55,357 nt of DNA from a virus. Location: positions 1 to 55,357 of the IMG/VR virus record IMGVR_UViG_3300030110_000758; one strand, written 5' to 3'. The notes under the pieces were generated by a model. It saw only the letters and a list, made by a program, of their open reading frames with translations. It was not told the origin of the DNA and did no database searches. Shown in pieces: positions 1 to 55,357 of the stretch. Each line of letters starts with the position of its first letter. Within the stretch, counting starts at the first letter, position 1. Made by a program: the position numbers and the translations under genes.

Positions 1-77
1 AAAAGTGGTTAAAGGAAAAAGGAAGGCCTACTAAGATGAAACTTATAGCATTCAAAGGTAAGAAAAGGAATACGTAA
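1..77 (+). CDS. Endonuclease I, 3' end only (second copy of the end of the gene at 54890-55333)
   Basis: This is the last part of the T7-type endonuclease I frame, repeated here because the window is longer than one turn of the circle. The frame is read from base 3 and ends with TAA at 75-77, whose last A begins the ATG of the next gene (TAATG coupling). It is not a separate gene; the complete copy with its catalytic residues is described at the right end of the window. Confidence 0.9.
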   Translation, partial: KWLKEKGRPTKMKLIAFKGKKRNT

Positions 78-101
78 TGCCTTATGAAATAAAAGATGAT
101 G
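1..101. repeat. Terminal redundancy, left copy (circular overlap)
   Basis: Bases 1-101 match 55257-55357 at every position except base 3 (A here, G at 55259). The overlap runs through the 3' end of the endonuclease I gene into the next gene, so the two ends join without breaking either frame. This is the usual sign of a circular assembly of a complete or circularly permuted genome. The single mismatch changes a Glu codon to Lys and may be a population variant or an end error. Confidence 0.95.
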
Positions 102-421
102 AGGTAGCAATACTTTTAAGACCTGCAAGCTTTGACGAAAAAGGAGAATGGACAGGTGAGCTAGAGACAGGCCTAGCTTGTGGTGCTATGAAAAAAACTG
201 GTATAGAAACTATGTCACACTTAGTTCACTTAGCTACTTTAATGGGTACGTTTTTAGAGATGGCTCAAGAAGACGAAGTTTTGTATGAAGCCGTAGCAGA
301 CAGAAGAGATTATCTAGTAAGCCTTGAAAAACAAAATGAAACTCTATATGAAACGGTAGAGGGAACTAATGGTAAAGTTGTTAGACTTACTAGATGGACT
401 GAAACGGAAGGTAATGCATGA
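77..421 (+). CDS. Conserved-looking phage protein of unknown function, 114 aa
   Basis: I do not recognise the family. The protein is soluble-looking and acidic, with no signal peptide or membrane segment. A helical middle section (about residues 40-95, rich in Glu, Leu and Ala) could form a short coiled coil. The start overlaps the stop of endonuclease I by one base (TAATG) and the stop overlaps the DUF3310 gene by four bases (ATGA), so it is translated as part of the rightward replication and nucleotide operon. Position suggests an early or middle role; no function is proposed. Confidence 0.75.
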   Translation: MPYEIKDDEVAILLRPASFDEKGEWTGELETGLACGAMKKTGIETMSHLVHLATLMGTFLEMAQEDEVLYEAVADRRDYLVSLEKQNETLYETVEGTNGKVVRLTRWTETEGNA

Positions 422-651
422 CTGATACTGATCCAGTGAATAAACCTATACATTATAATCAAGCTGGTATAGAGTGCATAGATGCAATAGAAGCTATGAC
501 AGAAAACATGTCAGGATATATAGCACCTCAAGCAGCAAACGTATTAAAATATATGTGGCGCTGTGAATACAAAAATGGTTTAGAAGATATAGACAAAGCA
601 ATATGGTATTTACTAAGGATGAAGAAACGTTGGATGGAGTTTCATAAATGA
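418..651 (+). CDS. DUF3310 protein (T7 gp1.7-related small protein)
   Basis: The 77-residue protein has the pattern of the DUF3310 family: an N-terminal D-P-V-N-x-P-x-H-Y motif, then G-I-E-C-I-D-A-I-E, then an N-V-L-K-Y-x-W-R segment and a K-N-G-L-E-D-I-x-K-A-x-W-Y-L ending. T7 gp1.7, a nucleotide kinase, carries a domain of this family, so a link to nucleotide metabolism is reasonable, but most DUF3310 proteins are only this short domain and have no proven activity. It lies two genes upstream of the ribonucleotide reductase in the same operon, which fits. It overlaps both neighbours by four bases. Confidence 0.85.
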   Translation: MTDTDPVNKPIHYNQAGIECIDAIEAMTENMSGYIAPQAANVLKYMWRCEYKNGLEDIDKAIWYLLRMKKRWMEFHK

Positions 652-821
652 TAAAGAAAAAGTTTAGTGTTACATTTGTATTAAATATAGAAGAGGATAA
701 TAATATATTTTCTTCTGTAGAGGAAGCACATGAAGATGATGTGTATGACTTAATACATAACACATTTCACGACATAGATGATGTACAATTAGAAAACTTA
801 AACATTAAAGAAAGGTGGTAA
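648..821 (+). CDS. Small acidic protein of unknown function, 57 aa
   Basis: The ATG at 648 overlaps the stop of the DUF3310 gene (ATGA), and the frame runs open to TAA at 819-821, just before the reductase start. It opens with a basic, beta-like segment (M-I-K-K-K-F-S-V-T-F-V-L) and continues as a very acidic stretch with E-E-D-N-N, H-E-D-D and D-I-D-D clusters. There is no signal peptide. The tight overlap and lack of any gap make it a likely real gene. I do not recognise a family. Confidence 0.65.
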   Translation: MIKKKFSVTFVLNIEEDNNIFSSVEEAHEDDVYDLIHNTFHDIDDVQLENLNIKERW

Positions 822-823
822 AT

Positions 824-2722
824 ATGGATAATTATTTACCTACAGATTATCAAAGCTTTATACATAAATCTAGGTATGCAAAATACTTTGATAAGACAGG
901 GAGAGAGTCTTGGGGAGATACAGTAGAAAGGTATATGAACAACGTTATTAGACCATTAGCAGGTGACGATTCATATGTAAACAAACTACGTGATGCTATA
1001 TTAAACTTAGAAGTTATGCCCTCTATGAGAGCTATGATGACAGCAGGTGCTGCACTGAACAGAGACAACACTGCAGGGTACAACTGTAGTTACTTACCCG
1101 TAGATGACCCTAAGTCCTTTGATGAGGCTATGTTCATCCTCCTCTGTGGTACTGGTGTTGGGTTCAGTGTTGAGAGGCAGTACATCAGTAAGCTCCCTGA
1201 AGTCCCTACTCTCTTCGTGAGCGATACCACTATCGTTGTAAAGGACAGCAAGGAGGGATGGGCTAAGTCGTTTAGACAATTGTTGGCACTCCTTTGGGCT
1301 GGCGAGATACCTAAGTGGGATATCTCTCGTGTACGTCCTGCAGGTGCAAGACTTAAAACCTTTGGTGGCAGGGCGTCAGGGCCAGGTCCACTCGTTGATC
1401 TATTTAATTTTTGCATACACACATTTAAACAAGCAGAGCTACGTAAGTTGACCAGCTTAGAGTGTCACGACATTATGTGTAAGATAGGTGAAGTTATTGT
1501 TATGGGTGGCGTAAGACGCAGCGCTATGATATCTTTGAGTAACCTTAGTGATGAACGTATGCGTCACGCTAAAGCAGGTGATTGGTGGGTAAACACAGGA
1601 CATAGAGCACTAGCTAATAACTCTGTAGCGTACACTGAAAAGCCTGAGATGGAAACCTTTATGCGTGAATGGCTTGCGTTAGTTGAGAGTAAATCAGGGG
1701 AGAGAGGAATATTTAATCGTGAAGCATCTAAAAAACAAGCTGCAAAAAATGACAGGCGAGATCCATACTATGACTTTGGAACGAACCCATGTTCTGAGAT
1801 CATACTTAGGCCGTATCAGTTCTGTAATCTTACTGAAGTTGTGGTTAGGTCTACAGATACTATTGAAGATCTTGAACGAAAAGTCCGTATGGCAACAATT
1901 TTGGGAACTATCCAGTCCACCTACACTAAGTTCCCTTACTTGCGGAAAGTGTGGCAAAGAAATACAGAAGAGGAGAGGTTGTTGGGAGTGTCACTAACAG
2001 GCATTATGGACAACAGATTACTCACTAATGAAAATAGAGGTTTAGATAAGACACTGGAGCACCTAAAAGATGTCGCTATTATCACTAATTCTGAATGGTC
2101 TAGCCGTTTGGACATACCCCAAGCTACTGCAATTAGCTGCGTCAAACCGTCAGGGACAGTCTCCCAGTTGGTTGACAGTGCCTCTGGTATACACCCTCGC
2201 CACAGTCCATACTATATCCGTACTGTACGTGGTGATATTAACGATCCTCTCACCAAGTTAATGATGGATCAAGGTATACCTAGTGAGCCTTGTGTTATGA
2301 AACCTGATAGTACAGTAGTGTTTAGTTTTCCTGTTAAGTCGCCAACAAGTGCAGTGACTAGAGATGATATGTCTGCTATAGAACAACTAGAACTATGGCT
2401 CATGTATCAAAGACATTGGTGTGAGCACAAACCTAGTATTACTTGTACAGTTAGAGAACACGAGTGGATGGCTGTAGGTGCATTTGTTTACGAACATTTT
2501 GACGAGATGTCAGGTGTATCTTTTTTACCACACTCTGATCATACTTATCAACAAGCACCATATCAGGATTGCACTAAAGATGAATATAAGTTACTATTAA
2601 GTTCGATGCCAGAAAAGATAGATTGGTCTAAACTTTCTGAGTACGAACAAGAAGACAACACTTTGGGTACGCAAACTCTAGCTTGCACTGGTGATGTGTG
2701 TGAAGTAGTAGACATAACATAA
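824..2722 (+). CDS. nrdJ: Ribonucleotide reductase, class II (adenosylcobalamin-dependent), monomeric type
   Basis: Reduces ribonucleotides to deoxyribonucleotides for phage DNA synthesis, using adenosylcobalamin to make the thiyl radical, so the host must supply B12. Of 632 residues, the redox Cys is C88 (in G-Y-N-C-S-Y), the active-site N-P-C-S-E loop gives N321, radical C323 and E325, the second redox Cys is C334 eleven residues on, and the C-terminal shuttle pair is C621/C626 (C-x4-C). This matches the spacing of the Lactobacillus-type monomeric enzyme. No small radical subunit gene is present, as expected for class II. I chose ATG 824 because AAAGGTGG lies just upstream; an in-frame GTG at 815 is less likely. 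Codon use changes within the gene near 1100-1420. Confidence 0.96.
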   Translation: MDNYLPTDYQSFIHKSRYAKYFDKTGRESWGDTVERYMNNVIRPLAGDDSYVNKLRDAILNLEVMPSMRAMMTAGAALNRDNTAGYNCSYLPVDDPKSFDEAMFILLCGTGVGFSVERQYISKLPEVPTLFVSDTTIVVKDSKEGWAKSFRQLLALLWAGEIPKWDISRVRPAGARLKTFGGRASGPGPLVDLFNFCIHTFKQAELRKLTSLECHDIMCKIGEVIVMGGVRRSAMISLSNLSDERMRHAKAGDWWVNTGHRALANNSVAYTEKPEMETFMREWLALVESKSGERGIFNREASKKQAAKNDRRDPYYDFGTNPCSEIILRPYQFCNLTEVVVRSTDTIEDLERKVRMATILGTIQSTYTKFPYLRKVWQRNTEEERLLGVSLTGIMDNRLLTNENRGLDKTLEHLKDVAIITNSEWSSRLDIPQATAISCVKPSGTVSQLVDSASGIHPRHSPYYIRTVRGDINDPLTKLMMDQGIPSEPCVMKPDSTVVFSFPVKSPTSAVTRDDMSAIEQLELWLMYQRHWCEHKPSITCTVREHEWMAVGAFVYEHFDEMSGVSFLPHSDHTYQQAPYQDCTKDEYKLLLSSMPEKIDWSKLSEYEQEDNTLGTQTLACTGDVCEVVDIT

Positions 2723-2734
2723 AGGAGAACGTCT

Positions 2735-2911
2735 ATGGTATTAGAATTTTTAGCGGTGGCAGTAATCGGAATTGGTATTATTCAAGAAGTAATTGTACCT
2801 GTGGGAACTTACACTATTGATGCGGCAGCACCTTACGTTGAACAAGGTATTGATACAGCAAAACCTTACGTTGAAAAAAGTATTGATACTGTAAAAGGCA
2901 TTGTTAATTGA
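2735..2911 (+). CDS. Small membrane-anchored or exported protein with an internal repeat, 58 aa
   Basis: An AAGGAG site lies seven bases before ATG 2735. The first 20 residues are strongly hydrophobic (L-A-V-A-V-I-G-I-G-I-I), so the protein is probably membrane-anchored. The rest contains two copies of a short unit, P-Y-V-E-(Q/K)-(G/S)-I-D-T-(A/V)-K, at about residues 33-43 and 44-54. The stop overlaps the TTG start of the next gene. No function is known to me; it sits in a three-gene tail of small proteins after the reductase. Confidence 0.7.
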   Translation: MVLEFLAVAVIGIGIIQEVIVPVGTYTIDAAAPYVEQGIDTAKPYVEKSIDTVKGIVN

Positions 2912-3099
2912 AGTGGATACTGATATTCATAATGTTCAATAACGGTGTGCACTACGCTCAAAGTCAGCCACAAATGTATAATAATTATGGTCAGTGTAAA
3001 GCTGCGGCTGATGAGTTGAAAGAAAAACTAGATGGTAGTAAACCAAATGATAGTGCATACGTTTTGTCTTTTTGTGTATCGTTACCAACCAATGCCTAA
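2908..3099 (+). CDS. Small exported two-cysteine protein, 63 aa
   Basis: Starts at TTG 2908, which overlaps the preceding stop (TTGA), with AAAAGG about nine bases upstream. Residues 1-18 form a hydrophobic leader, followed by a region with exactly two Cys, one in Y-G-Q-C-K-A-A-A and one in L-S-F-C-V. The same layout (short hydrophobic start, one Cys near residue 30, a second about 25 residues later) is found in the genes at 38158-38355 and 47846-48118, so these look like a small family of exported proteins with one disulfide. Function unknown. Confidence 0.65.
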   Translation: MKWILIFIMFNNGVHYAQSQPQMYNNYGQCKAAADELKEKLDGSKPNDSAYVLSFCVSLPTNA

Positions 3100-3232
3100 A
3101 ACAAACTTAGAAGAGGAGGCAAAAAAGTTTCTTAATCTGAGAAAGAAAGAGACTAATCCAGAGGAGTTGCGTAAAGAGTTAATAGTTATGCTAGAACGTT
3201 TTGTAGAACAGCTAAAAAGGAAGGGGCCGTAG
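3092..3232 (+). CDS. Small charged helical protein, 46 aa
   Basis: I start at ATG 3092, which overlaps the previous stop by eight bases, rather than further upstream, because the upstream extension would lie wholly inside the previous gene. The protein is made almost entirely of charged helix (E-E-E-A-K-K-F, R-K-E-L, E-Q-L-K-R-K). It is the last gene of the rightward arm: its TAG stop at 3230-3232 lies in the loop of the terminator hairpin. No family recognised. Confidence 0.6.
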   Translation: MPKTNLEEEAKKFLNLRKKETNPEELRKELIVMLERFVEQLKRKGP

Positions 3233-3245
3233 TGGCCCCTTTTTA
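3221..3245. terminator. Bidirectional intrinsic terminator between the converging arms
   Basis: AAGGGGCC (3221-3228) pairs with GGCCCCTT (3234-3241) around a five-base loop, and the T run continues to 3244. On the minus strand the same stem is followed by T-rich sequence (TTCCTTTTT). Rightward genes end here at 3232 and leftward genes end at 3248, so the hairpin serves both arms. Confidence 0.9.
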
Positions 3246-3247
3246 CT

Positions 3248-6200
3248 TTAAAAGTTTGTTTCGTCTAAGTATTTTAGATGATCAATGTAAGAGTTATATA
3301 CCTGCAACTCTCTATAACTATAATCTTCTAACTTAGCTGTTACCCCAAACTTATCTCTCATGTATTTCCTAGCTTTAGATTGTTGATCTTTTGAGCCTTT
3401 TGTAGAAGCTTTGTATCTTTGTCTTTGTAAAAAGTTTGTGCCTGATGTAGCATCTAAGTATTCTCTGGTGATATTACGAGCTTTCTTCATAACATCTTTA
3501 ACCATACCTCTTCGCTGTCCTACATCAGCTTTTTTAAATCTAGCACTTTCAACTAGCTTTTGCATTTTAACTTCAAGCATAGGTGCTATAGCTGAGTTAA
3601 ACACCCTATCATATTGGGTCATTTTAGTTCTACTATCTGCAGTCCACGTTTTCATTTCTGCCATAGAATACACTTGTTCTGCTGCAGTTTTACCTCTCTT
3701 TACAGTCAAGCCAAAGATACGAGCAAGCGGGTTAGCATCATACAAGTCTCCTGCACGAGTTGCCACCCTTAGTTTTTCTCCAGTTATGTTATCTGTTTCG
3801 TCAATAAAAGCCTCAAGTATATTATCAAAATACTTAGTAGCTTGTTGAGTAAATACAGCACCACCACGAGCCTGTCTTGGATCTTTAATTGTGTCTGTCT
3901 CAAACATAAAACCTACAGCACGATTAGCTGCATCTAGAGGTCTTGCAAAACCAGCAACTATACCACCACTTGATTTATATATTGCCTCTAGCATAGCAGA
4001 AACATTTGCTTCTGTTCCTCTATCAGAATTAAATATTACATCAAACACATTATAAAGATCATTACCAAACTGTGCATCTCTTGCAAGTTGTCCTACTGCA
4101 AGTTGTTGTGTAATATCTTCTATGTTTTCTCTTCCTACTCTTTCGCCTTTTCTTGCTAAGTTTGCAGCCCTACCAACAGCTAAAAACATAGAGTAAGGAA
4201 ATATATTACGGACATCAACAACCGTACCACCACCTACTTCAACTTCATTGTAGGCTAGTCCCTTTTGCTCCTGTTTTTCTGAGTGCAGTATAGCCATACC
4301 CAATGCTGCTGTGCCTACTATAGAACGTGATAGTGCCTCTTGAGCTTTGATACCCTCTCCTTTTGCAATCCTTGAAGCAGCAGGTAAAAAACTAAGAGGT
4401 GACCATTGATAAGCTGTAGCTACCACGTTATTAAAAAATCTACCAAAAGGTAATATAGTTCCTAAACCTGGTGCGTTTGAAAACTGCTCTACTATTTTAG
4501 CTACACCTGCAAGTGCTTGATCATTTGTAGTGTAATCTTTTGAAAATACAGAACGCATAGTAGTATCTAATGCACCACCTATGACATCATCATCTATTAC
4601 TTCTAAATCTCCCTTTTTTAAAACATCAGTTAGTGTTCTTCCCTCATACTTTAATCTTAAATATTTATCCATCTCTGTCATAAACATAGTAGATTTTGTA
4701 AAACTATCTTGTATACGAACACCAGTAATATCCATGGCAGCTTTAGTAAAGTTTTCTACACCATACTTGCCGTAGATTATGGTGTTGTTTTCATCTATAC
4801 CGTAACGCTTAGAGCTACGCTCAACAGCAGCACCAATAGTTTCGTGCAGTAAACCTTTTACATCTTTATGCTTATTTAAAAAATCCATGTACGCATCATG
4901 TGTAGTAAAAGGATCTAATAAGTTTAGCATTTTTTGTGCTTGTATTTGCTTATACACACCTGCTTTTCTTATAAGCTCTCTACCTTCTTTTGTTTTTTTT
5001 CCACCGTGTAATAGCGTAGCGCTAATAGATAACATACCACCACTTAAAATATCTGATACTGTTTGGCCTACATAAAACTGACCAAAGCCCATAACGTTTG
5101 CTGCAGTGGTTGCAGGTGAAGACACAAGTAAACGTTTCCAAACACTTTGTCCATACGTAAATGGCTTTGCCTTTCTTGCTAATGCACCTTTCTTAAACTC
5201 GCTTTCTAAAGTGTCTCTAACAGCTTTACTATTTAGAGAGTCCGTAAGTATTTCATTACCAGCTACAACACCGCCATCTATAGCGCGTCTAAATTGAGAC
5301 ATAACAGAAAGTGTGCCACCTGCTCTGCTAATCTCTCTAGCCATCACATCTCCTATGTCAACAGCTAGACCATCTAAATCTCCTAAGTGTATGTTAGACA
5401 CATCGTACATAGTTTCTGATAGATCCTGTAAATAATCATCATCCATGTGTCTTATGATGTTAGTTGCCATGTCTGACACGGTTGTATTACGTTTTAGTTT
5501 CATACCGTTGTCAATAAATATTTTCTGTAGCCCACCTTTACCGTCAGCACCAAACAGTATTTCGTGCAGCATACCCTCTGGCATTGCATCGTTACCTAGC
5601 TTGTATGTACCACGCTCTACTTTAGATGCCCAAGAATCTAAGTTTTCTTTCATAAGTTTCTCTGCTTGCTTTTGTGCGGAGTCACTCAAAATCTTAGGAC
5701 CAATAGTTTTCTTTTTAAGTTCTCTAATTCTATTCTCTATAGTTTTTATCTCTGCCTTTGGGGCTTTAGCATCTTTAAGTTTTTTTAATTGATCTTGTAA
5801 ATTATTTATTGCCCTGAGTGGCTGCTCTTTGGCACGAGATGCAGCATTAAGCTCTTTTATACCAGCACCTAATCCTGACGTACCCTCAAACTTTCCAAAG
5901 ACATAGTGCAACCCACCACCGACACCTCCAAGTAAAGTAGAAAATGCAGTGTCAAGAGGATTATATTTATCTTGTGCTCCTACATCGAGATATACATTTT
6001 GTATTGCATCTGCTTGTACACCTGCAAACAAAGCATCGTAAGCAGTAGTATAAGCTACGGCTCTTTTGCCACGTTTTTTAAACTCTTCTTTTATAAAATC
6101 ATCTGCACCTTTAGATGCAGCTTTTGATACAGCTATTCTGTATGCTTCTTTTGCAGCTTGTTCTGACTGCTTTGCTATAGCTTCTTTCTTAGCACTATTA

Positions 6201-6856
6201 GCTATCATCTTTTGCGACATAGCTTCACCAGCTTCTTTTGCAGCTTTCTGTGCAACTTCTTTAGTAGCACCAGATCGTGCAGCTTTCATAGCGGCATTTG
6301 ATGCAGACTTTTTAACTAATGCTCTACTAGATTGATTAATGCCAACAGCCGCAGCTTTACCGTACCCACCAGTAAAAACACCTAAGTAATTTGTAGGATC
6401 AGTAACTGCAGAGTAAACATAGTCTCGCACACCATCTACTGCACCAAAGAAACCATCATTAACAAACACATTACCTAAACTATCATATAACTTATACGCT
6501 TCGTTAGCCGCTTGTTTATCTTCTTCAGACCCACGAGAGACAAACATAACCTCTCCTGCAGTAGATATCGCATTACTATTAAAGTAGCGCATGTGATCCA
6601 CAAAGTCTTCTACTACCTTTTCAGGTTCAGCAGTTTTGTAATTTACGCCTTTACTTCTAGCCATGTAGTTTCTTATTGTGTTAAGGTTTTTAAAGTTATA
6701 TAAATCTTTCTTTTTTAGCCTGTCTCCTTCAGGTATATTGCTTTCGTAATTACTCGCATCAATAGTTGTAGGTCCAGTGGTAGCACCTCTGTCCTTCTTA
6801 AAGTAACCTTCTTGTTGAAGTTTTTTAAACTCATCGTATGTTATAGGTTGTGTCAT
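3248..6856 (-). CDS. Large internal virion / DNA ejection protein, 1202 aa
   Basis: I infer an internal core or ejection protein from its great size, its place as the last gene of the late arm next to a cell-wall hydrolase, and its make-up; I see no catalytic motif. About residues 185-255 are extremely Ala- and Lys-rich helix (K-S-A-S-N-A-A-M, K-E-V-A-Q-K-A-A-K-E-A-G), and further helical, Lys-rich segments occur at about 340-420. Gly- and Ala-rich hydrophobic stretches near residues 155-175 and 600-640 could interact with membranes, as ejection proteins of T7-like phages do. The C-terminal 200 residues are basic and helical. The start overlaps the stop of the glucosaminidase gene by four bases. 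Confidence 0.6.
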   Translation of the reverse strand: MTQPITYDEFKKLQQEGYFKKDRGATTGPTTIDASNYESNIPEGDRLKKKDLYNFKNLNTIRNYMARSKGVNYKTAEPEKVVEDFVDHMRYFNSNAISTAGEVMFVSRGSEEDKQAANEAYKLYDSLGNVFVNDGFFGAVDGVRDYVYSAVTDPTNYLGVFTGGYGKAAAVGINQSSRALVKKSASNAAMKAARSGATKEVAQKAAKEAGEAMSQKMIANSAKKEAIAKQSEQAAKEAYRIAVSKAASKGADDFIKEEFKKRGKRAVAYTTAYDALFAGVQADAIQNVYLDVGAQDKYNPLDTAFSTLLGGVGGGLHYVFGKFEGTSGLGAGIKELNAASRAKEQPLRAINNLQDQLKKLKDAKAPKAEIKTIENRIRELKKKTIGPKILSDSAQKQAEKLMKENLDSWASKVERGTYKLGNDAMPEGMLHEILFGADGKGGLQKIFIDNGMKLKRNTTVSDMATNIIRHMDDDYLQDLSETMYDVSNIHLGDLDGLAVDIGDVMAREISRAGGTLSVMSQFRRAIDGGVVAGNEILTDSLNSKAVRDTLESEFKKGALARKAKPFTYGQSVWKRLLVSSPATTAANVMGFGQFYVGQTVSDILSGGMLSISATLLHGGKKTKEGRELIRKAGVYKQIQAQKMLNLLDPFTTHDAYMDFLNKHKDVKGLLHETIGAAVERSSKRYGIDENNTIIYGKYGVENFTKAAMDITGVRIQDSFTKSTMFMTEMDKYLRLKYEGRTLTDVLKKGDLEVIDDDVIGGALDTTMRSVFSKDYTTNDQALAGVAKIVEQFSNAPGLGTILPFGRFFNNVVATAYQWSPLSFLPAASRIAKGEGIKAQEALSRSIVGTAALGMAILHSEKQEQKGLAYNEVEVGGGTVVDVRNIFPYSMFLAVGRAANLARKGERVGRENIEDITQQLAVGQLARDAQFGNDLYNVFDVIFNSDRGTEANVSAMLEAIYKSSGGIVAGFARPLDAANRAVGFMFETDTIKDPRQARGGAVFTQQATKYFDNILEAFIDETDNITGEKLRVATRAGDLYDANPLARIFGLTVKRGKTAAEQVYSMAEMKTWTADSRTKMTQYDRVFNSAIAPMLEVKMQKLVESARFKKADVGQRRGMVKDVMKKARNITREYLDATSGTNFLQRQRYKASTKGSKDQQSKARKYMRDKFGVTAKLEDYSYRELQVYNSYIDHLKYLDETNF

Positions 6857-7452
6857 GTATATCCACCTAGCCTTTTAAGAGTTGGGCCTTTCACAATAAG
6901 CTTAACCATTTTGGCATAATTAGGATCTGTTGCATAACCAGATTTTCCCAAAGCTTTTATTTGTTCATCTAGTGTTCTAGCTTTTAAAAAATATTTATAT
7001 CTAGGGTTAGTTTGTAAAAACTTTCCATAATCTTTTACACTTTCTTCTAAGCTACTATAAGATCTAAAACTATCCCACATTTTAATTCTTTTATTATTTA
7101 TAACTTCATGTGTAATAAAAGATATACCAGGTTTACCGTGTGCTTTTATACCAAAGAAGCTGTTACCTTTTACTTTAGAACCCCATCCTGTTTCAATAGC
7201 GCTTTGTGCTATTATAATACGTTCATCTATACCTATCTCATCAGATAGTTTTTTTGCTAGGGGTTTTAAAGTAGATACAAACTCTTCCTTAGTTTTAAAA
7301 GGACCAGAGTGTACTGATTGTTCTATTTCATATGCACTATGTGATTCTAATACAGGGGCATGGTCTTTATAACTTACGTCCATCATAAGTCCAGTGCCTG
7401 TAAACAAACCTATACTAAATACTAAAGGATACGTCATTAAGTGTCTTACCAT
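6853..7452 (-). CDS. Glucosaminidase-type peptidoglycan hydrolase (GH73, FlgJ-like) with N-terminal membrane anchor
   Basis: Cuts the glycan strands of peptidoglycan for lysis or entry. The domain begins near residue 54 and shows the family pattern: P-L-A-K-K-L-S-D-E-I-G-I, then I-I-A-Q-S-A-I-E-T-G-W-G with the likely catalytic E87, then N-S-F-F-G-I-K-A, and the closing Y-A-T-D-P-N-Y-A at 173-180. Residues 8-24 form a hydrophobic segment that could be a signal-anchor, so the protein may be held in the inner membrane until release. It is 199 residues long, normal for the family. A promoter-like sequence lies just upstream (7477-7503), so it may be expressed separately from the large virion genes before it. 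Confidence 0.88.
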   Translation of the reverse strand: MVRHLMTYPLVFSIGLFTGTGLMMDVSYKDHAPVLESHSAYEIEQSVHSGPFKTKEEFVSTLKPLAKKLSDEIGIDERIIIAQSAIETGWGSKVKGNSFFGIKAHGKPGISFITHEVINNKRIKMWDSFRSYSSLEESVKDYGKFLQTNPRYKYFLKARTLDEQIKALGKSGYATDPNYAKMVKLIVKGPTLKRLGGYT

Positions 7453-7476
7453 TTTTTTATACTCGCTCTTATTGAC

Positions 7477-7503
7477 CTTATACTATTTTTATATTTTTGT
7501 CAA
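7477..7503 (-). promoter_or_regulatory. Sigma70-type promoter for the glucosaminidase gene
   Basis: On the minus strand TTGACA (7498-7503) is followed after 15 bases by TATAAG (7477-7482). The -35 box is consensus; the spacer is two bases shorter than ideal. The box starts directly after the stop codon of the upstream gene (7504-7506), and the next start codon is about 25 bases downstream. Confidence 0.6.
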
Positions 7504-9297
7504 CTAGTTTTCTAAATAGTAATCTACACCTGCTTGACCTCCCTCCATTTCAATAATAGCTTCCATAACTGTATTTACTTTACCCATAGGTATTTTACCA
7601 TCAGGCGGTATTCCTATTTTATTAGATATAAAACTAATGTATGCATCGGTATCATTCTCGCTAGGAGGCGCATACTTAGTAATAAACTCTCTCAAAGTTT
7701 TTCCTCTAGTTTGTGTATCTAATATTATTTGTTTACGTAAAGCGCGTAGTCCAGCTTCTTTAGTTTCAAATTTAGCAAATCCAGCTTCCCCCTCTACTGC
7801 ACCCTTTTGTCCTGCCATTCTTAAATTACCTGGATTATTGTTACGAACAGATAAAGGACCAGCACCTGTAGGCTCTGGACTAAAATCTACATCCTCTGTA
7901 TCTGTTATACTTGATTCTATTTCTATTGGTGCTGCACCTTTTATTGATCCATCAGGATTATGTGTATCCCCAAATAAATTATCCCAGCTTTCTTTAGTTA
8001 GTGATCTAGCTAGTTCAGCTTGAGTATATCTTCCTTTAATGATATCCGCTGCCTCTTTGCCGCCTACGTTAAGTCTCCTAAAAAACGGAGGGTCTTTTTC
8101 TGGTCTTGGCGGTACATCTGTTCTAGGTCTTAACAATTCACCTTCGTCTGCTTGTATAAATGCACTGTCAACTGTTCTAGTTGTACCTGCAGTTATATTA
8201 CCGCCATATGTAATATCTTGTATTGTACCATCTGCTACTAAATCACGAAATACATTTTCAACGTCTGCGTCTAAAATATCCCTACCACCTATCTTACCTG
8301 ATAAAGGCATACCATCTATGTCAAACGTAAACATAACACGTTCACCTGTTTCTGTAGTGCCTTGTGCAGTTGCCCCACCATCTGCTGCCATAGCTCCAAA
8401 TATTTTGTTAGCAGTTTCCATATCAGGTAACACAGTTTTTAATTCATTAAATCTATTTGGAAGAAGAGTTTCTAAACCATACAACTTTCTATCATTTATA
8501 AAATTTATACCATAATCTCTAGTGTATGCTTCTATAATAGGATATAAAGAGTTTTCCATCATCTTTACTGCTGCATCAGGGTCTGTTAACTTTAACTCGT
8601 CATATACATTATCTTCCTGTACTTGTTTTTTTGTTACTGCAATAGCCCTATTAAAATCATCAAGCACATCAGGAGCACTATAAGTTTTTCCTGGGGTAAG
8701 TCTAAAATATGTATTAGGCACTAGACTATTGTACGTATCTTGTGCAGCTAGTTCGTTTAGATCCATGATAGAGTAACCATTGTAACGAGCCTCTCTGTCT
8801 AAATCTGCACGTACTTGATCTTGCAAGCCAAAGCCCAGCGCCTTAGACAAAAAGTTTCTATTAGGATCTTTGATACTTCCTATGTCAGGTTTAGTTAAAC
8901 CATACGTTCGACTTATAAACTCATGCAGTGACATATCACCACCTTCAAATGTATCGGGCATGTCAACAACTGCATCTATTTCTAACTTAGTTAGCCTATC
9001 TTTATTCATACTTTTAGCGGCACTGTCTAGTGCTTCATAAAATTCCAGTATAGTCTCTGGACCATTAGCTACTGCAGCTTTTATTTGCATATCTGTAGCA
9101 CCTAATCTTTTTAAGTTGTTAACAGTAGGCATAAGAGTATTGTTAACAACGCCTAATCTTTTTTGAAACGTGGCTTTACTACGTTCAAATTCTTCCTTTT
9201 GTTTGTCTTCGTATGCTTGTGCTCTCGCAACACGCTCATTAATGTTCTTAGCGGTTTCATTCATAAACCCTGTAGCAAAAGCTTTCCAATTAGCCAT
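7504..9297 (-). CDS. Virion protein with C-terminal lysozyme-like (phage structural protein P5-type) domain, 597 aa
   Basis: The first about 470 residues are helical and hydrophilic with no motif I recognise. The last about 115 residues begin with V-R-N-N-N-P-G-N-L-R and continue with F-A-K-F-E-T-K-E-A-G-L-R-A-L and N-T-V-M-E-A-I-I-E-M-E-G-G. This R-N-N-N-P-G-N-(L/I) domain is commonly found in phage virion proteins annotated as structural protein P5 and is thought to act on peptidoglycan. I infer a virion-associated cell-wall enzyme used at entry. It lies in a run of virion genes and is followed by a dedicated promoter and a second wall hydrolase. Confidence 0.65.
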   Translation of the reverse strand: MANWKAFATGFMNETAKNINERVARAQAYEDKQKEEFERSKATFQKRLGVVNNTLMPTVNNLKRLGATDMQIKAAVANGPETILEFYEALDSAAKSMNKDRLTKLEIDAVVDMPDTFEGGDMSLHEFISRTYGLTKPDIGSIKDPNRNFLSKALGFGLQDQVRADLDREARYNGYSIMDLNELAAQDTYNSLVPNTYFRLTPGKTYSAPDVLDDFNRAIAVTKKQVQEDNVYDELKLTDPDAAVKMMENSLYPIIEAYTRDYGINFINDRKLYGLETLLPNRFNELKTVLPDMETANKIFGAMAADGGATAQGTTETGERVMFTFDIDGMPLSGKIGGRDILDADVENVFRDLVADGTIQDITYGGNITAGTTRTVDSAFIQADEGELLRPRTDVPPRPEKDPPFFRRLNVGGKEAADIIKGRYTQAELARSLTKESWDNLFGDTHNPDGSIKGAAPIEIESSITDTEDVDFSPEPTGAGPLSVRNNNPGNLRMAGQKGAVEGEAGFAKFETKEAGLRALRKQIILDTQTRGKTLREFITKYAPPSENDTDAYISFISNKIGIPPDGKIPMGKVNTVMEAIIEMEGGQAGVDYYLEN

Positions 9298-9303
9298 AGT
9301 AAT

Positions 9304-9975
9304 TTACCCTCTTGCCATTAGACCACGGCCCTGCACTGCTTGCTCTGGCGGTAGTTCTTCTTGTTGTTGCGATTCTTCTACGTTTGGATTTTGTTCATCT
9401 TCTACGGGTTCATCCATAGGTACATCAGCTTCAGGCTCTTTATCTTCTATGTTCTCTTCAGGTGCAGTATCGGCTGCTTCTGCTCTAGATAAATCGCTTC
9501 TAGTGTATTCTGCCATATCTCTAAGTAACTCTGTACCTTCGTCTACCATGTCTTGTTCTTCTGCTCTATTTATGGCTGCATCAAGTAGCATAGTAACTCT
9601 GGCACGTTCCTTTTGTAACATTTCTTTTTTAGGATCACGATTAGAAAACTTATATTCTATATCGTAGCTATCTGCTACAGCAGCAAAATATTCCATAAGT
9701 GCTGGAGCAATCAATAAACCTACATCTAAACTATGCACACCTTTCATAACACTAGATGTGTAAAGAGCCTCTACTAAGGGTTTAATAGGAACACCTGATT
9801 GTATAGCAACTAGTATATCATCCAGCGTGTCTTGGTTTGAAAGCTGCGTCATATAAAAACTTAGTGATTCCTCTACACTACTAAGTTGTGGAGGACGCTC
9901 CCAAGGACGATCTCCTGTAGCGTGTGTTGCTAAAGAGTTTCCTGGTAGTGCGCCATTAAATACTGATGCTGCCAT
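9304..9975 (-). CDS. Probable virion protein with acidic disordered tail, 223 aa
   Basis: Residues about 30-150 look like a compact helical domain. From about residue 155 the sequence is low-complexity and very acidic, rich in Glu, Asp, Pro and Gln (E-E-N-I-E-D-K-E-P-E, E-E-S-Q-Q-Q-E-E-L-P-P-E). The last residues, G-L-M-A-R-G, resemble the G-G-L-M-A-P-R segment in the peptidoglycan-binding protein two genes upstream. I do not recognise the family; the setting among virion genes suggests a structural or assembly role. Confidence 0.6.
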   Translation of the reverse strand: MAASVFNGALPGNSLATHATGDRPWERPPQLSSVEESLSFYMTQLSNQDTLDDILVAIQSGVPIKPLVEALYTSSVMKGVHSLDVGLLIAPALMEYFAAVADSYDIEYKFSNRDPKKEMLQKERARVTMLLDAAINRAEEQDMVDEGTELLRDMAEYTRSDLSRAEAADTAPEENIEDKEPEADVPMDEPVEDEQNPNVEESQQQEELPPEQAVQGRGLMARG

Positions 9976-9984
9976 TTTATTTTC

Positions 9985-10428
9985 CTACTTAGTAAACCCT
10001 GCACCAAAGTACAGTCCTACGATTGCTGATACTATATGTGTGTCTAGCGGTGTAATTACAAAACCTTGTGCCATCTTCCACTGTATTGCTTCATCTGGCC
10101 CAAACAACCAGTTAAACAAACCACCTGTTGCTTCTGTGTAACCTACATAAACACTAACATCAGGATACCACACTGCTACTAGCTTTGGCAAGACAATAAT
10201 GCTAAACACTGCAGATAAAGCTATAAGCCTACGTGTCCAAGCAAAGTGACTGTCCTTCTTACCTGCTTCTCTTGCTGTGTTAACTTGATCTGCCCTGAAC
10301 TGTGCAGTCTGAAGCATCATCTTGTTTTGCTCTTGGCGGTTCTTTATGCTCTGGCCCCAGATGGACATCACTCCACCTAGTATCGTAGAGAAGAGCATGG
10401 TTATAAGTTCTAGTGGTAAGCCTAGCAT
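9985..10428 (-). CDS. Holin-like protein with three predicted membrane segments, 147 aa
   Basis: Hydrophobic segments lie at about residues 5-22, 66-88 and 128-145, separated by a polar loop rich in Gln, Lys and Arg (K-N-R-Q-E-Q-N-K) and a Trp-rich loop. Size and three-segment layout resemble the three-transmembrane holins found in gene transfer agents and many alphaproteobacterial phages, which open the inner membrane for the lysis enzyme. The start overlaps the stop of the peptidoglycan-binding protein gene (TAATG). It could instead be a virion membrane protein; only topology supports the holin call. Confidence 0.55.
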   Translation of the reverse strand: MLGLPLELITMLFSTILGGVMSIWGQSIKNRQEQNKMMLQTAQFRADQVNTAREAGKKDSHFAWTRRLIALSAVFSIIVLPKLVAVWYPDVSVYVGYTEATGGLFNWLFGPDEAIQWKMAQGFVITPLDTHIVSAIVGLYFGAGFTK

Positions 10429-12146
10429 TATATTTTACCTAAATTAATCTCAAACTTTGTTCCCTCACCTGATTTACTCCCATAAAAAGCTCCTGTATCT
10501 CTAAGCCAACCATACAAACTATAGTCTCCTGTAGCTACCTGTGCTGCTCTACCTGATAAATACTTTATTTTATCATTAGTGGTAGGGTATCTTTCGTTCA
10601 TCTCTTTTGCATTGTTAAAGTTATATTGATCTGTAATTAGTAAGTTTCCATTATTATCTATTCTCCAATTAAACTGTCCTAAAGTTTTTTTAACAGCACC
10701 TTCTTTATCAAACAAAGATAATGGATCAATATTTTCTACCCATCCAACATCTTTTAATCCTTTTGTATAATCTTTATATTCAACCGCACCCATGCGTAAA
10801 AGTTTATTTGTTGTTAATGAACCCACTACACCATCAGGTTCTAAACCAAACTTTTTTTGAAAACTTTTTATAGATTTTTTATCTCCACCTGAAAATCCTA
10901 AGTTTTTTAATTTAGCTTCAACTTGTTTTGGTGTAAGTTTAATGTTACTTGTATCGCCTTTTTCTAGGAGGGTGTTTAATATATTTTCATCTCCTGTTCT
11001 TATAATATTTGCTTTTATTATTGATCTCATAGCATCCAACTCACTGCCCTTAAAAAAAGTTTCTGTTTTTATATCGTCTTCAGAAGTGCCTAATAAATTA
11101 CCTACAAACTGTTTAAAATGTGCTGGTATAACATTAAAAGCATTTACAGCAAAGCCTCCGACTGCTGCAGTTTTAACTCGTTTTTGTTGCTCTGGTGTAA
11201 GTTTAAAATTATCTGATGTAGGTGTTTTTTCCATAAGACCTTTTTGTTTTTTATCTTCCTCTCTTCTAAGATACTCTTGATATCTTAAATCCGTGGATAA
11301 AGCGTCTGCGTCATCTCTACTAAATCCAACTTGCATTTGATCTGGACCTACTTGCGCTGGCTTGTCATATATACTAGGTTGCAATTTTTCTTCTGTTATC
11401 TTAGGTTGAGGACGCACGCTATACAGAGCTTGTTTTGTTAGTGGACCTGCAATGCCATCAACTTTTAAGTTTTTATCTTTTTGAAAAGCTCTAATTGCTT
11501 TTTTTGTAAGTAGACCCATTATACCGTCTTCTTCAAGAGGCTTACCGTCTACTGTTATACCTGCGTTGTTTAAAGCTGCTTGCAAACCTCTGGTAGTATC
11601 TAAATCTGTGTACTCCTGTGAAGCTCTTATAGCTTGAATCTCTTCTATACTTTTAGGTCTAGCTTTAGGTTTTGTAATCTTTTCAAATAAACTTTCTGCT
11701 TGCATAACAATCTCATCCACAGCCGCATCTGATGTTGGAGCAGAGAATACTTTTACTGTAGAGCCATCATCTGAAGCTACAGAGTTTTCTTGTTGAAATT
11801 TATACAAAGGCATGTTGTGTTTTTGTTGCAGTGTATCTGCTGATAAATTTGGATCTATTAAAGTATTTTGCAGAGGTCTTGCTTTTGGGCGTAAAGATAC
11901 ATCTAACTTTGTAGCTTCGTTTAAACCATCTACAAATCTTTTTAGCGCTATATTTCCTGTGCTTGCTGCACCTGTAGCTACACCACCTATAGGTTCTACA
12001 TCCTCTGGTCTTGCTCTTGGACGTACAACACGAGGAGCCATAAGGCCACCTTGATCTGGTTTTGTTTCTGCAACATTTTCTTCAGTATCACCACCAGTTA
12101 TACGATTAATAAAGTTGCGAAATATTTGATCTAGTGAGTTAGCCAT
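10428..12146 (-). CDS. Virion-associated protein with two peptidoglycan-binding domains, 572 aa
   Basis: Two copies of the peptidoglycan-binding domain type 1 are visible: one at about residues 184-242 (L-Q-A-A-L-N-N-A-G ... D-G-I-M-G ... A-I-R-A-F-Q-K ... V-D-G-I-A-G-P-L-T) and one at about 405-455 (L-K-N-L-G-F-S-G-G ... I-K-S-F-Q-K-K-F-G-L ... D-G-V-V-G). No catalytic domain is evident. The N-terminal 165 residues are disordered and contain three copies of a (R/K)-P-(R/K)-A-R-P motif at residues 42-47, 86-91 and 159-164. The C-terminus (Y-S-L-Y-G-W-L-R-D-T-G-A-F-Y-G) looks folded but I do not know it. Likely positions the virion or lysis machinery on the cell wall. Confidence 0.7.
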   Translation of the reverse strand: MANSLDQIFRNFINRITGGDTEENVAETKPDQGGLMAPRVVRPRARPEDVEPIGGVATGAASTGNIALKRFVDGLNEATKLDVSLRPKARPLQNTLIDPNLSADTLQQKHNMPLYKFQQENSVASDDGSTVKVFSAPTSDAAVDEIVMQAESLFEKITKPKARPKSIEEIQAIRASQEYTDLDTTRGLQAALNNAGITVDGKPLEEDGIMGLLTKKAIRAFQKDKNLKVDGIAGPLTKQALYSVRPQPKITEEKLQPSIYDKPAQVGPDQMQVGFSRDDADALSTDLRYQEYLRREEDKKQKGLMEKTPTSDNFKLTPEQQKRVKTAAVGGFAVNAFNVIPAHFKQFVGNLLGTSEDDIKTETFFKGSELDAMRSIIKANIIRTGDENILNTLLEKGDTSNIKLTPKQVEAKLKNLGFSGGDKKSIKSFQKKFGLEPDGVVGSLTTNKLLRMGAVEYKDYTKGLKDVGWVENIDPLSLFDKEGAVKKTLGQFNWRIDNNGNLLITDQYNFNNAKEMNERYPTTNDKIKYLSGRAAQVATGDYSLYGWLRDTGAFYGSKSGEGTKFEINLGKI

Positions 12147-12162
12147 AAGTTATTTCCTTACA

Positions 12163-15100
12163 CTACTGCGGCGCTACAAAATTACTTCCAAATACAGATT
12201 TACCTAGTGATGGACCAAATACGTTTAAAACGGAACCTAAAAAACCACCTGCTGCAGACATAAATCCTGTATCTGCGTCACCATCAACTTTTAATTTAGC
12301 TACAACCAACTCTTGATCTCTAGTCATAGCGTTTTCTGCAGTGGTCCACGCAAAGTTCATTAAGTCACGTTCTTGTTGCCATAACTCAGCCAAGCCTTGC
12401 ATAGACAAATTATTAGCCGCCATAACTTCTGTCATGTTAGCTTCGTTAAGTGCCGCTGTATTAGCTGTAGCTATAGATTGTCTCCACGCTGTGTTAGCTT
12501 GTGCTATTACTAATTCATTTTGTGCATTAAACAAATCACGTTGATTATCTAGTTCCGCTTGAAACTTAGTCATAGAGTTTTCTTCACCTGCGTTAAACTG
12601 CTCCATAGCGTTGCTTTGTGCTATATTAAACTGATTAACCTGTGTAGACAAACTATCGAAGAACTGGTTAACTTGGTTGATACTCTCAGCGTTAAACTGT
12701 AGCTGTGCATTTTCTGCAGCTTGATCAGAGAATACACTCTGTACTAGTGACTGTGCTTCAAACATAACAGCTTGTTGTTCGTTATCTAAGTTAGCCATGT
12801 CCATCTGCAGGAACGCCTGTGCTTGTTGTGCTTGTGCTTGTTGTCTGTTATTTAAGTTAGCCATATCTACGTCTGTAAGGGCTGCACAGTCAGCTAAAAG
12901 TTTAGCTTGTGTATTTGACAAATTAGCTAAGTCAACCGTCTGAGTAAGCTGTGCGTTCTGTAAGGCACGAGATTGTTCTGCAGTAAAGTTCATGTTAGCT
13001 ATCTCAGCTATACGCTCTGATTTAATTACTGCTACTTGTTGTTTATTAGATAGCTCCTGCCCTTTCATGGCTGCTTCTATCTGAGCATTAGCTAGTGCAG
13101 TCTGTTGTCTAGCTGACATCTCTTCTGTAGCAATAGTCATCTTGTTACTCATGTTAAAGATGGCAGTTTGCTGCTCGTTGTTTAGCTCTATCTCTCTTTC
13201 AGCAACTTGATTAGCTACATTGAACAAAGCAGTCTGTTGCTTGTTATCTAATACACGCCCTTCCATAGCTGCACTTGCTACAGCATCTTGTATAAACGCT
13301 TGTTGCTTACGTGTAGCATCAGCCATATTAGCTTCAAAGGCTTGTGTGCTTTCTAACACTGCCATCTGTTGTTCATTAGTTAAGTCTTGACCCATCATGG
13401 CAGCTTTAACTTGTAAGTTAGATAGGGCTGTCTGCTGTGCATTAGACAAGTTAGCCATTTCTACTTCTAAGTTTTGCGTTGAGCGTAGTATAGATGTTTG
13501 CTGTCTGTTTGTCAAGTTAATGTCGTTTACTGCAGCATATCGTGCAGCATTAGAGATTGCTACGTTAGCACTAATACTTAGCTCCTGCCCTTGCAAAGAT
13601 GCCTTAAATTGTGCTGTAGCTAGTACAGCTTCTTGCTCATTAGATAAGTTCTTTAGCTGTAAGTTAGCATTATTCATAGAGTTCTGGATACGAACAGCTT
13701 GTTCATTAGACAGATTAGCTAACTCAAAGTTCTGTGCTGCAGCAGCATTAGCTAGAGCTACAGCTTGCTCATTACGAACATTCTCCATGTCCATAGCTTG
13801 AAAGGTAGCTGCATCAGACTGTGCTATAGGTATTGCACTTTCCATAGCCGCCTGTATCATGGCTGCACTAGACATAGAACTAGCACCCATACCACGGGCG
13901 TTCATAGCTGCAGTTACTCTACGTAACGCACCAGCAGCCCATGCGGGTGTTCCATTATTAAACTGCTCCATAAGTTTAGACATCTGACCTTGCACAGTAG
14001 ATGCTGCACTTACTTCTCCTTTAATTGCTTTGGCTGCTAGTTGCTGTGTAAACGTAGCCGTAGCCGCTTTAGCTGTTGCTGCATCGTTTAATGCATCTAG
14101 TGTTTTTGCAGTTACAACAATTTCTTCACTGTTAAGTATTTCATTTACATCAACTACTTCATCTGCTCCTACAGAAGTTTCTTCTGCAGTTACATCAGCT
14201 ACAAACTCAGATTTCTTTTCTTCTGCTGTAGCAAGCTCATTAAATTGAGCAGCATCTTTTACTTTGTTTTCTTCTTGTTTTGCTATTTCAGTAGGAGGTA
14301 AATTATAATCTACTTCTGCAGTTGCTTTAGGTGTTTCATCTTCAAACTTAGCTGGGTCTATTTCTTCTAGATCACCTATTGCAGTTTCTTTTTCTACTTC
14401 TGCAGCTTCCGCTTCTGTGTAACCACCTAATTCAGAAAATAAAGCTGCATTAGGAAACTCTCTTGTATCTTCCTTTAAGTCACCTACAACAGTTCCTGTC
14501 TCGTATGCTTTTCTAACTGAGTCTCCTGCTTTATCGTAAGCTTCTTTTAGTGCTGCAAAACCTTCTGTGTCACCATCTAATCTAGCAGCAGTCATAGCAA
14601 CTTTTAGTTCTTCACGATCTTGATTAATTCGTACTATATCGTCTTCATTAAGAACTATATTATAAGACTCTAATTTAGCTGCATCTGCGTATTTACCTTT
14701 AAGTTGTTCCAAGTCTGTAGGAGTCATCTTAGCCGCTTGCATTTTAGCTTCATCAGATAAAACACCTTCAGCAAAATCTCCTAGTTCATCTATTGCTTTT
14801 ATTTTATCTTCTGATTTAACTGCAGTAAATGTTTCTGCTGTGTCCTTCTTAGCGTCTTGTTCTATTTGTGCTTGTCTACGCTCTAATTTAGCAAAGTAAT
14901 CGTTACGTGTAGCTATATCTGCATCACTAAGACTTGCAACATCTGCTTGAAATAATTCATATCGTATTTCTGGTAAAGGATATTTTTCTCTAAGTTCATC
15001 TTCTGTAAATTTATTAAGATAGGCCATAGTAGCTTTAACAGCAGGGTCATCAGCTTTACCTGCGTCTTGTGCTTGCTTAACTAAAAGTGTAGCTGCAGTT

Positions 15101-16263
15101 GCTACTTGTCCTGTTTCGCTATCTATCAGCTGGTTGTCTTCTACTTTTAAACCGTATATCGTAGGTTGATCTAGTAGCTTACTAGGATTAGTTATAGCTG
15201 TTCCTAAAGCTTCTGCAACGGAAGGTACGTCTTCTATCTTGTATGCAGCTTCTTGTGTTGATACGTTAGCACCAGCTTGTGTTTGTGCTAGTTCTGCATC
15301 TTCTAGTGCCTGTTTATAAGTTACAGGACCGCCAGGATATTTATTTAAAAAGAACTCTGTAAAGGCATCGTTAGGATTGTCAAGACCTGCTTGCATTCTT
15401 AAGTACGCAGTAACATCAGTATTGTCAATCACACCGTCATTGTTAGTATCAAACTTTGATATTTCTTCAGGTGTAAGTGCTGTTTCGTTTACCGTATGAC
15501 TTAAAAGTTTTTCTGCTATTTCAGCACCTGCAGCATCTCTTTCCTCGTCAGTACCGTCAGCTACAGATGTATAATCGTCTCTTCTGTAATAAACATCTTC
15601 AGGATCTTTACCTGACATATCTTGTTGAACTTTAGTTAAGTTACGTGTAGTGTCAGCTAAAGTTTTTTGTGCGTCATCTAATAGTTGTGATGCTTCAGTT
15701 GTCTCTGGTGTTTCTGTGCCTTCTTTAATTACTTGAGAACCTTCAGGTGGATCTGTAGGTGCAGGATCAACAGGGTCTACTGGATCAGGTTGTTCAGGTA
15801 AACCTATTTCTGTAGGATCAACAGGATCTAATACTCGTTCTGGATCACCTATCCTAGATACTTCTCTATAATTTTCACTATCGTTAAATCCTGTAATAAC
15901 ACCGTCCTCAATAGTATAACCTGCATCTTTTAAACGTTGTGTATTTTTTTGCACATTAGTGTCGCCTGTAGGAGTGCCTATAGGAATATTTTTAATATCT
16001 AAATTACCTGCCCTTACAGCATTAAAGGCAGACTCAAAGCTATCATAAGATGTTGCACCACCAGCTTGCATACCTACACCAGATAGAGGTTCACCCTCTA
16101 TTCGTTGTTTAGCTATATCTGTGTACCTGCCTAACTGAGAGGCAGCACGAGGACTAGACGCAAGAAACGCATCCATATCATCCTTTTGCGCTGGGCCTGT
16201 GTAGCCAAACTCTTTAAGGAGTTGATGCGTTTGATCGTTAGTAAAACCTTTAAATCTTTTCAT
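12163..16263 (-). CDS. Giant virion protein with 22-residue repeats and an EF-hand/dockerin-like site, 1366 aa
   Basis: Largest protein of the central late region and probably an internal core, tail or ejection component; this is inferred from size and neighbours. Around residues 165-190 is a Pro-Asp-rich linker (D-P-V-D-P-T, P-V-D-P-V-D-P-A-P-T). Residues 272-283 form a canonical calcium loop, D-x-N-x-D-G-x-I-x-x-x-D, as in dockerin or EF-hand domains. Residues about 450-800 are acidic helix. Residues 828-1179 consist of sixteen gapless 22-residue repeats (listed separately), followed by a helical Gln/Asn-rich stretch and a Gly-rich hydrophobic C-terminus (G-F-M-S-A-A-G-G-F-L-G-S-V). No enzyme motif is visible. 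Confidence 0.7.
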   Translation of the reverse strand: MKRFKGFTNDQTHQLLKEFGYTGPAQKDDMDAFLASSPRAASQLGRYTDIAKQRIEGEPLSGVGMQAGGATSYDSFESAFNAVRAGNLDIKNIPIGTPTGDTNVQKNTQRLKDAGYTIEDGVITGFNDSENYREVSRIGDPERVLDPVDPTEIGLPEQPDPVDPVDPAPTDPPEGSQVIKEGTETPETTEASQLLDDAQKTLADTTRNLTKVQQDMSGKDPEDVYYRRDDYTSVADGTDEERDAAGAEIAEKLLSHTVNETALTPEEISKFDTNNDGVIDNTDVTAYLRMQAGLDNPNDAFTEFFLNKYPGGPVTYKQALEDAELAQTQAGANVSTQEAAYKIEDVPSVAEALGTAITNPSKLLDQPTIYGLKVEDNQLIDSETGQVATAATLLVKQAQDAGKADDPAVKATMAYLNKFTEDELREKYPLPEIRYELFQADVASLSDADIATRNDYFAKLERRQAQIEQDAKKDTAETFTAVKSEDKIKAIDELGDFAEGVLSDEAKMQAAKMTPTDLEQLKGKYADAAKLESYNIVLNEDDIVRINQDREELKVAMTAARLDGDTEGFAALKEAYDKAGDSVRKAYETGTVVGDLKEDTREFPNAALFSELGGYTEAEAAEVEKETAIGDLEEIDPAKFEDETPKATAEVDYNLPPTEIAKQEENKVKDAAQFNELATAEEKKSEFVADVTAEETSVGADEVVDVNEILNSEEIVVTAKTLDALNDAATAKAATATFTQQLAAKAIKGEVSAASTVQGQMSKLMEQFNNGTPAWAAGALRRVTAAMNARGMGASSMSSAAMIQAAMESAIPIAQSDAATFQAMDMENVRNEQAVALANAAAAQNFELANLSNEQAVRIQNSMNNANLQLKNLSNEQEAVLATAQFKASLQGQELSISANVAISNAARYAAVNDINLTNRQQTSILRSTQNLEVEMANLSNAQQTALSNLQVKAAMMGQDLTNEQQMAVLESTQAFEANMADATRKQQAFIQDAVASAAMEGRVLDNKQQTALFNVANQVAEREIELNNEQQTAIFNMSNKMTIATEEMSARQQTALANAQIEAAMKGQELSNKQQVAVIKSERIAEIANMNFTAEQSRALQNAQLTQTVDLANLSNTQAKLLADCAALTDVDMANLNNRQQAQAQQAQAFLQMDMANLDNEQQAVMFEAQSLVQSVFSDQAAENAQLQFNAESINQVNQFFDSLSTQVNQFNIAQSNAMEQFNAGEENSMTKFQAELDNQRDLFNAQNELVIAQANTAWRQSIATANTAALNEANMTEVMAANNLSMQGLAELWQQERDLMNFAWTTAENAMTRDQELVVAKLKVDGDADTGFMSAAGGFLGSVLNVFGPSLGKSVFGSNFVAPQ
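12727..13782 (-). repeat. Sixteen tandem 66-base units encoding 22-residue repeats
   Basis: Residues 828-1179 of the giant virion protein divide into exactly sixteen units of 22 residues with no insertions or deletions. The unit begins (N/D/E)-L-(S/T/N)-N-(E/K/R)-Q-Q-(T/A)-A-(L/V/I) and ends with a mixed helical half such as A-A-M-(K/M)-G-Q. Because 22 is twice 11, the units fit eleven-residue (hendecad) helix periodicity, which favours a long, straight or right-handed helical bundle. The units have diverged in sequence but not in length. Confidence 0.92.
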
Positions 16264-16725
16264 CTATCTAGTTCCTATCCAAACAAAACCAAACAATATA
16301 CCTAAACAAACCAAAAAGATTGACAGTCCTGCTGTCCACTCAATAATAGCCCTTTTGATTTCGTATTGTCTGTGTTCATGTTCTTTCTTTTGTTTTCTTA
16401 GATCTGCTTCTATTTCTAGTATCTCCTGCCAGTAGGAGGGACCATATGCTACACAAATAAAATCTTTTAATTCTGCTCTCATAGATGCAGCTTTTTGTTT
16501 TGCTGCAAAGATCTCCATAGCTTGTGCTTCTACACCACCACCTAAAGCTTTATACCAAGGAGGCTGTTGATTTTGTCTTTCTGCAAAATCTAAATCAGCC
16601 ATAGCACCTGCCCATTTTGACAGAGTGCCACCCATGTCCTGCAGGTCTTTGCCTACTTGTATGCCTTTCTTTATGGCATTAAAAGCAGCCGTAGCACCCG
16701 CTATGGCGGTGACAGGATCAATCAT
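16264..16725 (-). CDS. Virion- or lysis-associated protein with C-terminal membrane segment, 153 aa
   Basis: The N-terminus is Ala/Gly-rich helix (P-V-T-A-I-A-G-A-T-A-A-F). A charged helical region at about residues 95-128 (E-A-D-L-R-K-Q-K-K-E-H-E-H-R-Q-Y-E) leads to a single hydrophobic segment at about 130-149 (T-A-G-L-S-I-F-L-V-C-L-G-I-L-F-G-F-V-W-I). The layout, a soluble domain then coiled coil then C-terminal anchor, does not match a family I know. It overlaps the start of the giant repeat protein gene's neighbour by one base and the 78-residue gene by four bases, so the three are translated together. Confidence 0.6.
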   Translation of the reverse strand: MIDPVTAIAGATAAFNAIKKGIQVGKDLQDMGGTLSKWAGAMADLDFAERQNQQPPWYKALGGGVEAQAMEIFAAKQKAASMRAELKDFICVAYGPSYWQEILEIEADLRKQKKEHEHRQYEIKRAIIEWTAGLSIFLVCLGILFGFVWIGTR

Positions 16726-16958
16726 CGCCGTTCTATAATTCTATCTAGCTTTGCGTCTAGAGCCTCCAACCTATCTATTATTCTATTCATGTCGCTATTT
16801 GCCTCCACCTTAGTCATGTAGTCACGAGCCATCTCCTCTCGTGTTTTATTTAATAGGACTTGCATACGTTGTGTTTCTGCGTGTTGACTACGGATAACCC
16901 AGCCTACTATACCAAGTAGGCCAGTTAGTCCAGCACTCCAAAGCAACTCCATCTCCAT
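16722..16958 (-). CDS. Small membrane protein with coiled coil, 78 aa
   Basis: Residues 4-22 are a membrane segment (L-L-W-S-A-G-L-T-G-L-L-G-I-V-G-W-V-I), followed by a continuous charged helix to the end (M-N-R-I-I-D-R-L-E-A-L-D-A-K-L-D-R-I-I). This one-pass plus coiled-coil layout is shared by some small holins and by inner-membrane spanins, but it is also common in uncharacterised virion proteins, so I do not assign a role. It overlaps the next gene by four bases (ATGA). Confidence 0.55.
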   Translation of the reverse strand: MEMELLWSAGLTGLLGIVGWVIRSQHAETQRMQVLLNKTREEMARDYMTKVEANSDMNRIIDRLEALDAKLDRIIERR

Positions 16959-16963
16959 AAGAG

Positions 16964-17236
16964 TTAACTTGTAAAGTTATCAGCAGAAGTTATAGCTGCA
17001 TCAATAACTGTAAAGTCTTTATCTCCCCAATCAGAGTATGTGTCTTTCTGGTATTTGAGATAACCTACACTACGACTTACACGTTCTTTCTTTTCATCGT
17101 GTGTTAAGTCGTATGCAAAGTCTGCTGATGTAGCATCACTGCCCATATTGTGTGTTGCAATTACAGATTTAATTGTATCTGCACCATCATGGCAAGCCTT
17201 GTATGCTTGTTCCATTACTGCTGTTTCTCTAGTCAT
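16964..17236 (-). CDS. Protein of unknown function, 90 aa
   Basis: A hydrophilic, probably helical protein with a Tyr/Lys/Asp-rich middle (V-G-Y-L-K-Y-Q-K-D-T-Y-S-D-W-G-D-K-D-F) and no signal peptide or membrane segment. Its start overlaps the stop of the 2OG oxygenase gene by eight bases. The short conserved-looking core suggests a tail-fibre or virion accessory protein by position, but I recognise no family and propose no function. Confidence 0.55.
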   Translation of the reverse strand: MTRETAVMEQAYKACHDGADTIKSVIATHNMGSDATSADFAYDLTHDEKKERVSRSVGYLKYQKDTYSDWGDKDFTVIDAAITSADNFTS

Positions 17237-17873
17237 TTTTCATTTTTCCTATATTAATATTACCAGATATTGATATTCTTTCACCGTCATCATTGTAAAA
17301 CGGAAAGACCTGATGAAGTAAGCACGAAGGAAACATAACCATATACCCTTCTGCCTGTTTCTCCATATTGTATGCAAAGGTTGACACCCTGCCTAACGTA
17401 TTTGTGTAGCTAAATGCAAAGTTGCTTATGTGGTTGTCTGCATTTGACTCTGCACAAATAGGTAGCTTGCGTTGTTCTTCATAGGACGTAGGTATCTGCA
17501 TCCATATTACAAAGCTATACACACCTGCATGATCATGTGGTGGGTTAAACTCGTTTTGCTTTTGAAAGTTTACCCAGAGGCTTTCTAAGTTAAATGTCTC
17601 ACCTTCTTTCATGGTCAGTCGATAAGGTGACCCATACTCTTGCATGTGTCTCTTTATACAAGCTGGTAGCACCTCACCTACAAAGTCAGTCATTAAGTCA
17701 GAGTTATTATCTAACCTAATAGAAGAACTGATGTTACCTGCTAGTTCAGGCTTCATATCTTCTGGCTTTTCTCTTGCTTCGTTTATTAATGTCCACAAGT
17801 CATCAACTATTTCTTCTGATAGTTTTCCCTCTACCACCCCAATGTTAGGGAAGTTTCTTGCTAGTAGTTCCAT
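17229..17873 (-). CDS. 2-oxoglutarate/Fe(II)-dependent oxygenase, 214 aa
   Basis: Resembles the putative 2OG-Fe(II) oxygenases often carried by marine phages. The iron site would use H113 and H115 or a neighbour in P-P-H-D-H-A-G-V-Y-S-F-V-I-W, and H187 in L-L-H-Q-V-F-P-F; R199 in E-R-I-S-I-S-G-N would bind 2-oxoglutarate twelve residues later. The double-stranded beta-helix strands between them are visible as alternating hydrophobic runs. The substrate is unknown; hydroxylation of a virion or host protein is an inference from its place between the fibre gene and virion genes. It follows the fibre gene by three bases. Confidence 0.8.
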   Translation of the reverse strand: MELLARNFPNIGVVEGKLSEEIVDDLWTLINEAREKPEDMKPELAGNISSSIRLDNNSDLMTDFVGEVLPACIKRHMQEYGSPYRLTMKEGETFNLESLWVNFQKQNEFNPPHDHAGVYSFVIWMQIPTSYEEQRKLPICAESNADNHISNFAFSYTNTLGRVSTFAYNMEKQAEGYMVMFPSCLLHQVFPFYNDDGERISISGNINIGKMKND

Positions 17874-17876
17874 TGT

Positions 17877-20800
17877 TTATCCTTCTAGTGTTGCTATTCG
17901 TGCTTCTAAAGCATCGTTCTTTGCTGATAGTTCTTGGATTGCTTTTGTAAGAATTGGTATTAGTTCTGATGGAGCAAGTCTTTGTCTTTTCGAACCATCA
18001 CCTTCGCCCTCAGACCACATACGAAATCCATCTTTAATCTCTGCATGATTGTCGATAGCTGTTTTAACTTCTTGTGCGATAAAGCCATGCATTGTTTTAT
18101 CATCACAATTCATTACTCTTTTTTCAGAACCTTCTATGTACGATCTAGAATTAGAAGGAACATCTTTTTCTTTTTTCCATTTAAAAGTTACTGGTCTAAG
18201 ATCGTTTACAAAAGAAAGACCTGCTGTAGATGTTTGAATATCTTCTTTAAATCTTTCATCAGATGGCGCAGTGATAGAAGTTGCACCAAAAGCTATGGAA
18301 CTATCTGTGGCTCCAGTGCCAAAACAAAGAGTGTTGTCTCCATTACCTGTAACATCGTGACCTAAAACAATTTGGTTATCTGAGTCTGTTGCTGATGTGT
18401 GGCTAAAAGAACCTACAATAGTATTCTTAGTTCCATCTTCTGTATCTACACTAAATCCCCCAGCAAGATACCCCACCATCGTATTAAAGCTACCTGATGT
18501 TAAAGATTCACCACATCTAGCACCAATAAGGGTGTTCTGTATACTTGTTGAGACTGCTTTACCTGCTTCAAAACCTACTGCAGTGTTAAAATTATCTACA
18601 TCATTATTTTGCACTTCTAATGCAGAACTACCTATAGCTACGTTTTTTCTACCTGTATCTTCTCCAGTTAAAGCAGACCTGCCCACAGCAACGTTATCAA
18701 AACCTGTGCTAATAGCATCTCCTGCATTAGCACCCATAAGTGTATTGAGTGTGCCTGACGTTATAAGATGACCAGCCTTAAAACCAACAGCAGTATTACT
18801 ATTACCTGTCATAATAGCACCACTACCTGCCTGTGCTCCCACTAAAGTGGTTTGTTCTGTTGTTGTGGCTAATCTACCAGCAATGTGTCCTAGTGCCGTG
18901 TTGTTACCATCAGCTCCTACATCTAAATCCCTAAATGCTTGCATACCAACGGCTGTATTTTGTCCATGAGCATCTTCAGTGCTTAATGCTTGTGTGCCAA
19001 CAGCTACATTTTCTGAACCTGTTGTAAGTGCATCGCCACACTCTGTACCAATAAGAGTGTTGTTTGTAGCTGTTAGAACATTTGCACCTGCGTAGTATCC
19101 AACATAGACATTGTTACTGTTTGTAGCTGTGGCATAATTTTGATTATATCCTGCAAACCTACCTATAGCTGTTGTGCGACTACCAACATCATCAGATGTT
19201 AATGCAGAATAACCAACAGCTACATTATCTTGGCCTGTAGTAAGTTGATGACCTGCTAATGCACCTATAATAGTATTTTGTACACCTGTTGTGATTGAAT
19301 TACCAGCATCATAACCCACCGCAACATTATAACTATTAGTAGCAGTAGTAGTTATGTTTTGAGTTTGTAAAGCACCACTACCAATTGCAACAGTTCGCCT
19401 ACCTAACGTATCTGAACTTAAAGCACTTTCTCCAACTGCCGTGTTTTCAAATGCATCAGTTAAAGCATCCCCTGCAAGACCACCTATTAGGGTGTTAAGT
19501 GTACCTGTTGTGACTGATAGTCCTGCATTTTTACCTATTGCTACGTTGTAAGCATTAGTAGCTGTTGTAAAATTTTGTGAATTTAAAGCATTGTTACCTA
19601 TAGCTACACTTAAACTACCTAAAGTATCAGAGGTTAAAGCATAAGCTCCTAATGCAGTGTTACCACTCGCTGTACTGATAGCATCACCTGCTACATAACC
19701 AACAAATACATTTTCATCACCAGTAGTAATAGCAGTACCAGCTTCATCACCTACAACCGTATTATAGTTACCGCCAGAGAGAATGCTGTTACCTGCGTTT
19801 ACACCTGCACGAAAGTTAGATGTACCTGCTGTGGCAGTAATAATATCTGCACCATCTGCAAAGGTTACGTCAGCAGCAAAGTTTACTGCACCATCTACAT
19901 CTACTACATCAAGATTGGTTGTACCGTCTACGTCTAAGTCAGTAACTACATTAAGATTACCAGCTATAGTGGTTACAGAAGCAGTACCAAAAGCAATGTT
20001 TACATCTACTTCATCTTCAAGACTACCATCTCGTAATATTAAACCAGGAGCCATCTCTCCATCGTGAGAAGCAACTTGAAAATTTAATTTACCACCCTCT
20101 GCTCCATCAGAAGCATCAGAAACTTCTGCACGAATTAACGCAAATTTAGTCTGTTCTTGGGCGTCATTATCAGCAAAAAACTCTATTGTGCCAATATCAT
20201 CGTCATCAGCGCCAGCAGCGCCTTTGTCTTTTACAAAACGAAGTCTCGCAGCATTAGCGTCATTAGTTGTGTCTTTGATAATTATTAAGGGGTCTTCAGC
20301 ATTTGCTGATGTAAAGGTAGCACTATCTCCTGTTACAGTAAGATCACCCACAATGTTTGTAACATCAAGGTTAGTTGTACCGTCTACGTCTATGTCACCC
20401 GAGATGTCTAATGAAGCAAACACAGAAGTGCCTGTGGCTGTAACAGTGCTATTAAACGTAGCGGCACCAGCCGCACTCATATCAAGTGTCAAGGCGGTTA
20501 CGGCTGAACCCCCGTCTGAACCTTTAAATATAATATTTGCATCATCAGTTTGGTTTTGAATATCAAAGTTACCACCCGTAACATTCATTTGAGGGGTAGA
20601 GTCTAACTTAAATTCATATCGTAAATTACCACTACCGTTAAATTTTATATCATCTCCATCAGCATCAAGAATAATATCACCAGCTACGTCAATCGTAAGA
20701 TCACCACTGGACAGGTCTATTTCTGTGCCATCTATGGTGATGTTGTCTGCAACTAGTGATCCACCTGTAATTGCACCTGTAGTAGTAATAGTGCTAGAGC

Positions 20801-22124
20801 CTGTGTCTATTGTACCAAAGCCACTCGTAATGCTACCACTATTTAAAGCACCAACAGTTGTAGCTGCAGTAGTAACTAGGTTAGGCATAGCTGTAATCTC
20901 ATCATCAAAGTATGCAGCTAAATCAGTAACAGCAACCTGCACCATAGTACCGTTGTCATTCATTACTACTCTGTCAGCATCAGCTACAGTAGTAGAAGTG
21001 GCTGAAGTGCCACCGTCAACAATGTTTAACTCTGCTGCTGTAGATGTTACATTAGTACCACCTATGTCTAAGGTAGTCATAGAAACTTCACCAGCTACGG
21101 TCACTACACCATTAGCAAGAGTAATTAAATCTGTATCATCTGTATGACCAATAGTAGTACCATTAATAAGCACATCATCTATATCAAGAGAACCACCAGA
21201 GATTAAACCTGTAGTAGTAATAGTAGATGAACCTGTGTCAATAGTACCAAAGCCTGATGTAATACTACCTGAGTTAAGTGCTCCTACAGTTGTAGCTGCA
21301 GTAGTAACTAGGTTAGGCATTGCAGTTATTTCATCATCAAAGTATGCAGCAAGGTCTGTTACTGCTACCTGCTTCATAGTGCCAGCATCATTAAATACAA
21401 CACGGTCTGCATCTGCTACTGTAGTTGATGTAGCAGAAGTATCACCGTCCATAATGTTTAGCTCTGTTGTCGTAACAGTAGCACCATCAAGTATTTCTAA
21501 CTCTGCCTCAGATATTTCTGCACTACCAATAGTAACAGTACCAGCAAAGGTAACATTAGCACCACTAAATGTCATGGCAGTAGTAGTGCCTGACTTAATG
21601 ATTAAGTTACCTGATGTGTTAGTTAGAGCACCATACTGTGTGCCATCATCTTTTAGTACAACATCTGCACCACCAGCATCTAATGTAATGTCACCACTTG
21701 CATCAACTGTAAATGCTGCTGTGGCAACCTGCACTAATGTATCAGCTACAATGTCAAGCTGTCCATCTGTACTAGAGTTTAAGTAAATAGCTGTATCACG
21801 AAACTGTAGCTTTTCTGTAGAGGCAATAAGTATATCATCAGAGAACTCAAAGTAGTCCTCATCTTCCATCCACTTTAGCACACCATCATTAGTCTCACCG
21901 TCAAAAGTTACAGTAACATCTGTGCCTGATGTCCCTGCACCAAACGTAAGAGTGTTACCTAATAGCTTAGTAATAGGCCCACCTTCTTGAGAAGTACCAT
22001 CGTGCGTATGTCCTGTAGATTCATTAAAGACTGCGATAAGCTGATCAAACTCGTTGTTTGTATCTGCTGCTTGTATTACGTCACCGTCTGTGTAAGATGA
22101 TTGTCTTGTATATGTAGCGCCCAT
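17877..22124 (-). CDS. Tail fibre / host-recognition protein with YadA-like repeats and S74 self-cleaving chaperone, 1415 aa
   Basis: The N-terminus (Y-T-D-G-D-V-I-Q-A-A-D-x-N-N-E-F and the H-T-H-D-G metal-site motif) is the attachment end seen in many marine podovirus fibres. The centre has two long direct repeats (listed separately). From about residue 790 to 1270 there are many N-T-(A/L)-(V/I)-G-x-x-A-G type units, as in the left-handed beta-roll of trimeric YadA-type adhesins. The C-terminal 128 residues are an S74 intramolecular chaperone with catalytic S1288-D1289 in S-D-E-R-F-K-E-D-I; such domains help trimer folding and cut themselves off. It ends in a short coiled coil. TAATG coupling with the upstream tail gene. 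Confidence 0.9.
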   Translation of the reverse strand: MGATYTRQSSYTDGDVIQAADTNNEFDQLIAVFNESTGHTHDGTSQEGGPITKLLGNTLTFGAGTSGTDVTVTFDGETNDGVLKWMEDEDYFEFSDDILIASTEKLQFRDTAIYLNSSTDGQLDIVADTLVQVATAAFTVDASGDITLDAGGADVVLKDDGTQYGALTNTSGNLIIKSGTTTAMTFSGANVTFAGTVTIGSAEISEAELEILDGATVTTTELNIMDGDTSATSTTVADADRVVFNDAGTMKQVAVTDLAAYFDDEITAMPNLVTTAATTVGALNSGSITSGFGTIDTGSSTITTTGLISGGSLDIDDVLINGTTIGHTDDTDLITLANGVVTVAGEVSMTTLDIGGTNVTSTAAELNIVDGGTSATSTTVADADRVVMNDNGTMVQVAVTDLAAYFDDEITAMPNLVTTAATTVGALNSGSITSGFGTIDTGSSTITTTGAITGGSLVADNITIDGTEIDLSSGDLTIDVAGDIILDADGDDIKFNGSGNLRYEFKLDSTPQMNVTGGNFDIQNQTDDANIIFKGSDGGSAVTALTLDMSAAGAATFNSTVTATGTSVFASLDISGDIDVDGTTNLDVTNIVGDLTVTGDSATFTSANAEDPLIIIKDTTNDANAARLRFVKDKGAAGADDDDIGTIEFFADNDAQEQTKFALIRAEVSDASDGAEGGKLNFQVASHDGEMAPGLILRDGSLEDEVDVNIAFGTASVTTIAGNLNVVTDLDVDGTTNLDVVDVDGAVNFAADVTFADGADIITATAGTSNFRAGVNAGNSILSGGNYNTVVGDEAGTAITTGDENVFVGYVAGDAISTASGNTALGAYALTSDTLGSLSVAIGNNALNSQNFTTATNAYNVAIGKNAGLSVTTGTLNTLIGGLAGDALTDAFENTAVGESALSSDTLGRRTVAIGSGALQTQNITTTATNSYNVAVGYDAGNSITTGVQNTIIGALAGHQLTTGQDNVAVGYSALTSDDVGSRTTAIGRFAGYNQNYATATNSNNVYVGYYAGANVLTATNNTLIGTECGDALTTGSENVAVGTQALSTEDAHGQNTAVGMQAFRDLDVGADGNNTALGHIAGRLATTTEQTTLVGAQAGSGAIMTGNSNTAVGFKAGHLITSGTLNTLMGANAGDAISTGFDNVAVGRSALTGEDTGRKNVAIGSSALEVQNNDVDNFNTAVGFEAGKAVSTSIQNTLIGARCGESLTSGSFNTMVGYLAGGFSVDTEDGTKNTIVGSFSHTSATDSDNQIVLGHDVTGNGDNTLCFGTGATDSSIAFGATSITAPSDERFKEDIQTSTAGLSFVNDLRPVTFKWKKEKDVPSNSRSYIEGSEKRVMNCDDKTMHGFIAQEVKTAIDNHAEIKDGFRMWSEGEGDGSKRQRLAPSELIPILTKAIQELSAKNDALEARIATLEG
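20762..21021 (-). repeat. Direct repeat within the fibre gene, copy 2
   Basis: Encodes about 87 residues from S-A-T-S-T-T-V-A-D-A-D-R-V-V through D-L-A-A-Y-F-D-D-E-I-T-A-M-P-N-L-V to D-T-G-S-S-T-I-T-T-T-G. Nearly the same protein sequence is encoded at 21190-21452. The DNA copies differ at many third positions, so the duplication is not recent or has been kept at the protein level. Confidence 0.85.
21190..21452 (-). repeat. Direct repeat within the fibre gene, copy 1
   Basis: Counterpart of 20762-21021, separated from it by about 57 codons. The shared block includes the A-A-T-T-V-G-A-L-N-S-G-S-I-T-S-G-F-G-T-I segment, which is identical in both copies. Repeats of this kind set fibre length and are frequent sites of recombination. 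Confidence 0.85.
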
Positions 22125-23863
22125 TAACGTCTAGCTCCCACTTGATACTCTAACTGAAAACCCTTCAGTGAGTATGGTGCAGTTACACCATTATCATTTA
22201 CTCTTAATGCAACCGTAAAACCTGATCCTTCTACTGGTTGTCTAACTAACGGTTGTGACGAACCACCATACACAGCGTTTGCTGTTGCTCCTGATACAGC
22301 GTATGTTGCAGTTCCATACTGTGCAGCAACAGAACTTGAGTCTAAAGGATATACTGCAGGTCTTGCTGAGTCAGGCGATTCATTATCGTATCTAACTATT
22401 AAGTCTGCAGCTATAGCGGATTCAGGTTTAAAATTAACGATAACTCTATGCATGTGTTTTCTTATACCTGTATCGCCAAAACCTAAGTCTGGTCCTCTAT
22501 ACTTTCCAAAGATAGTAGTTCCAGCAAAGGTGTTACCTTTTTCTTGCCTATGCACAAAGCCTGTAAAATCTCCATGTAAAACTATTACATCACCCGCTTT
22601 AACAAAAGTATCTGTGCAGGATGGTTTGATACCCTTCACTTCAGAGAACTCAAACCTATCTCCTTTCATAACACATATTACACCTCTTGTCAAGCTGTCA
22701 GATTGTCCATCTTTAGAAAAGAATATTCTGTATTGTGTTTTGTCAGGTATGGTTACACTCTCAAAAAGCGCTGCGTCCTTTATATTTTCATCAAACAAAG
22801 ACTGAACGTTTCTAGTAATCGTACCAAGCTCAACGTCACCAATCCTTGCAGTAGCAGCAACAGTACGCAAACCATCAGGTCCAAGGAATATTAAGTCACC
22901 TGCAAATTCTTGAATAGTATCACCATTAATACAACCAATGTCTCTCGTGACAGGTACAACAGCAAAGTCACTTAGGGAAGATCCTGTAAGATTAAAGATA
23001 CGGTTTTCACAAAAGATAAACAAGTTATCACGAAATACTTTTAGTCCTACAATCGTATCATCTACTTTGATACTCCCAGCACCAGAGCCACTTGAAAAGT
23101 CATCTTCGTCAAATGGTACACTAAATACAAGCTCTTGTGGTGTAGTAGATTTACCAGCATAAAACATATGGTTTTTATAAACAGCTACAAACTTAGAACC
23201 CTCAACTGAACTAGCGGTAACATCTGTTGCACTTAATGATGTGTTAAATACTACAGGATCATTATTACCATCAACAAATATTATCTTGTCATTACCATCA
23301 AAGTTAAATCTTTCAAAGCTGTACTTATCTGCACTAGTACGTCCTGTGTCTCTTTCTGTCCAACTCTCAGATACTATATCATCAACTGAATGTGCTGCTG
23401 CAGTTGTGCTTGATGCAGCACGAGTTACACCCGTAAACGTAGTAGAGGTCACGCCTGTGTAAGTAAATATCTCGTCATTTATTTGCAGTGTGCCACTACT
23501 AGAAAACCCTGTAGTTGTATCTACTGTAATTGTACCAGAACCTGTCATAGCTGTAGTTGAAGCTATAGCTGATGCTAACTCTGTAGATGCAGCACTAAAT
23601 ATCTTTTCTCCTCGTGCAGCTAATACTTTATTAGCAAAGGTAGCTACCATCAAAACTTTTTCAGAAGATGCACTAGTTTGAGGTATTTGCTGGTTTACAA
23701 ACTTAGCGTGTCCATCTATACGCCTGTAACCACCTTGAATATCAGGCTCAAAGTTTTCTAGCTGTAGTGCCTCACCTGGTTGCATAAGAAACGTAGAGCG
23801 ATTTAGGACTAGTCCACCCTCTAAGTTAAACGCTGCAGGAGATGTTTGAGAACTATCTGGCAT
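22124..23863 (-). CDS. Tail nozzle / hub protein, beta-propeller-like (T7 gp12 / P22 gp10 position), 579 aa
   Basis: Begins F-N-L-E-G-G-L-V-L-N-R-S-T-F-L-M-Q-P-G-E-A-L-Q-L-E-N-F-E-P, a pattern typical of podovirus tail hub or packaged-DNA stabilisation proteins, followed by G-Y-R-R-I-D-G-H. The rest is beta-rich with repeated blades (F-V-A-V-Y-K-N-H-M-F-Y-A-G; L-K-V-F-R-D-N-L-F-I-F-C-E-N-R-I-F). A separate beta-domain at about residues 105-165 (T-I-T-V-D-T-T-T-G-F ... I-F-T-Y-T-G) is also present in the adaptor gene next door. It closes the tail below the adaptor ring. The call rests on pattern and position. Confidence 0.72.
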   Translation of the reverse strand: MPDSSQTSPAAFNLEGGLVLNRSTFLMQPGEALQLENFEPDIQGGYRRIDGHAKFVNQQIPQTSASSEKVLMVATFANKVLAARGEKIFSAASTELASAIASTTAMTGSGTITVDTTTGFSSSGTLQINDEIFTYTGVTSTTFTGVTRAASSTTAAAHSVDDIVSESWTERDTGRTSADKYSFERFNFDGNDKIIFVDGNNDPVVFNTSLSATDVTASSVEGSKFVAVYKNHMFYAGKSTTPQELVFSVPFDEDDFSSGSGAGSIKVDDTIVGLKVFRDNLFIFCENRIFNLTGSSLSDFAVVPVTRDIGCINGDTIQEFAGDLIFLGPDGLRTVAATARIGDVELGTITRNVQSLFDENIKDAALFESVTIPDKTQYRIFFSKDGQSDSLTRGVICVMKGDRFEFSEVKGIKPSCTDTFVKAGDVIVLHGDFTGFVHRQEKGNTFAGTTIFGKYRGPDLGFGDTGIRKHMHRVIVNFKPESAIAADLIVRYDNESPDSARPAVYPLDSSSVAAQYGTATYAVSGATANAVYGGSSQPLVRQPVEGSGFTVALRVNDNGVTAPYSLKGFQLEYQVGARR

Positions 23864-23865
23864 CT

Positions 23866-24801
23866 TTACGAAACTCTAAGAACAGGATTTGAATAGTCTG
23901 TAGGTATATCTATCTTAGTTGATCTGATATAATCGTACTTGTTAATTACAAGTGACTGCATGTTTTTTATGCCTTGATTAAATCTTTCAAAGTTTAGTTG
24001 ATACTGGTTTAGTTCGCCACGATACTGATACACGTAAGCTGTAGCACCATCAACTACAACAGGAGCAAACCTGTCAGGTATAGTTGTTGTATCGCCGTGT
24101 GCTGATAGGTCTGATGGAAATGTAAAGTAATCAAATGTAAGTGTGTATTGTTTATCAGGAAAAGGATATAACAAATAATTATTGTCTAAGGTACGAACAA
24201 TGTACTGTGGTACGCCACCTCTGTCAAACTGTGTTACAGTTACACCACTAGCGTGAGTTGCTGCTGTAGTATTGTTTGCTCCACGAGTACAACCTGTTAT
24301 GTCGTTACCTAATATACCTGTATAAGTAATTTGTTCACCACCTATAAACACTGTGCCAGAACTATCAAAATCTGTAGTTGATGTAAGCGTAAGGGTAGTA
24401 ACAGAAGAAGAGTGTGAACCATTTAGTGTAGTTGATGCTATCTCGTCTTCTTGATTAGCATATTCTTTAGTTATGTACTCGTTGTAGTTTAGTTTAGATA
24501 AGTTATTACCTGAAGCATTAACATCTAAATCTTTCTTTATTCTGGCTGTATTGTAATCTATATACTTTGTGCTGGTAGGTATAGAGTACCTTACAACACC
24601 AGGGGTTAGTGTTTTTGTTTCTGTAGCGTGATTAAAAGGATAACCAAACTCTCTTTGATTTATAAATCTTATAGCTTCGTTAACTGCGTTTTGACATTGT
24701 ACTTGTATGCCTCTAGCACTAGAAAAGTTAGAGGATGTCAACACCACCTCGTTCATCCGTGTAATAACACTATTAGTGAGTGTAAGAAATGTCAACGCCA
24801 T
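23866..24801 (-). CDS. Head-to-tail adaptor / tail tubular protein A-like, 311 aa
   Basis: Helical N-terminus with an N-A-V-N-E-A-I-R-F-I-N-Q-R-E motif and C-terminal I-P-D-R-F-A-P-V-V-V-D-G-A-T-A-Y-V-Y-Q-Y-R-G, then a long helix with R-F-N-Q-G-I; this is the look of the T7 gp11 / P22 gp4 adaptor family that seals the portal. The middle carries an inserted beta-domain (about residues 118-185, with I-T-Y-T-G and C-T-R-G-A-N-N-T-T-A-A-T-H) shared with the adjacent nozzle gene. It sits between the capsid genes and the nozzle gene, as expected. Confidence 0.75.
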   Translation of the reverse strand: MALTFLTLTNSVITRMNEVVLTSSNFSSARGIQVQCQNAVNEAIRFINQREFGYPFNHATETKTLTPGVVRYSIPTSTKYIDYNTARIKKDLDVNASGNNLSKLNYNEYITKEYANQEDEIASTTLNGSHSSSVTTLTLTSTTDFDSSGTVFIGGEQITYTGILGNDITGCTRGANNTTAATHASGVTVTQFDRGGVPQYIVRTLDNNYLLYPFPDKQYTLTFDYFTFPSDLSAHGDTTTIPDRFAPVVVDGATAYVYQYRGELNQYQLNFERFNQGIKNMQSLVINKYDYIRSTKIDIPTDYSNPVLRVS

Positions 24802-24826
24802 TATAGTACCCTAAGTAAGATGTTTA

Positions 24827-24851
24827 AGGGGCCAGCGCTGGGCCAGCCCCT
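24827..24851 (-). terminator. GC-rich hairpin between decoration and adaptor genes
   Basis: AGGGGC (24827-24832) pairs with GCCCCT (24846-24851), and the interior (CAGCGCTGGGCCA) can also pair with itself. It follows the decoration gene's stop on the minus strand, but no good T run follows. It may be a partial terminator or an RNA-processing or stability element that sets the ratio of capsid to tail transcripts. Confidence 0.5.
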
Positions 24852-24858
24852 AAAGTAG

Positions 24859-25398
24859 TTATGCTAGTAGATCACGATCCACTTCTTGAGCAGAGCCACT
24901 CTGTGATACTTCATCCATGAGTATGCAAACTGCAAACACACGAATAATGCCACCAGTAATGGTTCCACTTGATGCATGAATCTCTACATCAAGAGTATCT
25001 GCTGATGCAGTAAATGCTGGTACATTAGCAACAACACCACTTGATAGACCTGCAGGGGGAGTAATATCTCCTACTGAAGCTCCATCTAAGTCGAATGACG
25101 CAGCAAACAAGTCTACGTCTGTTCCTGTAATACCAACGTGCAAAGCAGAGTCAGTAGTAGTGCCTGTCATAGCAGTGACAACTTTGAAACCTGCGTACAG
25201 GACCATAGTGTTTGCAGGAACAGCAATAGCTTCAATGATGTCATTAGCCGCTAGTGCAGTACCACCGTTTTGTAGGATAGCATCTGCGAGATCAATATCG
25301 TTCTGCAGAGTTACCAAGCTGCCACGAAGCTGTTTATTGCCAGTACCGCCATTATTGGAAGTAGAGGCTGAGTTCGTGCTCATAGTAATAGTAGCCAT
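24859..25398 (-). CDS. Probable capsid decoration or head protein, 179 aa
   Basis: A beta-rich, Thr/Ser/Gly/Ala-rich protein with no charge clusters (A-D-A-I-L-Q-N-G-G-T-A-L; P-A-N-T-M-V-L-Y-A-G-F-K-V-V; H-V-G-I-T-G-T-D-V-D-L-F). It lies directly after the major capsid gene, with 14 bases between them, where head decoration or cement proteins are commonly encoded, and likely shares the capsid promoter. Two further beta-rich genes of similar style occur at 34804 and 35122. The assignment is by position and composition only. Confidence 0.6.
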   Translation of the reverse strand: MATITMSTNSASTSNNGGTGNKQLRGSLVTLQNDIDLADAILQNGGTALAANDIIEAIAVPANTMVLYAGFKVVTAMTGTTTDSALHVGITGTDVDLFAASFDLDGASVGDITPPAGLSSGVVANVPAFTASADTLDVEIHASSGTITGGIIRVFAVCILMDEVSQSGSAQEVDRDLLA

Positions 25399-25412
25399 AA
25401 TTCAATCCTCCC

Positions 25413-26486
25413 TTACGCTGCGTTATATTTAGCGGTTACAAGTGCTTCAGGCCGCAAGATCTTGCGTCCATACAAATGCATACCTCTGACGATATCAGCA
25501 AAGCTGTCTGGATCACGATACGTTTCCGTCTTGTTGATCTGTTCAGCAGTTGCTACTGCGCTGTCATGTCCAGCAACCAATACACCAAAGTTTGTATTCT
25601 GGTTTGCTGTACCTGTAGTGCCTGGTCCATCACCTACTGCTGGTAGGTTTGATGAAACATACATACGGAAGCCGTGAAAGTTATTAATCACGAGTCCGTT
25701 ACGTAGTCCACCTGACTCACCATAATCGCCATTCATAAAGCGACTATCTTCATCAGAAAGGATTTCCATAAAGACCGGGTCAATTACAAGCCATCTTCCT
25801 TGTGTATCTACTTGCTGTTGATCAAGTAAACGCTTCATGCGAGACACGATCATAGCAGGTGACACAGTTGCAGTCGGTAGGGATGTTGCACCTGGCATAC
25901 GAGCAGTTACTGGAATCGAGTGATCACCAGCAGATGCAGTGGTAATGTTACCAAATGAACTTTTGATCAACTTCATGCTAGATAGCAATTCGTCTGAACC
26001 TGCAGAGAGAACAGCTTTTTCACCACTTGCAGTAGTGTTAGCTGTATCAGCTTTTGCGTGTAGCGCAGACTGCTTGAAACCTGTTAAGTAACCTAGAACT
26101 TCTTGGTCATACTGATCAGCTAAACGATAAGCTGCACGATCAGTGGCAAGCTGCATAAAATTGACGTGGCTGTGTGCTTCTTCGATGTCATCCATCTTAA
26201 AAGCAAAGTAATTGGATTTATCAACAACCAATGTAAAGTCTTCATCGTCAAGGTCTTGCGCTGTTACAGTAGTCCCACGAGTGTAGGATTGCACTGAAAT
26301 TTCAGGCTCCTTGATAATTCTGACCGTATCACCTTGGGCAGCTATCTCCCCAAAATAATCAGAGTTTGTGATATCTCCAACAGTGGCACTCTTGCGGAAC
26401 GCAAGCTGTACCTGTTTGGAATAGATTATGGGGCTAAAATTACCGTTAGGTAAGTTCCCATAACCTGATGCGGATGAAAAAGCCAT
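25413..26486 (-). CDS. Major capsid protein, 357 aa
   Basis: Forms the icosahedral head shell. The pattern fits HK97-fold capsid proteins of podoviruses: an early A-F-R-K-S-A-T-V-G-D-I region, K-S-N-Y-F-A-F-K-M-D-D-I-E-E, then A-A-Y-R-L-A-D-Q-Y-D-Q-E-V, W-L-V-I-D-P-V-F-M-E-I-L and a C-terminal M-H-L-Y-G-R-K-I-L-R-P-E-A-L. I chose ATG 26486 because AAGGAGG lies seven bases before it; the frame extends 16 codons further upstream without a ribosome site. The scaffold gene is upstream and a dedicated promoter lies in the 250-base gap between them, in keeping with the large amount of protein needed. Confidence 0.9.
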   Translation of the reverse strand: MAFSSASGYGNLPNGNFSPIIYSKQVQLAFRKSATVGDITNSDYFGEIAAQGDTVRIIKEPEISVQSYTRGTTVTAQDLDDEDFTLVVDKSNYFAFKMDDIEEAHSHVNFMQLATDRAAYRLADQYDQEVLGYLTGFKQSALHAKADTANTTASGEKAVLSAGSDELLSSMKLIKSSFGNITTASAGDHSIPVTARMPGATSLPTATVSPAMIVSRMKRLLDQQQVDTQGRWLVIDPVFMEILSDEDSRFMNGDYGESGGLRNGLVINNFHGFRMYVSSNLPAVGDGPGTTGTANQNTNFGVLVAGHDSAVATAEQINKTETYRDPDSFADIVRGMHLYGRKILRPEALVTAKYNAA

Positions 26487-26522
26487 GATATAATCCTCCT
26501 TAGATGTTTGCTGGCTTATGTG

Positions 26523-26542
26523 AAGTAAGCCCAAACTTACTT
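26523..26542 (-). promoter_or_regulatory. Hairpin in the capsid mRNA leader
   Basis: AAGTAAG (26523-26529) and CTTACTT (26536-26542) form a seven-base-pair stem with a six-base loop, about 35 bases upstream of the capsid start. With the promoter at 26702-26729 it would lie near the 3' end of a roughly 200-base leader. A role in mRNA stability or in exposing the ribosome site is possible but only inferred. Confidence 0.5.
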
Positions 26543-26701
26543 TAAGGGGCTGATGTTTTTAGGGTGCAAGCATACTGATCAGGTTAACTTGGGCCTATAC
26601 TTTATCAGGTAGGTCTTAACTTAATTGTTTGGCTTAGTTTAGTTAGAGTATAAAGGTAGCTAATAGTATCAGGGCTTTACACTCTTGTCTTAACATACAC
26701 A

Positions 26702-26729
26702 GTTATACATATAAATTGTGTATTGTCAA
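26702..26729 (-). promoter_or_regulatory. Strong sigma70-type promoter for the capsid gene
   Basis: On the minus strand TTGACA (26724-26729) is followed by a 16-base spacer and TATAAC (26702-26707). The -35 box lies inside a perfect inverted repeat, GTATTG-T-CAATAC (26720-26732), that could bind a regulator. The 250-base gap between the scaffold and capsid genes (26487-26736) holds this promoter, the leader hairpin above and an AT-rich leader, and I see nothing else in it. Confidence 0.72.
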
Positions 26730-26736
26730 TACTTTT

Positions 26737-27618
26737 TTAACGTGCAGCACCAGAAATATCGTAAATAAATTTACCACTACGTATTGATTCCATGATTGCA
26801 TCAGAGTTAGCCTCGTATTCTTGGGCTGTCATCCTTTGCACATCTGACTCACGAAAGCTTCCTGATGTGTCGTTAGTTTCTACTTTAGTTGTACGTTTAG
26901 TTTTTACTTCAGAGGCGGCGTCCTTAGTAGACTTACGCTTGCCTTTTACGTCTATACCGTTGTCAATCTTATAAAGATCAATTACACGTACAACTGATTT
27001 AGGGTCATCTTGATTTTCGTACAAGGCATCCTGCACCCACTTGGGTTGTTCTTCTGCCCATTCGTGAAAACTATCACTAGCACGTAACTCATCAAAGTCT
27101 TTATGTATAGAACGTATCTCATCTTCTGCTTTATTACGATACGTTTCTTCAGCTATCTTATCTAATTCTTTTAGTCTAGCATCTGCGTTTTTAAACTTTT
27201 CATTTGCTTTCTTGTCAGCAATAGTCTCTACTATCTGTGCTATTTCAGGGTATTTTTTAGCCCAAGCATCTATGCTTTCTTCACTAGCAGGTGGACGTAC
27301 AGCACCATTTTCTGCAGCTTTATTTAATTTATCTTTAAGTTCTTTTAACTCTTCGTTCTGTTTATTTAAATGGCTGCGTAAATCACTGTACCGTTTTTTA
27401 AACGTTCTCTCTTCTGCAGATAGTGTCTCTTCTTTAACTTCTGAATTGGCCTCTGCCTCTTTGGTATCGGCCTCTTCATCACTGGATGATCCCCCTTCCA
27501 TAAGGGCTTTGAGTTCTGCTTCATCCTGTTCTATACGCTTCTTGTTTGCATTTCTTGTACTTTTTGATTGTACGAATCCTGCATTTTTTGGTGTCTCCAC
27601 TTCTGCTAACTCAGGCAT
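26737..27618 (-). CDS. Capsid assembly scaffold protein, 293 aa
   Basis: Directs capsid shell assembly and is then lost or digested. It is highly charged and almost all helix: an acidic stretch (S-S-S-D-E-E-A-D-T-K-E-A-E-A) near residues 43-60, then a heptad-like coiled coil (L-N-K-Q-N-E-E-L-K-E-L-K-D-K-L-N-K) at about 84-102, a middle helical domain, and a basic C-terminal part with K-G-K-R-K-S-T-K. Composition, length and position between portal and major capsid genes are typical for podovirus scaffolds, whose sequences are otherwise poorly conserved. Confidence 0.8.
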   Translation of the reverse strand: MPELAEVETPKNAGFVQSKSTRNANKKRIEQDEAELKALMEGGSSSDEEADTKEAEANSEVKEETLSAEERTFKKRYSDLRSHLNKQNEELKELKDKLNKAAENGAVRPPASEESIDAWAKKYPEIAQIVETIADKKANEKFKNADARLKELDKIAEETYRNKAEDEIRSIHKDFDELRASDSFHEWAEEQPKWVQDALYENQDDPKSVVRVIDLYKIDNGIDVKGKRKSTKDAASEVKTKRTTKVETNDTSGSFRESDVQRMTAQEYEANSDAIMESIRSGKFIYDISGAAR

Positions 27619-27641
27619 ATTGTATCCTTTCTTATATGGGG

Positions 27642-27655
27642 CCAGCCGTAGCTGG
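27642..27655 (-). promoter_or_regulatory. Hairpin upstream of the scaffold gene
   Basis: CCAGC (27642-27646) and GCTGG (27651-27655) form a stem; on the minus strand the loop is TACG closed by C-G, the very stable UNCG tetraloop type. It lies between the stop of the 692-residue gene and the scaffold start, next to a GGGGCC tract like that at 24828. No T run follows, so a processing or stability role is likelier than termination. Confidence 0.45.
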
Positions 27656-27667
27656 GTAGCCTTATTG

Positions 27668-29746
27668 TTATTTTACAAACAGTCCTGTTAAGAAAAACTG
27701 TGCTGTACGTAGGTAGTAGTTAAGTGCTGGCTTTACGCCTTTCTTGAGTCCTCTACCGTAGGACACAAAATCTTTAAACTCTTGATAGTGTTCTGCTGCT
27801 TTGCCTTTTTCTATTGCTATGTTACCTGCATGACGATAGCCACGTCTAAACACCTCACCGTACCACTTACCGTGATATGTACGCTCACACCACAGTTCTG
27901 CTTTAGCTTTATCTAGTCTGCTAAACCCACCTGTAGAAATACCGTGTGTAGCTATAACGCAACCTGAATCTTTTTGAGCTTTATCCTCGTCATCTGAACC
28001 ATCGCCAGAGGGTCTAGCTTTTGGTCTTATTTCTCCATCATAAGACGGTTGAGATATTGCTTGACCCTTTCGAAACGGATCAATATTCTCTGCCATAATA
28101 GCGTCTGCTGCAGCTTGCTCTTCAGCAGTTATATTTATTGATGTGCCAGATGATACTGAAGGTGGAAGCAAAGACTCAACGTTAATTCCAAAACCGCCAT
28201 TATCGTCATCATCTTTATATAAAGCTTGATCAAATATAGGAGTACCTGTTGTTTGACCTGTTGGATCTGCTGTTGCACTAATTAAATTAGCGTTGTATTG
28301 AGCTTGAAATAATGTATTGTTACCATCACTAGTTAATTTATTACCTTGATTATCAACTCCAAGTTTTAGTATATTGTTTACAGAATTATTAACCATACCT
28401 GCTTTTTTTACAATACCCTCTTGTGTTTTTTTAATAAGAGCATCTCCTCCTCCAGAACCAAGCAACCTACCTAGCATAGAGTCACCAGCTATACTTAGTA
28501 TACCCTTTTCTATATTACTCATTTCTAATGGGTTTTTACCTTTACCTTTATAAAAATTAGCGTAAGCTTTATAGTCATTTAAAGTATAATCAGATGGATT
28601 TTTATTTCTCCAAGAGTCTTGACCAGTAACTACAGGATCATCATCATCGTCACGAACCTCTTGTTGAGCTTGTTCTTCCACAGGTGTTGCTGCTTTTTCA
28701 CGAAAACCCTCTGGTATCCTACTCATAGGCCTACCATTAAAAAAGAAAATTATTATTGTTTGACCTGTCGTATCATTAATAAAAGTTCGTGATTCAAAGC
28801 CTGTAAATATAGAACCTGTACCACCGTAGCTACCAAATCCACCACCTACAGGTTTAGGTACAGCACCACCTTCTTGCATATTTATGGGTTTATCTTGTCC
28901 CTTTTCATCATCTTCTACTTCAAGCTCATCATCTCTAAAGTAAGACTCCTCACCATCCCTAATACGTTTCCAGCCCTCTGCTGCAGATTTCTGTAACTCT
29001 TCAAAAAACTCTGTGCCGTAATATCTTCTAGTTGCAGCGTTAATCATAAACTCATTAGGACTAGCATTAATAGGTACATCATCACGTACCTCTTCTGGCG
29101 TAGCACCAAGCGGGGCAGTATTACCACTAACAGGATCTTTTGTTTCACTTAGTATAAGATCCATTTCCATTTGCATGGGTTTAGTATTGGGAAGAGAGCC
29201 ACCCTCTGCAAAATCTAATACAAAGCCAGTGTTAGCTGCTATAGGTGCATCTGATTTTAAAAGATCTATATCTGCGTCCATGTAAGCTTTTCCTTTACCT
29301 ATTTTAAAAGTAAGACCTTTTTTACCTGTGGGCGTTTTTTCATACATAAAAGGTCCAATAGGAACAGGATCTTTTTTATCTGTAAAACTTAATTTTAACC
29401 CCTCATACAATCCCTCTTCATTTGAATAAAGATCAAATACTTTTTTATCTGAAAGATCAACATTTCCTATAATTTTACCTTCAGAGTCTTTTAAAGGAGC
29501 ACTAAGGTTTTCATTGCTAATAGATAAAGAATCAGACTCATTCTTGTCATTATCATAATATTTTATAGTAGACGTTGATTGACTATCATTATCGTTTCTA
29601 TCACTACCTGCTAATCTTTGAGATTTTTCGTATGCGCTTTGTATATCAGCAGCTTCTTTTGTATACGTTTTATCGCCAGATAAACTTACTCCTGCCTCTT
29701 GCAAGCTGTCTGCCATTTGTTGATAAGCATCAAACAGATTTGACAT
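27668..29746 (-). CDS. Large virion or assembly protein of unknown function, 692 aa
   Basis: The N-terminal third is polar and disordered, and the middle has segments typical of marine phage virion proteins (E-F-M-I-N-A-A-T-R-R-Y-Y-G-T-E-F-F-E-E-L, then a Gly-rich G-G-G-F-G-S-Y-G-G-T-G). Near residue 585 there is an R-P-K-A-R-P motif also found in the peptidoglycan-binding virion protein. The last about 100 residues form a compact basic domain with Cys, Trp and Arg clusters (W-C-E-R-T-Y-H-G-K-W-Y-G-E-V-F-R-R-G-Y-R) that looks conserved but that I cannot name. It lies between portal and scaffold genes, so a head role is plausible. Confidence 0.6.
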   Translation of the reverse strand: MSNLFDAYQQMADSLQEAGVSLSGDKTYTKEAADIQSAYEKSQRLAGSDRNDNDSQSTSTIKYYDNDKNESDSLSISNENLSAPLKDSEGKIIGNVDLSDKKVFDLYSNEEGLYEGLKLSFTDKKDPVPIGPFMYEKTPTGKKGLTFKIGKGKAYMDADIDLLKSDAPIAANTGFVLDFAEGGSLPNTKPMQMEMDLILSETKDPVSGNTAPLGATPEEVRDDVPINASPNEFMINAATRRYYGTEFFEELQKSAAEGWKRIRDGEESYFRDDELEVEDDEKGQDKPINMQEGGAVPKPVGGGFGSYGGTGSIFTGFESRTFINDTTGQTIIIFFFNGRPMSRIPEGFREKAATPVEEQAQQEVRDDDDDPVVTGQDSWRNKNPSDYTLNDYKAYANFYKGKGKNPLEMSNIEKGILSIAGDSMLGRLLGSGGGDALIKKTQEGIVKKAGMVNNSVNNILKLGVDNQGNKLTSDGNNTLFQAQYNANLISATADPTGQTTGTPIFDQALYKDDDDNGGFGINVESLLPPSVSSGTSINITAEEQAAADAIMAENIDPFRKGQAISQPSYDGEIRPKARPSGDGSDDEDKAQKDSGCVIATHGISTGGFSRLDKAKAELWCERTYHGKWYGEVFRRGYRHAGNIAIEKGKAAEHYQEFKDFVSYGRGLKKGVKPALNYYLRTAQFFLTGLFVK

Positions 29747-29927
29747 TTACTTCATCCCTCAAAAAAGTTAACCTACGTAGCGCAGAGATCTCACCTTGAG
29801 CACGATATATACCTTCCATAGAAGTTTCATGTTCTAACTTTTTCTGTGATACTACTATTTTTGCATTTATGTTTTCTAAGAAAGCATCCCATAAAGGTTT
29901 ATCGTTTACTAGTTTTTTTATTGTCAT
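29730..29927 (-). CDS. Small helical head protein of unknown function, 65 aa
   Basis: Entirely helical and charged, with K-L-V-N-D-K-P-L-W-D-A-F near the start and Y-R-A-Q-G-E-I-S-A-L-R-R-L in the second half. It is squeezed between the portal and the 692-residue gene with overlaps of 4 and 17 bases, a place where many podoviruses encode a small protein of this type. It may assist portal or scaffold assembly, but that is an inference from position. Confidence 0.6.
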   Translation of the reverse strand: MTIKKLVNDKPLWDAFLENINAKIVVSQKKLEHETSMEGIYRAQGEISALRRLTFLRDEVNVKSV

Positions 29928-32062
29928 GTTCCAGTAAATCCTTGTTCACCTGGAGTAGGTGCTGTTCCTGTGCCTATGTTGCCACCCCCAGCGCCTGTAG
30001 TATCTTGTACGCCTACTCCTGCTTGCTCTGGTGCTGCACCTGGTGAGGGCGGTGTAGGTGGACCTTGTGGTCCTGCCTCTGGTGGAGCAGGTGGTGGCTG
30101 TTGAAACTTCTTAAGTATTTCTGCTTGTATAGCTGCATCACCCAAGGAGTTAGTAACTTTGTCAGGATCTAAGTCCATGCTCTTAGCTATCTCTCGTATG
30201 ATGTAGTCACTCTTTACAAAAGGCATAAGCGCTGGGTTAGATGCTACACCCATAAATTGCATCAAGCGTTGTGAGCGTACCTCGTTAGCCATTAAACTTT
30301 CTGTGCCTGATGCCTTAACTTCTAGATCACCTTTTATCTCACTGTCAAAATCAAACTGCATATTAAATGAAAAGAAAGCCCTACCTATAGGGCCAATTAA
30401 ATAATCATCTACATTCTTTACAACATTACGTATAGAGCCATTAGCAGCAGACATAAGCATAGAAATACCAGAAGCAGTACGCCCCACACCACTGACGCCA
30501 GTTTGACCATGTGCAAAACTTGGGAACCCCGTACTCTCATCAGCTAATACCCTTGCTTTATCAAACAGTTGCATGTTTTCACCAGCTACATTAGGGAACT
30601 TAGTTCCAAAAATGCCTTGGCCTGGTGCGCCACCTTGTCTACGAAATATCTTGCCAGGATAAACACTTAAGTCCTGCCCAGGAACCAAATTTGTCTCATC
30701 AACTTCAATGATTAAGTTACCAGAAAGTGCAGCATTATCAATAGCCATACGCATAAAACCATTCATTAATGTCTGCGTATCATCCATGTTTTCAGCTATA
30801 CCAACACCAAAGAAGCTATACGGGTTAAGCTCATAGGGTACAGCATAGTAAGGAATACGTGCAGGTTTAAATGGGTTAAGCACTAATCGTAAAACTTTAC
30901 CGTTACATACCCAAGCGTTAACACTAACTTGCTCTGAGTCTTTTAACTCTTTAGGTATAGTTACACCATTTTCTGCAAGTATATCTGTATCTACATAACC
31001 CCAGAACTCTAAAACTTCATATCTATACGGAGCAGAACTATATTGAGAGTCATCCTCCATATCTTGTTCCCAGTATTTCTTCTCGTAAGACTCCCCTAAA
31101 TTAATAGCTTCATCAATAGACTCACCCCTAAAGAATGGTCTAGACTTTAAACCACGCATCTGTGAACGTGTCATACGGTGACGCTCAACTACAAACTCAG
31201 CTTCATCCATGTTGTACGCATCAGGATCAGGATAGAAGTTCCATATAGAAACATGGCTAGTAGAAGGTACAGTCTTAATAGTAGGATTATAATCACCTGA
31301 CTCCATATCCCAATTAGGATACTCTTTGTCAATAGCAAATGGCCCCTTCATTATACCTGTGCCAAAAAGTGCCATTTCAAAAGCTGTGTGACGTAACTGT
31401 TTATTAGCACCACTCTCCTCTAACTGATCGTGTATTTTCTTTTCCATCTTTTTAGCTGCAACCATAGCAGGATGAAATGTAACTGTGCTTTGAGTTGTGC
31501 CTGGGCCTTCTATAACTTTATCGCCCATCTGCTCTAGCTTATCTTCTAGAGGACCAAGACGCTTCATGCGATCATACATTGTCTCGCCAGGTTTTAGTTT
31601 TTCATCAGGATCAAATAAAAACGAAACCCTTGGTTCCTTTCCAAAGGCCGCTGATAATTCTTCTTGTGCTTGCTCTGCGTTAGGATCTATATTAATATGT
31701 ACTGACTCAACTACACCCTCTGGAAGAGTAGTAGGATTTACTGTAAGAGGAAAGCGTGAACTTCCAAACAACACATCTACAATCTGTCCATATGCAGCTA
31801 ATGTTTTAGTTTTAGTGACTTTAACAAACACTCTAGACTTTTCAGTTTCAGTAAACTGCACATCAGGGCCATACAAGCCACGGTAGTTACGATACGCTCT
31901 AAGCCATCTGTTTTCGTCTGTGTATCTTGAGTCTTCTGCACGTTTAAATTTCTCCGTTACAAAGGCAACGACACTACCTGCGTCTAGCTCATCTCCATCT
32001 TGAATAACAGACACTTCATCTGTTTCAAAAAGTTCAGCTTGTTCGTTTTCATTTACTGCCAT
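29924..32062 (-). CDS. Portal protein, 712 aa
   Basis: Forms the dodecameric ring through which DNA enters and leaves the head. Conserved features are an N-terminal R-W-L-R-A-Y-R-N-Y-R-G region, V-K-V-T-K-T-K-T-L-A-A-Y-G-Q-I-V-D-V-L-F, the W-N-F-Y-P-D-P-D-A segment near residue 270, and F-G-V-G-I-A-E-N-M-D-D-T-Q in the middle. The length is usual for podovirus portals. The last about 60 residues are Pro/Gly-rich and disordered (P-P-P-A-P-P-E-A-G-P), which may be a docking tail. It follows the large terminase by two bases. Confidence 0.88.
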   Translation of the reverse strand: MAVNENEQAELFETDEVSVIQDGDELDAGSVVAFVTEKFKRAEDSRYTDENRWLRAYRNYRGLYGPDVQFTETEKSRVFVKVTKTKTLAAYGQIVDVLFGSSRFPLTVNPTTLPEGVVESVHINIDPNAEQAQEELSAAFGKEPRVSFLFDPDEKLKPGETMYDRMKRLGPLEDKLEQMGDKVIEGPGTTQSTVTFHPAMVAAKKMEKKIHDQLEESGANKQLRHTAFEMALFGTGIMKGPFAIDKEYPNWDMESGDYNPTIKTVPSTSHVSIWNFYPDPDAYNMDEAEFVVERHRMTRSQMRGLKSRPFFRGESIDEAINLGESYEKKYWEQDMEDDSQYSSAPYRYEVLEFWGYVDTDILAENGVTIPKELKDSEQVSVNAWVCNGKVLRLVLNPFKPARIPYYAVPYELNPYSFFGVGIAENMDDTQTLMNGFMRMAIDNAALSGNLIIEVDETNLVPGQDLSVYPGKIFRRQGGAPGQGIFGTKFPNVAGENMQLFDKARVLADESTGFPSFAHGQTGVSGVGRTASGISMLMSAANGSIRNVVKNVDDYLIGPIGRAFFSFNMQFDFDSEIKGDLEVKASGTESLMANEVRSQRLMQFMGVASNPALMPFVKSDYIIREIAKSMDLDPDKVTNSLGDAAIQAEILKKFQQPPPAPPEAGPQGPPTPPSPGAAPEQAGVGVQDTTGAGGGNIGTGTAPTPGEQGFTGT

Positions 32063-32064
32063 TA

Positions 32065-33513
32065 TTAGTATCCAAATGTTGCGTCAGAAGCTTGAAACCC
32101 TGAACGTTGTGACACAGGATTAAAATCCCAAAGTGAACTACGTGGCCTTGTCATTATACCGTATCTTAATGCATCGTACAAGTGATCTTCTGCATTTGTA
32201 TCTACGTCTTCGTGGTTCTTTTTATCTACAGGTAAACCAGGAAGTTGTGCTATTGTATTGGTGCAGGAAGAAAAGAATACTAACCTTGGCTCATCAGTAA
32301 ACTCATCTACCTGCAAACGGCGGTGAAGTTCGTTTTTACCTGCAACCCGTGAACCTCTGGAACGATCTGAGGGCCTCCACTTGCATCCCTTTGCGTTCAT
32401 TTGTTCAGCCAAGGACGGTCCTGTGTCTCCACGTTTATGCCACAGGGAACTGTCTAACACGCCGTACCTGATACTACCGTCTTCATTTTCTGCTTCTAGT
32501 ATCATATCCGCTAAATCTGTAGCTGTTACTTTAGAACAATATAACTCTCTATAAACTACAAGTTGTTCGCTTGGCGTGACAGTGAACCACAATACTCCTG
32601 TGAAACTACCATACCCATAATCACAAGCTCTAAATCTAGCCCAGCTACGGGGTATGCTGTATGGTTCTACTACGTGTATCTTTCTATTAAACTCAGGAAA
32701 GGCTGCACCTTCATTTACATCCCAGTTTCCTTCTAATAATTGCTTACGCTGATGTTCAGGTAATGATAAAAGCATAGCTTCATAATCACCACTTTCAGCT
32801 AAATATGGATTATCAAAGAGACTAGCAGGTATGAACCTACGCTTAAACAGGGGTTGACCAGATTTACTATGCCCTTTGGGAAACTTCAACACCTCACTAG
32901 TCTCTATGTCCGTTGCCCAGAACGATGTATTAGGTTTAGCTGGGTCAATGAACATCTTCTTAACCCAAGCGTGTCCCAAACCACCTGGGTTTGTTGTGGC
33001 TCTCATGTACAATCCTAAGTCAGGATTAGCACTACGTAAACGTGACCTCATGTAGTTCCACGCAAACGGAGATGACCACTGTGTAAGTTCGTCAAAAGCC
33101 ACGTAATTAAACGCCTGTCCTTGATATCGCATAACATCGGAGTCTCTGTCAAGGTATGACATCCACAATGTACCACCTCTAGGTGTAGTCCACTGTGACT
33201 TTCTCTCTGACCACTTGATACCAGGTATAGCTTTAGGGTAAAGCTCCTGACTTTTTTGTATTAACTCTCTTAGTTCTTCAGTCGTATGACGTACAAGAAG
33301 ACCACTGAAGTCTGAGTTGTTCATATTTCGTAACGGGTCTGCTAGTGTGGCGTAACTCTTCCCGCCTCCTGCTGCTCCTCCATACAAAACTTCTCGTTCA
33401 CTCGCAGCCAAAAACTCTGTCTGGGGTCCAGGATTAGGCTTAAAGACTACATTCTGTGCTTCTTGTACGTCATATGTGGCAGGTTTAACCTGCGCTGGGC
33501 TTTGTTTCGTCAT
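32065..33513 (-). CDS. terL: Terminase large subunit, 482 aa
   Basis: The packaging motor: ATPase plus nuclease. Walker A is G-G-A-A-G-G-G-K-S at residues 45-53 and Walker B is V-A-F-D-E with D141 and E142. A coupling segment T-T-N-P-G-G-L-G lies at 173-180. The RNase H-like nuclease has acidic residues D298 (A-C-D-Y-G-Y-G), D354 (G-V-L-D-S-S) and D443 (E-D-H-L-Y-D-A-L-R-Y). I chose ATG 33513, preceded by GAAGAGG; the frame stays open to an ATG at 33642, but that would overlap the upstream gene by about 160 bases. Confidence 0.95.
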   Translation of the reverse strand: MTKQSPAQVKPATYDVQEAQNVVFKPNPGPQTEFLAASEREVLYGGAAGGGKSYATLADPLRNMNNSDFSGLLVRHTTEELRELIQKSQELYPKAIPGIKWSERKSQWTTPRGGTLWMSYLDRDSDVMRYQGQAFNYVAFDELTQWSSPFAWNYMRSRLRSANPDLGLYMRATTNPGGLGHAWVKKMFIDPAKPNTSFWATDIETSEVLKFPKGHSKSGQPLFKRRFIPASLFDNPYLAESGDYEAMLLSLPEHQRKQLLEGNWDVNEGAAFPEFNRKIHVVEPYSIPRSWARFRACDYGYGSFTGVLWFTVTPSEQLVVYRELYCSKVTATDLADMILEAENEDGSIRYGVLDSSLWHKRGDTGPSLAEQMNAKGCKWRPSDRSRGSRVAGKNELHRRLQVDEFTDEPRLVFFSSCTNTIAQLPGLPVDKKNHEDVDTNAEDHLYDALRYGIMTRPRSSLWDFNPVSQRSGFQASDATFGY

Positions 33514-33943
33514 CGTCCTCTTCGTAGGTGTAGTATCCAAATCTTTCTTTTTCGAGGATTTCGATCTGACGTAACGTTTTTTCGAGCCGCTTGGCATACT
33601 CGCGTTTAATCGTAGTAAGTCTTTTTCTTTTTCTTTCAACATCTATACGTTTTTTCAACCCATCGTGTGTTATGTTTCTTCCAGATTGCGTAGTTAACCA
33701 AGCCGCAACCTGCCTTAAACTATATTGTTTTACGTGTTTTTTAGCTAGTTCAAGTAACTCTAACTCTTTAGGTATTGGGTTCAGCCAATTATTATCCTCT
33801 GGATCAACCTCATAACCAAAGGGTATATACCGACTTGTTCTTGGTATGCGCTGCCAAAGTTTTACCTTAAAGGGTACTTTAGGCAACATCCAGTATTCAT
33901 GTTGTAAAGGTCGTTCTCTTTTAACTTTGAGCTTCATCATCAT
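33485..33943 (-). CDS. Helix-turn-helix protein of the packaging locus, about 152 aa
   Basis: Encoded between the small and large terminase genes and overlapping both. A run of ATG codons at 33943, 33940 and 33937 gives the start; I use the first. The middle contains a likely helix-turn-helix (Y-S-L-R-Q-V-A-A-W-L-T-T-Q-S-G-R-N-I-T) followed by a very basic helix (K-K-R-I-D-V-E-R-K-R-K-R-L) and a coiled-coil-like C-terminus. It probably binds DNA; it may assist packaging recognition or regulate late genes. I do not recognise a named family. Confidence 0.65.
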   Translation of the reverse strand: MMMKLKVKRERPLQHEYWMLPKVPFKVKLWQRIPRTSRYIPFGYEVDPEDNNWLNPIPKELELLELAKKHVKQYSLRQVAAWLTTQSGRNITHDGLKKRIDVERKRKRLTTIKREYAKRLEKTLRQIEILEKERFGYYTYEEDDDETKPSAG

Positions 33944-34295
33944 TTTTAGGTGGCAGTATAAACAATCCACCTGGCGCATCTACGGATACTCGTTCTGTTT
34001 TAACTACACCAGCGCGATCTAGTATCTGTCCTGCAGCCATCATCTTTTCTTTTATGCCTAGCTGGGTAGGATCGTCCAAAGCACTGGCATACGCAACTGC
34101 AGCTTTAGGACCAACTCTTGACATATACGTTTTAGTTGCTTCAAATATCTCATCTTTTAATGCCTCCACTATTGTAGTAGTAGATGAGTTAACATTGTAC
34201 CCTGCTAATTTTTTAGCTTGCACAACATCGCCACCTGCTTCCTCAAAAAGCACTTCTAAGAATCTAGCTTGGTTTTCTGTAAGCTTACGTGTCAT
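33921..34295 (-). CDS. terS: Terminase small subunit, 124 aa
   Basis: Recognises phage DNA for packaging and loads it on the large subunit. It starts with L-T-E-N-Q-A-R-F-L-E-V-L-F-E-E-A-G-G-D-V-V-Q-A, the usual opening of small terminases with an N-terminal DNA-binding helix-turn-helix, followed by an oligomerisation helical region and a short C-terminus (D-A-P-G-G-L-F-I-L-P-P-K). Position just before the large subunit supports this. The stop overlaps the helix-turn-helix gene by about 23 bases. Confidence 0.8.
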   Translation of the reverse strand: MTRKLTENQARFLEVLFEEAGGDVVQAKKLAGYNVNSSTTTIVEALKDEIFEATKTYMSRVGPKAAVAYASALDDPTQLGIKEKMMAAGQILDRAGVVKTERVSVDAPGGLFILPPKNDDEAQS

Positions 34296-34540
34296 GTTAC
34301 TTTCCTGTAGGATCTGGTTTTTTTTGCGATCTTCTTAGGTTGAGCCACAAACTGCTTACCTGCCTTAGTGCCTTTTCGTTTAGCTCTGGTTGTAGCGGCG
34401 TACTCAGCATCGCTAAGAGACTTAATAGCTTTAGCAGGTAAATACCGCTCACCAGTTTTAGAACTAGGCTTCCCACTCTTCGTGCGCCAATCTTGCTTTG
34501 TCCATGACTTTAGACTTTTTTGAGATTTTTTTAGGGCCAT
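34292..34540 (-). CDS. Basic protein of the DUF5872 type, 82 aa
   Basis: Strongly basic (about one third Lys/Arg) with S-L-K-S-W-T-K-Q-D-W-R-T-K-S-G-K-P-S near the start and G-E-R-Y-L-P-A-K-A-I-K-S-L-S in the centre, a pattern I associate with DUF5872 proteins of marine phages and bacteria. The charge suggests nucleic-acid binding. Start and stop are coupled to neighbours: the previous 24-codon frame ends one base before its ATG and its stop overlaps the small terminase gene by four bases. Confidence 0.72.
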   Translation of the reverse strand: MALKKSQKSLKSWTKQDWRTKSGKPSSKTGERYLPAKAIKSLSDAEYAATTRAKRKGTKAGKQFVAQPKKIAKKTRSYRKVT

Positions 34541-34615
34541 CTAACAACAATCACACTCTGGATTACATTTACGATTTATTAACGAACACCATAGTCTTTT
34601 AAGATATCGTTTCAT
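34541..34615 (-). CDS. Microprotein with Cys-rich tail, 24 aa
   Basis: Starts at ATG 34615, overlapping the stop of the preceding gene (ATGA), and stops at 34541, immediately before the next ATG at 34540. The peptide is basic at the N-terminus (M-K-R-Y-L-K-R-L-W) and ends with C-N-P-E-C-D-C-C, five Cys in all counting that in W-C-S-L. The exact fit between two genes is what argues for translation; the function is unknown and the length makes this uncertain. Confidence 0.5.
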   Translation of the reverse strand: MKRYLKRLWCSLINRKCNPECDCC

Positions 34616-34791
34616 TTGTATCCTCCCCCTGCTTTTTTGTAGGCAGAGGCCAGCATTTGAGCTTTTCTAGCTGACCACTGCCCCGGTTTACCGCCCTTGC
34701 TCCCTGCTTTTATTCTAGAGAACTGTCGTTTACGCATGGCTGGCTTAGTGTAGTTTCCAGCTTTATTTACTGTAGATTTAGATTTAGCCAT
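34612..34791 (-). CDS. Small basic protein of the DUF6321 type, 59 aa
   Basis: Good ribosome site (AGGAGG) before ATG 34791. The protein reads K-S-T-V-N-K-A-G-N-Y-T-K-P-x-M-R-K-R near the start, then G-G-K-P-G-Q-W-S-A-R-K-A-Q-M-L-A and ends K-K-A-G-G-G-Y-K. I recall this pattern from the DUF6321 family, common in marine phages and some bacteria. It is very basic and likely binds nucleic acid or packs in the virion; no function has been shown that I know of. Confidence 0.75.
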   Translation of the reverse strand: MAKSKSTVNKAGNYTKPAMRKRQFSRIKAGSKGGKPGQWSARKAQMLASAYKKAGGGYK

Positions 34792-34803
34792 GCGTAATTC
34801 CTC

Positions 34804-35106
34804 CTATGACAAAACTACACGAACAACTGTACTAGAACTTTCAGCACGTCTATAGTTTAAGATAGTAGAGTTACCTACTGCTTTAGGAACTATAAAACTG
34901 TGTGCTCCTGCAGGTAACTCTATATCGTTATCATCTACATCAGCTTCTGCAGAGCCAAAGTTTATATCTAGCTTGTGACTAGTTTCTATAAACACTACAC
35001 TGGCGTTAGTACAGTCTACGTGTGTTGTATTGGTGTTACTAAGGGTGACAGCAGTTTGTACTGTCCACCCCAAGTTTTCGCCTATTAGACCAACTTGATC
35101 AACCAT
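34804..35106 (-). CDS. Beta-rich protein, possible virion decoration, 100 aa
   Basis: A short beta-rich protein (V-F-I-E-T-S-H-K-L-D-I-N-F-G; I-E-L-P-A-G-A-H-S-F-I-V-P-K) lacking Lys/Arg clusters or membrane segments. In style it resembles the larger beta-rich protein encoded just upstream and the presumed decoration protein after the capsid gene. I do not recognise a family; a surface or spike role is only an inference. Confidence 0.55.
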   Translation of the reverse strand: MVDQVGLIGENLGWTVQTAVTLSNTNTTHVDCTNASVVFIETSHKLDINFGSAEADVDDNDIELPAGAHSFIVPKAVGNSTILNYRRAESSSTVVRVVLS

Positions 35107-35121
35107 TGGTTAACTCCTAAC

Positions 35122-35625
35122 TTATGTAAACGGAGTAACTATCGCACCATCACCAATAGTGTGTCCTGAGACTACCCATTTAGAATCTGTAATACATACG
35201 TACTTAATCATGCCGCCAAGTAGTCGGCCTTTACCGTCTGCATCCATTACAATCTGATGGTCTGCTGCTGCAGGTTTAGAGAAACCACAGTTTTCTACAC
35301 CATCATCTAAGTCATTTACAGTGATATCTGTATCAACCATAGTCAGCACACCTTGCAGTGTATCTGATGCTGAGTCTGCATTGATTGTCAGTGTTCCTGT
35401 AAATGTTGTTCCTATATGAAACTCATACATTAAACCTGCTGCGGCTGTAGGTAGTGTAATAGTAATACCACCTGCACGATTAAGGGTAAAGATTGTACCT
35501 GACTCTGCTGCAGTTACTAGTTTAGTAGAATCAGTAATACTAGTTACTACTTGTTTCATAGTTGTGAAGGTAAGTGGAGATTCGTAAACCTCAATACCTT
35601 CTTGTCTTGTTGCTGTTAGTGACAT
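35122..35625 (-). CDS. Beta-rich virion-type protein, 167 aa
   Basis: The sequence alternates short beta strands (T-I-F-T-L-N-R-A-G-G-I-T-I-T-L-P-T-A-A-A-G-L), a pattern found in small phage surface and fibre-associated proteins in which the G-x-T-(I/V)-T-L-P unit recurs. The C-terminal part contains W-V-V-S-G-H-T-I-G-D-G. No transmembrane region. It overlaps the next upstream gene by one base (TAATG). Function unknown; structural role likely from composition and location in the late arm. Confidence 0.6.
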   Translation of the reverse strand: MSLTATRQEGIEVYESPLTFTTMKQVVTSITDSTKLVTAAESGTIFTLNRAGGITITLPTAAAGLMYEFHIGTTFTGTLTINADSASDTLQGVLTMVDTDITVNDLDDGVENCGFSKPAAADHQIVMDADGKGRLLGGMIKYVCITDSKWVVSGHTIGDGAIVTPFT

Positions 35626-36098
35626 TATTTATTCCCCTTATTATAGAACATACCTGATTTACGATAGTCTGTCTTGCCATTGCTTACTAGACCACCACGA
35701 TTTTTAAAACCCATCTTATTACGTACTTCTGTAGGTAGTTTTTTTAAACCTTTACCTTCATCTCCTGCAGGCGGTTCTTTTAGTTTACCACCTTTAAACA
35801 TGCCTTTAGTTGTAGGCATATCTTTTTCTTTATTAGGCGTACCTTGAGGTAATGGTCTTTGTGTTTGTTGTGCGTCCATCATACCTTGTTGACGTTGCAT
35901 ATCAGCAGCCGTAGGATTATACATAGGCTGTATAGGATTAATAATGCCGCCTACTTGTTTATTCTTGCCCATGCTTTTCTCCACTCCCTTTATAGTTCCC
36001 TTATTACGGGAGGCATAAAACACAGCCTCCCCTTCTTTAGGACCATACTGCTCTTTCATAGAGCGCATTATCTTTTTACCTTTTTTAGTTAAAGGCAT
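35625..36098 (-). CDS. Basic, disordered marine-phage protein, 157 aa
   Basis: Starts M-P-L-T-K-K-G-K-K-I-M-R-S-M-K-E-Q-Y-G and F-Y-A-S-R-N-K-G, a signature I have seen in many marine phage proteins without known function. The middle is Gln/Pro/Met-rich and disordered; the end (N-R-G-G-L-V-S-N-G-K-T-D-Y-R-K-S-G-M-F-Y) is a second short conserved block. The high charge fits a DNA- or capsid-binding virion protein. Confidence 0.65.
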   Translation of the reverse strand: MPLTKKGKKIMRSMKEQYGPKEGEAVFYASRNKGTIKGVEKSMGKNKQVGGIINPIQPMYNPTAADMQRQQGMMDAQQTQRPLPQGTPNKEKDMPTTKGMFKGGKLKEPPAGDEGKGLKKLPTEVRNKMGFKNRGGLVSNGKTDYRKSGMFYNKGNK

Positions 36099-36102
36099 AG
36101 CA

Positions 36103-36327
36103 TTACATCTTAGTTAACTTGTAGCCTTTGGCTTTAGCTGCAGAACGCATTTGACTCATAGTCATACCTGTTGCTCCACCCTTGGCATAACCTTTTTTCA
36201 TCTTACCGCCACGAGCCATACCTGGCTTCTTTTTCATGGTCATACCACCTTTAGCCATCTTCTTTTTCTTAGCCATAGCTCCACCACGAGCCATACCTTT
36301 TTTCTTCATCTTTCCATGCATTGCCAT
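36103..36327 (-). CDS. Low-complexity Lys/Met/Gly-rich basic protein, 74 aa
   Basis: Almost the whole protein consists of Lys, Met, Gly and Ala, with repeated M-A-R-G-G, M-A-K-G-G and Y-A-K-G-G units separated by runs of Lys (K-K-K-K-M, M-K-K-K-P). The end (T-M-S-Q-M-R-S-A-A-K-A-K-G-Y-K-L-T-K-M) is helical. Such composition suggests DNA condensation inside the head, much as for protamine-like proteins, but that is an inference. The adjacent ribosome site (AAGGAG) before ATG 36327 supports expression. Confidence 0.65.
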   Translation of the reverse strand: MAMHGKMKKKGMARGGAMAKKKKMAKGGMTMKKKPGMARGGKMKKGYAKGGATGMTMSQMRSAAKAKGYKLTKM

Positions 36328-36332
36328 AGCAA

Positions 36333-37013
36333 CTACTCCTTATCACTGTATAGATTGTTAAACACTCGTTGCGTATCCCAAACGTATTCTACGTCTTGCT
36401 TAGAGTGAAATATGTTTTGGTTTGGCCTAAAGTCAGGAGCACCTTCTCCTGTTTCAAACCAAGCGGGGTGAGTTACTCTCACTCTGTTGTTGGGCAACGC
36501 AACTATGTTACCAGTATATTCTCCTGCATCTAACAACTCCAATACATGTGATTGTTTGTGTTGGGCAGGATCATCTGCTACTTCGCTATCTGTATAATCA
36601 ACTGTAAAATAATATTTGCAAGGATAAAACTCATTATCAATCTTTGCTATCCAAGGCGCTGGGGTTGCTCTGTTAAGTACGTAAACAGAGTGATGATGTG
36701 ACATACAATCCCAAGGTTGAGCCATGTACGGTGGTAATTCAGTAGGCCAACCTTCTAACGGAGTATCAGCTACAAGGGCAGTAAGGGGCATTCTAGCCCA
36801 CATAGCTCCTCCGTGAACGTTGAGGTCTTCGTCCGATCCATCGAACTCGCATCCTGTAAATATAACTTGGAAACTGAGAGTCCTGTTGGGCATGGTTGTT
36901 ACTGCTATTACCATGCAGTGGAGAAACTCTCCGTGATATTCTTCTAAGTTCTTTGTGTATTCTCTTCTTACCCATGCTTTAAAATAAGGTATGTTACTTT
37001 GAAGATACGGCAT
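36333..37013 (-). CDS. Conserved-looking phage protein of unknown function, 226 aa
   Basis: A mixed alpha/beta protein rich in aromatic residues (W-V-R-R-E-Y-T; P-W-D-C-M-S-H-H-H-S-V-Y-V-L; Y-P-C-K-Y-Y-F-T-V-D-Y-T) with a His cluster near residue 107 that could bind metal. There is no signal peptide or membrane segment. It lies among small basic proteins at the start of the late arm. I associate its general look with proteins of marine podoviruses but cannot give a family or function. Confidence 0.65.
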   Translation of the reverse strand: MPYLQSNIPYFKAWVRREYTKNLEEYHGEFLHCMVIAVTTMPNRTLSFQVIFTGCEFDGSDEDLNVHGGAMWARMPLTALVADTPLEGWPTELPPYMAQPWDCMSHHHSVYVLNRATPAPWIAKIDNEFYPCKYYFTVDYTDSEVADDPAQHKQSHVLELLDAGEYTGNIVALPNNRVRVTHPAWFETGEGAPDFRPNQNIFHSKQDVEYVWDTQRVFNNLYSDKE

Positions 37014-37296
37014 CTCTTTCCTTTCGCAATCTTTCTTTAGCCTTTTTAGCTATCTGAACAACTTCTGTCTTACCCATTACTTTAGCACGTTGTTCCATAA
37101 CTGTCAAGATCTGAATTTTTCTTGCGAAAGGTTTTCCTGATTTTCGTACTCTTGCAACAGTTTCTCTTGCATCCTTTGTTGTTGCGAACTTTATTGGTAC
37201 AGTATCTTTAGGGTTTTCGTCTGTGTATAACCTACGCCCTGACCCTTTAGGTTTCTTACCTGTGCCTACTTTAGGATCTTTTTTCTTTTTAGTCAT
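36994..37296 (-). CDS. Small basic protein of unknown function, 100 aa
   Basis: Begins with a very basic, disordered K-K-K-K-D-P-K-V-G-T-G-K-K-P-K-G-S-G-R-R-L-Y-T-D-E-N-P-K-D-T-V and continues with a helical domain (T-V-A-R-V-R-K-S-G-K-P-F-A-R-K-I-Q-I-L-T-V-M-E-Q-R-A-K-V-M-G). This looks like a family common in marine phages, probably nucleic-acid binding, without a known role. It overlaps its neighbours by 20 and 4 bases. Confidence 0.68.
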   Translation of the reverse strand: MTKKKKDPKVGTGKKPKGSGRRLYTDENPKDTVPIKFATTKDARETVARVRKSGKPFARKIQILTVMEQRAKVMGKTEVVQIAKKAKERLRKERDAVSSK

Positions 37297-37553
37297 GCTA
37301 CTACAAAATCTACTATCTGACCAGTAGGAGTACGCAGCTTGTTAGGATCTGGATAGTAAGCAAACTTTTGATTAACTAACTTAAGATCCTCTACTGGTGT
37401 ATTAGGAGTTATTTTAGTTGGCTCTTTTTGAGCATCTATCTTTTCTTCTTCGTTAGCTTTAGTCGATCTGTTCTTATCCCGTGACTCAAATACAATATTA
37501 TCGTGTGTATGAAAAGGCATACTAGGTAAAGGTAGATGACTAATCAAAGTCAT
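37293..37553 (-). CDS. Small protein of unknown function, 86 aa
   Basis: Hydrophilic, Pro/Lys/Glu-rich, with a short hydrophobic N-terminus (L-I-S-H-L-P-L-P-S-M-P-F) and a C-terminal block P-D-P-N-K-L-R-T-P-T-G-Q-I-V-D-F-V-V. The central part is predicted to be disordered. It overlaps the next gene by four bases. I recognise no family. Confidence 0.55.
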   Translation of the reverse strand: MTLISHLPLPSMPFHTHDNIVFESRDKNRSTKANEEEKIDAQKEPTKITPNTPVEDLKLVNQKFAYYPDPNKLRTPTGQIVDFVVA

Positions 37554-37556
37554 AAG

Positions 37557-37775
37557 TTAAAGTTTCCAAGAACGCAAGTAAAAAGTAAAATTGTTTGGGT
37601 TCCAGCCTTGCTTTACGCAAGCATCTTTCCAAACATTGTACTTTTCTACAGCCACATCTTTAGCTTTTATAAAATCTTCGTAGGCCTTATCAACTTCACC
37701 GTAACGTAAGTTGTTTAGCTCTTGTTGTTTTTCTTCAATCTCTTTTTGAAGTTTTTCTTCTTGTGTCATTTCCAT
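37557..37775 (-). CDS. Small coiled-coil protein, 72 aa
   Basis: The first 40 residues are charged helix with coiled-coil character (E-E-K-L-Q-K-E-I-E-E-K-Q-Q-E-L-N-N-L). The end, G-W-N-P-N-N-F-T-F-Y-L-R-S-W-K-L, is aromatic. It overlaps the 3' end of the 41-codon membrane microprotein frame upstream by about 40 bases in a different frame. Function unknown. Confidence 0.55.
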   Translation of the reverse strand: MEMTQEEKLQKEIEEKQQELNNLRYGEVDKAYEDFIKAKDVAVEKYNVWKDACVKQGWNPNNFTFYLRSWKL

Positions 37776-37860
37776 TTTTCTTTCTTACCTTATTTTTAAT
37801 CCACATAAAAAGACTACTTAAAGTCAGAGCTGCGGAGACTATGTTTAAGAATGGTCCCAT
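37735..37860 (-). CDS. Membrane microprotein, 41 aa
   Basis: ATG 37860 shares its A with the TAA stop of the upstream gene (TAATG), a coupling used throughout this genome. Residues 3-21 are hydrophobic (F-L-N-I-V-S-A-A-L-T-L-S-S-L-F-M-W-I), followed by a strongly basic tail (K-N-K-V-R-K-K-N-G-N-D-T-R-R-K). A single pass with a positive cytoplasmic tail could be a lysis regulator or membrane-remodelling peptide, but this is unproven. Confidence 0.5.
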   Translation of the reverse strand: MGPFLNIVSAALTLSSLFMWIKNKVRKKNGNDTRRKTSKRD

Positions 37861-38144
37861 TACCAAGCTTTACATGACCAGTAACGTGCAGTAAACTTGT
37901 CTTTAGCTGTGTCACAGTTGTGTCTAGCTCTAAAGTTCTTACGAGCACCAGGGTTATCTTTACGAATTGGCATATCAGGATCACCAAAGCGTACAACCTT
38001 TACCTGATCACCCTTCTTAGCTAACACGGCTGACTTCTTAGCTTCACCTGATAGGCGTTTTGGTTTGTTATAACCAGGGTATGTTTCACCACGGTACTTT
38101 AACTTACCACTAGGTAGTCGTTCTACATCTTTAGTTGTAGCCAT
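37860..38144 (-). CDS. Basic conserved-looking phage protein, 94 aa
   Basis: I start at ATG 38144; the frame extends 16 codons upstream without a ribosome site and into the previous gene. The sequence has K-D-V-E-R-L-P-S-G-K-L-K-Y-R-G-E-T-Y-P-G-Y-N-K-P, then K-K-G-D-Q-V-K-V-V-R-F-G-D-P-D-M, and ends A-R-H-N-C-D-T-A-K-D-K-F-T-A-R-Y-W-S-C-K-A-W. The two Cys and the last His could bind a metal. Proteins with this ending occur widely in marine phages; the role is not known to me. Confidence 0.7.
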   Translation of the reverse strand: MATTKDVERLPSGKLKYRGETYPGYNKPKRLSGEAKKSAVLAKKGDQVKVVRFGDPDMPIRKDNPGARKNFRARHNCDTAKDKFTARYWSCKAW

Positions 38145-38157
38145 AGTAGTTAAACTT

Positions 38158-38355
38158 TCAAGTTTGCTTTTCAGGTTTAGGCATTTCCACACATTTACCT
38201 AGTACAAAGGAACTAGGTGTAGGCTTACTAGCGTTTAACACGTTCATTTGTGTAGCTAAACTGGAAACACATGTATCCATTGTAGGGTACAAAACTTGGT
38301 CTGACGCTACTTTATAACCACTATCCATAAACATTACAAATACTATTACAAACAT
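38158..38355 (-). CDS. Small exported two-cysteine protein, 65 aa
   Basis: Residues 1-12 are hydrophobic (F-V-I-V-F-V-M-F-M) followed by polar sequence with two Cys, M-D-T-C-V-S-S-L and L-G-K-C-V-E-M-P, about 25 residues apart. The same design is seen at 2908-3099 and 47846-48118 on the other strand, so I treat the three as a family. The short hydrophobic start suggests export or membrane anchoring with one disulfide. TAATG coupling to the gene upstream. Confidence 0.6.
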   Translation of the reverse strand: MFVIVFVMFMDSGYKVASDQVLYPTMDTCVSSLATQMNVLNASKPTPSSFVLGKCVEMPKPEKQT

Positions 38356-38612
38356 TATTCATACTTTCTTTTTCTATCTGGATCTAAAACCTCATTTGAC
38401 TCTAAGTAACCCTCTAAGTACATTGCACGTTCAACATGATCCAGTGTATATTTTTTTCCTGTACGATTATAAATAGCCTCACGAACATAGAACACATCTG
38501 ACTTAGGTATGTGTACTTTGTTTAGAAAACGTGTGTCTTCTGATGCTAAAGCCTCATAAAAGTCTTCAATTACGGACTCACTTGCATATAGTTGTACCTT
38601 TTTTTTGTACAT
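38355..38612 (-). CDS. First gene of the leftward arm, 85-aa protein of unknown function
   Basis: I choose ATG 38612; a TTG six bases upstream is also possible. The protein is charged and mostly helical, with V-F-Y-V-R-E-A-I-Y-N-R-T-G-K-K-Y-T-L-D-H and A-M-Y-L-E-G-Y-L, a pattern I have met in small marine phage proteins. Being first behind the leftward promoter, it may be made earliest among late genes and could be regulatory, but no DNA-binding motif is clear. Confidence 0.65.
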   Translation of the reverse strand: MYKKKVQLYASESVIEDFYEALASEDTRFLNKVHIPKSDVFYVREAIYNRTGKKYTLDHVERAMYLEGYLESNEVLDPDRKRKYE

Positions 38613-38645
38613 TGTCAAGTCTTTATTTATAAAAAAGTAAAAAAA

Positions 38646-38719
38646 TACTACAAACGTCTAGATGTACATGAGGGAGAGGAGACACAGATGGAGTTTGTAC
38701 TCTCTAAACGCTTGTAGTA
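38646..38719 (-). terminator. Leader hairpin with T tract (attenuator or small RNA terminator)
   Basis: An imperfect inverted repeat pairs 38646-38667 with 38697-38719 (about 19 of 22 positions) around a 29-base loop. Read leftward, the stem is followed at once by seven T's (38639-38645 side) and a second T-rich run, as in an intrinsic terminator. It lies in the leader of the leftward promoter, about 40 bases after the predicted start of transcription, so it could stop most transcripts or make a short RNA of about 125 bases. Confidence 0.65.
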
Positions 38720-38725
38720 CTTTAA

Positions 38726-38885
38726 GTTTAACTACAAGTTATTATTATTATAGTAGTTATGTAATTATAATAGCATGTGTTAAGTTATATGTCAATAGTT
38801 AATTTATATTTATTTATATTATTAATAGTTTAACTATAAGTTGTACTATCCTATGTCCAATTTCTTATATTTTAACTATAAAGTT
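38726..38885. repeat. Three palindromic operator-like repeats
   Basis: GTTTAACTACAAGTT (38726-38740), GTTTAACTATAAGTT (38828-38842) and TTTAACTATAAAGTT (38871-38885) share an AACT...AGTT palindrome. They flank the leftward promoter, one just downstream of its start and two upstream of its -35 box, as expected for binding sites of a regulator or an initiator protein. Confidence 0.6.
38767..38795 (-). promoter_or_regulatory. Leftward sigma70-type promoter of the late arm
   Basis: On the minus strand TTGACA (38790-38795), a 17-base spacer and TATTAT (38767-38772). This is near consensus in both boxes and spacing. Transcription would start near 38760 and run through the leader hairpin into the genes below 38612. 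Confidence 0.8.
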
Positions 38886-39269
38886 TAACTTAGCTGCTAC
38901 TGCTACGCAGTTATACATAAAAAAACACCTCTGTCAAGTAGTGACGTTACGTAACTTTACTAATGTTTCTTTAATAATTTACCTTTATAGATAAACACCA
39001 GTATCTGTATACAATATATAGTGTTCTAAAAGTAAAAACCCCGTGTGTTGCAGTGTGTGTATACATATACGCTATACCCCCAGGTGGCCCTCGCCTGACC
39101 CTATGCTGCCCCAATGTCTATTTGCGGCATTTCATAGAGCAAAAACGACACAATAAAACTATAAACAGATACTAAACAAAGTTTTACGCTGCCAAACTAT
39201 TGTTTTTATTACGTTTTATTACAGATAAGGTATCTGTACACGTAGGCTATATAGGAATAATGCGTATTT

Positions 39270-39297
39270 TTGACCAAGTAGTCAGCTTTTCTATAGT
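39270..39297 (+). promoter_or_regulatory. Rightward sigma70-type promoter
   Basis: TTGACC (39270-39275), a 16-base spacer and TATAGT (39292-39297), each box one base from consensus. It would start the rightward arm near 39304, about 310 bases before the first gene. Because no phage RNA polymerase gene is visible, use of the host polymerase is expected. Confidence 0.65.
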
Positions 39298-39613
39298 GGA
39301 TGCACAACTTAGAACGAACCAGGAACAAACGCAGCTTTTAGAACAACACGAGAACATTACAAGTACATCCCCCTGCCATGTTGCACAGATATACCCCAAG
39401 CTTTTTTTGCCATTATAATGTATTATCCTTTTGGGCTGATTCGTTTCCAATAGTATAGTTTTTTCTTTCTTTGGTAAAACATCAGCAATCTTACCTCAAA
39501 AGTTTTTTTAAATGTCTTTTATTTCCAATGCTTTATGAGAAAGTTATTTTTTTTCTTGCAATCTGTTTTTGCTTATGTCTTAACTTATGGAAAGCAAAAC
39601 GAAAGGAAAACCA

Positions 39614-39820
39614 ATGTTTGACAATGAAATGAGAAAAAATCTAATTAGGTCTCTTATCCGTACCTACTATCAATTTGAGCTTAACGAAGAGCACCACGAG
39701 CCAACTTTTCAAACATATGAAAGACTAGAATTTGAAATGCGTAGATTAATGACGGAAGACGAGTATCAGATATTCTTTGATTGCAATGAATTTCAAGGTG
39801 AGCACTACGCTTTTATTTAA
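39614..39820 (+). CDS. First gene of the rightward arm, 68-aa acidic protein of unknown function
   Basis: I start at ATG 39614, preceded by AAAGGAAAA; an ATG nine codons upstream lacks a ribosome site. The protein is helical and rich in Glu and aromatic residues (R-S-L-I-R-T-Y-Y-Q-F-E-L-N-E-E-H-H-E-P; M-T-E-D-E-Y-Q-I-F-F-D). Its position directly behind the rightward promoter suggests an immediate-early product that may act on the host. No family is recognised. Confidence 0.65.
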   Translation: MFDNEMRKNLIRSLIRTYYQFELNEEHHEPTFQTYERLEFEMRRLMTEDEYQIFFDCNEFQGEHYAFI

Positions 39821-39824
39821 TAAC

Positions 39825-40452
39825 TTGACTCTCTCTTCTAGGTGTGCAACGGTACACCTATGACGGAGAGTCAAACGCAAAGAGTAGCCCTAGTGCCTCG
39901 ATCCTTTGCTTTGACCGTTACAAGCTCGCAGGTGTGATCTAGTCCTGCATTGGTAAGGTGAGACATATGAGCCACTAAACCACAGACTAAAATAAAACTT
40001 GACTACAGAACGACTAAATGCAAGACTGAATACAGAACGAAACAAGCCCTAGAGTAAAGGGAAAGAAAACATAAAAGTATCGTATAGCCAAGCTATTGCA
40101 GAACATCGTGATACAGCTTGGATGCGTTCCAACCTAACGGATTGAGCTTTGTGTAATTTTTCCTAGAACGGTTCTACTCTCGCTGACTAAATGATCCGCT
40201 TAAAGAACGGACTATTGAAGAAACCCGATAGGCGCATTGCGTCTTTGAGCAAGGGTGGATAGCAAATAATTGTTGATGCGATAACGTCAAGCTCAACTCA
40301 AGAACGGTAAAATACATCAGTCCGTCTACAGGATGTCTGTGGATGTCTTTTGTTTGGACACAGCCAAGATAACTGCGGCCAACCGCAGCTTATGCTTGAC
40401 ATATGGTTTTGGCTGTGTCTTACTGAATACATCTAATATGGAGTGAGACACA
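39825..40452 (+). ncRNA. Candidate structured non-coding RNA region
   Basis: This 630-base gap has no reading frame of 60 codons on either strand, looks richer in G+C than the AT-rich DNA around it, and shows multiple strong pairings. They include: TTGACTCTC/GAGAGTCAA (39825-39833/39866-39874) enclosing TAGGTGT/ACACCTA; an interleaved pair GTATC/GATAC (40077-40081/40110-40114) with CCAAGCT/AGCTTGG (40088-40094/40115-40121), which would be a pseudoknot; and GACACAGCCAA/TTGGCTGTGTC (40357-40367/40409-40419) enclosing CTGCGG-CCAA-CCGCAG. Several smaller hairpins lie between. It follows the first rightward gene. Whether it is one RNA, a leader or a decayed region is not known. Confidence 0.5.
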
Positions 40453-40614
40453 ATGACACTATATACACTACCCCATAAATTCACCGTACATCGTTCTAAA
40501 ATAGATGGAACTAGCTTTGTTCTAATGTGTAACGGTAATTTTGTTTCTTGTGCAGAAACGCTAGATGATATTTTTATCGCCTATGGTAATCAATTGAAAT
40601 ATGCAAAAGGGTAA
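40453..40614 (+). CDS. Small protein of unknown function, 53 aa
   Basis: ATG 40453 lies behind GGAGTGAGACACA and the frame stops at TAA 40612-40614, just before the Gp88 gene, whose start has the same AGACACA context. The protein looks like a small beta-rich domain (F-T-V-H-R-S-K-I-D-G-T-S-F-V-L-M-C-N-G-N-F-V) with a helical end. This resembles a tiny single-domain phage protein, but I know no family. Confidence 0.65.
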   Translation: MTLYTLPHKFTVHRSKIDGTSFVLMCNGNFVSCAETLDDIFIAYGNQLKYAKG

Positions 40615-40620
40615 GACACA

Positions 40621-41286
40621 ATGGCTTGGACTGTAAAAGCTTCAGTAGAGGAAGCTGGTAAGATATCTCAAGGCAATTCAAAGATGCCAGGCTCTACGTT
40701 TGCTACAGATGCGTTTGCTTGCAAGGTAGGCTCAAAGCTTGCTAAGATTGAGGGTAGTGTATGCAACAAGTGCTACGCTCGTAAGCTTCAAAAGTTACGC
40801 CCTAGTGTAAACCAAGGTTGGACTAAGAACTATCTCAAAGCTACCAAGCTGATTGCAGATAATCCTCAACGTTGGGCTAGTGCCGCAGCTTTTCAGATAT
40901 CGCGCATAGCTGACAAATCTCAGGAGTTCTATCACAGATGGTTTGATAGTGGCGATCTTGACAGTGTAGATATGCTACGTGCTATCGTGCTGGCTGTAGA
41001 GTTGACGCCACATATTAAGCATTGGCTACCTACTCGTGAAGCTAAGATTGTCCAACAATATCGCAAGAAGTATGGCAACGAGCCAAGCAATCTAATTATC
41101 CGTGTGAGTGCTACCATGATAGGTGACAAGCCTATTCGTGGACACGCTAACACGTCAACTGTACACGTCAAGAATACTGACCACTATGGCTATGCTTGCC
41201 CAGCGCCAAAGCAAGATAATAATTGTGGATCGTGTCGTGCTTGCTGGTCACATGACGTACCAAATGTCAGCTACACAAAACATTAA
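40621..41286 (+). CDS. Gp88-family cysteine-rich protein, 221 aa
   Basis: Resembles the family named after gene 88 of mycobacteriophages: S-K-M-P-G near residue 20, V-C-N-K-C-Y-A at 47-53, R-W-F-D-S-G-D-L at 106-113 and H-W-L-P-T-R-E at 134-140, then a Cys-rich end with C193, C202, C205 and C208. With C34, C48 and C51 there are seven Cys, enough for a zinc or iron-sulfur site. The family has no established activity that I know of; conserved Asp, Arg and Cys residues suggest an enzyme. It opens a cassette that also holds the cytosine methyltransferase. Confidence 0.78.
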   Translation: MAWTVKASVEEAGKISQGNSKMPGSTFATDAFACKVGSKLAKIEGSVCNKCYARKLQKLRPSVNQGWTKNYLKATKLIADNPQRWASAAAFQISRIADKSQEFYHRWFDSGDLDSVDMLRAIVLAVELTPHIKHWLPTREAKIVQQYRKKYGNEPSNLIIRVSATMIGDKPIRGHANTSTVHVKNTDHYGYACPAPKQDNNCGSCRACWSHDVPNVSYTKH

Positions 41287-41346
41287 GCTTGACACCTAAA
41301 CTAAACTATGATCTAACTATATCGAACACATAAAGGAGATACAACC

Positions 41347-41574
41347 ATGTTCGTACTATTCGCTACTAAGCCTCTTAACGATGGCACAAAAGGCTTTCGC
41401 TTCAACTTCGCAGGTGTCAAGGGTTTGACACGTAAGCGTAAAACCTTAAGCCGTGGCTTCAAGGTCAACACTACCAAGTGTATGACTGGTGTACACTTTG
41501 GCAAGCGTACCATCTACATTGAGCGTAAGCTTAACCGTAAAACAGAGCGTAAGCTTTGCCACTTTGCAGGGTAA
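41347..41574 (+). CDS. Small basic protein, 75 aa
   Basis: Preceded by AAAGGAG seven to eight bases before ATG 41347. About one third of residues are Lys or Arg (K-G-L-T-R-K-R-K-T-L-S-R-G-F-K-V-N; E-R-K-L-N-R-K-T-E-R-K-L), so it probably binds nucleic acid. Beta strands alternate with basic loops. It lies between the Gp88 and methyltransferase genes. I recognise no family. Confidence 0.65.
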   Translation: MFVLFATKPLNDGTKGFRFNFAGVKGLTRKRKTLSRGFKVNTTKCMTGVHFGKRTIYIERKLNRKTERKLCHFAG

Positions 41575-41600
41575 CATTTAGGATATATGGAGACACAGCA

Positions 41601-41978
41601 ATGAAGTTTGACAAACCAACAGCCCGCAAGATTCGTGAAGCCATGCAGGAAGCGTTAGAAAACGCAGGAATACATGGTGTATCTATTAACGTAGGTAACT
41701 GCTCATTCACTGATGGGGAAGCTACCTACAAAGTTAAAGTATTGATTGATGGAGCTAAATCTAGAGATGAGCAAGCCCTTGAACAGATGGCTACACTCAT
41801 GGGATTTGACACAAGTAAGATTGCTACACTGCAAGGCATGATGGTGTCACTTGTAAGCTACAACTCTAGAGCACGTAAGCGTCCTTGGGTAGTACAGGAT
41901 TTAACAACCACACAGAAGTATATTATTGATGATGACACAGCCAAGCGTTTGTTTGGCACAGTAGCAGAGGTATCATAA
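41601..41978 (+). CDS. Protein of unknown function, 125 aa
   Basis: I choose ATG 41601 with GGAGACACAGCA upstream. The sequence begins with helix (A-R-K-I-R-E-A-M-Q-E-A-L-E-N-A-G) followed by alternating beta strands (V-S-I-N-V-G-N-C-S-F-T-D-G-E-A-T-Y-K-V-K-V-L-I-D-G), which suggests a small alpha/beta domain. The C-terminus contains K-R-P-W-V-V-Q-D-L. It ends two bases before the methyltransferase start and may be its partner. No family recognised. Confidence 0.65.
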   Translation: MKFDKPTARKIREAMQEALENAGIHGVSINVGNCSFTDGEATYKVKVLIDGAKSRDEQALEQMATLMGFDTSKIATLQGMMVSLVSYNSRARKRPWVVQDLTTTQKYIIDDDTAKRLFGTVAEVS

Positions 41979-41980
41979 CT

Positions 41981-42907
41981 ATGAATGTACTATCACTATT
42001 TGACGGTATGTCATGTGGACAGCTTGCCCTTGAAAGGGCAGGCATCCCAGTAGATAATTATTTCGCAGCGGAGATTGACAAGTATGCAATCAAGGTAGCT
42101 ACAGCTAATTTTCCTGGTACTATTCAGCTTGGTGATGTTACTGCTATAGATCCAGACAAGCTACCCAATATAGATCTACTTATTGGTGGCTCACCGTGTC
42201 AGGGCTTTAGTTTTGCTGGTAAGCAACTTAACTTTGACGATCCACGTAGCAAGTTATTCTGGGAATATGTGCGGCTACTCAAGGCACTCAAGCCTAAGTA
42301 CTTCTTGCTAGAGAACGTGCGTATGAAACAAGAAAGCATGGACGTTATCACAAAAGCGCTGGGCGTAGAGCCTATCTTTATCAATAGCAGTCGTGTCTCT
42401 GCACAAAACAGACAGAGGTATTACTGGACAAATATACCTATGTATGCCTTCCCAGAAGATAAAGGTATTGTATTGTCTGACATACTAGAAAATGGACATG
42501 TTGACCGTGACAAATCACACTGCATTGATGCTAATTACTTCAAGGGCGGCAACCTAAAATCATACTTTGAGAAGCACCGTAGACAGCTAGTGTTTAGTAA
42601 GGATGGCATGTGTCATGTAGGTGACGCAGGTATCAGTGACAAGTATGCATATGTCAACCGTGTGTATCATCCATCAGGTAAAGGCCCATCACTTGTAGCG
42701 TCAGATGGTGGACACCTACAACCTAAAGTATCTAAAGGTACTACTGAGTACAGGAAGCTGACACCTCTAGAGTGTGAGCGTTTACAGACAGTACCTGATG
42801 GCTACACCGACCACGTATCTAATACGCAGCGGTACAAAATGCTTGGCAATGGATGGACAGTTGACGTAGTGTCACATATATTTGGAGGACTAACACAATG
42901 CACATAG
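41981..42907 (+). CDS. DNA (cytosine-5) methyltransferase, 308 aa
   Basis: Transfers methyl groups from S-adenosylmethionine to cytosine. All key motifs are visible: motif I S-L-F-D-G-M-S-C-G at 5-13, motif IV G-G-S-P-C-Q-G-F-S with catalytic C73, motif VI E-N-V at 111-113, motif VIII Q-N-R-Q-R-Y-Y-W at 142-149, motif IX L-T-P-L-E-C-E-R-L-Q near 265, and motif X G-N-G-W-T-V. The target-recognition region between VIII and IX is about 100 residues, as in short single-target enzymes. No matching restriction gene is nearby, so it probably protects phage DNA from host cutting or marks it. Confidence 0.93.
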   Translation: MNVLSLFDGMSCGQLALERAGIPVDNYFAAEIDKYAIKVATANFPGTIQLGDVTAIDPDKLPNIDLLIGGSPCQGFSFAGKQLNFDDPRSKLFWEYVRLLKALKPKYFLLENVRMKQESMDVITKALGVEPIFINSSRVSAQNRQRYYWTNIPMYAFPEDKGIVLSDILENGHVDRDKSHCIDANYFKGGNLKSYFEKHRRQLVFSKDGMCHVGDAGISDKYAYVNRVYHPSGKGPSLVASDGGHLQPKVSKGTTEYRKLTPLECERLQTVPDGYTDHVSNTQRYKMLGNGWTVDVVSHIFGGLTQCT

Positions 42908-43098
42908 CTATATGGAAACAGATGTCAGATGACAAAGAACATCTGTCAATGGTAACTTTCAAAGATAGCAAAGATCTGAGAGAGAGACTATTCTCAGGTG
43001 AGCTACCTAATTTACCTGACAATATTATAGTCACGAACTCTGATGGTTTGGTTATCAGAGAATACGTGATCGGTCTAGAGGAGATAGATATACAATGA
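42898..43098 (+). CDS. Small acidic protein of unknown function, 66 aa
   Basis: Overlaps the end of the methyltransferase gene by ten bases and the next gene by four. The sequence has a beta start (H-I-A-I-W-K-Q) and a long acidic middle with E-L-P-N-L-P-D-N-I-I-V-T-N-S-D-G. No signal peptide or membrane segment. It may be a small partner of the neighbouring gene products; I do not recognise it. Confidence 0.55.
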   Translation: MHIAIWKQMSDDKEHLSMVTFKDSKDLRERLFSGELPNLPDNIIVTNSDGLVIREYVIGLEEIDIQ

Positions 43099-43430
43099 AA
43101 CTTACAATCAATACAAAAGCTTTTCCTGATGTACCAGTAGAGCACCTCAAAGAAATGCTTGGCATATTGCCTCATTGGGTAGGCGAGTACATCATTTACG
43201 GTACAGACATGGACATCGTAGGTTTTATGACTGAGCGCTATGGCTTTGGTAGCTTGTATCAATTCAAGGGTGACGTACAGTCGGATGGTACATACAGCTA
43301 TCCAGAGGATCCTGACCTGCCATACATAGGTAAGATGAATACACCCAACGGCTACGTGTACTTCTATAAGTACGCTATGCTTGCACTACCCTTGCCTGAT
43401 GGTGAGTACTTCGTAACGAGGATGGACTAA
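43095..43430 (+). CDS. Protein of unknown function, 111 aa
   Basis: A Tyr/Gly/Asp-rich mixed protein with an M-L-G-I-L-P-H-W-V-G-E-Y-I-I-Y-G segment near residue 23 and a C-terminal Y-V-Y-F-Y-K-Y-A-M-L-A-L-P-L-P-D-G-E-Y-F. Aromatic and Pro-Gly turns suggest a compact alpha/beta fold. It follows the 66-residue gene with a four-base overlap. Unknown family. Confidence 0.6.
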   Translation: MKLTINTKAFPDVPVEHLKEMLGILPHWVGEYIIYGTDMDIVGFMTERYGFGSLYQFKGDVQSDGTYSYPEDPDLPYIGKMNTPNGYVYFYKYAMLALPLPDGEYFVTRMD

Positions 43431-43434
43431 GACT

Positions 43435-43614
43435 ATGCTACTAGTTCTGTCCTCTCCTATATTGGCTTACTTCCTGATGTTATTCAGTGTTGTTATCCTT
43501 ACTCATATAGGAATAGATAGAAAGGATATTGACGCAGCTACACTTACTGCGATATACTTTCAGTGTATATTAATAGTACAACTAATAAGAGCAATTAAGA
43601 AAGGAATAACCTAA
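43435..43614 (+). CDS. Small protein with two membrane segments, 59 aa
   Basis: Start ATG 43435 lies four bases after the previous stop. Hydrophobic segments at residues 2-24 (L-V-L-S-S-P-I-L-A-Y-F-L-M-L-F-S-V-V-I) and 36-51 are joined by a short polar loop (H-I-G-I-D-R-K-D-I-D), with a basic C-terminus. The stop is coupled to the next gene by TAATG. A small two-pass membrane protein in the early arm could alter the host membrane or exclude other phages; unproven. Confidence 0.6.
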   Translation: MLLVLSSPILAYFLMLFSVVILTHIGIDRKDIDAATLTAIYFQCILIVQLIRAIKKGIT

Positions 43615-43919
43615 TGAATATCGAAGACCAAACAGTAGAAGTAAAAGTATGGGATCACAATGACGCAGTTATCTTTGTGTATGAAAGTACACACGAAAAG
43701 ACAGATGAATTACACGAGGGTGTACCTGTTTGGAAGGGCTATAAAAAAGTTCTTACTGCCATACCTGTAAACTTTTCTTACGGTTCTTTATCTAAAAATG
43801 AACAGCTAGATAAGGTATGCAGAGTAGCTGATGCATTGAGTGAATTGTACTCTGATGATGATTTAAATGAAATAGGCGTGTCTTACTACATCAACCATGA
43901 TCAGTCTGTAAACGGCTAA
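43614..43919 (+). CDS. Protein of unknown function, 101 aa
   Basis: Beta-rich first half (V-E-V-K-V-W-D-H-N-D-A-V-I-F-V-Y-E-S-T-H) and a helical second half (L-S-K-N-E-Q-L-D-K-V-C-R-V-A-D-A-L-S-E-L-Y). Acidic, as many early phage proteins that act on host enzymes are. No motif or family recognised. It is translationally coupled to the membrane protein upstream. Confidence 0.6.
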   Translation: MNIEDQTVEVKVWDHNDAVIFVYESTHEKTDELHEGVPVWKGYKKVLTAIPVNFSYGSLSKNEQLDKVCRVADALSELYSDDDLNEIGVSYYINHDQSVNG

Positions 43920-43936
43920 TATAGGAGACTAAACTA

Positions 43937-44110
43937 ATGACATATAATGATTTACTTATCCCTATCAATGACTACTACAATGATCTGCAGCGGGAGATTG
44001 ATGACGCAGATTGGCTAGGTGATTTAGCTACTGCTGATGCTATGCGTGAAGACATACAGCACGTTAAGCAACTGATTGACAATGGCGAAATGTATTACCC
44101 GCTATGGTAG
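43937..44110 (+). CDS. Small acidic helical protein, 57 aa
   Basis: AGGAGA upstream of ATG 43937 gives a good ribosome site. The protein is acidic and mostly helical (N-D-Y-Y-N-D-L-Q-R-E-I-D-D-A-D-W-L-G-D-L) and ends M-Y-Y-P-L-W. Its last codons overlap the start of the next microprotein by seven bases. Unknown function. Confidence 0.6.
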   Translation: MTYNDLLIPINDYYNDLQREIDDADWLGDLATADAMREDIQHVKQLIDNGEMYYPLW

Positions 44111-44196
44111 CTGGATCACAAATAATCTTACCTTTCTTGATAGCTTATGTAGGTGGCTTCATATACTTATACTTGAAAGGTAGTGACGAGGAATAA
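44104..44196 (+). CDS. Membrane microprotein, 30 aa
   Basis: Starts at ATG 44104 inside the end of the previous gene and stops at 44196, four bases before the next ATG. Nearly the whole peptide is one membrane segment (I-I-L-P-F-L-I-A-Y-V-G-G-F-I-Y-L-Y-L) with an acidic end (G-S-D-E-E). Placement exactly between two genes supports it, but the size leaves doubt. Confidence 0.45.
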   Translation: MVAGSQIILPFLIAYVGGFIYLYLKGSDEE

Positions 44197-44199
44197 CTT

Positions 44200-44409
44200 A
44201 TGGCCTTGTATATTAAAAGAGTTCTTATCGCCTTCTCAGTATTAGTTAACGTAATACTTGGTGGCACGAACAATCAAACGTTTAGCGCTAGGAATTGGCA
44301 ATGGAAAAGAGAGCATAAGCCTAACTTGGTTTGGCTGCTTGATTTAGTTATAGGGAAAGGACACTGTTCAGAATGTTGGGTTTACTGGAAGACACGCAGG
44401 AGATGGTAA
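44200..44409 (+). CDS. Small membrane-associated phage protein, 69 aa
   Basis: Residues 5-22 are hydrophobic (I-K-R-V-L-I-A-F-S-V-L-V-N-V-I-L-G-G). The rest has N-Q-T-F-S-A-R-N-W-Q-W-K-R and a C-terminal L-D-L-V-I-G-K-G-H-C-S-E-C-W. This pattern, a membrane start followed by T-x-S-A-R-x-W-x-W and a late H-C, is familiar from small proteins of many tailed phages, sometimes near lysis genes, but the role is not established. It overlaps the recombinase gene by 37 bases. Confidence 0.6.
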   Translation: MALYIKRVLIAFSVLVNVILGGTNNQTFSARNWQWKREHKPNLVWLLDLVIGKGHCSECWVYWKTRRRW

Positions 44410-45293
44410 AAGCTAAGACAGTACAACAGCTAGTGTATGCATACTTAAAATCAGATGCGTTCCGCAAGCTAGGCAGAGCATCGAAGATAGACTACTCTGA
44501 TTGCTTAAATATAATAGAAGATGAATTAGGACATATCAGTATCAAATCAGGTTTGACTGTACCTACCATGCAGAAACACTACAACATTTGGCTAGAACGT
44601 GGAGTGCATCGTGCAAACAAGATAGCTGCGATCATGTCTATACTTATTAATTGGTCTACGAAGAATAACTTACGTGTCTTCAACCCTATGAAGTACCTAG
44701 ACAAGACACCTAACCCTGCACGTAAAGTTATATGGGAGCCAAGCCAGGTTAAGATATTCTTGGATACAGCGTACAGCCAGTGGAAGTGGAGATCCGTAGG
44801 CTTGATTGTGCAGATGGCTTACGAGTGGGGTCAGCGTGTAGGTGATATGCGTATGCTGTTGTGGAACGCTATAGATTTAGACAAAGGACGCTGTGATTTC
44901 GAGCAAAGCAAACGAGGTGAGGCAGTGCATTTGCCTATCAGTGATGGCTTGATGCACGTACTGAGACAGCAACACGAAACGTTTAGCTTTCAAGTATTGG
45001 TAGCACCACAGATACAGCCTAGTGATGGAGCGTACAAGCCGTACACTAAGGAGGGTCTTCACGTACACGTCAATGCAATACTCAAGGAAGCTGGACTACC
45101 AAGCCACCTGACAGCTATGGATATGCGCCGTACAGCTATCACTGAGATGGTTGAAGCTGGTGTAGATATAACACAGATCAAACAAGTTAGTGGACACACT
45201 AGCATAAATAGCTTGACTCCGTATATCAAACACACGTATACTGGAGCATCAGAAGCATTAGCCCAGCGCAATGCGTACAAGGATAAAGAGTGA
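44373..45293 (+). CDS. Tyrosine recombinase / integrase-like, 306 aa
   Basis: The C-terminal catalytic domain shows R155 (W-G-Q-R-V-G-D), K180 (E-Q-S-K-R), R252 in M-D-M-R-R-T, H275 (V-S-G-H-T) and nucleophile Y284 (L-T-P-Y-I-K). In the usual H-x-x-R box the His is replaced by Met249. The N-terminal 115 residues look like a core-binding domain. Start 44373 has AAAGGAC at good spacing; the ATG at 44403 has a site too close. No repressor or excisionase is visible, so it may integrate the phage, resolve multimers, or be a relic. Confidence 0.82.
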   Translation: MLGLLEDTQEMVKAKTVQQLVYAYLKSDAFRKLGRASKIDYSDCLNIIEDELGHISIKSGLTVPTMQKHYNIWLERGVHRANKIAAIMSILINWSTKNNLRVFNPMKYLDKTPNPARKVIWEPSQVKIFLDTAYSQWKWRSVGLIVQMAYEWGQRVGDMRMLLWNAIDLDKGRCDFEQSKRGEAVHLPISDGLMHVLRQQHETFSFQVLVAPQIQPSDGAYKPYTKEGLHVHVNAILKEAGLPSHLTAMDMRRTAITEMVEAGVDITQIKQVSGHTSINSLTPYIKHTYTGASEALAQRNAYKDKE

Positions 45294-45925
45294 TGAAATC
45301 TTGTAAAACATGCGGTAAAGATACTGATGAATTATATAAACATCATATAATCCCTATAGCTAATGGAGGTAAAGACAAAAAAGAAAACATTATAGATATA
45401 TGTGTAGATTGTCATAGCATAGCACATGATGTAAGTTTTAAAAGTTCTAAAGGTCCAATTAGAAATGGAATTAAAAAAACAAAAGATGCACATGCTTACT
45501 TCTGTAATCTTGACGATAATTTTTGGTTAGGTTTTTTTGATGATTTAAATTTTGAAAATAACTATCTATATTGTTTTATATGGGGAGGTTTTATGTGTGG
45601 TGAAATATCTGGATCAGATTTGATACGTATGTTAGAAGATAATTTTAAAAAAAGAAAGAACATAATAAACATAAGTGATAAAACCATAAGAGACATTAAA
45701 AGTATATATGAATATCGTAAAGAAGTAGATGCATTTAAAGATAAATTAAAGCAGGAAAAATCTAAAGAAAACTACCCGTCAAATAGAGTATCTAAAGTAG
45801 ACAATAAAAAAATTAAAGAGTTGCTAGATCAGGGTCTAAACAAAGCAGAGGTAGCAAGAACTCTTAACATAAGTAGGATGACGGTTTATAGAGCAATTAA
45901 TATTAAGGATAACAGTGATGGATAA
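45293..45925 (+). CDS. HNH homing-type endonuclease with C-terminal helix-turn-helix, 210 aa
   Basis: The N-terminal HNH domain has C-K-T-C-G-K-D, H-H-I-I-P-I-A-N-G-G near residue 18 and I-C-V-D-C-H-S-I-A-H, giving the catalytic His and a Cys4 zinc site. The C-terminal end (I-K-E-L-L-D-Q-G-L-N-K-A-E-V-A-R-T-L-N-I) is a helix-turn-helix of the recombinase/resolvase type that would bind target DNA. The gene is more A+T-rich than its neighbours and overlaps both, as expected for a mobile homing gene that inserted between recombinase and primase. Confidence 0.85.
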   Translation: MKSCKTCGKDTDELYKHHIIPIANGGKDKKENIIDICVDCHSIAHDVSFKSSKGPIRNGIKKTKDAHAYFCNLDDNFWLGFFDDLNFENNYLYCFIWGGFMCGEISGSDLIRMLEDNFKKRKNIINISDKTIRDIKSIYEYRKEVDAFKDKLKQEKSKENYPSNRVSKVDNKKIKELLDQGLNKAEVARTLNISRMTVYRAINIKDNSDG

Positions 45926-46733
45926 TTACATAGAGGAAACACTGGATTTAACTGAGGGTGAATCCATACGCAAGGCTTGTCCTAAATGTGGCAGCAAAAA
46001 CACCTTCACTGCACGTAAAGTTGACGGTAGGATTATCTACAACTGTTACAAATTATCGTGCGATCTCAAAGGCATGGTGTCCACAGCTATGACTATGGAA
46101 GAAATGCAGTCTTACTTTAAGAAGCCCCTAATAGAATCACATAATGATAACAACGAGTTAACTACCTTTGTTTATCCAGAACATGTAGTTGATGGTAGCA
46201 CTGTGCAAAACGGACAGATGCGTAGATTTATTATGCGCTGGCCTATACTTAAACATGAGAACTTAATGTATGACGTTAAAAGTAAACGTGTAGTTTTTCC
46301 TATCTATAACGATGGTAGATTGATAGATGCCATAGGCCGTGCATTAGATGGAGCTATACCAAAGTGGTACAGATACGGTGGTATTGGAAGCTTCTACAAA
46401 AGATGTATAGGTAAACCCAACGGTGTATATGTCATAGTCGAAGATGTTATTAGTGCTATCACTGTAGCTAAACGTATGCCAGGAACGACAGGCTTTGCCA
46501 TACTTGGTACTAGCTTGACAGACGATCACCTAGCTGATATAAGTGATAATGCGTCAAGCTGTTTAGTTGCACTTGATCCTGACGCACTAAGTAAAAGTAT
46601 GGAGTTCAGTAAGAAGATACAACTCTGGACTGATTTACCTGCTTGGGTGTTACACGTTGAGGATGACATCAAGTATGAACGTGTGAAAGATATAACTAAT
46701 TTAAGGATTCTGATAGATGGAGCGATTGAATAA
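45918..46733 (+). CDS. DNA primase, zinc finger plus Toprim, 271 aa
   Basis: Makes RNA primers for replication. The N-terminal zinc finger is C21-x2-C24 ... C43-x4-C48. The Toprim domain has E175 in I-V-E-D-V-I-S-A and the D220-P-D222 pair in V-A-L-D-P-D-A, both metal ligands. In T7 the primase and helicase are one protein; here the helicase is a separate gene 3 kb downstream. I use ATG 45918, with AAGGAT upstream, though a GTG three bases earlier is in frame. It overlaps the HNH gene by eight bases. Confidence 0.87.
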   Translation: MDNYIEETLDLTEGESIRKACPKCGSKNTFTARKVDGRIIYNCYKLSCDLKGMVSTAMTMEEMQSYFKKPLIESHNDNNELTTFVYPEHVVDGSTVQNGQMRRFIMRWPILKHENLMYDVKSKRVVFPIYNDGRLIDAIGRALDGAIPKWYRYGGIGSFYKRCIGKPNGVYVIVEDVISAITVAKRMPGTTGFAILGTSLTDDHLADISDNASSCLVALDPDALSKSMEFSKKIQLWTDLPAWVLHVEDDIKYERVKDITNLRILIDGAIE

Positions 46734-46863
46734 ACAGAACCCTATGGCTAAAGATTTGCGGCAACCTAAGTATAAGCAGCGAGTTATACCTGATAAGAAG
46801 AAACCTAAACCAGTACGGAAAGAGAAACATAAAGGAGATATACATGCTTACAGAGACAGTTAA
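46717..46863 (+). CDS. Small basic protein next to primase, 48 aa
   Basis: Overlaps the end of the primase gene by 17 bases and the next gene by 20. The sequence has M-A-K-D-L-R-Q-P-K-Y-K-Q-R-V-I, a short motif (D-L-R-x-P-K-Y-x-x-R-V) that I have seen in many phage microproteins near replication genes, followed by a Lys/Pro-rich tail (K-K-K-P-K-P-V-R-K-E-K). Probably nucleic-acid binding. ATG 46744 is an alternative start. Confidence 0.65.
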   Translation: MERLNKQNPMAKDLRQPKYKQRVIPDKKKPKPVRKEKHKGDIHAYRDS

Positions 46864-47266
46864 TCCAAAGACAGGTAAAAATAGATATTACAAAGACAAT
46901 CCAGAGCATAAGAAAATGTATCAAAGGATTTACTACTGGAAGAATAAAGCTATTAAAAGAATAAATGAATCTCAATTAGACAACGTAAAGAACGGTTACG
47001 TTTATGCAGTGGGTCATCCTAAATTTGATGGTATAAAAATAGGCAGGACACATAACATAGAACAAAGATTGTCTCAACTTAATACAGGTTGTCCTGGTAG
47101 ATTATACTATGTAGTTTATAAAGTGTATCAAGATGATTGTCACGAGGCAGAAAGAAAGGCACACGAATTAGCTAACAACTATGGGGATATATTAAAAGGT
47201 GAGTGGTTTAAGATAACAGAAGAGCAAGCATTAGAAGTATTACAGGAGTTGACACTTGATAACTAA
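46844..47266 (+). CDS. GIY-YIG superfamily protein, T5orf172 / MUG113 type, 140 aa
   Basis: The C-terminal domain begins near residue 50 with G-Y-V-Y-A-V-G-H-P and continues I-K-I-G-R-T-H-N-I-E-Q-R-L-S-Q-L-N-T-G-C-P, then H-E-A-E-R-K-A-H and G-E-W-F, the order of motifs in T5orf172/MUG113 domains. These belong to the GIY-YIG nuclease superfamily: Y52 in the (G)-x-Y motif, R64, and E near 102 and 119 would be active-site residues. The N-terminal 45 residues are basic and likely bind DNA. It may be a homing or replication-linked nicking enzyme. Confidence 0.78.
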   Translation: MLTETVNPKTGKNRYYKDNPEHKKMYQRIYYWKNKAIKRINESQLDNVKNGYVYAVGHPKFDGIKIGRTHNIEQRLSQLNTGCPGRLYYVVYKVYQDDCHEAERKAHELANNYGDILKGEWFKITEEQALEVLQELTLDN

Positions 47267-47687
47267 GATATTAAATAGGCTACCTGAGTTCTGTTTTAGT
47301 CACTGGCTTTTACGTATACCTTTGTCTATTGTGTTTATACAACAAGGCTTATCTAAACTACCTATTAATATAGAAGATGCTGATTCATTTGGTCTACCTT
47401 ACATCGTTTGGTGGTTCGCTGCGTATGGTGAAATAGGTGCAGGTATAGGGTTAATAGTTAGTGGTATCATAGGGTCAAGCATATGGGATTTTTGGATTAG
47501 AGATATGATGCACCATTGGTCAGATTTACTTACACGTTTCTGTGGTATTACTATTTGTTGTATTATGACAGGAGTGATATGGGTAGGTGAACCCGATAGT
47601 TTAATGGATGTTTTACTATATGATAACTTACATGTTTTTCTTTGGGTAGGTGGTTTATTCTTTGCTTTGAGGGGTAAGCGAGCATGA
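47256..47687 (+). CDS. DoxX-like membrane protein, 143 aa
   Basis: Four hydrophobic segments (about residues 15-33, 45-70, 90-110 and 120-138), with L-L-R-I-P-L-S-I-V-F-I-Q-Q-G-L-S-K-L at the start of the first and W-W-F-A-A-Y-G-E-I-G-A-G-I-G-L-I in the second, resembling the DoxX family of inner-membrane proteins. The start is TTG 47256 with AGGAG seven bases before it. Its role in a phage is unknown; it may support host respiration or redox balance during infection. Confidence 0.65.
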   Translation: MITKILNRLPEFCFSHWLLRIPLSIVFIQQGLSKLPINIEDADSFGLPYIVWWFAAYGEIGAGIGLIVSGIIGSSIWDFWIRDMMHHWSDLLTRFCGITICCIMTGVIWVGEPDSLMDVLLYDNLHVFLWVGGLFFALRGKRA

Positions 47688-47845
47688 TGCGAAGAGTTAA
47701 AGATGTAGTGTGTTCTTGGTGCAAGAAAGAGTTTAGCACTAAGGATTACACTTCATGTCCACACTGTAAAGATATGTATCAGTGTGTAAGTTGTGGAGCA
47801 CCAACTAAAAATACATGGTGTAACTTTTGTTTGGAGGAAGAATAA
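47684..47845 (+). CDS. Double zinc-ribbon protein, 53 aa
   Basis: Four C-x2-C pairs at C10/C13, C25/C28, C34/C37 and C46/C49 make two zinc ribbons in 53 residues. Starts at ATG 47684 (or 47687), overlapping the end of the DoxX-like gene, and ends directly before the next ATG (TAA-ATG). Such small proteins often bind nucleic acids or transcription and replication factors; the partner is unknown. Confidence 0.75.
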   Translation: MMRRVKDVVCSWCKKEFSTKDYTSCPHCKDMYQCVSCGAPTKNTWCNFCLEEE

Positions 47846-48118
47846 ATGAAATGGTTTGTAATGGTATTCTTTTTGTCTTATCATCCTGATGGTACAAGAG
47901 ATACATTTATATTCACTAACCCTACCTATGATGATAGGGAAACTTGCATGGCTACGCTGACAGATAACAACGAAATAGCTAAATACGTAGAGGGTATGAT
48001 GATAACATATAATGGTGTTATTCCTGGTCCAATAGAGAAGGTAAATTGTATTGATGAAAATCAGTTTAATGAGTTACAAAAACTAAGGAATAGGCGAGAA
48101 GGTAAGCATGACACCTAG
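47846..48118 (+). CDS. Small exported two-cysteine protein, 90 aa
   Basis: M-K-W-F-V-M-V-F-F-L-S at the start is a short hydrophobic leader, as in the 2908-3099 gene, which starts (M)-K-W-I-L-I-F-I-M-F. Two Cys follow, in R-E-T-C-M-A-T-L and V-N-C-I-D, and the tail is charged helix. I group it with the genes at 2908 and 38158. Its ATG abuts the zinc-ribbon stop; its stop overlaps the lipoprotein gene by 11 bases. Confidence 0.6.
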   Translation: MKWFVMVFFLSYHPDGTRDTFIFTNPTYDDRETCMATLTDNNEIAKYVEGMMITYNGVIPGPIEKVNCIDENQFNELQKLRNRREGKHDT

Positions 48119-48323
48119 AGAAGCAGCGCAAATAGAAGCAGAAAAAACTTTTGAGATGTTTACTATGTGGTCTAAAAGAATTACTGTATATGCTATTATA
48201 TTCTTAATGATAGTTGTGTTTGGTTGTAATAGTGGTGTTGAAGTAGGCCCAAATAAAACAGGTTCTCAATATAATGGTGAAGCTTATTCACCTATGAATT
48301 TAAACATAAAGGATACAAGATGA
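48108..48323 (+). CDS. Probable lipoprotein, 71 aa
   Basis: After 24 polar residues comes a hydrophobic stretch (Y-A-I-I-F-L-M-I-V-V-F) ending in V-F-G-C-N-S-G, a lipobox with the Cys at residue 40. The rest is polar and probably periplasmic. The long polar N-terminus is unusual for a lipoprotein signal; it may start later (the ATG at residue 17) or be a simple membrane anchor. It could be an outer-membrane spanin, but its early-arm location argues against that. Confidence 0.55.
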   Translation: MTPREAAQIEAEKTFEMFTMWSKRITVYAIIFLMIVVFGCNSGVEVGPNKTGSQYNGEAYSPMNLNIKDTR

Positions 48324-48673
48324 GTAAAAAATCTAAGATTGTGCCTTTAAGCATGATTAGTGTTTTTGATTTCTTTAAAGAGGCATGGGTTAGTGTGATG
48401 ACCATAGAGAACTCTCCCTTGCGTCACATCCAGAAGTTAGATCCAAGGGTGGCACATGCAATGTTTCAGATACTGGCATACATGTGGAGTGCAATCTTTG
48501 CGCTGTGGATTAGTAATATACTTTGGTTTAGTATTAGTGCATTAGGTCATGCATTATTAATTGGTGGTATATTTATAACTGCAGGAGTATACAGAGAAGC
48601 CAATAAAAGATCTAATAAAAAACCCACTGACAATGTGACAAGTGGTAGAATGTTTGGTGGTGAACATGATTAA
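48320..48673 (+). CDS. Membrane protein of unknown function, 117 aa
   Basis: Two hydrophobic segments at about residues 48-70 (M-F-Q-I-L-A-Y-M-W-S-A-I-F-A-L-W-I) and 73-92 (F-S-I-S-A-L-G-H-A-L-L-I-G-G-I-F-I) lie between a polar start with F-K-E-A-W-V-S-V-M-T-I-E-N-S-P-L and a basic C-terminus. The four-base overlap with the previous gene and the overlap with thyX show coupled translation. No family recognised. Confidence 0.62.
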   Translation: MSKKSKIVPLSMISVFDFFKEAWVSVMTIENSPLRHIQKLDPRVAHAMFQILAYMWSAIFALWISNILWFSISALGHALLIGGIFITAGVYREANKRSNKKPTDNVTSGRMFGGEHD

Positions 48674-49304
48674 GGCAACATACATAGATCACATGGGTAC
48701 AGATTTGACTGTAGTGAATGTAGCTAGAGTATCCTTTAACAAGCAACATGATGTGTACAAAGAGCAAGAAGACAACAGGCTAATACATTATTTAGCCAAG
48801 CACAAACACATGTCACCCTTTGGGCATTGCTTTGCCAGCTTCCACGTTAAGGCACCAGTGTTTGTAGCTAGGCAGCTAGTTAAGCATAAGTTCCTACGAT
48901 GGAATGAGATTAGCCGTAGGTACGTGGATGATGAGCCTGAGTTTTACTTGCCTAGATGTTGGCGTGGGCGTAGTGAGGATAAAAAGCAAGGGAGCACTGG
49001 CGCGTGGTATGACGATGATCTAGATTTTGTAATTAAGGACGGTCACACAGCTTGTCTAAACTCCTATAAAGATTTGCTTGAGAATGGTGTATGTCCTGAA
49101 CAAGCACGTATGGTACTGCCACAGAGTATGATGACTGAGTGGTACTGGTCAGGTAGCTTAGATGCTTTTGCAGACATGTGTAAGCTACGTTGTGCGTCTG
49201 ACACACAGGTTGAAACACAAGAGGTAGCCAAACAGATCAGTGTTAAGATGCATGAGTTATTTCCTGTGTCTTGGATGGCATTAGCAAAAGAGCAAAGAAA
49301 ATGA
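48666..49304 (+). CDS. thyX: Flavin-dependent thymidylate synthase ThyX, 212 aa
   Basis: Makes dTMP from dUMP using FAD, methylene-tetrahydrofolate and NADPH. The ThyX signature (R-H-R-x7-S) is present in variant form, K73-H74-K75-x7-S83 in V-K-H-K-F-L-R-W-N-E-I-S-R-R-Y, a Lys-for-Arg change also seen in some marine phage enzymes as I recall. Other conserved parts include H-M-S-P-F-G-H and F-V-A-R-Q-L. I start at ATG 48666, overlapping the previous gene by eight bases. With NrdJ it supplies DNA precursors. Confidence 0.92.
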   Translation: MIKATYIDHMGTDLTVVNVARVSFNKQHDVYKEQEDNRLIHYLAKHKHMSPFGHCFASFHVKAPVFVARQLVKHKFLRWNEISRRYVDDEPEFYLPRCWRGRSEDKKQGSTGAWYDDDLDFVIKDGHTACLNSYKDLLENGVCPEQARMVLPQSMMTEWYWSGSLDAFADMCKLRCASDTQVETQEVAKQISVKMHELFPVSWMALAKEQRK

Positions 49305-49453
49305 GAGGTAATATAAACGGTGCAATCAAGGCGTCAGCTATTGTAGCTTTACTGATAGCTGCACCACCAGTAATGATAGCTATGACGTATGATGAGTATC
49401 CAAAGTACTGTAAGCTATCTATATTGTTACCATGCATAGGAGTTAAGGAGTAG
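49301..49453 (+). CDS. Small membrane protein, 50 aa
   Basis: ATG 49301 overlaps the thyX stop (ATGA). Residues 8-30 form a membrane segment (A-I-K-A-S-A-I-V-A-L-L-I-A-A-P-P-V-M-I-A-M), followed by D-E-Y-P-K-Y-C-K and a second, weaker hydrophobic stretch with two Cys. Possibly exported with a disulfide. No family recognised. Confidence 0.55.
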   Translation: MRGNINGAIKASAIVALLIAAPPVMIAMTYDEYPKYCKLSILLPCIGVKE

Positions 49454-49458
49454 AAACT

Positions 49459-49686
49459 ATGAGCGTATGTGGTGAAATAGAAAACTTAGAAGAAGAGATA
49501 CGACAGTATCAACAAAAAATTAGACAGGCCTATGAAAGAATAGATAGGCTCAAAAATATACGTCCCATGTCAGATGATGAAAGACAAAGAGCCATACAAA
49601 AACAAGCTGCAAATAATATTAATGTATCACCTAGAGACATACATCAAGCGTGGTACGATGGAGATGGCAGTGAATTATTTGAGTGA
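49459..49686 (+). CDS. Small coiled-coil protein, 75 aa
   Basis: The first 35 residues are clear coiled coil (I-E-N-L-E-E-E-I-R-Q-Y-Q-Q-K-I-R-Q-A-Y-E-R-I-D-R-L written in heptads), followed by a polar acidic tail ending D-G-D-G-S-E-L-F-E. It directly precedes the helicase gene and could be a loading partner or a dimerising accessory protein, but that rests on position alone. Confidence 0.6.
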   Translation: MSVCGEIENLEEEIRQYQQKIRQAYERIDRLKNIRPMSDDERQRAIQKQAANNINVSPRDIHQAWYDGDGSELFE

Positions 49687-49697
49687 AGGAGAGACAG

Positions 49698-50918
49698 ATG
49701 GAGTTGGCACTAATAAGAACCTTGATGGACAAGGAGTTCTACGAAAACAATAAAGGTATTCGCACTCCAGATAATTTATTTAGTAAAGATCTACGTGGTA
49801 TAAAAAGAACTTTAGACTACGCTATGGAGACATACGAGAGGAGCATAACACCAGCAGAATTAGAAGGACTATTCTTCACACACAACGTGTTGACTACAGC
49901 TAACAAAGATTCTTACAGAGAGTTGTTCAAGAAGATAAACAAAGCAGAACCTATGTCGTCTGACATTGCACAGGAAGTTATGGGTAATTTGTTTCAGAAG
50001 TTAGTAGGAGAGGAGATAGCTAACTTGGGCGTTAAGTATGTCAACGGTGCAGAGAATACACTGGAGCCTATACGTAAAATAATAGAAGACTATCAAGATG
50101 ATTTCATGCCTAACTTGAAGATTGATTGGGGTGACATATCTATTGACACCTTACTAGAGAAGGCTGACGTACAAGCTAAGTGGAAGTTTAATATACCATC
50201 TCTTCAAAGACGTATAGAGGGTGTGTCAGGTGGTCATTTAGTTTTGGTAGGTGCAAGACCAAATACAGGCAAGACATCTTTCCATGCTTCGATCATAGCT
50301 TCTGAAGATGGGTTTGCTAGGCAGGGTGCTAAGTGTATAGTTCTGTGCAATGAAGAATCCTATGATCGTGTAGGTGCAAGGTATCTAAGTGCTGCATCTA
50401 ACATGTCTATGGATGAAGTTAAAGGTAACTATGCATTAGCTGCAACTAGATACAAACCTGTGCACGATAACATTAAGATCAAGGATAGCACAGGTAAAGA
50501 TATGCGCTGGGTTGAGGCTGTAGTTAAGGCATACCAGCCTGACATTTTGGTGTTGGATATGGGTGACAAGTTTGCTAGTAAGGGTAGTGCCGACTCGCAT
50601 GTGTATCTCAAAGACGCAGCGATACATGCACGTAACATAGCGAAGCAGTATGACTGTGCTATCATCTGGATGTCACAACTGTCTGCTGATGCTGAAGGTA
50701 AAGTTTACGTAGATCAATCTATGATGGAAGGTAGTAAGACAGGCAAGGCAGCAGAGTGTGATTTAATGATCTTGATTTCTAAGAACCCACAAGTGGAGGG
50801 CCAAGATGAACAAGATTCACAAAGACATTTGAACATAGCTAAGAATAAACTACGTGGTGGATGGCATGGTGTTGTACACTGTGAGTTAGACGGTGATAGA
50901 TCAAGGTACACAGTATGA
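49698..50918 (+). CDS. Replicative DNA helicase, DnaB/RecA-fold, 406 aa
   Basis: Unwinds DNA at the fork. Residues 1-150 are a helical N-terminal domain. The RecA-fold begins near 168 with Walker A G-A-R-P-N-T-G-K-T-S at 185-194, a catalytic E pair in C-N-E-E-S near 218-220, Walker B I-L-V-L-D-M-G with D287, and a Gln sensor in W-M-S-Q-L-S. I use ATG 49698 with AAGGAGAGACAG just upstream, five codons inside the longest frame. The start region is nearly complementary to the loop of the leader hairpin at 38646-38719. Confidence 0.88.
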   Translation: MELALIRTLMDKEFYENNKGIRTPDNLFSKDLRGIKRTLDYAMETYERSITPAELEGLFFTHNVLTTANKDSYRELFKKINKAEPMSSDIAQEVMGNLFQKLVGEEIANLGVKYVNGAENTLEPIRKIIEDYQDDFMPNLKIDWGDISIDTLLEKADVQAKWKFNIPSLQRRIEGVSGGHLVLVGARPNTGKTSFHASIIASEDGFARQGAKCIVLCNEESYDRVGARYLSAASNMSMDEVKGNYALAATRYKPVHDNIKIKDSTGKDMRWVEAVVKAYQPDILVLDMGDKFASKGSADSHVYLKDAAIHARNIAKQYDCAIIWMSQLSADAEGKVYVDQSMMEGSKTGKAAECDLMILISKNPQVEGQDEQDSQRHLNIAKNKLRGGWHGVVHCELDGDRSRYTV

Positions 50919-52957
50919 GAAGAGTCCTTGACGTAGAAAACTCTATCACATTACGTGATGGTAAGATACACAACGATCCTTTTGAGCCATCTAATACGCT
51001 TACACAGGTAGGTGTACTGTGTTTAGACACACAACAAAAATCTTTGCTCTGCTTTGATCACGTTGAAAAGAATGACTCACTAGAAAACAAATGCAGATTA
51101 CAACGATGGCTTGACTCTACAACTTTATTGATAGGACATAACCTTCAGTATGATTTATCTTGGCTGTGGTCTAGCGGGTTTACATATGATGGTGACATAT
51201 ATGATACTATGCTTGCGGAGTATTTACTTTTACGTGGACAAAAGGAACCACTAAGTTTAGAGCAGTGCGCCCAGCGCAGACAGTTAGAATATCAAAAGGA
51301 TGATACTCTTAAGACATATTATAAAAAAGGATACAATACAAATGAGATACCCTTGGGTGAACTTAGCCATTATTTGTCTTGCGATTTGTTTAGCACTGGT
51401 GAGTTGTACAAAGCCATCGAAGAAGACTATCAAGATCCTGCCTCTACCTCCTTACATAACGTCAGAGAAGTTACCTTCCGCACCTGTAAATCCCTTGCCA
51501 GAATGTACATGCGAGGATTCAGGGTGGATACTACCGCCCTCGAACATGTCCGTGATGAGTTCCAACGAGAGCACAATGAGATTGAAGACAGATTGCAAAA
51601 AAAGGTGCGAGAATTAATGGGTGACACACCTATTAACTTGAACTCTCCAGAACAATTATCACAAGTTATATTTGGTAGAAGGGTACACAATAAAAAAGAG
51701 TGGGCTAACTTGTTTGATTACGTAAACACACCAGAGGAGTTTAAAAAAACAGTAGAAAAGAACAGTGACATGATATTAAAAACACACGCTGTCATATGTG
51801 CTAGCTGTGTAGGTAAGGGAAAAGTGTTTAAAGTAAGGAAGGATGGAACAAAGTATGCCAAACCTACTAAATGTAAGGAGTGTGACGGTAAAGGGTATCA
51901 CTTACGAGAACTATCCCACGCTGCAGGATTACAATTTAGCGCACCTAACAAGTCTTGGATTAGTGCAAACGGTTTTAGCACAGGTAAAGACAGACTAGAT
52001 ATGATTAATCACGTTGCAAAGAAAGGTGAAATGAAAGATGCAGAAGAGTTTATCACAGGGGTTAAAAGGTTGTCTGCTGTTAGTAGTTATCTCAGTAGTT
52101 TTGTCGATGGTATTTCCACCTACACTAAGCAAGACGGATTCCTCCATGTCGGTCTTACCCAGCATATCACCAGTACAGGTAGATTTTCTGGACGAAAGCC
52201 CAACATGCAAAACATGCCAAGAGGAGGAACCTTTCCTGTAAAGCGTGTATTTGTTTCGCGCTGGGCTGGCGGTCATATTTTAGAAGCCGACTTTGCCCAG
52301 CTTGAGTTCAGAGCCGCAGCGTTCTTATCACAAGATGAAACAGCTATGCAAGAGATAGAAACAGGGTTTGATGTACACAGTTACACAGCCAAAGTTATTT
52401 CTGATGCAGGGCAACCAACAACTAGGCAAGAGGCAAAGGCTCACACGTTTGCACCTCTCTTTGGGGCTACAGGGTACGGCAGAAGCAATGCAGAAGCAGC
52501 GTACTACAAGCACTTCGTAGAGAAGTACAAGGGTATAGCTAGGTGGCACACTGATTTAGGTGAAGAGGCATTACGCTTTCAAAAGATAACTAACGTGAGT
52601 GGTAGGCAGTACGCTTTCCCTGACGTTATACGCAGAGTAAATGGTAGTGTGTCTCACTTTACTATGATAAAGAACTATCCTGTTCAGGGCTTCGCTACAG
52701 GTGATGTAGTACCGCTTGTGTTGATAGAACTTGATACTAGATTAGAGAAGCTACAGTCAGGTATAGTCAACAGTGTACACGATTCTGTAGTAGTAGATGT
52801 ACACCCAAACGAAAAAGACTACGTGATTGCAATGATAGACACACTTAATAATGATCTTAATAGTATAGTGGAGGAAGCGTATGGAATAAAAATAAACGTT
52901 CCGTTGTTATTAGAAGCTAAAATAGGTAAGAATTGGCTTGACATCAAGGACGTTTAA
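50915..52957 (+). CDS. DNA polymerase, family A, with DnaJ-like zinc-finger insert, 680 aa
   Basis: Replicates phage DNA. The 3'-5' exonuclease has D6-V-E8, G-H-N-L-Q-Y-D near 76, and a Y-L-S-C-D motif near 151. Polymerase motif A contains D459 (E-A-D-F-A-Q), motif B R504-x3-K508-x3-F512-x3-F516-G517, and motif C H622-D623-S624. Position 762 of E. coli Pol I corresponds to F512. At residues 295-325, between exonuclease and palm, two C-x2-C-x-G-x-G units (C295/C298 and C320/C323) form a DnaJ-type zinc finger, a mark of HMO-2011-like phages. Four-base overlap with helicase. Confidence 0.95.
   Translation: MRRVLDVENSITLRDGKIHNDPFEPSNTLTQVGVLCLDTQQKSLLCFDHVEKNDSLENKCRLQRWLDSTTLLIGHNLQYDLSWLWSSGFTYDGDIYDTMLAEYLLLRGQKEPLSLEQCAQRRQLEYQKDDTLKTYYKKGYNTNEIPLGELSHYLSCDLFSTGELYKAIEEDYQDPASTSLHNVREVTFRTCKSLARMYMRGFRVDTTALEHVRDEFQREHNEIEDRLQKKVRELMGDTPINLNSPEQLSQVIFGRRVHNKKEWANLFDYVNTPEEFKKTVEKNSDMILKTHAVICASCVGKGKVFKVRKDGTKYAKPTKCKECDGKGYHLRELSHAAGLQFSAPNKSWISANGFSTGKDRLDMINHVAKKGEMKDAEEFITGVKRLSAVSSYLSSFVDGISTYTKQDGFLHVGLTQHITSTGRFSGRKPNMQNMPRGGTFPVKRVFVSRWAGGHILEADFAQLEFRAAAFLSQDETAMQEIETGFDVHSYTAKVISDAGQPTTRQEAKAHTFAPLFGATGYGRSNAEAAYYKHFVEKYKGIARWHTDLGEEALRFQKITNVSGRQYAFPDVIRRVNGSVSHFTMIKNYPVQGFATGDVVPLVLIELDTRLEKLQSGIVNSVHDSVVVDVHPNEKDYVIAMIDTLNNDLNSIVEEAYGIKINVPLLLEAKIGKNWLDIKDV
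51342..51617 (+). CDS. Candidate embedded lipoprotein gene within the polymerase gene, 91 aa
   Basis: In the next frame of the polymerase gene an ATG at 51342, with AAAAAAGG about 11 bases upstream, opens a frame with a signal peptide (N-L-A-I-I-C-L-A-I-C-L-A-L) and a consensus lipobox L-V-S-C (Cys 22). The mature part is rich in Pro (I-L-P-L-P-P-Y-I-T, S-A-P-V-N-P-L-P). This is the make-up of Rz1-type outer-membrane spanins, which are typically embedded in other genes. Against it: location in the early arm, long ribosome spacing, and possible chance origin. Not proven. Confidence 0.3.
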   Translation: MRYPWVNLAIICLAICLALVSCTKPSKKTIKILPLPPYITSEKLPSAPVNPLPECTCEDSGWILPPSNMSVMSSNESTMRLKTDCKKRCEN

Positions 52958-52998
52958 TGGTATAACTAAGACTCTTTTAATGTTGAAAGGAAAACAAT

Positions 52999-53844
52999 AT
53001 GAACACACAAGTCGCACTAAGTGTAGAGAACATGAACCTGGCAGATGCTATGGGTTTTGGAAGCTCTGCAGAAAGTAACGGAAGTGGTTCTAGCTTGTGT
53101 AGAATAACATCAACTGTTATACAAGAAGTTACCACTGATAATAAAATTGTATCATCGCCTGTATTTAAAGTTAAAAAAGATGAGGATGTCTTTTACGTTC
53201 GTGAGGTAGAGTTACGTATATTTACACAGAGACAGCGCTGGCAAAAATGGGACAGTGAAAATAGTACATTTCACAAAACTGTTATGTCAACAAATCTAAA
53301 TGCAGATTTAAAAGATACACTAGGAACTTTTAATTTAGGCAGACCTACTGGTTACATAAAAGACTTTAATGGACTGCCTGATTCTACAAAGGATATTATT
53401 CGTAGCGTTAATCGTGTTAAAGTTTACATGGGCATGGCACATTTTATTGATCCTTTTTATGAGGGTGGTGCTCCTGTAGAAGGATACGAAAGCGAAGTTC
53501 CTTTTATAGCTGACGTAAAAAATCGTGAAAGCTTACAGTCCATTGATGGTATAATAAAAAAACTACAAACTAAACGTATACTTCCAGTTGAGCACCTTAT
53601 AAAAGTTAGAGGTGATGTTAGAGCTATGCCTAACGGTAATAAGTATGCAGTCATGCAAGCCTCACTAGGTGAAATGGTTGATCTTTTAGAGTCAGACAAT
53701 GAATCACTAAAAGATTTTGTCGCCTACGTTGAGAATCAAAATGATTACATCTTAAACAAATGGGATGAAACACACGTAAAACAATTAGACGATGAGTCAT
53801 CTAAGATAGTGTCTAATATTGTAGACTTGGAGGACTTTGAATAA
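52999..53844 (+). CDS. Possible single-strand DNA-binding protein, 281 aa
   Basis: Preceded by GAAAGGAAA. The N-terminal half is beta-rich with aromatic residues (V-F-Y-V-R-E-V-E-L-R-I-F-T-Q-R-Q-R-W-Q-K-W), compatible with an OB-type fold, and the last residues are strongly acidic (V-D-L-E-D-F-E), similar to the acidic tails with a Phe that phage SSBs such as T7 gp2.5 use to dock on polymerase and helicase. It lies immediately after the polymerase gene. There is no recognisable SSB signature, so this is a reasoned guess. Confidence 0.5.
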   Translation: MNTQVALSVENMNLADAMGFGSSAESNGSGSSLCRITSTVIQEVTTDNKIVSSPVFKVKKDEDVFYVREVELRIFTQRQRWQKWDSENSTFHKTVMSTNLNADLKDTLGTFNLGRPTGYIKDFNGLPDSTKDIIRSVNRVKVYMGMAHFIDPFYEGGAPVEGYESEVPFIADVKNRESLQSIDGIIKKLQTKRILPVEHLIKVRGDVRAMPNGNKYAVMQASLGEMVDLLESDNESLKDFVAYVENQNDYILNKWDETHVKQLDDESSKIVSNIVDLEDFE

Positions 53845-54707
53845 TGCAACACCCTGCTGAACTGTCTGTGCATTCTTACCTGAGAAAATCTATTGATGGT
53901 AAGGCAGGGATGTCACAGGAAGTTATTGACAAGGTAGCTGACGATATTAAACAAGCCCTACATAAACAGTTTAACTCTGAAAAACGAAAGTTCAAAGTTA
54001 GGATGTCAAATGTAGGGCGTCCTAAGTGTCAGCTATGGTTTGATAAGAATAATCCTGAGAAAGCAGAACCTTTACCTGCATCATTTAAGATTAACATGAT
54101 CATAGGTGATATAGTTGAGGCTGTGTTTAAAGGATTGCTTAGAGCATCAGGCACAGAGTTTGAAGATAACGATAACGTGACACTAAAGCTATCAAACAAA
54201 GCAGAGATATCTGGTGAGTACGACATGGTTCTTGATGGTAAGGTAGATGATGTTAAGTCTGCTTCACCTTGGTCATTTACTAATAAGTTTGAAGACTTCC
54301 ACAGCTTAAACAAGGGTGATTCATTTGGTTACGTGTCACAGCTTGTAGGGTACGCTACCGCTGCAGGTAAAGATGTAGGTGGCTGGTGGGTAGTTAACAA
54401 AGGCAACGGTGACTTCAAGTACGTGTCAGCTTCTGAGGCAGACAAAAAAGAAGTGTTAAAAAAGATAGAGGATACCTATGATTACTTAGATAAAAATGAA
54501 CCCTTTGAGCGTTGCTTTGATTCTGAGCCAGAAGTATATCGAGGTAAAACAAGCGGCAATCACAAACTAGCAAAGGTGTGTAGTTTCTGCTCACACAAAA
54601 AGAAATGTTGGCCTACACTTAGAGCCTTACCATCTAAGGTTTACAGTGGAAAGCTAACACCACCAACAGTAGAATATGTAAGTTTATGGAGTGACCAATA
54701 TGACTAA
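53844..54707 (+). CDS. Cas4/RecB-like PD-(D/E)XK nuclease with iron-sulfur cysteines, 287 aa
   Basis: The nuclease core shows G-E-Y-D127 ... D136-V-K138 (the D-x9-D-x-K form of the PD-(D/E)XK motif) and Q166-x3-Y170, as in RecB-type exonucleases. Four Cys, C62 in G-R-P-K-C-Q-L and C246, C249 and C255 near the C-terminus, are arranged as in Cas4 and AddB, where they hold a 4Fe-4S cluster. It likely degrades or processes DNA ends in recombination or host DNA breakdown. Coupled to the previous gene (TAATG). Confidence 0.82.
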   Translation: MQHPAELSVHSYLRKSIDGKAGMSQEVIDKVADDIKQALHKQFNSEKRKFKVRMSNVGRPKCQLWFDKNNPEKAEPLPASFKINMIIGDIVEAVFKGLLRASGTEFEDNDNVTLKLSNKAEISGEYDMVLDGKVDDVKSASPWSFTNKFEDFHSLNKGDSFGYVSQLVGYATAAGKDVGGWWVVNKGNGDFKYVSASEADKKEVLKKIEDTYDYLDKNEPFERCFDSEPEVYRGKTSGNHKLAKVCSFCSHKKKCWPTLRALPSKVYSGKLTPPTVEYVSLWSDQYD

Positions 54708-54912
54708 AGTAGTAATTGATGAAGTAGAATACGATACAGAAGATTTTACAGAAGAGCAAAACAATCTGGTAGGAGAGTTGCAATACAATGCAAACATGCA
54801 ACGCCAGCTTACCTATCAGTTAAGCACACTTAAAACAGTAGGTGATATCTTAGCATCTCGTGTCAAAAAATCATTAACAGAGAACGAGGATGTCACAGAA
54901 GAGGCGTCATAA
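54700..54912 (+). CDS. DUF6447-type small coiled-coil protein, 70 aa
   Basis: I choose ATG 54700 (an in-frame GTG lies at 54691). The opening T-K-V-V-I-D-E-V-E-Y-D-T-E-D-F-T-E-E-Q-N and the following helix (L-V-G-E-L-Q-Y-N-A-N-M, then L-K-T-V-G-D-I-L-A-S-R) match what I remember of DUF6447, found mainly in marine phages. Role unknown. It overlaps both neighbours, so it belongs to the same coupled run as the nuclease and endonuclease I. Confidence 0.75.
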   Translation: MTKVVIDEVEYDTEDFTEEQNNLVGELQYNANMQRQLTYQLSTLKTVGDILASRVKKSLTENEDVTEEAS

Positions 54913-55333
54913 CTCCAAAAGGTATCGCAGTGGGCTAGAACGTGAAGTAGCTGCGTTCCTAAAAGGTAGTCAAACTAGAGTCAGGTATGAGGTTCTAAAG
55001 ATAGAGTGGGAAGACCTACGATACAGAACTTACACGCCTGACTTTATTTTGGATAACGGTATAATAATAGAAACAAAAGGTATCTTTGATAGCGAGGACA
55101 GACGAAAGCACATGGAGATACGTAAGCAACATCCTGAACTGGACATACGATTTGTATTCAGTAACTCTATGGCAAAGCTGTACAAAGGTGCTAAATCAAG
55201 ATACTACAATTGGTGTGACAAGAACGAGTTTCTTTGGGCGCATCGTGTTATACCTGAAGAGTGGTTAAAGGAAAAAGGAAGGCCTACTAAGATGAAACTT
55301 ATAGCATTCAAAGGTAAGAAAAGGAATACGTAA
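54890..55333 (+). CDS. Endonuclease I, T7 gp3-type Holliday junction resolvase, 147 aa
   Basis: Cuts branched DNA, resolving junctions and helping to break down host DNA. It follows T7 gp3 closely: E17 in R-S-G-L-E-R-E-V, D51 in Y-T-P-D-F-I-L, E61-x-K63 in I-I-E-T-K-G, then H-P-E-L-D-I-R-F-V-F-S and L-Y-K-G. The spacing D-x9-E-x-K equals that of T7 (D55, E65, K67). The basic N-terminus (S-Q-K-R-R-H-N-S-K) is usual. The gene crosses the overlap point, so its end is repeated at base 1. Confidence 0.95.
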   Translation: MSQKRRHNSKRYRSGLEREVAAFLKGSQTRVRYEVLKIEWEDLRYRTYTPDFILDNGIIIETKGIFDSEDRRKHMEIRKQHPELDIRFVFSNSMAKLYKGAKSRYYNWCDKNEFLWAHRVIPEEWLKEKGRPTKMKLIAFKGKKRNT

Positions 55334-55357
55334 TGCCTTATGAAATAAAAGATGATG
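55257..55357. repeat. Terminal redundancy, right copy (circular overlap)
   Basis: Same sequence as 1-101 except for base 55259. It contains the end of endonuclease I and the first 25 bases of the gene annotated at 77-421, which continues after closure of the circle. Confidence 0.95.

Follow-up and report, generated by a model that had tools for sequence, protein, structure and literature searches.

The window, that is the whole stretch of DNA analysed here, is the virus record IMGVR_UViG_3300030110_000758 with a length of 55,357 bases. Leftward it carries terminase, portal and capsid genes, and rightward genes for an MTase, an integrase, ThyX, a DnaB-like helicase and a DNA polymerase. By this gene content and by the first leftward protein, ORF87, we place the window among the HMO-2011-type podoviruses, which are very common ocean viruses of bacteria; the nearest isolates are the Roseobacter phages CRP-603, CRP-2 and CRP-207. 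A hairpin element sits where the leftward and rightward genes diverge, immediately before ORF87 (Table 1). ORF87 has no assigned function, and its start (38606-38618, minus strand) is embedded in TTGACAATG, a conserved sequence that most relatives with the hairpin retain and that also occurs in the hairpin-less CRP-1, CRP-345 and HMO-2011. The TTGACA at this conserved start is also a -35 hexamer.

Table 1. Positions of the features at the junction and at the candidate target in the window
Feature	Position	Strand	Basis and remarks
ORF87	38355..38612	-	conserved; opens the leftward operon of packaging and structural genes
U tract, intrinsic-terminator-like	38625..38641	-	sequence; most relatives retain a T tract
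Predicted small RNA, about 125-130 nt	38630..38760	-	start and end inferred from promoter, fold and U tract; conserved in relatives
Long hairpin, terminator-like	38642..38723	-	21 + 5 pairs; fold, covariation of helix 2, G-U against A-C counts
UC-rich loop AACUCCAUCUGUGUCUCCUCUCCCUCA, 27 nt	38669..38695	-	anti-Shine-Dalgarno core UGUGUCUCCUC, kept in nearly all relatives
5' hairpin, AU-rich loop AAUAAUAAUAA	38729..38759	-	fold; helix 1 of the alignment fold
Sigma70-type promoter, TTGACA-17 nt-TATTAT, TG-extended	38767..38795	-	11/12 consensus matches
Helicase ribosome site and start (ATG 49698)	49687..49705	+	complementary to the loop at 18/19 positions
DnaB-like replicative helicase	49698..50918	+	PHROG 19, 5e-47; leading candidate target

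The leader hairpin and T tract given in the preliminary description are present, with a stem of 21 + 5 pairs and with UAUUUUUUUACUUUUUU directly after the long stem. The minus-strand RNA from 38618 to 38760 folds at -35.3 kcal/mol with z = -5.7, none of 200 shuffles being as good, and the fold of the plus strand in the same region is unremarkable (z = -0.5). Within the fold, the 27-nt loop has a mean unpaired probability of 0.93. The promoter columns are conserved in an alignment of 20 relatives, and a -35/-10 match is found in 118 of 132 hairpin-bearing leaders. With a promoter before the hairpin and a U tract after it, the natural product would be a discrete RNA of about 125-130 nt. Four features thus speak strongly for the discrete leftward leader RNA, of around 125 bases as described before: its promoter, the covarying hairpin, the U tract and the G-U strand bias reported below. 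Relatives also conserve the small 5' hairpin with the AAUAAUAAUAA loop, which lies after the promoter and before the long hairpin; with its A/U-rich loop it could serve as a stability or Hfq-type element. Searches of the window and nine relatives against Rfam 15 give no match at the gathering score, the below-threshold miRNA hits being at chance level.

On the plus strand, the loop reads AGGAGACACAGATGGAGTT at 38677-38695 and the helicase start region reads AGGAGAGACAGATGGAGTT at 49687-49705. The two copies are identical at 18 of 19 positions, so that the match reported previously exists, only with its coordinates shifted by 1-2 bases. With up to 3 mismatches allowed, AGGAGANACAGATGGAGTT is matched in the window at these two sites only, with 0.03 expected by chance. 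When duplex partners of the loop are ranked over the whole window, the helicase start, which lies 11 kb from the hairpin element, is the best after the loop's own complement (-37 kcal/mol, the next being -27).

We then consider the relatives, whose leaders were fetched from IMG/VR via ORF87 homologues. Most of the first leader set show a long hairpin with a UC-rich loop of 13-30 nt, and a test for a UC tract within an inverted repeat is passed by 132 of 154 distinct ORF87 leaders and by none of the shuffled controls. Stem length varies from some 20 to over 40 pairs and the stem sequences diverge strongly, while the loop core UGUGUCUCCUC hardly changes. A separate scan of viral contigs for the exact 14-mer TGTGTCTCCTCTCC, independent of ORF87, shows that all 26 copies with ORF87 in the same piece lie 74-102 nt upstream of it on the same strand; the loop of a long hairpin holds 24 of them, compared with 4 of 54 copies elsewhere. 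The element is present in the isolates CRP-603, CRP-2 and CRP-207, and the UC hairpin is absent from CRP-1, CRP-9, CRP-13, CRP-345 and HMO-2011. In five leaders (L304, L277, L294, L307 and L313) the UC-rich loop is UUAGUCUCCUCCUCACUC, the hairpin has no directly adjoining U tract, and a second palindrome lies between the UC hairpin and ORF87, an alternative layout of the same element. A genome search for prophages with the element gives a single ORF87 relative, on a planctomycete MAG contig without the UC hairpin. This protein, with 60% identity, is encoded on contig L365 of the Blastopirellula MAG NORP48; the contig probably comes from a phage and was misbinned, or else it points to an unexpected host.

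The alignment of 20 relatives supports two helices, with 95.7% of cells paired, a share that drops to 23-43% when the structures are slid. Its covariation score is 0.336, against 0.162 in shuffles, and cells changed on both sides number 51 against 17. Over 54 stems, aligned without favouring either wobble type, 91 G-U and 25 A-C mismatches are counted. Such an excess of G-U is what a minus-strand RNA under selection would show, and is not expected of a DNA palindrome; the element is a conserved RNA, read leftward on the minus strand. That the junction holds instead a DNA-level element (a replication origin, a recombination site or a repressor operator), or a palindrome arisen by chance that carries a copy of a gene-start context, is exceedingly improbable: the inverted repeat does lie within a large intergenic region and a common start context does exist in this phage, but the stems covary, the plus-strand ATG is not conserved, and the wobble asymmetry speaks against a DNA palindrome. 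The same plus strand had been read as a possible start of a nine-codon peptide at 38688, or as a relic of a duplicated gene start. In relatives such as L083, CRP-603 and G008 it keeps GGAGAC and lacks the ATG, and both ideas fail because the ATG is not retained in relatives while the loop core stays.

By its letters the loop is an anti-Shine-Dalgarno sequence, and its unpaired seed is complementary to the ribosome sites of candidate targets and conserved in relatives. To rank these targets, genes were called by one simple procedure in the 12 genomes having both parts, and ordered by their duplex energy with the genome's own loop; as several of the 12 are close kin, they amount to about nine effective lineages. 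On the whole, the helicase start has a mean rank of 0.08 among about 60 genes, the best of 25 ortholog groups. After Shine-Dalgarno strength is regressed out, its residual rank is 0.13 (0.28 for the next group), and its mean contiguous complement is 9.5 nt (6.6 for the next group). Control loops all place the helicase worse than observed, at 0.30 when shuffled, 0.23 for a plain anti-Shine-Dalgarno and 0.15 when reversed, and block-shuffled loops reach the observed helicase value in 0 of 120 sets. At the helicase start the core match is 8.1 nt in hairpin-bearing phages and 5.1 nt in hairpin-lacking ones (p = 5e-4, uncorrected for phylogeny). The helicase match is weak in G003, G012, G023, G025, G035 and G019, and early starts other than that of the helicase also match the loop. 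GGAGAY/GAGACA is found near 66 of 381 early starts and 16 of 327 late starts; early genes fit the loop better than late genes, mostly via stronger Shine-Dalgarnos. These results support, at the family level, a predicted fit of the conserved core to early ribosome sites, with the helicase best.

The lower match of the late starts would also agree with a small RNA directed at the host, which lowers the translation of host mRNAs and spares the worse-matching structural genes of the phage. The loop is a generic anti-Shine-Dalgarno sequence, and ORF87, without a Shine-Dalgarno at its start, has the poorest loop and Shine-Dalgarno ranks among the 25 ortholog groups. However, the best matches are to early starts of the phage itself, and chiefly to that of the helicase, and we regard a host-directed role as very unlikely.

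Whether individual loops are adapted to the helicase of their own genome is a narrower matter. The preliminary description took the loop as antisense to the helicase ribosome site and start codon, an off-switch acting when the late promoter fires. For a loop evolved strictly for this purpose speak the 18/19 match, unique in the window, the place of the helicase as the best conserved target, and joint changes of loop and start in several genomes, for example G060 (CUUGUCUCCU with AGGAGACAAG) and G007 (UAGUCUCCUC with GAGGAGACUA). On the other hand, the close relative G001 has the same loop as the window but another sequence at its helicase ribosome site, and other early starts match too. Comparing the pairing of own and permuted loops in 35 genomes of 23 lineages, own loops against those of other genomes give p = 0.07 by permutation, so helicase-specific coevolution is not claimed. 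We consider a strictly helicase-specific antisense unlikely. What holds of the earlier pairing claim is the conserved loop and the helicase as the best conserved start in the 12 genomes; a maintained antisense to the helicase alone is not supported, and the co-variation of loop and helicase start proposed earlier as a check is seen in individual pairs and falls short of significance overall. As judged from sequence, the conserved part is the anti-Shine-Dalgarno core and not the 19-mer, and the 18/19 match is special to the window phage; recent tuning and chance could each explain its extra match to AUGGAGUU. Separately, the stretch directly before the helicase start occurs in at least three unrelated versions among helicases 93-99% identical (L163-L173; 49640-49700 in the window), which suggests frequent swapping of the gene preceding the helicase.

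The position of the hairpin bears on the leftward operon as well. The gap between the hairpin and ORF87 is only about 35 nt, and the only visible promoter of the leftward operon precedes the hairpin; hence part of the transcription probably stops at the hairpin and the operon would depend on read-through, as in the layout of lambda PR'-tR'. Lambda Q at tR' is the model of relief by an antiterminator, and the whole element could be such a late-operon attenuator, mainly an intrinsic terminator that stands between a constitutive promoter and the structural genes and is relieved by an antiterminator, with the loop as the site of a phage or host protein for read-through and the ribosome-site match secondary. 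The order of promoter, hairpin, U tract and structural operon agrees with this, as do the lack of room for another promoter before ORF87 and the conservation of the structure in most leaders, and the conserved loop could indeed bind a protein instead. Yet terminator loops usually vary freely, while here the loop is the most conserved part, and its conserved letters are those of an anti-Shine-Dalgarno and outdo shuffled and reversed loops in placing the helicase first. Attenuation as the main function is rather doubtful in our view. For ORF87 as a possible antiterminator, structure prediction gives a mean pLDDT of 59.9, too poor for use.

The reading we prefer, to which we give about an even chance, joins attenuation with pairing: a leader from the sigma70 promoter ends as a small RNA of the phage whose anti-Shine-Dalgarno loop probably damps early translation, with the helicase as the best-supported target, while the hairpin attenuates the structural operon. 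Transcription from the host-type sigma70 promoter that heads the leftward structural genes would give a short leader RNA, folding into the small 5' hairpin and the long hairpin followed by the U tract. The transcript would end at the U tract, at about 125-130 nt, except where the polymerase continues into ORF87 and on along the packaging and structural genes. The loop, exposed and UC-rich with its core UGUGUCUCCUC, would then pair with the ribosome sites of the rightward early mRNAs, the helicase being the best-supported among them, and lower their translation. The production of the RNA, its termination, the pairing in the cell and the translational repression are what we infer here. The pairing length of a loop inside a closed hairpin may be limited by topology. 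Moreover, since the promoter is sigma70-like, the terminated RNA could be made early, and a helicase shut-off need not be late; an early and a late appearance of the RNA would both be compatible with a promoter of this type. More tentatively, and short of an even chance, the terminator-like leader hairpin may double as a trans-acting repressor of the helicase and other early genes, coupling the onset of the structural operon to the end of replication. The loop RNA may in this way help to switch the infection from DNA copying to particle building. A regulatory RNA at the early/late junction would be a first handle on control of the HMO-2011-type infection programme, and it is directly testable because cultured isolates (CRP-2, CRP-603 and CRP-207) carry the element. 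The literature searched on HMO-2011-type phages has no mention of promoters, terminators or small RNAs.

Among known systems, the layout of lambda 6S and StxS, a promoter and then an intrinsic terminator heading the structural operon, is found here in the sequence. As summarised in PMC7873438 (after Sy et al. 2020), StxS of Stx phages is a small RNA from the late promoter PR' and the terminator tR'; it undergoes RNase E processing and associates with Hfq, and its targets are stx1B and rpoS. The phage leader resembles it as an early-terminated late-promoter RNA against the ribosome site of a phage gene, here predicted from sequence; unlike in StxS, the pairing loop is on the terminator-like hairpin itself, the two have no homology, and Q-type control is conjectural here. 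Lambda OOP RNA and P22 sar RNA are also short phage antisense RNAs controlling phage genes by pairing (PMC12197685), but they are encoded opposite or next to their targets, while the candidate target of the leader is distant. The ar14/NfeR1 small RNAs of rhizobia, in the alpha-proteobacteria, have an ultraconserved anti-Shine-Dalgarno motif in hairpin loops on highly variable stems, with three hairpins each bearing an identical CCUCCUCCC, and pair with the translation start regions of mRNAs to repress translation (PMC10746234). The constant anti-Shine-Dalgarno loop motif on variable stems is shared by the phage element, although no sequence relation between the two is found, and the phage RNA has one UC-rich loop with the core UGUGUCUCCUC, its 5' loop being AU-rich. 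In addition, ar14/NfeR1 are bacterial, while the phage RNA is a late-operon leader with its anti-Shine-Dalgarno loop on a terminator-like hairpin. One RNA would unite the terminated late-promoter RNAs and the alpha-proteobacterial anti-Shine-Dalgarno loops; the kind of regulator is known, while the RNA family and the combination of a terminator-like hairpin with an anti-Shine-Dalgarno loop appear to be new.
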